From NCBI GenBank assembly GCA_902772455.1, contig CACYAW010000023.1:1-40567 (forward strand): a stretch of 40,567 nt of DNA. Reading direction: 5' to 3'. Every line of letters begins with the position of its first letter. Position 1 is the stretch's first letter. The position numbers and the translations under genes are program-made. Source of the DNA: an uncultured Bacteroidales bacterium. Lineage in GTDB: Bacteria; Bacteroidota; Bacteroidia; Bacteroidales; Muribaculaceae. Positions 1-40,567 of the stretch are shown in pieces. The notes below the pieces were generated by a model. The model was given only the letters and a program-made list of their open reading frames with translations. It made no database searches and was not told where the DNA came from.

Positions 1-6
1 GAACTC

Positions 7-288
7 ATGAAGAAGATTTCCCGCAATGGGAAACTGCTAAAGGAGAAACTGCTCACGAAACTGCTGTGGGGATGCCTCACCACACTGCTCGGTATTGGAT
101 TGATAGGCTTTGGTATCTATCTTGGTACTAATCATCTTGGCGGCACCGATGACCCCATGACAGCCGTCTGCTTTGGCCTGGCAGCCCTTGGAGTAGGCAT
201 TGCATTTCTTGTCAATTACGGTGTAGGTAAGAAGATGCTCGCCAAGGAGATAGAGGCCGAGGAGAAGAGTGTGACTGAGCAAGCGTAA
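7..288 (+). CDS. Small two-helix membrane protein, unknown function
   Basis: This encodes 93 residues. There are two hydrophobic segments, at about residues 18-42 and 52-74, separated by a short loop with GGTDDP, and a lysine/glutamate-rich tail. It is probably an inner-membrane hairpin protein. Its stop codon lies 3 bases before the GTG start of the downstream ECF sigma factor, so the two are almost certainly co-transcribed and the protein may act with the sigma factor. The window begins only 6 bases upstream of this ATG, so a longer N-terminus cannot be excluded. I do not recognise the family. It lacks the usual anti-sigma zinc motif (HxxxCxxC), so calling it an anti-sigma factor would be speculation. 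Confidence 0.6.
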   Translation: MKKISRNGKLLKEKLLTKLLWGCLTTLLGIGLIGFGIYLGTNHLGGTDDPMTAVCFGLAALGVGIAFLVNYGVGKKMLAKEIEAEEKSVTEQA

Positions 289-291
289 CCT

Positions 292-1119
292 GTGACCCGC
301 GAAGACTTCATAGCGCATGTGGAACGTGAGCAAGAGGCCCTGCGAGGTTTCTTGCTCGCCCTGTGCTGCGGCAAGAAGGATGATGCCGACGACCTGGCCC
401 AGGATGCCTTGGTCAAGGCCTACCTCTCGCTGGCGGGTTATCGTGACGAAGGCAAGTTCTGCTCGTGGCTCTTCAAGATTGCCTACAACACTTTCCTCAA
501 CGACAAGGCAAGTTGCCGCACGATGGACAGCATCGATGAGGCCCGCACGCTCTTCGGCGGCAACGAGGCCGATTCTTCCTTTGAACATCAGGACCTCTAC
601 CTTGCCCTGCGCACCCTGCCGCCCAAGGAACGCTCGGCCATCACGCTGTTTTACCTGAACGGCTACAGCATCAAGGAGATCGCAGTCATTACCGATACAT
701 CGGAAGGAGCAGTCAAACAACAACTCTCACGGGGACGTGACAAACTAAAAGCCAAATTCAACGACAGTGACGCCTTCATGGCCTCACTCACCAAACGCCT
801 GGACGCAGTGGAGTATATCAAACAACACCAGGAGGCGACTATCCGTCGTTACAAGATGGCTGTGGTTGTTGCTTTCCTAGCAGGACTTGTTGTTGGAGGT
901 ATTGCCATCGCTTACCTACTCGCATCACCGACCGATGCCCCTCTCTTCAATTTCGACACGCACAACATCTTTGTCCTGGAATGGCTTTGCAGCAACTCCC
1001 GATTAATCACCGTCAGTGCCATCTCATTGATGATGACCGTTGGCATCACCTCCTTCTTCGGCAATATCCATGAAGTCCTGCGCATGCGCCAATCACTCCA
1101 ACAACGCACATCCATGTAA
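292..1119 (+). CDS. ECF-type sigma-70 factor with C-terminal transmembrane domain
   Basis: This is an RNA polymerase sigma factor of the extracytoplasmic-function class. Region 2 lies at about residues 28-75 (DDADDLAQDALVKAY, then the SWLFKIAYN segment). Region 4 is at about 105-155, with the helix-turn-helix SIKEIAVITDTSEGAVKQQL. A normal ECF factor ends near here at 160-200 residues, but this one is 275 long. It adds a basic linker and two hydrophobic helices at about 188-211 and 237-256, which should anchor it in the inner membrane with both ends in the cytoplasm. The start is GTG at 292, just after the preceding small membrane gene, with no clear Shine-Dalgarno. No anti-sigma gene follows; a strong terminator does. 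Membrane tethering may replace or supplement an anti-sigma factor, which is inference. Confidence 0.85.
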   Translation: MTREDFIAHVEREQEALRGFLLALCCGKKDDADDLAQDALVKAYLSLAGYRDEGKFCSWLFKIAYNTFLNDKASCRTMDSIDEARTLFGGNEADSSFEHQDLYLALRTLPPKERSAITLFYLNGYSIKEIAVITDTSEGAVKQQLSRGRDKLKAKFNDSDAFMASLTKRLDAVEYIKQHQEATIRRYKMAVVVAFLAGLVVGGIAIAYLLASPTDAPLFNFDTHNIFVLEWLCSNSRLITVSAISLMMTVGITSFFGNIHEVLRMRQSLQQRTSM

Positions 1120-1197
1120 CCCCCACAACGACAACGCACTAAAAAGAAAACGATAAGTACTATAAATATAAACCATAGCTATAATTAAAGACAACTT

Positions 1198-1245
1198 AAA
1201 CAACTCAAACAACATAATAAAAAAGTTGTTTGAGTTGTTTTTAAT
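1198..1245. terminator. Perfect 16-bp inverted repeat, bidirectional terminator
   Basis: Arms 1198-1213 and 1225-1240 are exact reverse complements with an 11-base A-rich loop. A T-run ends the right arm and an A-run begins the left arm, so it can terminate both the sigma-factor transcript (+) and the converging nitroreductase transcript (-). Confidence 0.85.
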
Positions 1246-1307
1246 ATCCAGAGTGCGGAAGCCCTTGTATTTATTGTATTTGTTGTTTTCCTTTTTTTAT
1301 TGTTGTA

Positions 1308-1997
1308 TTATGCCCAGCGGAAGTTGTCTTTGCCAGCGCCGAGTTCGAAGTGGTATTTGGCGATGCCCAGGTCTATGTGGGTGTAGCCAATCAGCGATAA
1401 GCCTTTCTTCGTGCGCACGCGGGGCAGTTGGCCGTCCTCGGCTGGCAGGAATTCAAACGAGAATTTTTGCTGATTCACTGCCGTGGGGGCCAATAGGGCA
1501 GCTTCGACACCGTGGCGGAACCATTCGGGAGTGCCTTCGCTAACGTTGCTCACCTGGTCGATGCGCTTGATCTTGTGAGACACGCCCTGCGTTTCCCCGT
1601 AGCCAATGGCGATATAGGCCTTGATGACTTCGCCCTCATTCAGGACGTAGGTCCCTGGCACTTTTGTATAACTGAGTCCCACCCAACAAGTGTTCAGCCC
1701 AATGGTTTGGGCAAACAATACCAGTTGCTCGCCGTAGTAGCCGATGCGCTCGTCCAGGTCATCAGCCTTGGCGCCTGCCATAACGAGGTAGTCGGTCACT
1801 CCACGGAACTTGCCGTACTTGGCCAGCGTCCCCTGGAATGCTTTCGGCTCGTTCCTTATCAACTGGATGTGCAGCCTCCCCTCACGGTTCAACGCATCTA
1901 TTTTTTCTTGCAACGCACGCGCATCCGCATCACTTAACGGTTGCCCCTGATATGCCCTCACACTATGTCGGGCCTGAATGGCTTCTAGCAATGTCAT
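1308..1997 (-). CDS. Nitroreductase family protein (TM1586-like)
   Basis: This encodes a 229-residue FMN-dependent oxidoreductase-like protein. The N-terminal signature (AIQARHSVRAYQGQPL, with the RxSxR phosphate-contact motif) is that of the nitroreductase superfamily. The later parts (GYYGEQLVLFAQTIGLNTCW and the AALLAPTAVNQQ segment) match the two-half nitroreductase subfamily (TM1586-like). The substrate cannot be told from sequence; members reduce nitro compounds or quinones with NAD(P)H. There is no signal peptide, so it should be cytoplasmic. It stands alone, converging on the upstream sigma-factor unit at the shared terminator and diverging from murB. It is distinct from the second, secreted nitroreductase of this window. 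Confidence 0.85.
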   Translation of the reverse strand: MTLLEAIQARHSVRAYQGQPLSDADARALQEKIDALNREGRLHIQLIRNEPKAFQGTLAKYGKFRGVTDYLVMAGAKADDLDERIGYYGEQLVLFAQTIGLNTCWVGLSYTKVPGTYVLNEGEVIKAYIAIGYGETQGVSHKIKRIDQVSNVSEGTPEWFRHGVEAALLAPTAVNQQKFSFEFLPAEDGQLPRVRTKKGLSLIGYTHIDLGIAKYHFELGAGKDNFRWA

Positions 1998-2275
1998 AAT
2001 TCAATCCTTAATGCGTAGTACTATTGAACATCAATGCAAAAATACAGCTTTTCTACAAATAACAACCAATCATGATTACTAAACCTGGATCGAGTACCAA
2101 TTAATTTTAATTAAAAATTTGGTTAATTTCCCGTGCGCAAGCACGGTCAACCTACCGAGGCATATACAGCTCACCACCTCGGCTGAATAATTCAGGCGGC
2201 GCCTTGGATTTGCTCAAATAAATTTGGCAAATCTCTCAGCTTGCACTAAATTTGCAGCCTTAAATCAATGCATCA
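1998..2275. other. Intergenic region between nitroreductase and murB
   Basis: No gene is visible. It is AT-rich near 2090-2130 and contains two short inverted repeats: CCGTGC/GCACGG at 2131-2146 (4-base loop) and CCGAGG/CCTCGG at 2155-2182. The murB promoter occupies the right end. Divergent transcription of the nitroreductase must also start here, but I see no strong -7 motif for it. Confidence 0.6.
2223..2255 (+). promoter_or_regulatory. Bacteroidetes-type promoter of murB-murA
   Basis: TTTG at 2223-2226, a 20-base spacer, then TAAATTTG at 2247-2254 followed by C. This fits the Bacteroidetes sigma-ABfr consensus (TTTG, 19-21 bases, TAnnTTTG) and lies 21 bases before the murB ATG. Confidence 0.7.
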
Positions 2276-3307
2276 ATGAAAGACAAGTCCATGCCTATCA
2301 CCTTTCAGCATCAATACTCACTGCTCAAGCACAACACCTTCGGGCTTGATGTCAAAGCAGAGCAGTTCATCAGCTACAAATCTGTTGATGAACTGATTGA
2401 GATTTTGGCAAACCTCAGGCGCGACGGCCAACGCATCCTGCACATCGGCAGTGGCAGTAATCTGCTGTTTACACGGGATTTTGAGGGTACCGTACTACAC
2501 TCCGACATCCGGTTCATCGAATACCTTTCCCGTGACAGCGGGGAAGTGGTTGTCCGCGCTGGGTCAGGGACTATATGGGATGACTTCTGCGCCGAAATGG
2601 CCCGAAACAACATTTACGGGTCCGAGAATCTGTCCTACATCCCTGGCGAAGTCGGTGCAACGGCCATCCAGAACATCGGAGCCTATGGCGTGGAAGTGGA
2701 ATCCATCATCCGTGAGGTGGAAACCATCGAGGTAGCCACGGGCAGGCGACGGGTCTTTCAAGCAACGGAATGTGAATTTGGATATCGCGACAGCATCTTC
2801 AAGAACCGCCTGAAGGGACAATACATTGTCACGGCGGTGGTCTTCAGCCTTTCAGCCCTTCCTCTTGTCCATTTGGACTACGGCCCGTTACAGGAGTTCA
2901 AGAAACCGGGCGTGGCGCCCACGGCACAGGCCATCCGCGATGCGGTGATTGCCATACGGCAGTCCAAACTCCCCGAACCTGCAGAACTGGGCAGTGCGGG
3001 CAGCTTTTTCAAGAATCCGGTTGTATCCACTGAGACCTATCACCAACTGGCGGCCCGTTATACCGATGTGCCCCACTATGTGGTCGATGAAAACCAAGTA
3101 AAGATCCCTGCCGCATGGCTCATCGAGCAATGCGGATGGAAAGGCAAGCGCCATGGCGGAGCAGGAGTATATGAAAAACAGCCGCTGATTATTGTGAATG
3201 TACATCAGGCAACACCCGCCGACATCATGGAGCTGGCCGACATGATCAGGCAAAGCGTATTCGAGAAATTCCACATACCACTCAATCCCGAAGTCAATTA
3301 CATCTAA
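2276..3307 (+). CDS. murB: UDP-N-acetylenolpyruvoylglucosamine reductase MurB
   Basis: MurB reduces the enolpyruvyl group of UDP-GlcNAc-enolpyruvate to UDP-MurNAc, using FAD and NADPH in the cytoplasm. At 343 residues it matches the length of type I (E. coli-like) MurB. The FAD-binding segments IGSGSNLL (about 57-64) and SYIPGEVGATAIQNIGAYG (about 120-138) are present. So are the catalytic serine in GSAGSFFKNP (Ser243) and the C-terminal catalytic glutamate in NPEVNYI (Glu339). The ATG at 2276 is placed correctly behind the promoter at 2223-2255; a second Met five codons in is possible. murA follows after 16 bases, so the two committed steps of peptidoglycan precursor synthesis are co-transcribed, in reverse order of the pathway. 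Confidence 0.96.
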   Translation: MKDKSMPITFQHQYSLLKHNTFGLDVKAEQFISYKSVDELIEILANLRRDGQRILHIGSGSNLLFTRDFEGTVLHSDIRFIEYLSRDSGEVVVRAGSGTIWDDFCAEMARNNIYGSENLSYIPGEVGATAIQNIGAYGVEVESIIREVETIEVATGRRRVFQATECEFGYRDSIFKNRLKGQYIVTAVVFSLSALPLVHLDYGPLQEFKKPGVAPTAQAIRDAVIAIRQSKLPEPAELGSAGSFFKNPVVSTETYHQLAARYTDVPHYVVDENQVKIPAAWLIEQCGWKGKRHGGAGVYEKQPLIIVNVHQATPADIMELADMIRQSVFEKFHIPLNPEVNYI

Positions 3308-3323
3308 TACACTTAAAAACAAT

Positions 3324-4634
3324 ATGGCATCTTTTATCGTAGAAGGAAACCACCGCCTGCACGGCGAAATCATACCTCAAGGAGCAAAAAACGAAGCGTT
3401 GCAGGTGATTTGCGCAACGCTGCTGACAACCGACGAGGTAGTCATCGAGAACGTCCCTGACATCCTGGACGTGAATAACCTGATTCACCTGCTCGGTGAT
3501 ATGGGCGTTATCGTCAAGAGTTTGGGCAATAGCACCTACAGTTTCAAGGCAGAACAAATCAACACCGGTTTTATCGAGAGCCAGGACTTCATGACAAAAT
3601 GTGCCCGGTTGAGGGGTTCCGTCATGCTGATCGGTCCGCTGCTGAGCAGATTGGGCAAGATGTATTTTGCCAATCCTGGAGGCGACAAGATTGGACGGCG
3701 ACGCCTCGACACCCATTTTCGGGGCATCTGTAACCTGGGGGCAAGCTACACTTTCGATAGCGAGAAGAAGGCCTATCGGTTTGAGACCCAAGGCCCGCTG
3801 CAAGGAACCTATATGCTGCTCGACGAGGCATCCCTGACCGGCACGGCCAACATCGTGATGGCCGCTGTAATGGCACGGGGTACCACGACCATCTATAACG
3901 CAGCGTGTGAGCCTTATGTTCAGCAACTGTGCCGGATGCTGAACCAGATGGGAGCAAAAATCACGGGCATTGCCTCCAACCTGCTGACCATCGAGGGTGT
4001 GGATGCTTTGCACGGGGCCCGTCACCGTATTCTCCCCGACATGATTGAGGTGGGCAGCTTCATTGGCATGGCAGCCATGACGGGCAGTGAACTGACCATC
4101 AAGAACGTGTCTTGGGAAAACTTGGGAATCATCCCCTACAGCTTCCGCCGGCTGGGCTTGAAACTGGAAAAGCGGGGTGACGACATGTTCATCCCTCGTC
4201 AGGAGCACTATGAGGTGGAGCGTTTCATGGATGGTTCCATCCTGACGCTGGCCGATGCGATTTGGCCGGGCCTCACACCCGACCTGTTGAGTGTGATGCT
4301 GGTGGTCGCCACCCAGGCCAATGGCAGCATCCTGATTCATCAAAAGATGTTCGAGAGCCGCCTCTTCTTTGTGGACAAACTCATTGATATGGGCGCCCAA
4401 ATCATCCTGTGTGACCCGCACCGCGCCGTCGTTATCGGCCATGACCACCACATCCGTCTGCGGGCAAACCACATGGTCTCGCCCGACATCCGTGCCGGCA
4501 TTGCCATGCTGATCGCCGCCATGAGCGCCGATGGCGTGAGCCGCATCGACCACATCGAGCAGATTGACCGTGGTTACACCAGGATTGAAGAACGCCTCAA
4601 CGCCATCGGTGCCAAGATTACCCGCATCGACTGA
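3324..4634 (+). CDS. murA: UDP-N-acetylglucosamine 1-carboxyvinyltransferase MurA (Cys-to-Asp type)
   Basis: MurA transfers enolpyruvate from PEP to UDP-GlcNAc, the first committed step of peptidoglycan synthesis. The protein has 436 residues, somewhat longer than the 419 of E. coli. Substrate residues Lys22-Asn23 (GAKNEA) are conserved, as is Arg126 (equivalent to E. coli Arg120). The mobile-loop cysteine that fosfomycin alkylates (E. coli Cys115, motif GGCTIG) is Asp121 here (GGDKIG, codon GAC at 3684-3686). The same change makes MurA of Mycobacterium and Chlamydia insensitive to fosfomycin while active, so this enzyme should be naturally resistant. It is in an operon with murB; its TGA stop is followed by a convergent gap carrying an IS110 element. 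Confidence 0.95.
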   Translation: MASFIVEGNHRLHGEIIPQGAKNEALQVICATLLTTDEVVIENVPDILDVNNLIHLLGDMGVIVKSLGNSTYSFKAEQINTGFIESQDFMTKCARLRGSVMLIGPLLSRLGKMYFANPGGDKIGRRRLDTHFRGICNLGASYTFDSEKKAYRFETQGPLQGTYMLLDEASLTGTANIVMAAVMARGTTTIYNAACEPYVQQLCRMLNQMGAKITGIASNLLTIEGVDALHGARHRILPDMIEVGSFIGMAAMTGSELTIKNVSWENLGIIPYSFRRLGLKLEKRGDDMFIPRQEHYEVERFMDGSILTLADAIWPGLTPDLLSVMLVVATQANGSILIHQKMFESRLFFVDKLIDMGAQIILCDPHRAVVIGHDHHIRLRANHMVSPDIRAGIAMLIAAMSADGVSRIDHIEQIDRGYTRIEERLNAIGAKITRID

Positions 4635-4763
4635 CATCAGGAGACTGTTGTCAAACTCACGCCTGAAAGATTTAATCGAGCTTCGCTCGAAAAATTAAAC
4701 AAAATCATTAATAAAATCAGAATAAATAATTGTTTTGATTGAATTATATACAAATTTTTGCTT
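4635..4763. other. Convergent intergenic DNA left of the IS110 element
   Basis: No gene is visible. A short hairpin, TCGAGC-TTC-GCTCGA at 4676-4690 followed by AAAA, may help end the murA transcript. The rest is AT-rich. The last bases, TTTTGCTT (4756-4763), are the target flank plus the proposed TT core of the IS110 insertion. Confidence 0.5.
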
Positions 4764-4867
4764 CCTAAGTTATTATGCAAGTATTTTGATGAAAATTTTC
4801 TTCAAAATGTGCAATAGTATTGAATCCGGCACAAAAGTCAACTAATATGCCGCTTGAAACGCTCGTC

Positions 4868-4901
4868 GGGGCTCTGCCCCTTGCCGCTAAGCGCTCCCCG
4901 A
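4868..4901. other. GC-rich hairpin in the IS110 right end
   Basis: GGGGC-TCT-GCCCC (4868-4880) forms a perfect 5-bp hairpin. An alternative longer pairing joins TCGGGG (4866-4871) with CCCCGA (4896-4901). It lies about 30-70 bases downstream of the transposase stop, so it may act as its terminator or as a right-end structural element. Confidence 0.45.
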
Positions 4902-4932
4902 TGTGTTTTTCATAGTTTATGGGCTAACGCGT

Positions 4933-5961
4933 TCAAGCTGCTTCACCATTTATCACGTGCCCAGACTGATAGTCCTGGCCGTTTCTCACTAATGCGTAGG
5001 CTATGTGGAGGAGTTTATTCTTGACGTTATTGATGACCACGCCGTGCTGTTTCCCCTGCGCTATCTTCCGTTGATAGTATTGCCTCATGGCATCATCGTG
5101 CCGGATGGCGGTTCTTGCTGCCATGGTGAGCACTCCCTTGAGCCGCAGGTTGCTCAAATGCCTCACGTCCTGTCTCGAGTCGAGTGTAGTTCCCGATATG
5201 TTGCGGAACGAGGCCACACCGCAATAGGTGGCCATCTTGTTGGCCGTCGGTACAACCTGGAAGTTGCCCGAAAAGACGATCAGTGCGACAGTGACCACCA
5301 GGCCGAAGCCTTTGATGGATTTCACGAGCTCGTAGTTCCTCTGCAGTTGCTCATCAGAACTGATCACCTCCTTCATGGCCTTCTCACATTCGGCAATGCT
5401 ACGCTCAAGCCGCCTTAATTCGCTATTGGCGTCACGGCGGATAAATTTGGCAGCCGGGCTTGCGGCCTGACCTTGGCTCTTTTGCGCTTTCAGACGGTTC
5501 TTGACTCCCTTGAGTTTGTCCACCAGGGTCTGACGGTACAGGAACAGGTCTTTCAATGCTGCCAGTTCTTTGTCAGGGAGCTCGAACAAGTTGGCCTTGT
5601 CGTGATGACGTCGGGCATAGTCGGCTATTGCCATCGAGTCCGCCTTGTCGTTCTTGCCGCGGCGGATGCCCAGGCTCTGCCTGATCTGCAACGCACTCTC
5701 GCGCCAGACATGCATACCATGCTCGGTCAGCCAGTGGCACATCTGTCGGTCGTAGGCGCCAGTGGTCTCGCAGCAGAACAGCCACTGCCCGCTGCTGGTG
5801 CCGCGCAGTGCCAGCCTCAGGTCACGGACCATCGAGCGATAGCCTTTCTTTCCGTTAGGGTACTGTGCCAGATACTCCGGCTGACGCTGGAAATCCGACT
5901 CAACGAAACTCACGTCAACAGTTTCTTTAGAAACATCAATGCCGATAAAATACTTTTTCAT
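4933..5961 (-). CDS. IS110-family transposase (bridge-RNA-guided DEDD/serine recombinase)
   Basis: This encodes a 342-residue recombinase that excises and inserts the element. The N-terminal RuvC-like DEDD domain has Asp9 (FIGIDVSKETVDV), Glu65 (CCETTGAYD) and Asp105/Asp108 (KNDKADSMAIADYA). These match the spacing of the IS621 catalytic residues. A helical linker (about 130-210) leads to the C-terminal Transposase_20 domain, which begins IKGFGLVVTVAL. It includes CGVASFRNISGTTL, where Ser256 aligns with the catalytic serine. All catalytic residues are present and the frame is open, so it is probably active. The upstream 200 bases carry the predicted bridge RNA, the arrangement seen in the IS110 group rather than IS1111. 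Confidence 0.95.
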   Translation of the reverse strand: MKKYFIGIDVSKETVDVSFVESDFQRQPEYLAQYPNGKKGYRSMVRDLRLALRGTSSGQWLFCCETTGAYDRQMCHWLTEHGMHVWRESALQIRQSLGIRRGKNDKADSMAIADYARRHHDKANLFELPDKELAALKDLFLYRQTLVDKLKGVKNRLKAQKSQGQAASPAAKFIRRDANSELRRLERSIAECEKAMKEVISSDEQLQRNYELVKSIKGFGLVVTVALIVFSGNFQVVPTANKMATYCGVASFRNISGTTLDSRQDVRHLSNLRLKGVLTMAARTAIRHDDAMRQYYQRKIAQGKQHGVVINNVKNKLLHIAYALVRNGQDYQSGHVINGEAA

Positions 5962-5986
5962 AACTTTGCGGTGTTACTTTGATTTT

Positions 5987-6165
5987 TGATTGACCGCAAT
6001 TAGTTGGGAGTTACTACCCTAAATAGGCTTAAAACCTAACTTCCTAATTGACTTTCAACTAATAAAATCCGGGGAGGCCAATGGCAAAATATAGGGTGTG
6101 AACCTAGCTTAATTAATTGATTGTCTCCCCGGCGGTCAATCATTACCTTCATACAACAAAGGTAA
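5987..6165 (-). ncRNA. Predicted IS110 bridge RNA with target- and donor-binding loops
   Basis: Read on the minus strand, about 179 nt fold into four parts. A 5' stem-loop pairs 6159-6165 with 6143-6149 (7 bp). A closing stem pairs 6133-6142 with 5987-5996 (10 bp, perfect). Inside it are two hairpins with large loops: 6125-6132/6069-6076 (8 bp, 48-nt loop) and 6056-6063/5999-6006 (8 bp, 49-nt loop). This resembles the known IS621 bridge RNA in size and order. The first loop holds AAUUAAGC (6114-6107), identical to the left target plus core and first right bases, and UUUUGC (6089-6084), complementary to the right target. The second loop holds UUAGGAAG (6047-6040), identical to the right end plus core, and UUAGGGU (6022-6016), complementary to the left end. 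Exact transcript ends are unknown. Confidence 0.72.
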
Positions 6166-6175
6166 TAAAAGCCGT

Positions 6176-6214
6176 GCAGCGATGATAGTTTGACGAAAAA
6201 ACTTTCATCGCTGC
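6176..6214. other. Subterminal 10-bp inverted repeat at the IS110 left end
   Basis: GCAGCGATGA (6176-6185) and TCATCGCTGC (6205-6214) are perfect reverse complements around a 19-base loop, ending 11 bases inside the predicted left end. It could form a hairpin on single-stranded or circular element DNA, or bind protein. Confidence 0.5.
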
Positions 6215-6233
6215 AAAGTTAGGGTTTAATTTC

Positions 6234-6248
6234 TCGGCCGTAGGCCGA
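6234..6248. other. Short hairpin between IS110 and the AlkZ-like gene
   Basis: TCGGCC-GTA-GGCCGA is a perfect 6-bp hairpin downstream of the AlkZ-like stop codon on the minus strand. It may contribute to termination of the long repair operon; no strong T-run follows. Confidence 0.35.
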
Positions 6249-6293
6249 TTTATAGTTGTGTCTAATGAGTTTTGCAACAACCTCATAAAAACT

Positions 6294-7331
6294 TTATCTT
6301 GACTTGAATTGTTGATACTGCTGCCAGGCTTCATAAATGGCGGCCGCAGCCGGTTCGCCATCGAAAAACCGCGTCTGGCAATCGTCCTTGAAAGGTGCCC
6401 AATTGCCGCAGATAATGCCGTCGTGGGCGATGATGGGCTGGAAGATGCCGCTGTTGTTGTGGGCTCGATGGGTGTGCTCCGTTGCGAGGACGATGTCGCG
6501 GCTTTTGTAACCAATGAGGTATTCATCGTAAGGGGGAATCAGGAAGCATTTGCCCTTGCGGAAACCCCGCGTGCGGCAGTCATCCGTCAGATAGAATTCC
6601 CGGCCCTTCCACTTCACGGCGTGAATCGTGTTGCCCAACAAGGCAATGCCCTTGCGGCAGTCGCCGATGTTCAGCCCCGACCACCACACGAAGTCCTCGA
6701 GCGTGGCCGGTTGGCGGCTTTGGAAATAGTTACGGGCAAAGCGCATCAGGGCCTCTTCACGGTCGATGGCGTTTCGCGGCCCCACTTTATCGGCCGCCAA
6801 GGCATAGGTGGCCTTCATGGGCAACAGGTCACCACTGCACAGAGTCCCCGATAGCTCGGCCATGCGTATGTGATAGGACAGCCTATGGACATCCATACTG
6901 ATATCCCGCTCGGCTAGAGCCTGGACGATGTCCTCTTTAGTCACGCTCCCCTTATCGGCAGCGGTCTGGACCAGCACATCCCTGATGCTCATCAGTTCCG
7001 TGTCGGGAATAGTGATTCTGTTGCTGTTCATCCAGCCGCGGGTGACGGCGATGGCCTTGGGGGCACACAGGTCGAGCATCCACCAATAGTCATCAGCCGC
7101 AACCAGCTGCCATGTGCCACGCATCAAGTGCAGACGGATAATCCGTCCGTCATCGAAAGCCGCCTTGAAAGCCCGTGCCGACGGTTTGCGCGTGCGCATT
7201 GCCACCGCCCAGCGCATCATGCGGTATTCCTGTGCCTGAATGGCGCCCATGTGGCTGACCACCTGAGCGGGATCGCAGAACTGCGGCGCGGCAAGCTGCT
7301 GGTTGAGAAGTCGGATAGCTACTGGATTCAT
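6294..7331 (-). CDS. AlkZ-like winged-helix DNA glycosylase (HTH_42 superfamily)
   Basis: This encodes a 345-residue protein of the HTH_42 family (formerly DUF1006), made of tandem winged helices. Characterised members (AlkZ of Streptomyces, YcaQ/AlkX of E. coli) are monofunctional DNA glycosylases that remove bulky N7-alkylpurines and unhook interstrand crosslinks. The N-terminal helix region has GAIQAQEYRMM, giving the catalytic QxQ motif at Gln32 and Gln34, the AlkZ form rather than QxD. LHLMRGTWQLV (about 97-107) and the C-terminal PPYDEYLIGYKSRD segment are also typical. It is the last gene of a six-gene minus-strand run that includes an AlkD-like glycosylase. I infer a role in alkylation or crosslink repair; the substrate is not known. 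Confidence 0.85.
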   Translation of the reverse strand: MNPVAIRLLNQQLAAPQFCDPAQVVSHMGAIQAQEYRMMRWAVAMRTRKPSARAFKAAFDDGRIIRLHLMRGTWQLVAADDYWWMLDLCAPKAIAVTRGWMNSNRITIPDTELMSIRDVLVQTAADKGSVTKEDIVQALAERDISMDVHRLSYHIRMAELSGTLCSGDLLPMKATYALAADKVGPRNAIDREEALMRFARNYFQSRQPATLEDFVWWSGLNIGDCRKGIALLGNTIHAVKWKGREFYLTDDCRTRGFRKGKCFLIPPYDEYLIGYKSRDIVLATEHTHRAHNNSGIFQPIIAHDGIICGNWAPFKDDCQTRFFDGEPAAAAIYEAWQQYQQFKSR

Positions 7332-7370
7332 ACCCCGTTTTACATCAAAAGTACATCAAAAGAACCGTCC

Positions 7371-7667
7371 CTATTTTCCCTTTTTCAGGCGGTCGGCAAC
7401 TTCACGGGCATCGTTGAGGAGGTCCCAGATGCCGTCTTCGCTCAGGACGCCACGCTTGAGGTCGGCGGGCAGGCGGCCGGCCTCGTCGTCGGCCAGGTCC
7501 TGTTTCCACAGGTCGCTGCCGTAGTACCCGTTGAGGGCAGCGATTGCCTCTTGGGCGGCCTCCCACTTGTCGAGGGCGGCCTCGAGGCGCTTCACGGCCG
7601 CCGAGGCACGATTGAGGCGACGCTCCATCTGACGGATGCGCGCCAACTGTTGCTTATTGTCACTCAT
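7371..7667 (-). CDS. DUF4298 domain protein
   Basis: This is a 98-residue, mostly helical and highly charged cytoplasmic protein. It matches DUF4298 across its length: an N-terminal coiled-coil-like segment of about 40 residues (RIRQMERRLNRASAAVKRLE), then the conserved YYGSDLWKQDLADDEAGRLP and LKRGVLSEDGIWDLL blocks. Function is unknown. It starts 4 bases after the stop of the secreted nitroreductase gene, pointing to co-transcription and possibly translational coupling. The AlkZ-like gene follows after 39 bases. Confidence 0.85.
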   Translation of the reverse strand: MSDNKQQLARIRQMERRLNRASAAVKRLEAALDKWEAAQEAIAALNGYYGSDLWKQDLADDEAGRLPADLKRGVLSEDGIWDLLNDAREVADRLKKGK

Positions 7668-7671
7668 CGCG

Positions 7672-8280
7672 TTACTTGATATATTTCACCTTGAACTCGT
7701 CGCGGGGCTTGGCTTCGGGCTTCTCAGCGGGGTAGCCGATGGCGATGATGTAGTTGAGTTTGTAGTCCTCGGGGATGTCAAGACGGTCAAGGAAGAATTT
7801 GCACTTCTCATTGGCCAGCAGGAAGCGCACGGGGCCACCCAGGCAGCAGGTGCCCAAGCCCAGCGACTGTGCGGCCAACATCATGTTCTCACCCAGCAGA
7901 CCGGCATCCACTTCTCCCCCACCCTTGGCGGGAGTGCAGACGCAGATGAGGTTAGGTGCGTTGCGGAACATATTCTTGAAATGGGCATCACGCTTCACCT
8001 GGTCGGGGTTCTCCTGCTTGTAAATCTCGGTGACATCGGCAATCAGCTGCTGGTCCTCGACCACGCGCACAATCCACGGCTGGCGGTTCATGCCGCTGGG
8101 CGCATTGATGCCGGCGCGCACCACGACTTCCAACAGTTCATGCTCAACGGGCTTATCAAGATACTGGCGCACCGAACGGCGTGCCATGATGTTGTTGATC
8201 ACCTCGTTTTCATACACACTCTGGGCTGTCATGCCCACTACACTCAACATAGCCATAAAGCAAAAAATCAATCGTTTCAT
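7672..8280 (-). CDS. Nitroreductase family protein with signal peptide
   Basis: This encodes a 202-residue FMN-binding nitroreductase fold. RRSVRQYLDKPVEHELLEVV and APSGMNRQPWIVRVV are the two N-terminal signature blocks; the AAQSLGLGTCCLG block and GYPAEKPEAKPRDEF close the domain. Unlike most family members it begins with MKRLIFCFMAMLSVVGMTAQS, a likely signal peptide cleaved near residue 20, so it probably acts in the periplasm. The substrate is unknown. It lies within the repair operon between the AlkD-like gene (35-base gap) and DUF4298 (4-base gap), an odd position for an exported enzyme. Confidence 0.85.
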   Translation of the reverse strand: MKRLIFCFMAMLSVVGMTAQSVYENEVINNIMARRSVRQYLDKPVEHELLEVVVRAGINAPSGMNRQPWIVRVVEDQQLIADVTEIYKQENPDQVKRDAHFKNMFRNAPNLICVCTPAKGGGEVDAGLLGENMMLAAQSLGLGTCCLGGPVRFLLANEKCKFFLDRLDIPEDYKLNYIIAIGYPAEKPEAKPRDEFKVKYIK

Positions 8281-8315
8281 CTGTTTTTATCCTTTAAACC
8301 TTTTTCTATCAATGA

Positions 8316-9062
8316 TTATCTTGCCATCCAGTATTTACGTTCGTCATCAGACATCTTTTCGATGGCATAACGCAAAGCCGTGCGCGGCATCTCATGGACA
8401 TGAAGTTCGAGAAAATCACGCAGCAGATCCATGCTCACCTGCTTGCCCATCTCGCGCAGCATCCATCCCACGGCCTTGTGCATCAGATCATGGGGATGAT
8501 TCAGGTGCAGCTGGGCATAGCGCAGACACCACGAGGGGTCGCCCTGCCTGGAAGTCGTCCAGGTGCACACCATGCTCATGCGTTGCCGCCACAGGTTATC
8601 GCTATGAGCAAGCGCGTCGATGATGGCGGTTTTGTCGCCCAGGGCGGTGGGGAGCATCAGCCAGCGGCCCAGAATCTTGGGAGCGGACAAGTCCACCAGA
8701 TCCCAATTGTTGGCCTGCTCGGCATGGTCCAGATACATCGACACGATTTCATCACGGCCACTGATGGCCGCAGCATCATCAGCCAGACGCTTGGTGGCCA
8801 GCTTCTCAAACCGCCAGACGAGCAGGAGGAACCCGCAGAGCCGCACCTCATGATAACGGTTCGCCAGCAGTTCAGGTATCTCGTGCAGCGGCAGGTCGGT
8901 GACCAGCTTGACAACGGCTCTCGTCTGCGGCACTTTCAGGCCCAAGAACTCGTCGCCCTCGCCATATTCGCCCTTACCTGTCTTGAAAAAGCGCATCAAG
9001 CCCTGACGCTGCTCCTCATCGCGCAGCGTCTCCATATAGCCAATGATTTCTTTTGCCGTCAT
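8316..9062 (-). CDS. AlkD-like DNA alkylation repair protein
   Basis: This encodes a 248-residue all-helical HEAT-like repeat protein of the AlkD family, which removes positively charged N3- and N7-alkylpurines without flipping the base. The catalytic/contact residues of Bacillus cereus AlkD (Trp109, Asp113, Arg148) have equivalents at the same spacing: Trp120 and Asp124 in NNWDLVDLSAPK, and Arg159 in NLWRQR. The N-terminal GLKVPQTRAVVK block and C-terminal HDLMHKAVGWMLREMGK block are also typical. The start is ATG at 9062, only 3 bases after the MmcQ/YjbR stop, so it should be translationally coupled. With the AlkZ-like gene downstream, this operon holds two unrelated alkylpurine glycosylase folds. 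Confidence 0.92.
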   Translation of the reverse strand: MTAKEIIGYMETLRDEEQRQGLMRFFKTGKGEYGEGDEFLGLKVPQTRAVVKLVTDLPLHEIPELLANRYHEVRLCGFLLLVWRFEKLATKRLADDAAAISGRDEIVSMYLDHAEQANNWDLVDLSAPKILGRWLMLPTALGDKTAIIDALAHSDNLWRQRMSMVCTWTTSRQGDPSWCLRYAQLHLNHPHDLMHKAVGWMLREMGKQVSMDLLRDFLELHVHEMPRTALRYAIEKMSDDERKYWMAR

Positions 9063-9065
9063 CTT

Positions 9066-9407
9066 TTATCTGTATTTATTTGCTACCAAATGGTAGGATT
9101 TGGTGACCAATGCTCTGACTTCGTCATCCGGCACGTCCTGCCCCAGCTGGATACTGACCCAATACCGTTTGTCCCCGTTAAAAGGCTCGCCGATGGCCTG
9201 GTAACGCTCTTTGAGCTCAACCATCTCGGCAGGGTCGCACTTGACGGTAATCGAGGAAAAATCGTCGATATTGAAGTAGCAGAACATGTGCCCGCACACA
9301 TAGAACACCAGTATCGTGAACTTCCCCCTCGAGAACTTCTCAAAAGGAGTACCCTCACTCACCCCCGGCAACGACAAGCAATATTCCCTAAATCCCTCAA
9401 TATCCAT
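9066..9407 (-). CDS. MmcQ/YjbR family protein
   Basis: This 113-residue protein covers the whole MmcQ/YjbR domain (CyaY-like alpha/beta fold): the N-terminal FREYCLSLPGVSEGTPF block, the central KFTILVFYVCGHMFCYFNID strand region, and the C-terminal KRYWVSIQLGQDVPDDEVRALV block. The family is described as DNA-binding but its role is poorly known; members are often found near DNA-repair or resistance genes. It lies 3 bases after the giant helicase stop and 3 bases before the AlkD start, so all three should be made from one message. Confidence 0.9.
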   Translation of the reverse strand: MDIEGFREYCLSLPGVSEGTPFEKFSRGKFTILVFYVCGHMFCYFNIDDFSSITVKCDPAEMVELKERYQAIGEPFNGDKRYWVSIQLGQDVPDDEVRALVTKSYHLVANKYR

Positions 9408-9410
9408 ATT

Positions 9411-12400
9411 TTATTGTTGCGTATCAATTTTGTCAATTTTACGTGACAAGACGATATCCGGTAATAAAACCGCACTCTCCTTTTCCTCTTTTGGCGCGTC
9501 TTTGGGCTTCCAAGCCACTATAAACCGAATAGATGACGACTTTATGTCATAACCTTTCTCTTTCCATTGAGACATCGTGGACTGCATCTTTGAGGACATC
9601 ATGGCCATCGGTCGGTTTTCTTTGTCAAAAAAAGTAACTCCGTCACATTTCAATTCATCACCACTCCGCAAGTTCAATATTTCACGTTTTCGCGATTTGA
9701 AAAAGCCAAGATTCACGTCCCTATGTGAAAGTTGCAGAACCACCTCGTCAGGTAAAGGATACGATTGTTGGTCAACAACATACCTATCAGCTCCAGACCG
9801 CTCAAAATAATTGCAATTGGTGTGTATGAAAAGCCGTTTTTTAGCTCGTGTCATTCCTACATAAAAGCGACGCATTAGGCTATCATCAACTGCATAGTGA
9901 TCGCAAATCAACATATAGACATCATCAAACTCCTTGCCTTTTGCTTTATGAATTGTTGACACTATGACATTACTATCAGAAAAATCACAGAAGTCCTCGG
10001 CCGATGATTCAAATACAAAAGATTTGAAATCCCCGATGTATTTCACCTTATTAGTCTCCTCAAACAATTTGAGGCAACGTTTAACGTATGAAAGGCATTG
10101 GCTCTTTTCATAAACAGCTAATGTTTCCTGCTTCGCCTTTCCCCATAGCGCCTCAGGTATGAGAGGAGTAGAAGACCGTTTATCAATATACTTTATGAAA
10201 TATTTAACTTCAGCTAAATTCCAGAATCGGAAACCATCCATCGACTGAACCAACTTGCAGTTAATGCCTCGCCGCTGCATAAGCGCCACTAAAGTTACCG
10301 CTTCTTCATTAGTTTGAGTAAGGACACAGGAAATACCCTTAGACTGATTCATAGCCAAATCTTTCACAAGAGGCTCATATATGACCTTAGACGTGTGATA
10401 AGTCACTTGCACCCAGCCATCATCATCTTTCATTGAAATAATAGGAGTGCTTTTTATGCGATGATGAATTCTTCTTGCAAATGCATTTGCAAAATTGACT
10501 ACATGCCTTGAACTGCGATAGTTCTCGGTCATTTCCACAAACTTGCTTCCCGATTCCTGCGTCAGCCTATATAAGTACTCGGAATTAGACCCACGGAAGT
10601 CAAATATGTTCTGGTCGTCATCGCCAACAGCAATCACACGCATGTCTTCATTACGGTCCATTAGTGCTTTCACCAGGGCATATTCCTCGTGACTCATGTC
10701 TTGAGCTTCATCAATCACTAATACTGTTTTACCGATCTTGCTAGGCTCTACTTCCCCCTGACTAATCATTTGGGCCGCATCTGCAACTATACTCTTGGCG
10801 TCATCAAGATTTCCCACCCGGCCCAACAAATCAAAGCTATAAGAATGAAATGTCTTAATCTCAACAAAATGAGCAGCATTGCCTATCAATCCCATAAGTC
10901 GTTGCTTGAATTCAGTTGCAGCGGCTCTAGAGAAAGTCAACATCAGCAATTGTTCATGTTTCACATCTTCGAGTAATAACAAAGAGGCAAGTTTATGAAC
11001 AAGAACTCGGGTTTTGCCACTACCTGGGCCTGCCGCCACGACAATACATCTGGATTCCTTATCTGATATGATTTCCATTTGTCGTTTAGACAATTGCCCA
11101 AATAACTGTGAATATTTGTCTGGTGTCAAATTGCGTTGTATCTCGTTCACACGTTCACCCTTAAAGTATTTTCCGATAAATTTTTTGTAATCCATCTGAA
11201 AATAATCTTGAACATACTGCAACGCTGCATCGTAGTCCTTAACCATAAGGTTGGCATACTCTCCCACGATGTGAACTTGCTGGATTTTCTGCTTATAGAA
11301 TTCATTCAGCATTCGGTAATCGTCAGCCCTATATCTCGACTTAGTGTCTTTTATCCGACGGATATCCATTGCATTATAGAGAACAAGGAAACCGCCTTCC
11401 AGCTTCAAAGCACCTATTTTAGAAAGATATAGTAGCGCCTCTTCCACGTCCTCAATCATGAATTCACTGGCATTAACAAAAAGTGATTGTTGACTCGTTT
11501 TTATATCATCCAGTAGTTCGACAATAGAGAACTGAACTGCGCTATCTTGCTGTTTTTCAGCAGGTATTTCAGCCACCAATTTATAAAGCCATTCTATCGT
11601 AAAGCGACTGATCAATAAACGTTTCTCAAAACGGCTAGTCGTCGTTTCCATATCCATTTGCCTGGAGATTTCCATGTTGCGTGCAGAATCCTCCTTCTTT
11701 CGAGTATAACCCTTTACGGTCAGAAAGTAAAGCAATGTTCTGATATCTTTTTCCTTGGAATGCGTGATGCCTTCATTCAACGCATCTTCATTCAACTGTT
11801 TACATGACGTGTGTAAAGACCCGTCTGGTATATGGCTAAGAATGAATTGCTCAAGTTTTGAGAAATAATCAAGAAGTTGTCGTGACTTCCGCTCTGAATC
11901 TCCAGCATCCCTGAGATAGGCCGAAATATCCTTACTGTCTGCCAATATTCCTTCCTGTCGCATTCTCTCTACTGCAGAAACGACCTCGGCTTTGCTGAGA
12001 GCGAGAATATCAGCCAAATAATCAATGCGGGATTCAGCCTCTGCATCTTGAGCTTTAGCAATATATTTTTGAGAAATCAGTGATTTTATAATTCTTACAG
12101 CTTTCTCAATTTCATCATTTGAAAATAAGGCAGAGTCCGAAATCCTGCGTCTAGCCTCATCCATATTCTTGACTGTGATGCCTGTAGCATATACATGGGG
12201 GACATTATTACCTCTCTCCAGATAACCGCCTTGCTCCAGGGCTGACAATGCCGTCCGAACTCTAGTCTCTATATCCGAAACCGTATCATCCCAACCAGCT
12301 TGACGTGCAATTTCAAGAGCGGAACAGCAAACCCTCTTTCGTTGTTTGGTTAGCCCCTTAACCGCTCTCCAGACCTGCTGGATTTCGCTGATACTGAGTT

Positions 12401-14306
12401 TTGTCTGATTAAGTAATATGAAGTGTTTGTCTAAGTCGTTGTCACTATATAGAACAAAGCAGCGGGCATTCAGTTGGGGGTCTCGACCTGCTCGTCCAGC
12501 CTCTTGAACATAATTCTCCAATGAATCGGAAATATCATAATGGATTACAAGTCCCACATCCTTCTTGTCGACACCCATACCGAAGGCTGAGGTTGCTACT
12601 ATAATCCCGACCTGATCCTTCATAAAGGCATCTTGGTTTGCCGTCTTTTCATCAGCATTCATCTTGCCATTAAAGGGCAGTGCCTTTAATCCGTCTCGTG
12701 ATAATTTTGTGGCAAGTTCTATGGTGCGCCTCGTACGTGACACATAAATGATTGTCGGGCACCGATGCTCTGTTACGAGTTGCCTGAGTTTTACATATTT
12801 ATCTGCGTCAGTATCAGCATGTATGACAGAATACCGCAAATTTGTTCTTGTTGCAGTTGAGGCAAAGAGTTTTAGGTCAATATCCAATGATTTCTTGAAA
12901 TAATCACAAATGTCCTGGATGACTTTTTGCTTTGCCGTAGCAGTGAAGCAGGATACGGGAATGGGACGGGTAATTCTTTTCTTTTTTTGATACTCGCTGA
13001 TGAACTTCCCGATATATAGGTAATCGACTCTGAAATCCTGCCCCCATGATGAGAAACAGTGAGCTTCATCGATCACAAATCTCACCACATTGCGAGACAT
13101 CAGAATTTTTTCGATGGTTTTTGACCTCAGCATCTCTGGAGATATGTATAGTAATGACGCATCTCCATCTTGCACCCGTTGTATAGACAATGCTCTGGTT
13201 ATTGGATCCAGTAGGCCATTAATAGTCACTGCATCAACGATACCACGCTCTGCAAGATTGTCAACTTGGTCTTTCATTAAAGACTGCAGTGGTGAGATAA
13301 CAACTGTTAAGCCATGAACTGTTCGGCCTTCCATCAAGGCCGGTAATTGGAAGGTTAATGATTTTCCACCTCCTGTCGGGAAAATGGCCAATAACGAGTC
13401 ACCATCGACTGCTGCTTGAACTGCTGTTTCTTGGAGGTTTTCACCTTCAAAAGTCCTGAATTGCTTGAATCCGAAGAAAACGTCAAGATTGTGATGAATA
13501 TCTAACTGACTATTGCAATAGGTGCAACCCTCTTTACAATGATGATGACGAAGTGCCCTGATCACAAACTCCACAGCCGGATAATTGTAGATGACCCATC
13601 GGGGTGTTATCGAACGATAATCAGTGGTATCTACGAGGGAAAGTGCATAGGACAATTCAACGAGATACTGTTTAAGCAGCATGTCAATATCTGCATGCTC
13701 GCAGATGCAGCCTCGATAGACAGATTTTATCAAGTCGGCCAAGTTGCCATCATAGCCGTCGGCACGAGCCATGTCGAGAAAACCATCAAATTCTTTTTTC
13801 CCTTTGAGCAATGTTGCGAATATCCAGCGTTTTGCATCTGGCAATGAATTCCAACACTCAATTTCATCCAGTAGCAAGTCTTTTGCCTTTTTGGAATCAT
13901 TGACCGGATTGTTCATCTGGTCATCTACCAGTTTATCATCCTTCAAAAGTCGATGATAAGGACGAGTTGGGAAAAGAAGTGGAGACATATATAACGTATC
14001 AACCAAAATCCAGTTGTGCCGCTTGTCTCCAAAAAGATATTTTGCATCATGATGGATGATATTGTGGCCACATATATAATCCACATCATTCAGGAAACCA
14101 ACGAGTTCCGTCACAGATGCACCATGATAGATGGCATCATCATGCTTGAGTGCTCCAATATCATGTATCTTGTGATCTTGCCATCCAACTTCAACATCAA
14201 CTATGGCATATTTTGATGCATCATGTGCATTATCACCACGCTTGCCGATGAAGTTGATTGAATCATCGGTATCTTTACGGCCTATGAGTTTACGCCAAAG
14301 TGACAT
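9411..14306 (-). CDS. Exonuclease-RecQ-UvrD fusion helicase
   Basis: This is a 1631-residue multidomain DNA helicase. Residues about 30-150 resemble a DnaQ-like 3'-5' exonuclease (VDVEV with Asp37/Glu39, then CGHNIIHHDAKYL); the third acidic motif is unclear, so activity is uncertain. A Cys-rich segment (HHHCKEGCTYC, about 254-264) follows. Then comes a RecQ-type SF2 helicase: Walker A FPTGGGKS 309-316, DEAH 413-416, and motif VI QEAGRAGRD 601-609. About 450 residues of helical and winged-helix-like sequence lead to a UvrD-type SF1 helicase: Walker A AAGPGSGKT 1091-1099, DEAQD 1199-1203, GDDDQNIFDFRG 1228-1239, and VGMTRAKKRL 1483-1492. Both motors look intact. It heads the predicted repair operon, with a -7 motif just upstream. 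A defence role is also possible. Confidence 0.92.
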   Translation of the reverse strand: MSLWRKLIGRKDTDDSINFIGKRGDNAHDASKYAIVDVEVGWQDHKIHDIGALKHDDAIYHGASVTELVGFLNDVDYICGHNIIHHDAKYLFGDKRHNWILVDTLYMSPLLFPTRPYHRLLKDDKLVDDQMNNPVNDSKKAKDLLLDEIECWNSLPDAKRWIFATLLKGKKEFDGFLDMARADGYDGNLADLIKSVYRGCICEHADIDMLLKQYLVELSYALSLVDTTDYRSITPRWVIYNYPAVEFVIRALRHHHCKEGCTYCNSQLDIHHNLDVFFGFKQFRTFEGENLQETAVQAAVDGDSLLAIFPTGGGKSLTFQLPALMEGRTVHGLTVVISPLQSLMKDQVDNLAERGIVDAVTINGLLDPITRALSIQRVQDGDASLLYISPEMLRSKTIEKILMSRNVVRFVIDEAHCFSSWGQDFRVDYLYIGKFISEYQKKKRITRPIPVSCFTATAKQKVIQDICDYFKKSLDIDLKLFASTATRTNLRYSVIHADTDADKYVKLRQLVTEHRCPTIIYVSRTRRTIELATKLSRDGLKALPFNGKMNADEKTANQDAFMKDQVGIIVATSAFGMGVDKKDVGLVIHYDISDSLENYVQEAGRAGRDPQLNARCFVLYSDNDLDKHFILLNQTKLSISEIQQVWRAVKGLTKQRKRVCCSALEIARQAGWDDTVSDIETRVRTALSALEQGGYLERGNNVPHVYATGITVKNMDEARRRISDSALFSNDEIEKAVRIIKSLISQKYIAKAQDAEAESRIDYLADILALSKAEVVSAVERMRQEGILADSKDISAYLRDAGDSERKSRQLLDYFSKLEQFILSHIPDGSLHTSCKQLNEDALNEGITHSKEKDIRTLLYFLTVKGYTRKKEDSARNMEISRQMDMETTTSRFEKRLLISRFTIEWLYKLVAEIPAEKQQDSAVQFSIVELLDDIKTSQQSLFVNASEFMIEDVEEALLYLSKIGALKLEGGFLVLYNAMDIRRIKDTKSRYRADDYRMLNEFYKQKIQQVHIVGEYANLMVKDYDAALQYVQDYFQMDYKKFIGKYFKGERVNEIQRNLTPDKYSQLFGQLSKRQMEIISDKESRCIVVAAGPGSGKTRVLVHKLASLLLLEDVKHEQLLMLTFSRAAATEFKQRLMGLIGNAAHFVEIKTFHSYSFDLLGRVGNLDDAKSIVADAAQMISQGEVEPSKIGKTVLVIDEAQDMSHEEYALVKALMDRNEDMRVIAVGDDDQNIFDFRGSNSEYLYRLTQESGSKFVEMTENYRSSRHVVNFANAFARRIHHRIKSTPIISMKDDDGWVQVTYHTSKVIYEPLVKDLAMNQSKGISCVLTQTNEEAVTLVALMQRRGINCKLVQSMDGFRFWNLAEVKYFIKYIDKRSSTPLIPEALWGKAKQETLAVYEKSQCLSYVKRCLKLFEETNKVKYIGDFKSFVFESSAEDFCDFSDSNVIVSTIHKAKGKEFDDVYMLICDHYAVDDSLMRRFYVGMTRAKKRLFIHTNCNYFERSGADRYVVDQQSYPLPDEVVLQLSHRDVNLGFFKSRKREILNLRSGDELKCDGVTFFDKENRPMAMMSSKMQSTMSQWKEKGYDIKSSSIRFIVAWKPKDAPKEEKESAVLLPDIVLSRKIDKIDTQQ

Positions 14307-14338
14307 TTCGTTTACCAGACATTATTGTTAATTCCTTG

Positions 14339-14346
14339 CAAATATA
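14339..14346 (-). promoter_or_regulatory. Bacteroidetes -7 element for the repair operon
   Basis: On the minus strand TATATTTG matches TAnnTTTG, 33-40 bases before the helicase ATG, within the 59-base gap after the AAA/DUF4143 stop. No good -33 element is seen. It suggests that the six-gene operon starts here. Confidence 0.5.
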
Positions 14347-14365
14347 GTAAAAAGTCTGGAAGCGG

Positions 14366-15508
14366 CTAGATGATCTGGTTGTTCCATAGGCGTTTTAGGA
14401 ATTGCTCGACTGGCCAGATTTCTAAGTTGCCCTGTTTGCGGGGGCGCTCTTCCATCGAAAGCAGGTACAGTTTCGCGTCGGGATACTCTTCGCTAAAGGC
14501 TTTTAATCCTTTGGTATCACTTGAAGTGACGTTTTTAGAAGATTTCACCTCAACACCCACCTCGGCCTGACCGATGACGGCATCCACCTCATACTTGTTG
14601 TCTAAAGTGTGCCAATAAGATAAGGACTTATCTGGATGCTTGTAAGAGATATACGCCCTTAATTCTTGTATCACGAAATGCTCCAAAGCATGCCCATAGA
14701 TGTCTGTACCCGGCTGCAGAGGAACTCGCTTTAACAAGTGATTGGGTATGGCAACATCAAAATAATAGAATTTGGGCGACTGAATAACCCTGCGCTTGAC
14801 AACACGAGCATAAGACGGCAGATAAAACCCCAGCATGGTCTCTTCCAGAATAGCGAAATACTCTTTGACCGTCTTGGACGAGATGCCACATTCCTGGGCA
14901 ATATTGGTATAATTTACAATTTCACTGTTGCTCAATGCGGCAACCTGCAAGAAACGGGTAAAAGAGTCCAAGCGCCGGACAATGGCTTCTTCGACAATCT
15001 CCTGTTGCAGATAGTCACCTATGTAGGACTGTATCCTCATTGAAGGATTCTCTACCAGATAATGGCGAGGTAACATTCCGTTGTTTAAAGCCCTGTTGAG
15101 ATCAAAGTCAGGAATTTCAGCACTAACAAGAGGGAACAAAGTCCTCCGCAATGCCCTGCCGCCAAGCAGATTGGCTCCACTGCGACGCAGTTTGCGTGCA
15201 CTGGAACCGCTTAGGATGAACCTCAAACCTTTATTCTCAATAAGCCAATGAACTTCGTCAAGCAGAGAGGGCACTTTCTGCACCTCGTCAATAATGACCA
15301 GCTCACCGTCTTCCAGCAACTCGCACTCTTCACGAAGCAAAGCAGGGCGCATCTGTAGCGCCATGCGTACATCACTTTTCAACAGGTCATAAACCGTTGC
15401 GTCAGGAAAGAGCATCTTTAATAGGGTGCTTTTTCCTGTTTGCCTTGATCCCCAAAGGAATAAGCTGTCTTCTTGGACTTCTTCTAGTTTTAATATCCGT
15501 TCGAGCAT
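14366..15508 (-). CDS. AAA_14/DUF4143 ATPase
   Basis: This encodes 380 residues with the standard two-part layout of this family. The N-terminal AAA_14 ATPase has Walker A WGSRQTGKST (about 19-28), Walker B ELVIIDEVQKVPSLLDE (about 69-85) and sensor FILSGSSARKL. The C-terminal DUF4143 is a winged-helix plus restriction-endonuclease-like region, ending EVDAVIGQAEVGVEVKSSK, where the D..E.K residues recall a PD-(D/E)XK nuclease core. The family is abundant in Bacteroidales and its function is unknown; members are often linked to mobile or toxin-like behaviour, but I see no partner. It lies upstream of the repair operon in the same direction with a 59-base gap. Its own upstream DNA has palindromic tandem repeats. 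Confidence 0.93.
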   Translation of the reverse strand: MLERILKLEEVQEDSLFLWGSRQTGKSTLLKMLFPDATVYDLLKSDVRMALQMRPALLREECELLEDGELVIIDEVQKVPSLLDEVHWLIENKGLRFILSGSSARKLRRSGANLLGGRALRRTLFPLVSAEIPDFDLNRALNNGMLPRHYLVENPSMRIQSYIGDYLQQEIVEEAIVRRLDSFTRFLQVAALSNSEIVNYTNIAQECGISSKTVKEYFAILEETMLGFYLPSYARVVKRRVIQSPKFYYFDVAIPNHLLKRVPLQPGTDIYGHALEHFVIQELRAYISYKHPDKSLSYWHTLDNKYEVDAVIGQAEVGVEVKSSKNVTSSDTKGLKAFSEEYPDAKLYLLSMEERPRKQGNLEIWPVEQFLKRLWNNQII

Positions 15509-15571
15509 AGCTATTCATTAATTGTTGCGGCAAATTTACTACTGAAAGGGCAAACAAACAAGAAAAATGCA

Positions 15572-15650
15572 GAAAATCTGAAGTACTACTTCAAAAATTC
15601 AGCGAAAATCTGAAGTACTACTTCAAAAATTCAGCGAAAATCTGAAGTAC
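15572..15650. repeat. Tandem 32-bp repeats, each with a 13-bp palindrome
   Basis: Two exact 32-bp copies (15572-15603 and 15604-15635) and the first 15 bases of a third (15636-15650) stand in direct repeat. Each full copy contains GAAGTA-C-TACTTC, a perfect palindrome with a 1-base centre, and flanking CTGAA/TTCAG halves that extend it. They lie 64-142 bases upstream of the AAA/DUF4143 start and about 160 bases upstream of the tricorn promoter. They look like a multi-site operator for a dimeric regulator. Confidence 0.8.
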
Positions 15651-15810
15651 GACCATCATCGATACAGGCATCCAACTTGTAAAATACCGCGTTTTACCAA
15701 TCACAAAAATTGTAAAAATTCGCGTTTCACAAAAACAGGCCGCACCTTTGATCATGGGCAAAGATAATGTCATTTTTTCATATATGAAAGGGCGATTCAT
15801 GGTTTTTATG

Positions 15811-15818
15811 TATCTTTG
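15811..15818 (+). promoter_or_regulatory. Bacteroidetes -7 element for the tricorn-like protease
   Basis: TATCTTTG fits TAnnTTTG and is followed by C. It lies 31 bases before the chosen ATG at 15850. Because it falls inside the longer in-frame extension that begins at 15748, it argues that the upstream ATGs are not used. Confidence 0.6.
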
Positions 15819-15849
15819 CGACAAACTAATAACTAGACTTAACATAAAA

Positions 15850-18800
15850 ATGAGCATCAAGAGAAATCTTGCGGCGATTGCCGCCGTGCTGCTGGCCATC
15901 GGTGCCACAGCACAAACCAACCCGTTGTGGATGCGCTTTAGCGCCATCTCGCCCGACGGGCAGACCATCGCGTTCTCCTACAAGGGGGACTTATTTACTG
16001 TACCTGTCCAGGGTGGAATGGCCCATCAGGTGACCACCAATGCGGCCTATGACGCCTACCCCGTGTGGAGCCCCGACAGCCGCAGCATTGCCTTTGCCTC
16101 GGCCCGCGAGGGAAGCCTTGACGTGTACCTCATCAACAAGGACGGCGGCACGCCCAAGCGCCTGACCACCGACAGCGGCAACGAGACGCCCCTGTGCTTC
16201 CTCAACGACGGCACGGTGCTGTTCGAGGCTACCAATATGCCCACGGCCCAGTCCATCCTGTTTGCCAGCCGCTCGTTCCCCCAGGTCTATCAGGTGAGTA
16301 CCAGCGGCGGCCGTGCGCGCCTGTTCTCGGCACTGCCCATGCAGGACCTGAGCGTCAATGCCAACGGCGACATCCTCTACCACGACATCAAGGGCTATGA
16401 GGATCCCTATCGCAAGCACCACACCTCGTCCATCACGCGCGACGTGTGGCTGAAACGCGACGGCCAGTTCACCAAGCTCACCGACTTCAACGGCGAGGAC
16501 CGCACCCCGCGCTGGGCGCCCGACGGCAAGTCTTACTACTACCTGAGCGAGCAGGACGGCACGTTCAACGTTTATAAAAACACCATCGGCGACAAGGCTG
16601 TTCAACTCACCCGCCACAAGGACAACCCCGTGCGTTTCCTCTCTGTTGCCAACAACGGCACCCTGTGCTACGGCTACAACGGCGAAATCTTCACCCTGCG
16701 CGAGGGCGGTGAGCCCCAGCGTGTGGACATTACCGTCAATGCCGACTGCAACGATAAGGAACTAATACGCCAAATCAAGTCCAACGGCGCCACCGCCATC
16801 AGCGTGTCACCCAGCGGCAAGGAAGTGGCCTTTGTGATGCACGGCGACGTGTATGTGACCTCGGTGGACTACAAGACCACCAAGCAGGTGACCAACACCC
16901 CCGAGCAGGAGCGCACCATCGACTTCTCGCCCGACGGACGCAGCATCGTCTATGACAGTGAGCGGGGCGGCATGTGGAGCATCTACCAGACCAGCATCAA
17001 GAACAAGGACGAGAAACTGTTCACCTATGCCACCGACCTGGTCGAGGAGCAACTGACCAACACGGGCCACACCAGCATCCAGCCCGCCTACAGCCCCGAC
17101 GGCAAGAGCGTGGCCTTCCTTGAGGATCGTGCCACCCTGCGCGCCGTTGACGTGAAAAGCAAGGCCGTGCGCACATTGATGGACGGCAAGTACATCTATT
17201 CCTACAGCGACGGCGACGTGTGGTATGAATGGAGTCCCGACAGCCGCTGGCTGCTCTCGTCCTACATCGGCGAAGGCGGTTGGAACAGCCAGGACGTCGC
17301 TCTGGTCAATGCCAGCGGCAACGGCGAGGTGCACAACCTGACCGAGAGCGGCTACAACGAGGGCAACGCCAAGTGGGTGCTCGGCGGCAAAGCGATGATT
17401 TTCACCAGCGACCGTGCCGGCTACCGCAGCCATGGCAGCTGGGGCACCGAGGACGACGTGTACATCATGTTCTTTGACCTGGACGCCTACGAGCGCTTCC
17501 GCATGACCAAGGAGGAGAAAGTCCTGCGTGAAGAAGCCGAAAAAGAGCAAAAGAAAGAGGCCGACAAGGCAAAGGCCGATCAGAAAACCAAGAAGAAAGA
17601 CAATAAAAAGAAAAAAGGCGCCACCGAGGACAAGCCCGCTGTTCCCGCCCTGCAATTTGACCTGGAGAACTGCCGCGACCGCATCGCGCGCCTGACGGTG
17701 AACTCATCGCGCCTGGGCGACTACGTGCTCTCCAAGGGCGGCGACACATTGTACTATCAAGCAGCCTTCGAGGGCGGCATGGACCTGTGGAAACACGACC
17801 TGCGCGAGAACAAGACCGAAATCGTCCTCAAAGGCGTGGGCGGAGGCCAAATGATGGCCGACAAGGGCGGCAAGAACCTGTTCCTGTGCACCGGCAAGGG
17901 CATCCAGAAGATCGACCTGGCCAAGGGCAAACCCGAGGCAATCAGCTACGAGGCCAACTTCAACTACCGCCCCTATGAGGAGAGGGAATACATCTTCAAC
18001 CACATCTGGCAACAGGTCAAGGACAAATTCTACGTCGAGGACATCCACGGCGTGGACTGGGAAGGCTACCGCGACAACTACAAGCGCTTCCTGCCCTACA
18101 TCAACAACAACTACGACTTCCGCGACATGCTCAGCGAGATGCTGGGCGAGCTCAACGGCTCGCACACCGGTGCCCGCTACAACCCCGAGGGACCGGCACT
18201 GAAGACTGCCGCCCTGGGCCTCTTCTTGGACGACACCTATCAGGGCGACGGCCTGCGTATCGAGGAAGTCATCAAGCGCGGCCCCTTCGACGTGAAGAAG
18301 ACGGGCGTGACCGCCGGATGCATCATCGAGGCCATTGACGGCAACAGCATCCCGGCTGGAGTGGACTATAACTGGATGCTCGACGGCAAGGCCGGCAAGC
18401 CCATCCGCGTCAACGTGTACAACCCCAAGACCAAGAAGCGCTTTGACGTTACCGTCAAGGCCATCAGCAAGGGCGAGCAAACGGAACTGCTTTACAAACG
18501 CTGGGTGGACCGCAACCGCGCCTTGGTGGACAGCCTGTCCAATGGCCAGCTGGCCTATGTACACGTCAAGGAGATGGACAGCGAGAGCTTCCGCACCGTC
18601 TATCGCGAACTGCTGAGCGACAAGAACCGCAACCGCAAGGCTGTTATCGTCGATGAGCGCCACAACGGCGGCGGCTGGCTGCACGACGACCTGTGCACCC
18701 TGCTCAGCGGCAAGCAGTACCAGAGCTTCGTACCCCACGGCAAGGTGGTGGGCGCTGATCCGTTCAACAAGTGGACCAAGCCCTCGTGCGTACTCATGTG

Positions 18801-19092
18801 TGAGGACGACTACAGCAATGGCCACGGCTTCCCCTTCGTTTACAAGGAACTGGGCATCGGCAAACTCATCGGCACCCCTGTTCCCGGCACCATGACTGCC
18901 GTGTGGTGGGAGACGCTGATCGACCGTTCGCTGATCTTCGGCATCCCGCAGGTGGGCTGTCGTGACATGCGCGGCAACTACTGCGAGAACACCCCGCTGC
19001 TGCCCGACGTCGAGGTCTATAACACCCCCGAGGATTACCTCACGGGCCACGACCGCCAGCTTGAGCGCGCCATCCAGGAAATGCTCAAGTAA
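15850..19092 (+). CDS. Secreted tricorn-like S41 peptidase
   Basis: This encodes 1080 residues from the ATG at 15850. That start gives a clear signal peptide (MSIKRNLAAIAAVLLAIGATAQ); earlier in-frame ATGs lie upstream of the -7 element. The N-terminal half is a WD40/TolB-type beta-propeller with repeated SPDG(R/K)S motifs. A low-complexity Lys/Glu linker lies at about 560-595. A second propeller part, a PDZ-like domain (about 800-870) and a C-terminal tail-specific protease domain follow. The nucleophile is probably Ser989 in DDYSNGHGFPF, aligned with the SN of S41 peptidases. It probably degrades oligopeptides in the periplasm. It is a single-gene unit with its own promoter and terminator, richer in GC than the helicase gene on the other side of the ATPase. 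Confidence 0.92.
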   Translation: MSIKRNLAAIAAVLLAIGATAQTNPLWMRFSAISPDGQTIAFSYKGDLFTVPVQGGMAHQVTTNAAYDAYPVWSPDSRSIAFASAREGSLDVYLINKDGGTPKRLTTDSGNETPLCFLNDGTVLFEATNMPTAQSILFASRSFPQVYQVSTSGGRARLFSALPMQDLSVNANGDILYHDIKGYEDPYRKHHTSSITRDVWLKRDGQFTKLTDFNGEDRTPRWAPDGKSYYYLSEQDGTFNVYKNTIGDKAVQLTRHKDNPVRFLSVANNGTLCYGYNGEIFTLREGGEPQRVDITVNADCNDKELIRQIKSNGATAISVSPSGKEVAFVMHGDVYVTSVDYKTTKQVTNTPEQERTIDFSPDGRSIVYDSERGGMWSIYQTSIKNKDEKLFTYATDLVEEQLTNTGHTSIQPAYSPDGKSVAFLEDRATLRAVDVKSKAVRTLMDGKYIYSYSDGDVWYEWSPDSRWLLSSYIGEGGWNSQDVALVNASGNGEVHNLTESGYNEGNAKWVLGGKAMIFTSDRAGYRSHGSWGTEDDVYIMFFDLDAYERFRMTKEEKVLREEAEKEQKKEADKAKADQKTKKKDNKKKKGATEDKPAVPALQFDLENCRDRIARLTVNSSRLGDYVLSKGGDTLYYQAAFEGGMDLWKHDLRENKTEIVLKGVGGGQMMADKGGKNLFLCTGKGIQKIDLAKGKPEAISYEANFNYRPYEEREYIFNHIWQQVKDKFYVEDIHGVDWEGYRDNYKRFLPYINNNYDFRDMLSEMLGELNGSHTGARYNPEGPALKTAALGLFLDDTYQGDGLRIEEVIKRGPFDVKKTGVTAGCIIEAIDGNSIPAGVDYNWMLDGKAGKPIRVNVYNPKTKKRFDVTVKAISKGEQTELLYKRWVDRNRALVDSLSNGQLAYVHVKEMDSESFRTVYRELLSDKNRNRKAVIVDERHNGGGWLHDDLCTLLSGKQYQSFVPHGKVVGADPFNKWTKPSCVLMCEDDYSNGHGFPFVYKELGIGKLIGTPVPGTMTAVWWETLIDRSLIFGIPQVGCRDMRGNYCENTPLLPDVEVYNTPEDYLTGHDRQLERAIQEMLK

Positions 19093-19114
19093 CCCCTCAA
19101 TACAACGAACTTTC

Positions 19115-19154
19115 AGGTCGAGTCACATCTCTAGAGTGGCTCGACCTTTTTTTT
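19115..19154 (+). terminator. Rho-independent terminator after the tricorn-like gene
   Basis: Arms 19115-19126 and 19135-19146 pair over 12 positions with one G:T wobble and an 8-base loop, followed by a run of eight T. The stem begins 23 bases after the stop codon. Confidence 0.9.
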
Positions 19155-19629
19155 CACAACAACTAAAAATGGGAAAACAACAAATACAATAAATGCAAAA
19201 CTATCCAGCGCGATATTTAAAAAGACAACAGAATCAACTTAAACAACTTCTTCTCAACATCAGATTTATCTGATTGATTTGAAAAGAATTGCTTGATTTC
19301 TTGCGAGCGAATGCGAGCAATCCCCTTTCGCGCAGACAATGGATCACGTCCAATAAAAACTTAGCGGCTTAGCGCCGTTGCGAGAGACCAAGGGAAGCGG
19401 ACGCCAATTCGCTTAATTTGTTTAATTCGAAGACCTTAAAATCTTCGCGGCTTAGCGGCTTAGCGTGAGGCCAAGGAAGGCGGACGCCAATTAGCTTAAT
19501 TCGTTTAATTCGAAGACCTTAAATCTTCGCGGCTTAGCGTGAAGCACCGCGAGGCGTAGCTCCAAAGTTTTTAGATTTTTTGCGAGCGAGTGCGAGCCAT
19601 CCAGTTATGAGGACATGGCTTCAGTGACA
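19155..19629. other. Gene-free 475-bp repeat-rich intergenic region
   Basis: I see no gene or RNA. It consists of an AT-rich start, then GC-rich mosaic repeats: TTGCGAGCGAATGCGAGC-type words near 19301 and 19580, several copies of GCGGCTTAGCG, and an 83-bp tandem duplication. It separates a (+) unit from converging (-) genes. Confidence 0.7.
19388..19545. repeat. Two diverged tandem copies of an 83-bp unit
   Basis: Copy 1 (19388-19470) and copy 2 (from 19471, shortened) share CCAAGG, CGGACGCCAATT, TTTAATTCGAAGACCTTAAA, TCTTCGCGGCTTAGCG and GTGA in the same order. Each contains the hairpin CGAAGA/TCTTCG. Copy 1 has one extra GGCTTAGC word. They lie in non-coding DNA. Confidence 0.75.
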
Positions 19630-20601
19630 CTATGGCACAAAGGTTTTATTGGTTCGGGTGGTGCCGTCGCTCATGTGATTGACGGTGATGGTGATGCCGT
19701 CAGGGACAGTGTTTTGTCCCAGGTTCATGCCAGTGATGGTATAGTGGTCGGTGCTCGTGACGGTGACGTTATCACCTAGGAGCTCATCCAGTTCATCAGT
19801 GCCCCAGTCAACATCTTCGAGTTCTGGCATCTCGCTGGGTTTAAGCGAGTTGCAGGTCATCATATAGACGCCCATATTGCCATATTTCAGGTAGTTGGCC
19901 TGGGTGTCCACAGTCCACATGGCCACGTTCAGCCCCATGCGATGAAAGGTCTTCACAGTATTGGCGTCAAAGTTGCCGATGGAGATGCTGGGATGAAGCC
20001 CGTATTGACGGCACCATTCCTCATTGCCCTCCCAGTTGGCATTGCACAGCCATTGCCGCGTGAACTGGGGATAGTGCTCAGCTATGTATTCCTGCGACTT
20101 CTTCATCGATGTGAGAAAGATCACCTTGTCGGTAATGCCCTGATCAATGACCAGATGAGCCAGACCGTCAAAGTTGCTCATGTCATTGTTGTTGATGCCT
20201 GTGGTCCACTTGAGCTCGATGACAGGGAAAACACCTTTCTCGACACAGATGGCCAGATACTCGGCCACGGTGCATATGTGGCCCGTATAGGTCACGCCGC
20301 CGCGCGTCTGGGTGTATTCCTCGGCACGCAGTTCGGCATAGGTGGCATCGGCAACGGTGAGATGACCGCCCAAACGGTTAGTGGTCTCATCGTGGCTGAT
20401 GACATAAAAGCCGTCTTTGGTCACACGCACGTCACACTCCAGCCCGTCATAACCGTATATATCGACACCGTTGCGGAAGGCCTCGGCGGTGTTTTCTACA
20501 CCGATATTGCATCCACGATGCCCCACAAACAGAGGCTTCCAGGCCCAAACATCGACAGCCAGGGCCAGCACAATCAGCAAGGTAAAAAGTCGTCTATTCA
20601 T
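19630..20601 (-). CDS. Glycerophosphodiester phosphodiesterase family protein, exported
   Basis: This encodes 323 residues with an N-terminal signal peptide (MNRRLFTLLIVLALAVDVWA) and a GDPD TIM-barrel domain (about 25-250). The catalytic and metal residues are present: His28-Arg29 (FVGHRGCN), Glu36 (GVENTAEAF), Glu55 and Asp57 (GLECDVRV), and His70 (VISHDET). GDPD enzymes hydrolyse deacylated phospholipids to glycerol-3-phosphate and an alcohol; here it would act in the periplasm. After the barrel an extension of about 60 residues, unlike the core family, begins with an acidic stretch (PELEDVDWGTDELDELLGD) and ends with a Thr/Asn-rich beta-like tail. The promoter lies at 20633-20664. Confidence 0.9.
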   Translation of the reverse strand: MNRRLFTLLIVLALAVDVWAWKPLFVGHRGCNIGVENTAEAFRNGVDIYGYDGLECDVRVTKDGFYVISHDETTNRLGGHLTVADATYAELRAEEYTQTRGGVTYTGHICTVAEYLAICVEKGVFPVIELKWTTGINNNDMSNFDGLAHLVIDQGITDKVIFLTSMKKSQEYIAEHYPQFTRQWLCNANWEGNEEWCRQYGLHPSISIGNFDANTVKTFHRMGLNVAMWTVDTQANYLKYGNMGVYMMTCNSLKPSEMPELEDVDWGTDELDELLGDNVTVTSTDHYTITGMNLGQNTVPDGITITVNHMSDGTTRTNKTFVP

Positions 20602-20632
20602 CTTCTTGTTTATTTAATGATTAAAGGATGTG

Positions 20633-20664
20633 CAAATATACGGTTTTTGGGACCGAAGCGCAAG
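20633..20664 (-). promoter_or_regulatory. Bacteroidetes-type promoter of the GDPD gene
   Basis: On the minus strand CTTG (20664-20661), a 20-base spacer, then TATATTTG (20640-20633) followed by C. The -7 motif is perfect and the -33 has the TTG core. It lies 31 bases before the ATG. Confidence 0.65.
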
Positions 20665-20674
20665 TTTTGACGGA

Positions 20675-21544
20675 CTACTTGAGGTAGCGTGAGAAGAATT
20701 GCCAGATTTCCTCGCCGGTGTCGATGTCATTGGTGTGCCAACTGTGGACACCGCCCACGACTTCGTAGAGCCACACGTCGCAGCCCGTCGTGCTGCTGGT
20801 GTAGCGGTGCTTGACAACGGGATGGCCTTGGGCTCCCTGCAGGCTCTCGACACGCTCGGTCACCTCATGGGTACAGCGGTTTTTGGCTATCCAATAGCCG
20901 ATAGCGACAGGCACGGGCAGATAGGCGCCCCAACCACCCTTGTCCGCCATATCGCCCTCCCACTCCGAGACGCGGTCCTCGGTGCCGTGGATTTCCATCA
21001 GCGGAATGGGGCGAGGCGCTTCAAGCCGCTCATACATCCATGCCATCGTCAGCCCAGCAATCGGAGCGACCGCCTTGAAAGTCGATTGCTTACTGTAGGC
21101 CATCAGATAGCACATCTCACCGCCATTGGACATGCCAGTCAAGAAGGTGTTACTGCGGCTCAAACGGTATTGCTTTTGAACATGACGGGCAATGCGGCAC
21201 AAGGCTTTCACGTCATCCACTTTCCAACCCCGCTGGAAGGGATAACCCACGTTCCAGCTGGGCTCACCCTGGGGGTCTTTCAGCCCCTGGGGAAGGCAGA
21301 CGGCAAAACCGTGACGGTCGGCAGCCGCCAGCATGGGATTCTCACGCCAAATGCCTGCGCCATAGCCATGCAGGATGAACACCAACGGCGCATCGGGCTG
21401 CAACCCGTCGGGCAAATACATGGCGAAGTGACGCATATAGCCATCGACCTTGACCGAGTCATCGGCAAAGCGTCCTGCCTGGCACGGCAGCGCCGCTAAA
21501 ACCAAACCCAATACAATCAGGCCATATGTAAGGATTCGTTTCAT
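20675..21544 (-). CDS. Exported PHB-depolymerase/feruloyl-esterase-like alpha/beta hydrolase
   Basis: This encodes 289 residues from the ATG at 21544, chosen because a good Shine-Dalgarno (AAGGAGG) precedes it and a signal peptide follows (MKRILTYGLIVLGLVLAALPCQAG). A Met 14 codons upstream has neither. The fold is the PHB-depolymerase/LpqC esterase family: oxyanion segment FILHGYGAGIW, nucleophile Ser in TGMSNGGEMCY (GxSxG type), acid in HGTEDRVSEWEG, and His in VVGGVHSWH. Relatives cleave ester bonds in plant polysaccharides (feruloyl, acetyl) or polyesters. The substrate is unknown; no carbohydrate-active neighbours support a choice. Confidence 0.88.
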   Translation of the reverse strand: MKRILTYGLIVLGLVLAALPCQAGRFADDSVKVDGYMRHFAMYLPDGLQPDAPLVFILHGYGAGIWRENPMLAAADRHGFAVCLPQGLKDPQGEPSWNVGYPFQRGWKVDDVKALCRIARHVQKQYRLSRSNTFLTGMSNGGEMCYLMAYSKQSTFKAVAPIAGLTMAWMYERLEAPRPIPLMEIHGTEDRVSEWEGDMADKGGWGAYLPVPVAIGYWIAKNRCTHEVTERVESLQGAQGHPVVKHRYTSSTTGCDVWLYEVVGGVHSWHTNDIDTGEEIWQFFSRYLK

Positions 21545-21573
21545 CCTCCTTATCGTTTTTTGATTACCGTCTG

Positions 21574-21581
21574 CAAATATA
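21574..21581 (-). promoter_or_regulatory. -7 element of the esterase gene
   Basis: Minus-strand TATATTTG followed by C, 30-37 bases before the esterase ATG. It is divergent from the -7 element at 21626-21633. Confidence 0.5.
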
Positions 21582-21625
21582 CACAAAAATGACCATAAAA
21601 ATGAGAACTGTTTATCATTTTATTA

Positions 21626-21633
21626 TAACTTTG
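21626..21633 (+). promoter_or_regulatory. -7 element of the small membrane protein gene
   Basis: TAACTTTG followed by C, 31-38 bases before the ATG at 21664. The -33 region is poor. Confidence 0.5.
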
Positions 21634-21663
21634 CCGTAGTTATTAACCAAACATGCATTTGCT

Positions 21664-21927
21664 ATGAAAGATTTCCAATTATCCTTCGCCTCGATTTTAA
21701 AGTACGTCTCGATTGTTCTCATCGTCATCGGTGTGATATCTATCCCTGTCGCAATCTTCACAGGCTTTGGCCGTCTTTTCAGTACCGGCTTCAGTGAAAT
21801 ATTCTGTGGCATGCTGTTTTATGCCTTGTCCATCATCGTGCAGGCAGCAGCCATTTACATCAAGAAGAACACGCCCGAGACTCAAAAGGCTCAAGAGGTT
21901 CAAAAGGTCCAAGAGGATCAAGAATAA
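21664..21927 (+). CDS. Small two-helix membrane protein, unknown function
   Basis: This encodes 87 residues. Two hydrophobic helices (about 12-33 and 46-66) are joined by a loop rich in Phe/Gly (FTGFGRLFSTGFSE). The C-terminus is a polar tail with a repeated KAQEVQKVQEDQE pattern, probably helical and cytoplasmic. The -7 element at 21626 and the start context support expression. It is divergent from the esterase and convergent with the uracil permease. I do not recognise the family. Confidence 0.6.
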   Translation: MKDFQLSFASILKYVSIVLIVIGVISIPVAIFTGFGRLFSTGFSEIFCGMLFYALSIIVQAAAIYIKKNTPETQKAQEVQKVQEDQE

Positions 21928-22106
21928 TACAAAAGCCGTTGTCCGCGTCAAGCGGGAAAAAGGGATTGCTAGCGCTCGCAAGAAATCAAACAGATTTATT
22001 GGCGCGGAATGCTACTATTTTGTTTGATTTGTTACAGATTTTGTTCAATTTTTCGCGCGCAGCGCGATCCATCCCCCCCGACCTTTCTGCGGCAAAGGAA
22101 TTGAAT
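21928..22106. other. Intergenic region with palindromic patches
   Basis: No gene. It contains AGCGCTCGCAAGAAATC at about 21970, the reverse complement of a word found at about 19295 in the other repeat-rich gap, and a palindromic patch TCGCGCGCAGCGCGA near 22051. Either could help terminate the converging transcripts. Confidence 0.5.
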
Positions 22107-23309
22107 TTACGCCTTTTTGGTCGGCGGGATGACAAGGTTGAGGATGACGCCCGCAATTGCAGCCAGGCCGATGCCGCTCAGTGAGAAGGTGCCCATCGGG
22201 ATAATGGCGCCACCGATGCCCAGGGTCAACGTCACACTAACAATGATGATGTTGCGGGTCTCATCCAGATTCACCTTGTTGTGAACGAGATTCTGAATGC
22301 CTACCGATGCGATAGAACCGAACAGCAGCATCATGATACCACCCAGCACGGCGCTGGGAATGCTCTGCAATAGGGCACTCAGCTTGCCGATGACCGAGAA
22401 GACGATGGCAGTACCCGCTGCAATGCGGATGACGGCGGGAGAAGTGATGCGGGTAATCTGCATCGCACCCGTCACCTCGCTGTAGGTAGTCACGGGAGGA
22501 CCGCCAAACAGGGAGGCCGCCAAGCAAGCCAAACCATCGCCCAACATGGTACGGTGCAGACCAGGATCCTTGACAAAGTCCTTGTCGGCCACGGCGCTCA
22601 CGACATACACGTCGCCAATGTGCTCTATCACGGGGGCAATGGCAACGGGTATCATGAACAGGAACGGCTCCCATGCGAATTGCGGCAACTTGAAGTGCAC
22701 GATACTTTCTGGCAAGGCGAACCATGACGCTGCGGCTACTGCCGAAACATCGACCAGCCCCATGAGACAGGCCACAATATAGCCCACAACGATGCCGCAG
22801 ACCACAGGCACCAGTTTGAGCAGTCCTTTACCAAGCACAAGCACCAGAATGGCCGTCAAGAGCGAGATGAAGGCCAGTATCCAGTTTTCTTGGGCCATAT
22901 TGACAGCTGCGGGAGCCAACGAAAGGCCGATGCAGATGATGACAGGCCCGATGACGACAGGCGGGAACAGACGCTCGAGCAGATGACGCCCCTGCCACTT
23001 GATGAGCGCCGACATGACGAAATAGACCAGCGCCACGCCTGTGATGCCTGCAATCGTTCCCGGCATACCCCACTGCTTGGAGGCAGAGATGATGGGGGCG
23101 ATAAAGGCAAAGCTAGAGCCTAAAAAAATGGGCACCTTTCCTTTGGTGACCATGTGAAAAATAAAAGTGCCGAGACCGGCGGTAAATAATGCGGTGGCTG
23201 GGTCAAGTCCCACAAGCAACGGGACGAGAACAGTGGAGCCAAAGGCAACAAACAGGAATTGTATGCCCACAATGGTTTTTCGGGCCGTGGATAGATGATC
23301 GGTTTTCAT
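22107..23309 (-). CDS. Uracil/xanthine permease (NCS2 family, UraA-like)
   Basis: This encodes about 400 residues from the ATG at 23309, chosen because GAAAAGAA precedes it and the family begins here; upstream in-frame ATGs add a non-homologous leader that overlaps the promoter. It is a 14-helix inner-membrane nucleobase:cation symporter. Family marks are IFLGSSFAFIAPI (TM3), VIEHIGDVYVV (the Glu/His of the substrate site in UraA), and GGPPVTTYSEVTGAM (the second substrate glutamate). Uracil is the most likely substrate because the sequence resembles UraA/PyrP most closely; xanthine is possible. It stands alone, divergent from the SDR gene. Confidence 0.88.
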   Translation of the reverse strand: MKTDHLSTARKTIVGIQFLFVAFGSTVLVPLLVGLDPATALFTAGLGTFIFHMVTKGKVPIFLGSSFAFIAPIISASKQWGMPGTIAGITGVALVYFVMSALIKWQGRHLLERLFPPVVIGPVIICIGLSLAPAAVNMAQENWILAFISLLTAILVLVLGKGLLKLVPVVCGIVVGYIVACLMGLVDVSAVAAASWFALPESIVHFKLPQFAWEPFLFMIPVAIAPVIEHIGDVYVVSAVADKDFVKDPGLHRTMLGDGLACLAASLFGGPPVTTYSEVTGAMQITRITSPAVIRIAAGTAIVFSVIGKLSALLQSIPSAVLGGIMMLLFGSIASVGIQNLVHNKVNLDETRNIIIVSVTLTLGIGGAIIPMGTFSLSGIGLAAIAGVILNLVIPPTKKA

Positions 23310-23347
23310 TTCTTTTCTCTCAAAAAAATAAGCGACATTTTCCGCTA

Positions 23348-23355
23348 CAAAATTA
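23348..23355 (-). promoter_or_regulatory. -7 element of the nucleobase permease gene
   Basis: Minus-strand TAATTTTG matches TAnnTTTG, 39-46 bases before the ATG at 23309. The -33 is only weakly matched. Confidence 0.45.
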
Positions 23356-23475
23356 CAACCAATTTTCATAATATGGAAATCCAAGGGATATAGTTTTGAC
23401 TAAATTTTTCGCAACTTTTCAATGATTATATGGGTATTTTAGCCGAAAAACTGGGGCGTATTTGTTGATAATGAG

Positions 23476-23483
23476 TAAATTTG
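23476..23483 (+). promoter_or_regulatory. -7 element of the SDR gene
   Basis: TAAATTTG followed by C, 36-43 bases before the ATG at 23519. A strong Shine-Dalgarno (GGAGGAAAG) lies just before that ATG. Confidence 0.55.
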
Positions 23484-23518
23484 CGGAAATATTGGCATTC
23501 ATTAAACGGAGGAAAGAT

Positions 23519-24226
23519 ATGGATTTCAGAGAGAAAGTTGCGGTGGTGACCGGCGGAGCGCAGGGGATTGGCCGCTGCATCGCCGAGGAATTCCGCAAAA
23601 CCTGCGCGCAGGTGTGCGTGATCGACAAGCAGGAAGGTGAGCACTTTGTCGGCGACATTGCCGACAAGTCGGTACTGGAACGCTTTGCCAGTGAGGTGAT
23701 TGAGAAACATGGCCATGTGGATTACCTCATTAACAACGCCTTGCCGTTGATGAAGGGCATCGACGAATGCTCTTATGAGGATTTCGAGTACGCCATGAGG
23801 GTGGGTGTCACTGCCCCGTTCTATCTCACGAAACTATTTGCACCGCATTTTGCCCAGGGTGCCGCCATCGTCAACATCTCGTCATCGCGTGACCGCATGA
23901 GCCAGCCCCAGACCGAGAGCTACACGGCGGCCAAGGGCGGCATCGCAGCGCTCACCCATGCACTCGCCGTCAGCCTGGCAGGGCGTGTGCGGGTCAACTC
24001 CATCTCACCCGGATGAATCGAGACCCGAGGCGTGACCTATAACGGGCCTGACGCCATTCAGCAACCAGCAGGCCGCGTCGGCAACCCGCTAGACATCGCC
24101 AACATGGTACTGTTTCTATGCTCACCCAATGCCGGCTTCATCACCGGCGAGAACATCTGCATCGACGGTGGCATGACCCATCAGATGATTTACCACGGTG
24201 ACCACGGCTGGAAACTGGAACGGTAA
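23519..24226 (+). pseudogene. Short-chain dehydrogenase/reductase gene with in-frame TGA
   Basis: The reading frame would encode a 235-residue classical SDR. It has the Rossmann motif TGGAQGIG, LINNALP (NNAG-like), and the catalytic Ser and YTAAK of ISSSRDRM...ESYTAAKGG, with a C-terminal TGENICIDGGMTHQM substrate/cofactor region. The start at 23519 has an excellent Shine-Dalgarno. Codon 166 (24014-24016) is TGA, in the family position of the conserved SPGW tryptophan (normally TGG). Homology continues in the same frame to 24226. One G-to-A change therefore truncates the protein after the active site but before the C-terminal region. It may be a recent nonsense mutation or a sequence error. 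The substrate is unknown. Confidence 0.85.
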
Positions 24227-24264
24227 AGCCACGGCCTGAAACAGCAATAGCACCTTCAAATAAA

Positions 24265-24295
24265 TTGGGATTTTCCGATTAGTTTCATAACTTTG
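24265..24295 (+). promoter_or_regulatory. Probable promoter of the 24319 gene
   Basis: TTGG at 24265-24268, a 19-base spacer, then TAACTTTG at 24288-24295 followed by C. The -7 is perfect and the -33 partial. It lies 23 bases before the ATG. Confidence 0.55.
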
Positions 24296-24318
24296 CACCC
24301 ATAAAATTCCAAACGACT

Positions 24319-25086
24319 ATGAAAAAGAGAATCAGTACGGCATTGTGTGTTATAGCAATCACCTGCCTCACCTCATGGGCACAGCAAGCCTATCCCCAAG
24401 ACCTCGTTCATGAAGATCAATGGCTCACCGAAGTCTCCTTTAACGGCACTTCGCCTGGAATTGTTGAACTGGCAACAGCCTTTTTCGACAACGATGTGAT
24501 GCCCGAGCTTTTGGGGGATGCCCGTGATGCATTGCACCATTATCTGCGCCATGAGCCCCAAGAGAAAGGCGTCGATCTGGTGGTGGACAAGAAGAATGGG
24601 TACATGTGCTACACGATGGACTGTTCACTAGTCTATGATGACACACCGGATTCAAAAGAGTGTGTCGAGATGTGCTACTGGAACTGTGCCGACGGGAAAC
24701 ATAAAATCTTGGCGATGTCTTGCCGTTCGATGACCGAAGGTAAATATTGCGAAACCGAATTCAGCGGCATCACGATGTACATTTATGACAATGATACCCA
24801 CATGTTAGGGGAAGCGAACGAAATGTACTTAGGTGTAGAGGATTATACGGGAACCGACGAGGATTTTGACGAGATAGACAGCAATTTCCTCGTTCATGAT
24901 CGAGACACGGGTCAACCGTTAAAGTTAAACAGGAAGCAGTTCGAACGTTGGCAAGCTGAACGCCCCATAATCGTCTATTTCCTGCCCAGGAAGGGCAAGG
25001 ACATTACTACCGAAATCTATTTCGTCAACCGCGTCAAGCAGGCGAAGCTTGCATGGGATGGCATGTACTTTAATATTCAAGACTAA
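24319..25086 (+). CDS. Secreted protein of unknown function
   Basis: This encodes 255 residues beginning with a signal peptide (MKKRISTALCVIAITCLTSWAQQ). The mature part has alternating acidic and aromatic stretches: GYMCYTMDCSLVYDDTPDSKECVEMCYW, with several cysteines that could form disulfides in the periplasm, then MTEGKYCETEFSG and LGVEDYTGTDEDFDEID. It ends KGKDITTEIYFVNRVKQAKLAWDG. I see no catalytic motif and do not recognise the family. Its own promoter and the gaps on both sides suggest a single-gene unit. Coding-like sequence continues past its stop codon (see 25087-25250). Confidence 0.75.
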   Translation: MKKRISTALCVIAITCLTSWAQQAYPQDLVHEDQWLTEVSFNGTSPGIVELATAFFDNDVMPELLGDARDALHHYLRHEPQEKGVDLVVDKKNGYMCYTMDCSLVYDDTPDSKECVEMCYWNCADGKHKILAMSCRSMTEGKYCETEFSGITMYIYDNDTHMLGEANEMYLGVEDYTGTDEDFDEIDSNFLVHDRDTGQPLKLNRKQFERWQAERPIIVYFLPRKGKDITTEIYFVNRVKQAKLAWDGMYFNIQD

Positions 25087-25227
25087 GACATTACGAGGAA
25101 CACCGACGGCCCAAAATAGGCCAACGAAATCATTGAGTACATAGAGCCGTTGCCCAACGCGATGATGGCTGAAGACCGTTACCGGATGGTCTTCGGAGGT
25201 ATGTGTGCCACTTTTTGGCAAATAAAA

Positions 25228-25259
25228 TTTGCTTTTGTATTTTACTTGCACTAATTTTG
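25228..25259 (+). promoter_or_regulatory. Bacteroidetes-type promoter of the namZ cluster
   Basis: TTTG at 25228-25231, exactly 20 bases, then TAATTTTG at 25252-25259 followed by C. This is a full consensus match, 29 bases before the ATG at 25289. Confidence 0.7.
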
Positions 25260-25288
25260 CCTCACAATATGATAATGACTTAACCAAA

Positions 25289-26560
25289 ATGATGAGAACG
25301 ACCAGAATTTCCCTGTTAATGGTGATGGTGTGGCTATCACTCACATCGATGACCACACTCCAAGCCTGTAGCACCAGCGCTAACAAGAGCATCGCCAACA
25401 ATAAGGCTACGCAGCAAAATCAACCTGCCACGGTAAATCCCACCAGTGGCGAGGTGGTGCTGGGGGCCGCACGCACGAGTGAATATGTGCCGTTGTTAAA
25501 GGGTAAACGCGTTGCACTGTTGAGCAACCAGACGGGTATGGTGGGCGACAAACACACCCTGGACCTGATGCTGGAAAACGGCGTGAACGTGGTGACCATT
25601 TTCTCGCCCGAGCATGGTTTCCGCGGCAATGCCGATGCCGGTGAACACGTGTCGAGCGGCGTTGATGAGAAAACGGGCATCCCCATCGCATCGCTCTATG
25701 ACGGCAAGTCGCCCATGCCCAGCAAGCAGGTGATGGACAGCATCGACATCATCGTCACCGATATCCAGGACGTGGGACTGAGGTTCTACACCTATTATGT
25801 GACGATGATCAACCTGATGGATGCCGCCGTTACCTACGGCAAGCAGTTCATGGTGCTGGACAGGCCCAACCCCAACGGCATGTATGTCGATGGTCCCATC
25901 TTGGATATGACACTTAAGTCGGGTGTGGGCCGTCTGCCCATCCCCACCGTTCACGGCATGACTTTGGGCGAGTTGGCCCAGATGGCAAACGGAGAGAAGT
26001 GGCTCAAGGACGGCAAGAAATGCGACCTCACGGTGATTACCTGTTTGAACTATACCCACCAGACGCGTTACACGCTGCCCATCGCCCCAAGCCCCAACCT
26101 GCCCAACATGCTCGCCATCTACCTCTACCCCTCGATGTGCTATTTCGAGGGCACGACGGTGAGTCTGGGCCGCGGCACCGACTGGCCTTTCCAGGTCTAT
26201 GGCCATCCCGACATGACCGGCTATGACTTCGAGTTCACCCCCACGAGCCGCCCCGGCGCCAAGACTCCGCCGCAGATGGACAAGCTGTGCCATGGCGTGG
26301 ACCTGCACAACCTGGACCCCGAGGCGGTGATTGCTAAGGGCATCAACCTGGAATACGTCATCGATGCCTACCGCAACTTGACCAAGGGCGGTCACCAATT
26401 CTATCTCAAGAGCAACTTCTTTGACCTGTTGATGGGCACCACCCGCGTGCGTGACATGATTGCCAAGGGCAAAAGCGCCGACGAAATCAAGGCGACCTGG
26501 CAGGCCGATGTGGAACTGTTCAAGGCCCAGCGCAAACCCTACCTCCTCTACGACGAATAA
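25289..26560 (+). CDS. namZ: NamZ-type exo-N-acetylmuramidase lipoprotein (DUF1343, GH171)
   Basis: This encodes 423 residues from the ATG at 25289; the in-frame extension upstream would cross the promoter. Residues 1-27 form a lipoprotein signal ending LQAC, so Cys27 is probably lipidated and the enzyme sits on a periplasmic membrane face. The body is DUF1343, now known as family GH171 exo-beta-N-acetylmuramidase (NamZ of Bacillus subtilis and Tannerella forsythia), which releases MurNAc from muropeptide ends. Diagnostic blocks are ALLSNQTGMVG, IFSPEHGFRGNADAGE, VTDIQDVGLRFYTYYVTM, VLDRPNPNG and FEGTTVSLGRGTDWPFQVYG. It heads a (+) run with a transporter, a WYL regulator and two beta-lactamase-fold hydrolases, which suggests cell-wall sugar salvage. 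Confidence 0.93.
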   Translation: MMRTTRISLLMVMVWLSLTSMTTLQACSTSANKSIANNKATQQNQPATVNPTSGEVVLGAARTSEYVPLLKGKRVALLSNQTGMVGDKHTLDLMLENGVNVVTIFSPEHGFRGNADAGEHVSSGVDEKTGIPIASLYDGKSPMPSKQVMDSIDIIVTDIQDVGLRFYTYYVTMINLMDAAVTYGKQFMVLDRPNPNGMYVDGPILDMTLKSGVGRLPIPTVHGMTLGELAQMANGEKWLKDGKKCDLTVITCLNYTHQTRYTLPIAPSPNLPNMLAIYLYPSMCYFEGTTVSLGRGTDWPFQVYGHPDMTGYDFEFTPTSRPGAKTPPQMDKLCHGVDLHNLDPEAVIAKGINLEYVIDAYRNLTKGGHQFYLKSNFFDLLMGTTRVRDMIAKGKSADEIKATWQADVELFKAQRKPYLLYDE

Positions 26561-26565
26561 CTCCC

Positions 26566-26613
26566 TAAACTCTAAACTCTAAACTTTAAACTCTAAACTC
26601 TAAACTCTAAACT
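26566..26613. repeat. Period-7 array (TAAACTC) before the symporter start
   Basis: There are six 7-base units of TAAACTC (one variant, TAAACTT) plus a partial TAAACT. The array ends 5 bases before the ATG at 26619 and fills almost the whole gap after namZ. Confidence 0.9.
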
Positions 26614-26618
26614 AAAAT

Positions 26619-28008
26619 ATGACTCCCTGGATTGTACTTGCCACAATAGTCGGCTATTTCATTCTTCTGTTTATCATCTCGTGGGCCGCGTCACGCAAGA
26701 GCGACACCGCCACCGCCTTGAGCGGCGGACGCCAAGCCCCGTGGTTCATTGTCGCCATTGCCATGCTGGGAGCACCCATCTCGGGCGTGACCTTCATCTC
26801 GGTGCCGGGCATGGTGGTCACCAAGGGCTTCAGCTACCTGCAGATGGCGCTGGGCTTCATCGTGGGCTACTTTGTCATCGCCTATGTGCTCATCCCGCTA
26901 TTCTACAAGCGCAACCTGGTATCGATTTACGGCTACCTGGAGCAACGCTTCGGCGGCAGTACGCACAAGAGCGGCGCGTGGTTCTTCTTCATCAGCAAGA
27001 TGCTGGGAGCTGCCGTGCGTTTCTACGTCGTTTGCGTGACCCTGCAGTTGCTGGTGTTCTCGCCACTGCACATCCCCTTTGTCATCAACGTCATCGTGAC
27101 CATTGCCCTGATTTTCCTGTACACCCTGCAGGGCGGTGTGAAGACGGTCATCTGGACCGACACCGGGTCTGGGTTATGACCTGGGCGGTCTGTGCAAGGC
27201 CGTGGCAGGCGACGACACGTCACGCATCTTCTTCTTTGACAATCCCAAGGAAGGCACCTACTTCTGGAAACAATTCATAGCAGGCATCTTCATGGTCATT
27301 GCCACCACGGGCCTTGACCAGGACCTGATGCAGCGCAGCCTGGCTTGCAAGAATGCCAACGAGTCGGCCAAGAACCTCATCGTGAGCGTCTTCCTGCAGG
27401 TCATCGTCATTGCCCTGTTCCTGATTTTGGGTACTTTGCTTGCCATGCACGTGAAGGCTAACGGCATCGCCATGCCCGAGAAGACCGACGAACTCTTTGG
27501 CACGGTAGCCTTCAGCGAGGGCATGCCCGTGCTGCTTGGCGTAGTGTTCATCATCGGCCTGATTGCCGCTGCCTATTCGGCTGCCGGCTCGGCATTGACC
27601 TCGCTTACCACCTCGTTCACCGTCGATATTCTGGGGGCAGACAAAAAGCAGGACGACAAGGCCCTGGGCCGCACTCGCCGCATGGTGCACATCGCCATGG
27701 CTGCCGGCATGGGTCTGGTGATTCTCATCTTCTACGCCATCAGCAACAGCGACGCCATCAGCGCGGTCTATACGCTGGCCAGCTACACCTACGGTCCCAT
27801 CCTCGGCCTGTTTGCCTTCGGCATGATGTGCAAGAGCCCTGTGCGTGACCGCCTGGTCCCCGTGGTGTGCATTGCCGCTCCTGTCATCAGCTTCTTTATC
27901 CAGATGTGGCTCAAGAACCAGTTCGACTACACCCTGGGCTTTGAGTTACTGCTGCTGAATGCCGCCCTCACCATGATTGGCCTGGCCCTCCTCATCAAGA
28001 AAGATTGA
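26619..28008 (+). pseudogene. Sodium:solute symporter gene, broken by a deletion and frameshift
   Basis: Two halves of one SLC5/SSS-family transporter lie in different frames. The first (26619-27179) gives N-terminal helices TM1-TM5, with SWAASRKSDTATALSGGRQAPWF and PISGVTFISVPG, and stops after GGVKTVIWTDT. The second resumes at about 27163 with LGYDLGGLCKAVAG and runs through TYFWKQFIAG and GLDQDLMQRSLACKN to the last helices at 28008. Compared with relatives, the roughly 20 residues that normally follow WTDT (LQT and a helix) are missing, so a deletion of about 60-70 bases shifted the frame. Intact, it might import MurNAc, as MurT (an SSS protein) does in Tannerella; that is inference from the neighbours. 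Confidence 0.85.
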
Positions 28009-28033
28009 TAGCCATTAAGTATTAGAATAACAA

Positions 28034-28075
28034 CTAAGGACTAAGGACTAAAAACTAAGGACTAAAAACTAAATC
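28034..28075. repeat. Period-7 array (CTAAGGA/CTAAAAA) abutting the WYL gene start
   Basis: There are six 7-base units: CTAAGGA, CTAAGGA, CTAAAAA, CTAAGGA, CTAAAAA, CTAAATC. The last base is directly followed by the ATG at 28076. Confidence 0.9.
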
Positions 28076-28972
28076 ATGGCCCGCAACCTGATCAACCGAT
28101 ATGTGTGGCTGGTGGACACCATCAGCCGCTACGGCCGCATCACGCTCAAGGACCTGAACGCAGCTTGGTTGCGCAGCGAAATCAGCGAAGGCAAACCACT
28201 GGCTCGGCGCACATTCTTCCACTACCGCGACGGTGTGGAGGAGATGTTCGACATCAACATCCAGTGCGACAAGTCCACGTTTGAATACTACATCGATGAT
28301 TCGGGAGGAGAGGACAATGCCCGCCTGCTGTCGTGGCTGGTGGACTCGGTATCGATGAGCGGCACGCTGAGCAATGCCCGTGACATCAGCAGCCGCATCA
28401 TGCTCGAGAACGTGCCATCGGCGCGCGAGCATCTGCCTGTGGTCATCGATGCGTTGAAGCAGAACCGCCGCATCCGCTTCTCCTACAAGAGCTACACACG
28501 CGCACTGCCCACCGACGGCATCGTGCTGGAGCCTTACTTCGTCAAGATTTTCAAGCAGTTGTGGTATGTCATCGGTCTTAACGTGAAGGATAACCTGATC
28601 AAGACCTACTCGCTGGACCGCATGAGCAACCTGAACATGTTGCAGGACTCCTTTGTCATGCCCAACGATATTAATCCCTCGGAGTTTTTCAAGGACTGTT
28701 TCGGCATTATCACCAACCAGAATAGCGCCAAACGCATTGTCCTGCGCGTGGAACCCACCCAGGCCAAATACTTCCGTGCCCTGCCGCTGCACAGTTCCCA
28801 ACAGGAAGAAGTGCACGACCAGTACTCCATCTTCACCTACAAAATGCGCATCACCTACGACCTGAAAGAAGAACTCATGTCCCACGGCGCCACCATCGAA
28901 GTGCTGGAGCCCCAAGAACTGAAGACCCTCATCCGCACCGAGCTCCAACAAGCCCTCAACAACTATCAATAG
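28076..28972 (+). CDS. WYL-domain transcriptional regulator
   Basis: This encodes 298 residues. The N-terminal region (about 1-70, NRYVWLVDTISRYGRITLKDLNAAW) is a winged-helix-like DNA-binding part. The WYL domain follows (about 125-215), with RIRFSYKSYTR, VLEPYFVKIFKQLWYVIGLN and KTYSLDRMSNL, and then the C-terminal WCX-type extension. WYL domains bind ligands, often nucleotides or single-stranded DNA, and control DNA binding. This Bacteroidales form usually stands alone. It lies between the symporter and the two hydrolases and could control the cluster, but it might equally be an unrelated insertion. The next gene starts 8 bases after its stop. Confidence 0.92.
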   Translation: MARNLINRYVWLVDTISRYGRITLKDLNAAWLRSEISEGKPLARRTFFHYRDGVEEMFDINIQCDKSTFEYYIDDSGGEDNARLLSWLVDSVSMSGTLSNARDISSRIMLENVPSAREHLPVVIDALKQNRRIRFSYKSYTRALPTDGIVLEPYFVKIFKQLWYVIGLNVKDNLIKTYSLDRMSNLNMLQDSFVMPNDINPSEFFKDCFGIITNQNSAKRIVLRVEPTQAKYFRALPLHSSQQEEVHDQYSIFTYKMRITYDLKEELMSHGATIEVLEPQELKTLIRTELQQALNNYQ

Positions 28973-28980
28973 AACGATTT

Positions 28981-30486
28981 ATGAAACGTCAATTTATACT
29001 TTTACTGGCACTGCTGCCGCTGTTGCTGGCGGCACAGGTGGGTGACCTGCCACGCAGCACGCCTGCTGCCGAGGGGATCAACACCCAAGCGGTCATCAAC
29101 ATGATGGACTCGCTGATGGGCCTGCCCGAGTGTGACATCCACCATGTGATGGTCGTGCGCCACGGCAAAGTCGTGGCCGAGTTGCACCCCACCCCGTTCC
29201 GTGCCGAGGACAGCCACACGCTCTATTCAGCCAGCAAGACGTTCACCTCGCTGGCGGTGGGCATTGCCATCGACGAGAACCTGCTGCGCCTGGACGACCG
29301 TGTGATGACCTTCTTCCCCGACAAACGCACTAACCGCGTGAGCGACAACATGGCGGCAATGACTGTGCGTGACCTGCTGATGATGGCATCGGGCGTGGCA
29401 CCCGACTGGACCATGCGCAACAACAGCACGGACTGGGTCAAGGACTGGCTGGCAAAATCGGTTGACAGCAAGCCGGGCACTCTGTTCCAGTATGACTCGA
29501 TGTGCACCTTCATGCTCAGTGCCATCGTGCAACGCGTGACAGGCCAGACCATGCTGGAATACCTGCAAAAGAAACTCTTCGAACTCATGCACATCACCGT
29601 GGCCGATTGGGAAACAAGCCCCGACGGTATCAACACCGGCGGATGGGGCCTTCGCGTCCAGGCCGAAACCATGGCCAAGTTGGGCCTGCTGCTCTTGAAC
29701 AAGGGCAACTGGAACGGACAGCAATTGGTGAGCGCCGATTATGTGACTGCCGCCTGCTCACGCCTCATCGATGGCGGTGCCAAGGAAACTGTGCCCCCCA
29801 CCGATGGCAACCAGGGCTACGGTTATCAGGTGTGGCAGAGCAAATGGCCAGGCTCGTTCCGTGCCGACGGAGCCATGGGGCAATACACCGTTGTCGTGCC
29901 GCAAGAGGACCTCGTCGTGGTCATCCTGGGCATGAAACTTTACGGGCACGAGGAACTGGCATGCATTTGGAACCAGCTGATGCCGGGATTGAACGCCAAG
30001 CCGCTCCAGCCCGAAAACAAACTGCAAAAACGGTTAGAGAAGCTATGCTCATCGGCCGCATTAAAATTGCCTAAAGGCAAAAAAGGAAAGAAGCAAAACA
30101 TACTATTGCATTTGGACGCCAACAAATTCGGCATAAGGCAGATAGGTTTAAATGGGGCCAATGGTCTCAATACGATGGAAATAGAATATGAAGCCCAGGA
30201 CAGCGAGGAATATGCTTTAGGTTACAACTCGTGGCGCTATAGCACGCTGGCTGGTTTTCCCTATTACTCCATCAACGCCATCAACCGCATGCAGGGTTTC
30301 GCTCACGGCTTCACTGCTGCTGCGGCCTATGCATGGACCTCTGCCACTAAACTTGAAGTGCGTGTCCACTTTGTTGACTGGATCAGCGGCATGACTTACA
30401 TCTTTGATTTTGACAAGAACGAGGTAAGTATCTGCGACACTTATCCCAATTCCAAACCTGTCACCATCCCCTTCACAAGACAATGA
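28981..30486 (+). CDS. Exported serine hydrolase, beta-lactamase/PBP4* family (copy 1)
   Basis: This encodes 501 residues with a signal peptide (MKRQFILLLALLPLLLAAQ). The class C beta-lactamase-like domain (about 25-340) has the SxxK nucleophile motif LYSASKTFTS (Ser83, Lys86), FQYDSMCTFML in the position of the YxN motif, and GYGYQVWQS near the third motif. A C-terminal beta-rich domain of about 150 residues follows. Relatives include esterases, D-aminopeptidases and, in the Bacillus MurNAc cluster, the amidase AmiE (YbbE). With NamZ upstream, a role in trimming muropeptides is plausible but unproven. Its stop overlaps the start of the paralogue by 4 bases (ATGA). Confidence 0.9.
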   Translation: MKRQFILLLALLPLLLAAQVGDLPRSTPAAEGINTQAVINMMDSLMGLPECDIHHVMVVRHGKVVAELHPTPFRAEDSHTLYSASKTFTSLAVGIAIDENLLRLDDRVMTFFPDKRTNRVSDNMAAMTVRDLLMMASGVAPDWTMRNNSTDWVKDWLAKSVDSKPGTLFQYDSMCTFMLSAIVQRVTGQTMLEYLQKKLFELMHITVADWETSPDGINTGGWGLRVQAETMAKLGLLLLNKGNWNGQQLVSADYVTAACSRLIDGGAKETVPPTDGNQGYGYQVWQSKWPGSFRADGAMGQYTVVVPQEDLVVVILGMKLYGHEELACIWNQLMPGLNAKPLQPENKLQKRLEKLCSSAALKLPKGKKGKKQNILLHLDANKFGIRQIGLNGANGLNTMEIEYEAQDSEEYALGYNSWRYSTLAGFPYYSINAINRMQGFAHGFTAAAAYAWTSATKLEVRVHFVDWISGMTYIFDFDKNEVSICDTYPNSKPVTIPFTRQ

Positions 30487-32081
30487 TTAAACGTCTTAGC
30501 GCCATATTGCTATTGTTCACGCTCACCTTCACGGTGATGGGTCAGGTGGGTGAGCTGCCGCGCTCCACGCCCGAGAACGAAGGCGTGTCCAACTGGCTGC
30601 TCCAGAGCTTTTACCATCAAATCACCACCTTGCCCGAGGTGGACATCCATCACATGATGGTGCTGCGTCACGGCAAGGTTATCAGCGAGATGCATGCCGC
30701 CCCCTATCAGGCTACCGACGTGCACACGCTCTATAGCGCAAGCAAGACGGTGACAGGACTGGCGGTAGGCCTAGCGGTGGATGACGGACTGCTCACAGTC
30801 GATGACAAGGTGTCCAAACACTTGCGCGACAAGATGCCCGCCACGCTGTCGCCTGCCCTCGACAGTCTCACCGTGCGCGACGTGCTCATGATGGCCGCCG
30901 GGCGAAAAGAGGATCTGAGCATCTTCGAGGGCGACAAGGATTGGCTGAGCACTTGGTTTGCCGGCGATTTCCACAGCGTTGGCAAGCAGTTTAACTATGA
31001 CTCGATGTGCACCCATGCCCTGGCAATGATTGTCACACGGCTCACGGGCAAATCCCTGCTCGAATACGTCAAAGAACGCATCTTCGCTCCCCTGCACATC
31101 ACCCAATGCGACTGGGAATTGGCACCCGACAGCGTCGAGATAGGCGCCTGGGGACTGCGCCTGCATGCCGAGAGTCAGGCTAAATTGGGCCAACTCATGC
31201 TGCAACAGGGCAAGTGGAACGGCAAGCAACTGGTGAGCGCCCAGTGGATTCATGACATGACGCAACGGTTGATCAGCACCAAGGAGGACAAAGAAGGCCC
31301 TAAACTCTCTTGGGGAGAAAAAATCAAACGTTTTTTCCGCAGCTTGTGGCACGAGGTGCGGTCCTGGTTCACAGGCTATAACGTCGATGACTATTATCTG
31401 GGTTATGGCTATCAGACCAAGTCAATCCAGCATCCACGCGCCGAGTGCTATTTTGCCGCTGGCTATGGCGGGCAACTCATCTATGTGGTGCCCAAGCTGG
31501 ATCTGGTTGTTGTCATCAACGGCCGAGCCGCCAACTATGGCGATGAACTGAACACGCTCTACTACAAACTGGTGGAACCGTTGCTGGACAAAAAGACGGT
31601 ATTCAAGCCTGTGCCCCTCACCGAGCCAGTGATCGACGTGCCACAGGGTGATAGCGCCCATACGATGGAGAGTAAACTGTTCGGGAAACGAATCGTGTTG
31701 GAAGATAACCTGCTGGGGCTGCAATCCATCGTTATGACCCCCTTGGGCTATGACCGCCTGTTCACGATGGATGACCGACGCGGCACCCACCATGCCTATG
31801 CCGCCTGTGGCGAGTGGCGCATGACGACCAGCGATGACCATCCCATCTATATCGTCGAGTGCCGTGAGCAACTGGTGGGCACACCCAGGCCCTTTACCGT
31901 CGCGGCAGCCTTTGCTTGGCAGGACGACACACTTTCCCTTCGCGTCGATTGGATTGACGGCGGAGACAACCGCCGCCTGAAGATGTACCCCGACGGTGAC
32001 CATTTCACTGTCATTGCCAGCGACAACTTCGATCCCCTGTTGACCGACACAATCTCAGGTAAATTAGAAATGAGGAATTAG
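30483..32081 (+). CDS. Exported serine hydrolase, beta-lactamase/PBP4* family (copy 2)
   Basis: This encodes 532 residues and is a clear paralogue of the preceding gene. It shares the start of the mature protein (GELPRSTPENEG versus GDLPRSTPAAEG), the SxxK motif LYSASKTVTG (Ser85, Lys88), FNYDSMCTHAL and the C-terminal domain. It differs by a Lys/Trp-rich insertion (about 262-300, SWGEKIKRFFRSLWHEVRSW) that could form an amphipathic helix near the active site. The signal peptide is MIKRLSAILLLFTLTFTVMGQ. The ATGA overlap implies coupled translation, so the two products are probably made together. Its last codons run into a period-7 repeat tract. The substrate is unknown. Confidence 0.9.
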   Translation: MIKRLSAILLLFTLTFTVMGQVGELPRSTPENEGVSNWLLQSFYHQITTLPEVDIHHMMVLRHGKVISEMHAAPYQATDVHTLYSASKTVTGLAVGLAVDDGLLTVDDKVSKHLRDKMPATLSPALDSLTVRDVLMMAAGRKEDLSIFEGDKDWLSTWFAGDFHSVGKQFNYDSMCTHALAMIVTRLTGKSLLEYVKERIFAPLHITQCDWELAPDSVEIGAWGLRLHAESQAKLGQLMLQQGKWNGKQLVSAQWIHDMTQRLISTKEDKEGPKLSWGEKIKRFFRSLWHEVRSWFTGYNVDDYYLGYGYQTKSIQHPRAECYFAAGYGGQLIYVVPKLDLVVVINGRAANYGDELNTLYYKLVEPLLDKKTVFKPVPLTEPVIDVPQGDSAHTMESKLFGKRIVLEDNLLGLQSIVMTPLGYDRLFTMDDRRGTHHAYAACGEWRMTTSDDHPIYIVECREQLVGTPRPFTVAAAFAWQDDTLSLRVDWIDGGDNRRLKMYPDGDHFTVIASDNFDPLLTDTISGKLEMRN

Positions 32082-32123
32082 GACTTAGGAGTGAGAAGTG
32101 TGGAGTGTGAAGTGAAGAGTGAG
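32061..32123. repeat. Period-7 purine-rich tract across the end of hydrolase copy 2
   Basis: There are nine 7-base units in register: AAATTAG, AAATGAG, GAATTAG, GACTTAG, GAGTGAG, AAGTGTG, GAGTGTG, AAGTGAA, GAGTGAG. The first three cover the last codons and stop of the hydrolase; the rest is intergenic. The sequence differs from the CTAAA-type arrays but keeps the 7-base period. Confidence 0.75.
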
Positions 32124-32147
32124 TTGTTTTCAGGCAATAGTAACCCA

Positions 32148-32182
32148 ACTAAAAACTTAAAACTTAAAACTAAAAACTAGAC
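32148..32182. repeat. Period-7 array (ACTTAAA/ACTAAAA) before xerD
   Basis: There are five 7-base units: ACTAAAA, ACTTAAA, ACTTAAA, ACTAAAA, ACTAGAC. The array ends 2 bases before the TTG start of xerD at 32185. Confidence 0.85.
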
Positions 32183-32184
32183 TC

Positions 32185-33111
32185 TTGCGCGACATTACGG
32201 ACATAGCCGAAGTGAAACGTCAGTTCCTGGCGCACTTGACCTTGCAGAAAGGCATGAGCCAGAATACTGCCGTAGCCTATAGCGACGATGTGGACAAACT
32301 CATTCGCTACCTGGCCGATAACGGCATCGGCGCTGAATATGCCTCTGCCGACGACCTGGAACGCTTTGTCTGCACCTTGCAGGACGTGGGCATCCAGCCG
32401 CGCTCCCAGTCACGCATCATCAGCGGGGTGAAGAGTTTCTACAAATTTCTGCGGCAAGAGGGATTCATGGACACCAATCCCACCGAACTGCTGTTGACGC
32501 CCAAGATAGGACGCCACCTGCCAGAGGTGCTCACCATCGCCGAGATTGATGCCATGATTGACGCCATCGACATGTCCAAAGCCGAGGGGCAGCGCAACCG
32601 CGCCATCATCGAGACGCTCTACGGCTGCGGGCTGCGCGTGAGCGAGCTGGTCACGCTCAAACTCTCCCAACTCTATCTCGACGAGCGTTACATCGTCATC
32701 CAGGGCAAAGGCAGCAAACAGCGCGTTGTGCCCATTTCACCAGTCGCTATCGAGCAGATTAACCTGTACCTGGAACAGACTCGTTCCCGACAAGTCGCCC
32801 AGCGCGGCAGCGAGGACATCCTGTTCCTGAACCGTCGCGGCGCGATGCTCACTCGCCAAATGATTTTCCACATCGTCAAGCAGCTGTGCGAACTGGCCGG
32901 CGTGCGCAAGGTCATCAGTCCCCACACCCTGCGCCACAGCTTCGCCACCCATCTGCTCGAGGGCGGAGCCAACCTGCGCGCCATCCAGCAGATGCTGGGC
33001 CACGAGAGCATCACCACCACCGAAATCTACGTCCACATCGACCGCACCCGCCTGCGCGACGAAATCCTCCAGCACCACCCCCGCAACAACAACTCACACC
33101 GTGATGTTTGA
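32185..33111 (+). CDS. xerD: Site-specific tyrosine recombinase XerD
   Basis: This encodes 308 residues from a TTG start at 32185, which lies just after a repeat array and gives the usual XerD N-terminus (VKRQFLAHLTLQKGMSQNT). XerD with XerC resolves chromosome dimers at dif. The N-terminal SAM-like core-binding domain (about 10-95) is followed by the catalytic domain with Arg in YGCGLRVSELVTL, Lys in IQGKGSKQRVVP, His-x-x-Arg in SPHTLRHSFATHL, His in MLGHESITTTE, and the Tyr nucleophile in IYVHID. The housekeeping XerD pattern, and the absence of integron or conjugative genes, argue against a mobile-element integrase. It is last in the (+) cluster. Confidence 0.93.
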   Translation: MRDITDIAEVKRQFLAHLTLQKGMSQNTAVAYSDDVDKLIRYLADNGIGAEYASADDLERFVCTLQDVGIQPRSQSRIISGVKSFYKFLRQEGFMDTNPTELLLTPKIGRHLPEVLTIAEIDAMIDAIDMSKAEGQRNRAIIETLYGCGLRVSELVTLKLSQLYLDERYIVIQGKGSKQRVVPISPVAIEQINLYLEQTRSRQVAQRGSEDILFLNRRGAMLTRQMIFHIVKQLCELAGVRKVISPHTLRHSFATHLLEGGANLRAIQQMLGHESITTTEIYVHIDRTRLRDEILQHHPRNNNSHRDV

Positions 33112-33119
33112 TTTTTTTG

Positions 33120-33127
33120 TAATTTTG
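33120..33127 (+). promoter_or_regulatory. -7 element of the CotH-like gene
   Basis: TAATTTTG followed by C, 31-38 bases before the ATG at 33158. The -33 region overlaps the end of xerD and is not a good match. Confidence 0.5.
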
Positions 33128-33157
33128 CGGGAACAACTAATAAAAGATGACTGACAA

Positions 33158-34774
33158 ATGAATAGAAAACTGATTTTGCTTGCAATGGCAGTGCTGACCC
33201 TGGCTGGGACGGCCCACGCCAACTCATGGTGGGACAACTACCGTCCCGACAACAAGAACGTGAGACTCACATCCACCAATCTGCCCATCGTGTGGATTGA
33301 CGTGGACGGCAATTACATCGACCGCGACGAGCGCATCACGGCCCGCATGAAGATTATCCACAACGGCGACGGCAACCTCAACTATGCCGATACGGTGGCC
33401 CATCCTGGGCAAAACATCGACTATGAGGGCTACGTGGCGCTCCGCTATCGTGGCAGATCATCATTCAGCATGAGCGACAAGAAGCCCTACTCCTTCCGCC
33501 CGTTGGACAAGCCGCTCGAGGAAGGTGGCGAGAAAAAGAAGGTCAACATCCTAGGCATGGGCAAGGACAACAACTGGGCCCTGCTCGCGCCCTATGCCGA
33601 CAAGAGTATGCTGCGTGACCTGCTGGCCTTTGAGGTGTCGCGGCCGTGGATGGAATACACGCCCCAGGGCCGTTATTGCGAGATGTTTCTGGACGGCATC
33701 TATTACGGCGTTTACATCCTCACCGAGGTCGTTTCCAAGGGCAAGCACCGCATCAATCTGCCCGACCCGGGTGAAACGGGCGACTCCATCACCGGCGGCT
33801 ATATCATGGAGGTGAACCGTACCGACGGCGAGGTGACCCACACGTCCAAGTACCATCCCGTGAGCAGTTCGGGCACGAGTTACTACAACCAATACATCCA
33901 TTTCCAGTACAAATCGCCCGACTACGAGGACATGACCGCCGACCAGGTGAATTACATCAACACCCGTATCGACCAGATGGAGCGGGCGTTGTGGAATTAC
34001 CGCCCCACTGGAACGCCCAGCTACCGCAATTACATCGACATGGACAACTTTGTCGACTACCAGATTGCTATGGAGTTGGGCCACAACGTGGACGGCTATC
34101 GCCTGAGCGGCAAGTTCTTCAAGCGACGCGACAGCGAGGATGCCCGTTTCAAGATGGTAGTATGGGACAACAACCTGTCCTATGGCAACGCCGACTACTA
34201 TAATGGCTGGCGCACCGACTCCTGGATATACCAGAACAACAACACCCTCAACAACGCAGGCGACACCCAGTTGGTACCCTTCTGGTGGTACAAGCTCAAC
34301 ACCGACCCCGAGTACACCGCCGCTCTCAAGAGCCGATGGGCACAGTACCGCCGCAGCAACCTGCGCGAAGACCGCATCATGGCTACAGTGGACTCGCTGG
34401 CGAACGTCCTGACGGAGTACGGTGCCGAGCGCCGCAACAGCCAGGCGTGGCCGCGTTGGGGAGAGTATGTGTGGCCCAACTACTACATCGCCGACGATTA
34501 TGCCGACGAGGTGGATTGGCTCAAAGGATGGCTGCACGACCGCATAGCCTGGATGGACCAGCAGCTGGGCTTTGACCCCAATGCCAGCCTGCGTGGCGAC
34601 GTGGATGGCGACGGCAGCGTGACCATTGCCGATGCAACCACCCTGATAGACTATCTGCTGAGCGGCAACGAGAACGGTATCGACACCAGCGCTGCCGACT
34701 GCGACCTGAACAGCACCATCACCATCAGCGACGTCACCGCTTTGATTGATTATCTCTTGGTGGGCAGTTGGTGA
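33158..34774 (+). CDS. CotH-family protein with C-terminal dockerin-like domain
   Basis: This encodes 538 residues with a signal peptide (MNRKLILLAMAVLTLAGTAHA). Residues about 60-450 are a CotH kinase-like domain: YEGYVALRYRGRSSFSMSDKKPYSF, LLAPYADKSMLRDLLAFEVSR, YYGVYILTEVVSKGKHRINL, and the metal-binding KMVVWDNNLSYGNADYY. Characterised CotH proteins are atypical kinases that phosphorylate secreted proteins or attach glutamate. Residues about 477-538 hold two dockerin-type calcium loops (DVDGDGSVTIADATTLIDYLL and DCDLNSTITISDVTALIDYLL). No cohesin partner is seen in the window. It is probably secreted or surface-exposed. Confidence 0.88.
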   Translation: MNRKLILLAMAVLTLAGTAHANSWWDNYRPDNKNVRLTSTNLPIVWIDVDGNYIDRDERITARMKIIHNGDGNLNYADTVAHPGQNIDYEGYVALRYRGRSSFSMSDKKPYSFRPLDKPLEEGGEKKKVNILGMGKDNNWALLAPYADKSMLRDLLAFEVSRPWMEYTPQGRYCEMFLDGIYYGVYILTEVVSKGKHRINLPDPGETGDSITGGYIMEVNRTDGEVTHTSKYHPVSSSGTSYYNQYIHFQYKSPDYEDMTADQVNYINTRIDQMERALWNYRPTGTPSYRNYIDMDNFVDYQIAMELGHNVDGYRLSGKFFKRRDSEDARFKMVVWDNNLSYGNADYYNGWRTDSWIYQNNNTLNNAGDTQLVPFWWYKLNTDPEYTAALKSRWAQYRRSNLREDRIMATVDSLANVLTEYGAERRNSQAWPRWGEYVWPNYYIADDYADEVDWLKGWLHDRIAWMDQQLGFDPNASLRGDVDGDGSVTIADATTLIDYLLSGNENGIDTSAADCDLNSTITISDVTALIDYLLVGSW

Positions 34775-34810
34775 GATTAAGCTTTCATACTATTGAAATT
34801 CTAAAAGCCA

Positions 34811-36493
34811 ATGATCAAAAATATAATCTGTCTTGTCATTCTGTTGGCGATGTGCCCCGTAACGGCACTGGCCCAACAACACGCCATCGAGAAAGCCCTC
34901 AATGACTATAACCGCGCCCCTTCGGTCGAAACCGCCAACCGCTTTTTCGCCCTTCTCGACCAGGAAGGGTTCACCGAGGGGAAAATCCGCTTTTCAACCC
35001 ATGTGCCACCCGACTCGGTTCGCCAGCAGGTGTGGTACTGGGCTTCGGAGTGGTTCTATGACAAGCAGGATTATACCAAAGGCAAGGATTATGGCCTCAA
35101 GGCCCTCAAGCTGTATCATGGCGACAGCGACAGCAAGGCCGATTGCCTGAATTTGATGGGCTGCATCTATGTGCGCCTGGGTGACTTCAAGAACGCGGCC
35201 GCCTATGCCAAGCAATGCCTCAACATCGACATGGCCAGTGGCGACCATGACCGCATCTCATCGAGCATGAACACGCTGGCAGGCATCTACATGGCTGCTC
35301 ATCAAGCCGACGAAGCCGAGAAACTCATCGTCCAGGCCATCAACCATGCCGACCTGGCCAACAATCCTGCCCGCAAGGCGGTACTGCTGGGTACGGCGTC
35401 CGAAATTTATCACTCACTGACCCAGGAGGAAAAAGCCCTCGACTATGCCCAGCAGGCCTATGATCTGGAACAGACTCTGGGGCGCAGCCTGCCTGCCGCC
35501 TACCGCCTGGACCAGAAGGCGTCGGCCCTCATGGGGCTGAAGCGCTATGAAGAGGCCGAGAAGGCCCTGCGCGAGGCCATCCCCGTGATGCGCGAGCAGG
35601 GTGACCTGCACTCGCTGGCCATTGCGGACAACCATCTGGGCACCTGCCTGATTTGGCAGAAACGCAACGACGAGGCGTTCCCGTTTTTCCGCGAGGCCGC
35701 CGACCTGCTGGTCAAGATGGGTGACCCCGTCAATGAGATGTATTCCCGTCGCGGCTTGTGCCTGAGCCTGTGGGAAAGTGACCCCGACAGTGCCCGCAGC
35801 GAGTTGAACCGTTTCAATTTCCTCAAAGACTCACTCTATACAAGCGAGTCGGCCGAGGCGCTGGCACGCCTCAATGCCGAGTTTGGCAACGATCAGTTGA
35901 CGATGGAGAATGAGCAGGTGCGCAACGCCCGCACGCGCGACCGCATCATCGCCGTCGCACTGCTGTTGCTGCTTGCAGCGGCAGCATGGTGGGTTATCAG
36001 GCGACAGCGCCATCGTCAGCAGCAGCACATCAACAAGCTGATGCACGAGATAGAGCGATTAAAAGCCGAGAGCGAGGCGGCACGGGCAGCTATGGCCAGC
36101 AGCCGGGAAAGCATTACCGATGTTGAAGAAGCCTTGCCCGACAACGAACCCGCCCCGACGATTGTCGGTGTCACCGAGAATGAATTCCTCACACGCGTCA
36201 TCGACTTTGTCAACGACCATCTGGAACAGGGAGACTTCGGACTGGAGAATATGGCCGATCACTTCGCTATGAGCGTTTCCACACTGCGCCGACGCCTGCA
36301 GGATGCCACTGGCGTTGCGCCCAAGTCTTACATCCAGGCCATACAGATGCAGCGCGCCTGCAACCTGCTCGACAGCGGCCTGCAGATTGCCGATGTGGCC
36401 ATGCAATGCGGATTCACCGAGCCCGGCAGTTTCACCCGCACATTCAAGCGAGTCCTCGGCCTCACCCCATCTCAATACCGCACCCGGGCTTGA
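34811..36493 (+). CDS. Membrane-bound TPR sensor with AraC-type DNA-binding domain
   Basis: This encodes 560 residues. A signal-like N-terminus (MIKNIICLVILLAMCPVTALAQQ) leads to a periplasmic region of tetratricopeptide repeats (about 60-350; AYAKQCLNIDMASGD, YAQQAYDLEQTLGR and ALREAIPVMREQGDLHSLA are typical). One transmembrane helix follows (about 377-396, IIAVALLLLLAAAAWWVI), then a coiled-coil linker (about 400-430) and an AraC-family double HTH (about 474-558, ending CGFTEPGSFTRTFKRVLGLTPSQYR). It should sense something in the periplasm and bind DNA at the membrane. It lies directly upstream of the BspA-like gene, whose promoter region has a large inverted repeat, so that gene is a candidate target. 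Confidence 0.92.
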   Translation: MIKNIICLVILLAMCPVTALAQQHAIEKALNDYNRAPSVETANRFFALLDQEGFTEGKIRFSTHVPPDSVRQQVWYWASEWFYDKQDYTKGKDYGLKALKLYHGDSDSKADCLNLMGCIYVRLGDFKNAAAYAKQCLNIDMASGDHDRISSSMNTLAGIYMAAHQADEAEKLIVQAINHADLANNPARKAVLLGTASEIYHSLTQEEKALDYAQQAYDLEQTLGRSLPAAYRLDQKASALMGLKRYEEAEKALREAIPVMREQGDLHSLAIADNHLGTCLIWQKRNDEAFPFFREAADLLVKMGDPVNEMYSRRGLCLSLWESDPDSARSELNRFNFLKDSLYTSESAEALARLNAEFGNDQLTMENEQVRNARTRDRIIAVALLLLLAAAAWWVIRRQRHRQQQHINKLMHEIERLKAESEAARAAMASSRESITDVEEALPDNEPAPTIVGVTENEFLTRVIDFVNDHLEQGDFGLENMADHFAMSVSTLRRRLQDATGVAPKSYIQAIQMQRACNLLDSGLQIADVAMQCGFTEPGSFTRTFKRVLGLTPSQYRTRA

Positions 36494-36607
36494 TGGACTT
36501 TAGAGCTCCACATTTTTGATGGATTAGAACACCATTTTTCTAATACCGACAAGGAGGCAAAAGTATATTTTTAATAAATTTCTGAGAAAAAATAGCCCTT
36601 TGCGCTG

Positions 36608-36643
36608 TTTTTGGTCAAAAATGTTCAGTTTTTTGACCAAAAA
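36608..36643. promoter_or_regulatory. 14-bp-arm inverted repeat upstream of the BspA-like gene (operator candidate)
   Basis: Arms 36608-36621 and 36630-36643 are perfect reverse complements around an 8-base loop and centre on TTGGTCAAAA/TTTTGACCAA. There is also a direct repeat CAAAAATGTT (36616 and 36638). It lies 28 bases upstream of the -7 element. No T-run follows, so an operator is more likely than a terminator. Confidence 0.6.
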
Positions 36644-36648
36644 TGTTA

Positions 36649-36678
36649 ATTGTATTCAATAATAATGTTGTAAATTTG
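36649..36678 (+). promoter_or_regulatory. Promoter of the BspA-like gene
   Basis: ATTG at 36649-36652, an 18-base spacer, then TAAATTTG at 36671-36678 followed by C. The -7 is perfect; the -33 is partial and slightly close. It lies 48 bases before the ATG at 36727. Confidence 0.55.
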
Positions 36679-36726
36679 CGATATCGAAAACAACAATTTT
36701 TATTAACTTTTAAATCCAATAGAGCT

Positions 36727-39291
36727 ATGAAAAAGATTCTACTGACATTCATGTTGGCCTTGATGGCCATCACTGCCCAAGCAGTGACCGAGTTCACGGT
36801 AGGCTCGCTCAAGTATTACATTGAGACCAATGGTGATGCCTACTGTAATGGTCTGGCGGCCTCGGCCGGCAATCCAACGACCATCACCATCCCCGGCCGT
36901 GTGACCTACAACGGCACGACCTACTATGTGACCAACATCGCGACCAACGCGTTCAAGAACAACACCACATTGAAACAAGTTCGTGTGGGTTGGGGTGTTA
37001 AACAGATCGGTTCAGCATCATTCATGGGCTGTACTGCCCTGGAGTATGTCTGGCTCCCCAGCAGCGTTAGTGTCATGTATAATCAAGCGTTCCAGGGCTG
37101 TACCTCAATGCTTCAATTCCAGATTGCGGCACCGACGCCTCCCATATTATACGGCGATAAAACGTTCTACAACATGAAGAAGTGTGATGTCGTTGTTGCC
37201 ATGCAAAGCAACATTACGGCCTATGGCAACTCCAGCCAATTTGTTGACGCCGACAAAAACGGCAGCATCAGTGCCGATGGCTATGCCGCCAACGACTTTA
37301 TCAACAATGGCGTCGCTTGGGTGATTACCAACGATAATATCAAAGATATCAACGTCAATGTCACTATGGTTGGCATCAGCCCAACCCTCACCTACTTGCC
37401 CATGACTTCTTCAACGACTGACTACACCAATGCCACTTATGGTAATGGGTCAAGTTTGAATTGCAATTGGACAGAGATTGCATCTTATGCCGCCGATGGC
37501 AGGACCGCCCTGAAGACAATCGGTCGCAGTGACTCGGGCTCTTACTTCAGGCTGAATAAGGTGGGGGCGCGTGCCTTCGAGGGCTGTACGGGGCTGACCG
37601 AGGTCAATATCTCGGCTGCTGAGATTGAGGAGTCTGCCTTCTACAACTGCACCAACCTGGCTACGGTCAACCTCTACCTCAAGAACAACGAGAGTTATGG
37701 TACGCAGAAGTTGGGAAATCTATGTTTTGCCAACACTGCCGTAACCAGTCAATACATTCCCTCATCCTTGACCAGTTATGGATATGGTGCATTTGCCATG
37801 TGCAGCAACTTGAAAACGTTTTCTGTCTCGCCGTCAAACCAATATTTTAGTGCGTACGGCATACAAGGTAATTTAGCATTATATAGCAAGGGCACAACCT
37901 TCCTAACGCTCTATCAGCATCCTAATGCTCCTGTTTCACTTTATAATAATCAATACCTTTATATAAAGTATATCAATCCTTATGCATTTGCAGGTGTGGA
38001 GTACTCTATCACAATTCCTTCAGGTGTGACATCCATCGGCTCCTATGCGTTCTATCGTGCCAAATGCTATACCCTTCTCATTCCCAATTCGGTAACGTCA
38101 TTCGCCACCACAACATTTGCCTACATGAAGGTCAATCGTCTGATTTTCAACAAGACAGACATACCCTCTTCACTCACTGGCAGTTACACGTTCAACGGCG
38201 TGACCAATACTTCGGGCGGGACGTCCATCCGGCTGAGCGTACCCAGCGCATGTACCAACAAGTACCGCACCACTTCACCCTGGTCCACCACATTCACCAC
38301 TGTTGACGAGAAGGCCTACGATACTCAAATATATGAGAGTGATGGAACGGCTACCAATATCTATATCACTGTTATGAACTACAACAGTTATACCGATCCA
38401 CTGGTACCAAATGTCACCTACCCTGGCCAATGCAAAATCGTTAGGGGTGATATGACCAACAGAACGGGATACCTCAACATCCCCAACTATTGGTTTAACT
38501 ATAATTATAATAGCACTACGTCATTTGCCATCACCGAAATCGATCGTGAGGCATTCCGTGATATGACGGGTATCACCAAGGTACAAGGCGGTGAACGCAT
38601 CACTAAGATCGGTGCCCTGGCATTTGCGGGCCTGACGGGCTGCACTCAGGGCTTCAACATCCCCAATCCTGTAGAGTTCGGTGACTCATCACTGTTCAAC
38701 TGCTGGACCCCGACCATCACGCTGGGCGACCGCCTGGAGCGCATTGGCAATGACGCTTTCCGCTACAGTGCGGTACGTCAGGTGCTCATGCCGCCCAGTG
38801 TCACCTCAATCGGCAAACGCTTCATCGCTGGTGACAACCAACTTGACACGTTGCGCCTCTCGCCCAACATCACCGAGATTCCCGACCAAGGCCTTGCATG
38901 GGTCAACACGCGCTACATTGTTATCCCCTACGGCGTGAAAAAAATTGGTACGCAGGCGTTTTTCAGTGACAAGGCGCTTATCGTCGACGGACAATACCTC
39001 TATGAGACCAATTGCGAGAACGTGGTGGTCATCCCCAGTTCGGTCACCTATATTGACCCCGATGCGTTCAAATATGCCCGCCACCTGGATGCCATCTTCC
39101 TGAACTGCCCCTACGGCGCGTTCAAGACGACGAGCAAGAACAACTGGCAGCGTCGCACCGACTATAACGCCGACAACTGCTATGACTGGAGCGGCCACAA
39201 GTTGTATGTGCCCGTGGGACAGGTGCAGCAGTACCGCAACGACCCGGGCATCCGACTTCATGACCACGATGTACCGCATGACGGTGGTTAA
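36727..39291 (+). CDS. BspA-like leucine-rich-repeat surface protein, first part (frameshifted)
   Basis: This is an 854-residue reading frame from the ATG at 36727 (signal peptide MKKILLTFMLALMAITAQA). An upstream in-frame start would cross the promoter. It contains many BspA-type LRR_5 repeats with IGSYAFYRA/IGALAFAGL-type cores, as in VRVGWGVKQIGSASFMGCTALEYVWLP and VTSIGKRFIAGDNQLDTLRL. Such proteins are exported and often bind host or surface ligands. Near 39250, after VGQVQQYRNDPG, the frame changes: the next residues are non-homologous and a stop occurs at 39291, while the repeat sequence continues in another frame from 39260 or slightly earlier. It is therefore one gene with an apparent one-base shift. 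Confidence 0.88.
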   Translation: MKKILLTFMLALMAITAQAVTEFTVGSLKYYIETNGDAYCNGLAASAGNPTTITIPGRVTYNGTTYYVTNIATNAFKNNTTLKQVRVGWGVKQIGSASFMGCTALEYVWLPSSVSVMYNQAFQGCTSMLQFQIAAPTPPILYGDKTFYNMKKCDVVVAMQSNITAYGNSSQFVDADKNGSISADGYAANDFINNGVAWVITNDNIKDINVNVTMVGISPTLTYLPMTSSTTDYTNATYGNGSSLNCNWTEIASYAADGRTALKTIGRSDSGSYFRLNKVGARAFEGCTGLTEVNISAAEIEESAFYNCTNLATVNLYLKNNESYGTQKLGNLCFANTAVTSQYIPSSLTSYGYGAFAMCSNLKTFSVSPSNQYFSAYGIQGNLALYSKGTTFLTLYQHPNAPVSLYNNQYLYIKYINPYAFAGVEYSITIPSGVTSIGSYAFYRAKCYTLLIPNSVTSFATTTFAYMKVNRLIFNKTDIPSSLTGSYTFNGVTNTSGGTSIRLSVPSACTNKYRTTSPWSTTFTTVDEKAYDTQIYESDGTATNIYITVMNYNSYTDPLVPNVTYPGQCKIVRGDMTNRTGYLNIPNYWFNYNYNSTTSFAITEIDREAFRDMTGITKVQGGERITKIGALAFAGLTGCTQGFNIPNPVEFGDSSLFNCWTPTITLGDRLERIGNDAFRYSAVRQVLMPPSVTSIGKRFIAGDNQLDTLRLSPNITEIPDQGLAWVNTRYIVIPYGVKKIGTQAFFSDKALIVDGQYLYETNCENVVVIPSSVTYIDPDAFKYARHLDAIFLNCPYGAFKTTSKNNWQRRTDYNADNCYDWSGHKLYVPVGQVQQYRNDPGIRLHDHDVPHDGG

Positions 39292-40567
39292 CCCCACGAC
39301 CAAGACAGCCAAGTACGTCTATAACTGGGGCACTGGCAGTGCCAGCATTAACGCGGTCAATAACAAGACCGACCACCTCACCGGCATCACTTACACGATG
39401 GTCGAGATCGGCGACAGCTGCTGGGCCAATCCCAATACTGTTTATAAGTCAGTCAATTTCTCAGTTTCCAGCACCATCACCCGCATCGGTGCCTACGCCT
39501 TCCAGAACTGCATGGGCTTGAATACCGAGGTCAGTGTACCTGAGTCCGTGACCGAAATCGGCAAGAATGCGTTCTATGGCTGCACCAGCTTGCCCTCGGT
39601 GTTCCTGAACCGCAGCAGTGGCACGACAGCCGTGTACCCCAATCTGTTCAGCTCTTCACAACAGACCATCCTGTATGTACCCCTCAACAGGTTCTACAAT
39701 GTCGCCAACCAGACCAGTGGGTGGTTGGCCAACTCCGCGTCCAATCGACGGTTACTACCCTACGTGAAGCCCACCACCGAGTGGTCGGCCATCTCGGTAC
39801 CCGTGAGCGACAACATCCTGCTGCCCGCCAGCGGCGAGTTCTATTACGCGCCAAGCTTCAACACCGGCAACTATTCCTTGGGCAAGACCCAGATTGGCAA
39901 CAGTCAGGGTATCAAGGGTGGCGAAGGCATGCTCATGAAGGGTACCGTCGGTACGGTTTACCGCTTCAGGCGCAACGATGCAGTGTCCAACTATAGTGTT
40001 GTCACACCATCGACCAACTACCTGAAAGGCGTCAACAATGCCTACTCCACGACGCTCAACTACTCGAGCAGCGGCCCGTTCTACTACACCTTTGACGGAC
40101 AAAAGTTCAACCGTGTGAACTCGTCGGCCACGGTCTATAGCGGTGAGGCCTACGTCCAGTTGGCCAGCAGCTATTCTAACGTCTATATTGACAGCAATAT
40201 CACGACCTATGACCTGTGGATCAACGGTACCCAAGTGAACAGTGACAACTGCACCAACCTGAAGGTCATCAGCGGCGTGAGCGGCACGACAGTCTCCTAT
40301 AACCCGACGTCCAAGACGTTGACGCTCAGCAGTGCGACAATCACCAACGACACCGATCCTGGAATCCGTAGCGAAATCTCTGGGTTGACCATCAGGGTCA
40401 CCGGCACCAACAATGTCATGGTCACCGCAGGTAACCACTACGCAGTTCAAATCATGCAGAACGCCACAATCACGGGCACGGGAAGACTCAATGCCGGAAG
40501 CAATGCAGGAACAGGTTGCTTCGTATATAGCGGTAAAACCCTGAACATCAACGGTGGTGTGCAAGTG
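39260..40567 (+). CDS. BspA-like surface protein, continuation in shifted frame (3' partial)
   Basis: The frame is open from before 39260 to the window end (at least 436 residues) with no stop; I translated it codon by codon. It begins TMYRMTVVNPTTKTAKYVYNWG and continues with more LRR_5 repeats (ITRIGAYAFQNCMGL, VTEIGKNAFYGCTSL). A non-repeat region follows (PTTEWSAISVPVSDNILLP to GEGMLMKGTVGTVYRF), and then a beta-rich section near the end (YDLWINGTQVNSDNC, KTLTLSSATITND, GTGRLNAG) like repeats found in large Bacteroidales surface proteins. It is not a separate gene: there is no promoter or ribosome site, and it completes the preceding frame. The C-terminus lies outside the window. Confidence 0.8.
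   Translation, partial: MTTMYRMTVVNPTTKTAKYVYNWGTGSASINAVNNKTDHLTGITYTMVEIGDSCWANPNTVYKSVNFSVSSTITRIGAYAFQNCMGLNTEVSVPESVTEIGKNAFYGCTSLPSVFLNRSSGTTAVYPNLFSSSQQTILYVPLNRFYNVANQTSGWLANSASNRRLLPYVKPTTEWSAISVPVSDNILLPASGEFYYAPSFNTGNYSLGKTQIGNSQGIKGGEGMLMKGTVGTVYRFRRNDAVSNYSVVTPSTNYLKGVNNAYSTTLNYSSSGPFYYTFDGQKFNRVNSSATVYSGEAYVQLASSYSNVYIDSNITTYDLWINGTQVNSDNCTNLKVISGVSGTTVSYNPTSKTLTLSSATITNDTDPGIRSEISGLTIRVTGTNNVMVTAGNHYAVQIMQNATITGTGRLNAGSNAGTGCFVYSGKTLNINGGVQV

Follow-up and report, generated by a model that had tools for sequence, protein, structure and literature searches.

An IS110-group insertion sequence in a Muribaculaceae genome with a predicted bridge RNA whose guides match its target and its own ends

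Results

An IS110 element and its recombinase

We analysed a 40,567-nucleotide stretch of DNA (contig CACYAW010000023.1; henceforth the window) from an uncultured Muribaculaceae bacterium, whose genome assembly comprises 3.15 Mb in 163 contigs. On its minus strand, between an EPSP-synthase-family gene that ends at 4634 and an AlkZ-like gene with its minus-strand end at 6294, we found an insertion sequence running from a left end at 6224 to a right end at 4761 (4761..6224), as delimited by the ends of 33 elements and by unoccupied copies of its target repeat. It carries an intact reading frame, free of stops, for a recombinase (transposase) of 342 amino acids (4933..5961, minus strand), and its non-coding ends measure 263 nt (left) and 172 nt (right).

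The recombinase matched the Pfam families DEDD_Tnp_IS110 and Transposase_20, scored above the cut-off of NF033542 and had PDB matches to ISCro4 (E 1.4e-21) and IS621 (E 8.3e-20). In an alignment of 11 recombinase sequences, residues D9, E65, D105, D108 and S256 were invariant; S256 is probably the catalytic serine, as it aligns with a serine of ISCro4. With a DEDD, RuvC-like N-terminal domain and a C-terminal domain containing the conserved serine, the protein is, as judged from its sequence, clearly an IS110 recombinase. Long subterminal inverted repeats are a mark of the IS1111 group, and elements of the IS110 group lack long end repeats. An inverted-repeat search of the window's copy alone found no inverted pair linking the element's two tips; a 12-nt, A/T-rich subterminal pair (11/12) linked 4788-4799 and 6198-6209. 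The predicted RNA (6165-5987) precedes the gene, which starts at 5961, and falls within the long left end, the position typical of the IS110 group. Another inverted repeat, of 17 nt (6199-6215 and 6175-6191; 94% complementary, with 7 nt between its arms), sits between the junction promoter motif (see below) and this RNA; its 10-bp core, GCAGCGATGA...TCATCGCTGC, recurs in two relatives (L004 and L005) and is not obvious in more distant ones.

The closest copies of the recombinase (88% and 87% identical) were found in metagenome assemblies named Muribaculaceae and Porphyromonadaceae. We found no close relatives in viral contigs, and none in phages searched at E 1e-40. Given that a scan of genome contigs yielded only two relatives, we used whole-genome searches; the comparison set comprised 33 IS110 elements including the window's, in 18 guide clusters, with both ends available for 29 elements. 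The window's own genome holds ends of a sister element at five contig edges (the contig end for L002, the contig start for L003, and L015, L016 and L017), which are 85-86% alike at the left end and 83-87% at the right. The sister element's two left flanks share CTGTCGGC and its three right flanks share CGRATTA, a site other than that of the window's copy; the left ends of L002 and L003 and the right ends of L015-L017 stop short of the loops at the contig edges. This genome also contains another lineage of IS110 (L007:1501-2493 and upstream sequence; recombinase 36% identical) with readable guides of its own, which match its flanks.

Anatomy of the predicted bridge RNA

The structured core of the predicted bridge RNA, delimited by folds and stem-arm tests, spans 5987..6165 on the minus strand and consists of a 5' stem-loop followed by two stem-loops with large loops, as expected of a bridge RNA. 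An earlier note on this DNA, made from the letters alone, had described a 7-bp stem-loop, a 10-bp closing stem and two 8-bp hairpins with loops of 48 and 49 nt, all of which we recovered on the minus strand. Specifically, the 7-bp 5' stem-loop (6143..6165; fold and alignment) is followed by the 5' arm of a closing helix (6132..6142), which pairs with a 3' arm at 5987..5997 to give 11 bp, or 10 bp when the first hairpin takes the shared C. This helix encloses a first, predicted target-binding hairpin (arms 6125..6132 and 6069..6076; 8 bp, 48-nt loop) and a second, predicted donor-binding hairpin (arms 6056..6063 and 5999..6006; 8 bp, 49-nt loop). The closing helix and the first hairpin were identified by arm tests, alignment and a separate inverted-repeat search, in which both were perfect inverted repeats, and the second hairpin by arm tests. 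The loop lengths given by the note stood, but it had missed a small stem-loop inside the loops, as in IS621; in the target-binding loop the folds place it at 6092..6106 (UAGG...CCUA), and a short stem-loop between both guides appeared in many of 23 folds.

The folding energy of the RNA corresponded to a z-score of -3.96, with 0/200 shuffles as stable. When the window's sequence was folded without constraints, the minimum-energy structure contained the closing stem and the first hairpin; the 8-bp stem of the second hairpin was absent, its 5' arm pairing locally. An alignment of four close relatives (the window's copy, L004, L005 and L009) had 96.2% of cells paired, a proportion that fell to 25.2-48.1% when partners were slid by one to three columns as a control. 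Five two-sided changes, all from L009, were seen in these four sequences, two in the closing helix and three in the first hairpin; there were none in the 5' stem-loop or the second hairpin, and the 8-bp second stem therefore rests on the comparison of divergent relatives.

Since a MAFFT alignment of 13 divergent RNAs misplaced the stem arms and was excluded from all counts, we sought the arms of divergent relatives element by element (the automatically located arms of L024 and L050 are probably wrong). Across 17 clusters, cognate arms outscored swapped or non-cognate ones for the first hairpin (25.4 vs. 14.6), the second hairpin (17.0 vs. 12.4) and the closing helix (14.6 vs. 10.3), and in each case 0/20,000 permutations reached the observed sum. 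The stem covariation that the earlier note had proposed as a check was thus found both in these arm tests and in the two-sided changes. The signal for the closing helix came from nine of these 17 clusters, and the remaining eight scored 12 or less against the non-cognate mean of 10.3. The helix is long in the close relatives of the window's element; its 5' arm is instead paired to the 5' stem-loop in the minimum-energy folds of six elements (L011, L012, L022, L023, L025 and L039). A search of window positions 4600-6600 against Rfam, up to E 10, gave three matches, all far below the gathering scores.

Guides match flanks and element ends across relatives

Four guide strings named in the earlier note were all present in the two loops. 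The target-binding loop contains the putative left target guide AAUUAAGC (6107..6114) and the right target guide UUUUG with one handshake base, C (6084..6089); the donor-binding loop contains UUAGGAAG, identical to the right end (6040..6047), and UUAGGG, the complement of the left end, with one handshake base, U (6016..6022). When each loop was shuffled base by base 100,000 times, both target strings occurred together at a frequency of 4e-5 and both donor strings at 0, frequencies that flatter the match because the strings had been picked beforehand.

To compare guides with flanks, we used a TAnnTTTG-like box to place left ends and TAGNNNN to place right ends, a rule in which the guides play no part. 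Where several candidates fitted, the end was chosen by hand with the sequences and some guide matches already known; the least certain are the left ends of L054 and L057 and the right end of L056. Clusters and their representatives were also hand-picked, and a second set of representatives, run in the test unrestricted by position, gave the same outcome. The guide tests omit L008 and L013 (the same records as L004 and L005) and non-representative cluster members, as well as, because the ends are missing, L047 in the left-flank test and L051 in the right-flank test.

We found that the left guide, restricted by position, matched its cognate left flank at 7.00 of 9 bases on average compared with 4.43 for non-cognate flanks, and the right guide its cognate right flank at 5.24 of 6 compared with 3.42 (17 clusters each; 0/20,000 permutations in both cases). 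The cognate flank was strictly best in 10/17 clusters and best or tied in 13/17 for the left guide, and in 8/17 and 15/17 for the right guide. Left guides carry the left-flank sequence itself, right guides are complementary to the right flank, and both stand at a roughly constant distance from the donor loop, such that the first loop matches both strands of the target and co-varies with the flanks among relatives. Poor fits were seen for the left guide (4-5/9) in L045, L053, L054 and L057, and for the right guide (3-4/6) in L046, L047 and L055; the left guide of L004 has seven matching bases one base out of register, and in the L050/L055 cluster guide matching mostly fails.

The second loop matched the joined ends of the element. 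In 15 clusters the donor guide agreed with the right end at 7.8/8 bases vs. 5.9 for non-cognate ends (0/20,000 permutations), a result that is partly circular since the donor loop had itself been found by looking for the best agreement with the element's own right end (in L005, L021 and L051, with that of a relative). The other donor guide agreed with the left end at 5.5/7 vs. 5.0 (19/20,000 permutations). Taken across clusters, this matching upholds the earlier assignment of the first loop to the target and of the second to the donor ends.

A dispersed palindromic repeat as target, and a single-base core

The left flank with the core base (6224..6248, minus strand; TCGGCCTACGGCCGAGAAATTAAAC) belongs to a dispersed palindromic repeat, which continues across the element into the right flank (4701..4760, minus strand; CAAAAATTTGTATAT...). 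A search of the window's genome for GGCCGAGAAATTAAGC that allowed 1 mismatch gave 11 sites, one of which is the insertion itself; with up to 3 mismatches there were 61 sites, vs. 7 for a control. The other ten close sites all continue with AAAA, like the window's right flank past the core. Five of these unoccupied sites read AATTAAGCAAAA, exactly as both target guides together specify, and the other five have AATTAAACAAAA, the form seen at the window's left flank. TCGGCC stands just before the site's GGCCGA in 10/10 copies, which makes the target a dispersed palindromic repeat. Copies of this repeat (L058-L069) consist of a TCGGCC-n-GGCCGA palindrome followed by AATTAARCAAAA, and at some loci (L060 and L073) a copy faces an inverted one at a distance of about 55 bases, as in bacterial interspersed mosaic elements.

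The unoccupied sites and the alignment with relatives also place the core. Rather than the AA proposed in the earlier note, the base shared by target and element is a single C, which occurs at both 6224 and 4760 (minus strand). The note's 8/8 match of AAUUAAGC to the left target was a composite of AATTAA from the left flank and GC from the right; the guide is A/T-rich, and the contiguous left flank, AATTAAAC, matches it at 7/8 positions by Watson-Crick pairing and at 8/8 counting a G.T wobble. Among the 29 elements with both ends, C was shared in 26; the base after it was also shared in L046, L050 and L055, the base before it in L004, L009 and L023, and only L046 shared CT. In ten insertions of a related element with a common guide (see below), the left junction retains an A before the C, as in the unoccupied sites, and the right junction retains the element's own G. 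The corresponding base at the window's insertion is consistent with a C core and is not decisive, because its unoccupied sites have either A or G there.

Handshake guides are conserved in many, though not all, IS110 systems. We examined the bases that follow the right-hand guides after dropping clusters whose guide position scored below 5/6, which kept 14 (target loop) and 13 (donor loop) of 16. The first base past the donor-loop guide formed a Watson-Crick pair with the pre-core base of the target in 10/13 clusters and with that of the donor in 1/13; its counterpart in the target loop paired with the donor in 10/14 (14/14 with G.U) and with the target in 5/14 (6 with G.U). The second base behaved similarly (donor loop: target 8 vs. 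donor 1 of 13; target loop: donor 9 vs. target 6 of 14). At the third, the target loop gave donor 6 vs. target 5 of 14, and the donor loop went against the handshake (donor 7/13 vs. target 3/13). The three-base score of the target loop was reached by 53/20,000 permutations; the donor loop was counted without permutation. By analogy, the first bases after the right-hand guides resemble the handshake pairing reported for IS621 (PMC11208158), with the third base of the donor loop contrary. A handshake base would explain why UUUUGC and UUAGGGU, the strings given in the earlier note, agree completely with the inserted junctions.

Related elements with altered and with repeated targets

Two cases may be regarded as natural reprogramming experiments. 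In the first, L007, from the genome of the window itself, and L024, from another genome of the same genus, have recombinases that are 96% identical, and the arms of the first hairpin and both donor guides are identical. Within the target loop they differ at the two target guides and at one base in the stem-loop between them, with further differences outside this loop, including the 3' side of the donor hairpin. Their flanks differ accordingly: the left flank of L007 reads GTGCAAAC (guide match 9/9) and that of L024 TGAGTAAC (8/9), and the right flanks read CCGAAGG (5/6) and CCCGTGG (6/6), respectively.

In the second case, ten copies (L010-L012 and L038-L044) of one related element, all with left guide CGTCCCTAC, are present in two genomes of one genus (assembled in one contig and two contigs). 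The guide sequence stands at the left junction 9/9 in 9/10 copies and 8/9 in the tenth, which answers the earlier note's proposal to compare the flanks of other copies; in the comparison across clusters, too, the match exceeded all 20,000 permutations. The right guide matches at 4/6 in 8/10 of these copies. One of the two genomes contains 12 contiguous, hence unoccupied, sites GTCCCTACAARTCG, compared with 0 for a reversed control pattern. Nine of the ten copies adjoin GCGTCCCTAC and one adjoins CCGCCCCTAC; these flanks look palindromic by eye.

A promoter motif at the joined ends

The primary sigma factor of Bacteroides has a consensus of TTTG at about -33 and TAnnTTTG at -7, as given in the text of PMC7366714, which also notes a failure to recover the -33 motif in Flavobacterium johnsoniae. 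The left end of the window's element contains a -7-type box, TAACTTTG (6214..6221, minus strand), and its right end a -33-type TTG with the donor sequence TTAGGAAG, followed by the core C (4760..4780, minus strand). Joining right and left ends places TTG, 19 or 20 nt and then the TAnnTTTG-like box in succession, so the joined ends would form, at the level of a motif only, a Bacteroidota-type promoter. Among the 29 elements with both ends, TTG was in place in 28 (the exception being L054) and an exact TAnnTTTG in 24; the latter count is partly circular because the box was used to place left ends, and only the TTG box is independent.

Discussion

We conclude that the element at 6224-4761 (minus strand) is almost certainly an IS110-group insertion sequence with a left-end bridge RNA, a predicted circle-junction promoter and guide-directed insertion at a core C. 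The anatomy of the RNA, the matching of guides to flanks and ends, the co-varying stems, the unoccupied target repeats and the junction promoter motif are all evident in the sequences compared. In the mechanism we propose, the excised circle would join the right and left ends, assembling a Bacteroidota-type promoter from which the bridge RNA would be transcribed. The RNA would bind the DEDD/serine recombinase; its first loop would pair with both strands of a target of about AATTAA[A/G]C-AAAA in the dispersed palindromic repeat, and its second loop with the element's own joined ends, after which recombination at the shared C would insert the element. For circle formation, transcription, recombinase binding and catalysis we follow the literature on IS621, to which these steps are presumed analogous.

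Several other readings deserve consideration. A stable leader directly upstream of a start codon, more stable than its shuffles, might be a cis-acting regulator of transposase translation, with the guide-like matches as relics of the ends; the small RNAs of ISPpu9 were once thought to modulate recombinase expression (text of PMC11208160). Such a regulator could function without matching the DNA that flanks each insertion, and yet the matches track the flanks in 17 clusters and change with them between L007 and L024, making this reading very improbable. Even harder to credit is the idea that the recombinase finds its target by protein-DNA contact and that the loop matches are copied or inherited flanking sequence. 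Loop and flank strings could share ancestry within single elements, but the arrangement of left guide as flank and right guide as complement, with a roughly constant spacing to the donor loop, and the different sites occupied by 96%-identical recombinases (L007/L024) speak against it.

It is also conceivable, though unlikely, that the RNA is a genuine bridge RNA of which the window's copy is decayed or silent: its right guide is short (5 nt and one handshake base) and its left flank is one base off the guide. Against decay, the reading frame, both ends and all stem arms are intact and the catalytic residues are present. We retain the reading of a guide-directed IS110 element, supported as a bridge RNA by family matches, flank matching and stem covariation. 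With the reservations given above, the predicted RNA has the defining features that sequence can address, apart from the CT core of IS621, and probably works as an IS110 bridge RNA does.

These observations extend a readable bridge-RNA logic to Bacteroidota, in which the guide varies in many related elements and the neighbouring DNA varies to match. They provide a native set of recombinase, RNA, target and promoter that is testable as one unit. A search of the open-licence literature (excluding preprints and figures) found no paper on Bacteroidota bridge RNAs among the matches listed, and 'Bacteroid' is absent from the main text of PMC11208160. It is tempting to propose that Bacteroidota IS110 elements form a branch characterised by a closing-helix three-way junction, a single-base core, a Bacteroidota-type junction promoter and retargeting between palindromic-repeat families by swapping only the left and right target guides; we offer this tentatively, as a close call on which we lean slightly against.

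Among known systems, the texts on IS621, an IS110-group element of E. coli, describe the nearest counterpart. Its RNA of 177 nt likewise precedes the recombinase, within the left end (PMC11208160), with a 5' stem-loop, a target loop and then a donor loop (PMC11208160, PMC11208158). Each loop likewise consists of a stem, left guide, small stem-loop and right guide (PMC11208158), the 5' side of the loop pairing with the bottom strand and the 3' side with the top strand (PMC11208160, PMC11208158). IS621 rebuilds a promoter over the circle junction (PMC11208160, PMC11208158), for which the joined ends of the window's element have a candidate motif of Bacteroidota type, in contrast to the sigma-70 type of IS621. 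Reported IS110 targets include repetitive extragenic palindromes (PMC11208160), to which the palindromic repeat targeted by the window's element is comparable. The two recombinases are distant (E 8.3e-20), and the single C contrasts with the CT core described for IS621 and related orthologues (PMC11208158). The clearest structural difference is the helix that closes around both loops in the window's element and its close relatives. We claim no novelty for it, nor, after viewing by eye the folded leaders of six more distant plasmid IS110s (two of them from Bacteroidota), its confinement to one branch. As judged from text descriptions, IS621 lacks such a closing helix: we deduce that a donor loop at nucleotides 110-177 (PMC11208158) of a 177-nt RNA leaves no room for one. 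If required for function, the helix would represent a design constraint without counterpart in IS621.

The seekRNA of ISEc21, also of IS110 type, resembles the present system, according to the text of PMC11187229, in being a guide RNA from the upstream non-coding region, in placing the bottom-strand match on the 5' side with the top-strand match after it, in a promoter that arises in the circle (here predicted from a motif) and in a known case of natural redirection, ISMch6. It targets a linear site within some IS3-family transposase genes (PMC11187229), unlike the dispersed palindromic repeat found here. The IS1111 group, as described in PMC11208160 and PMC11187229, shares the recombinase family and the guide-RNA principle but places its RNA after the gene, in the right end, whereas that of the window's element lies upstream.
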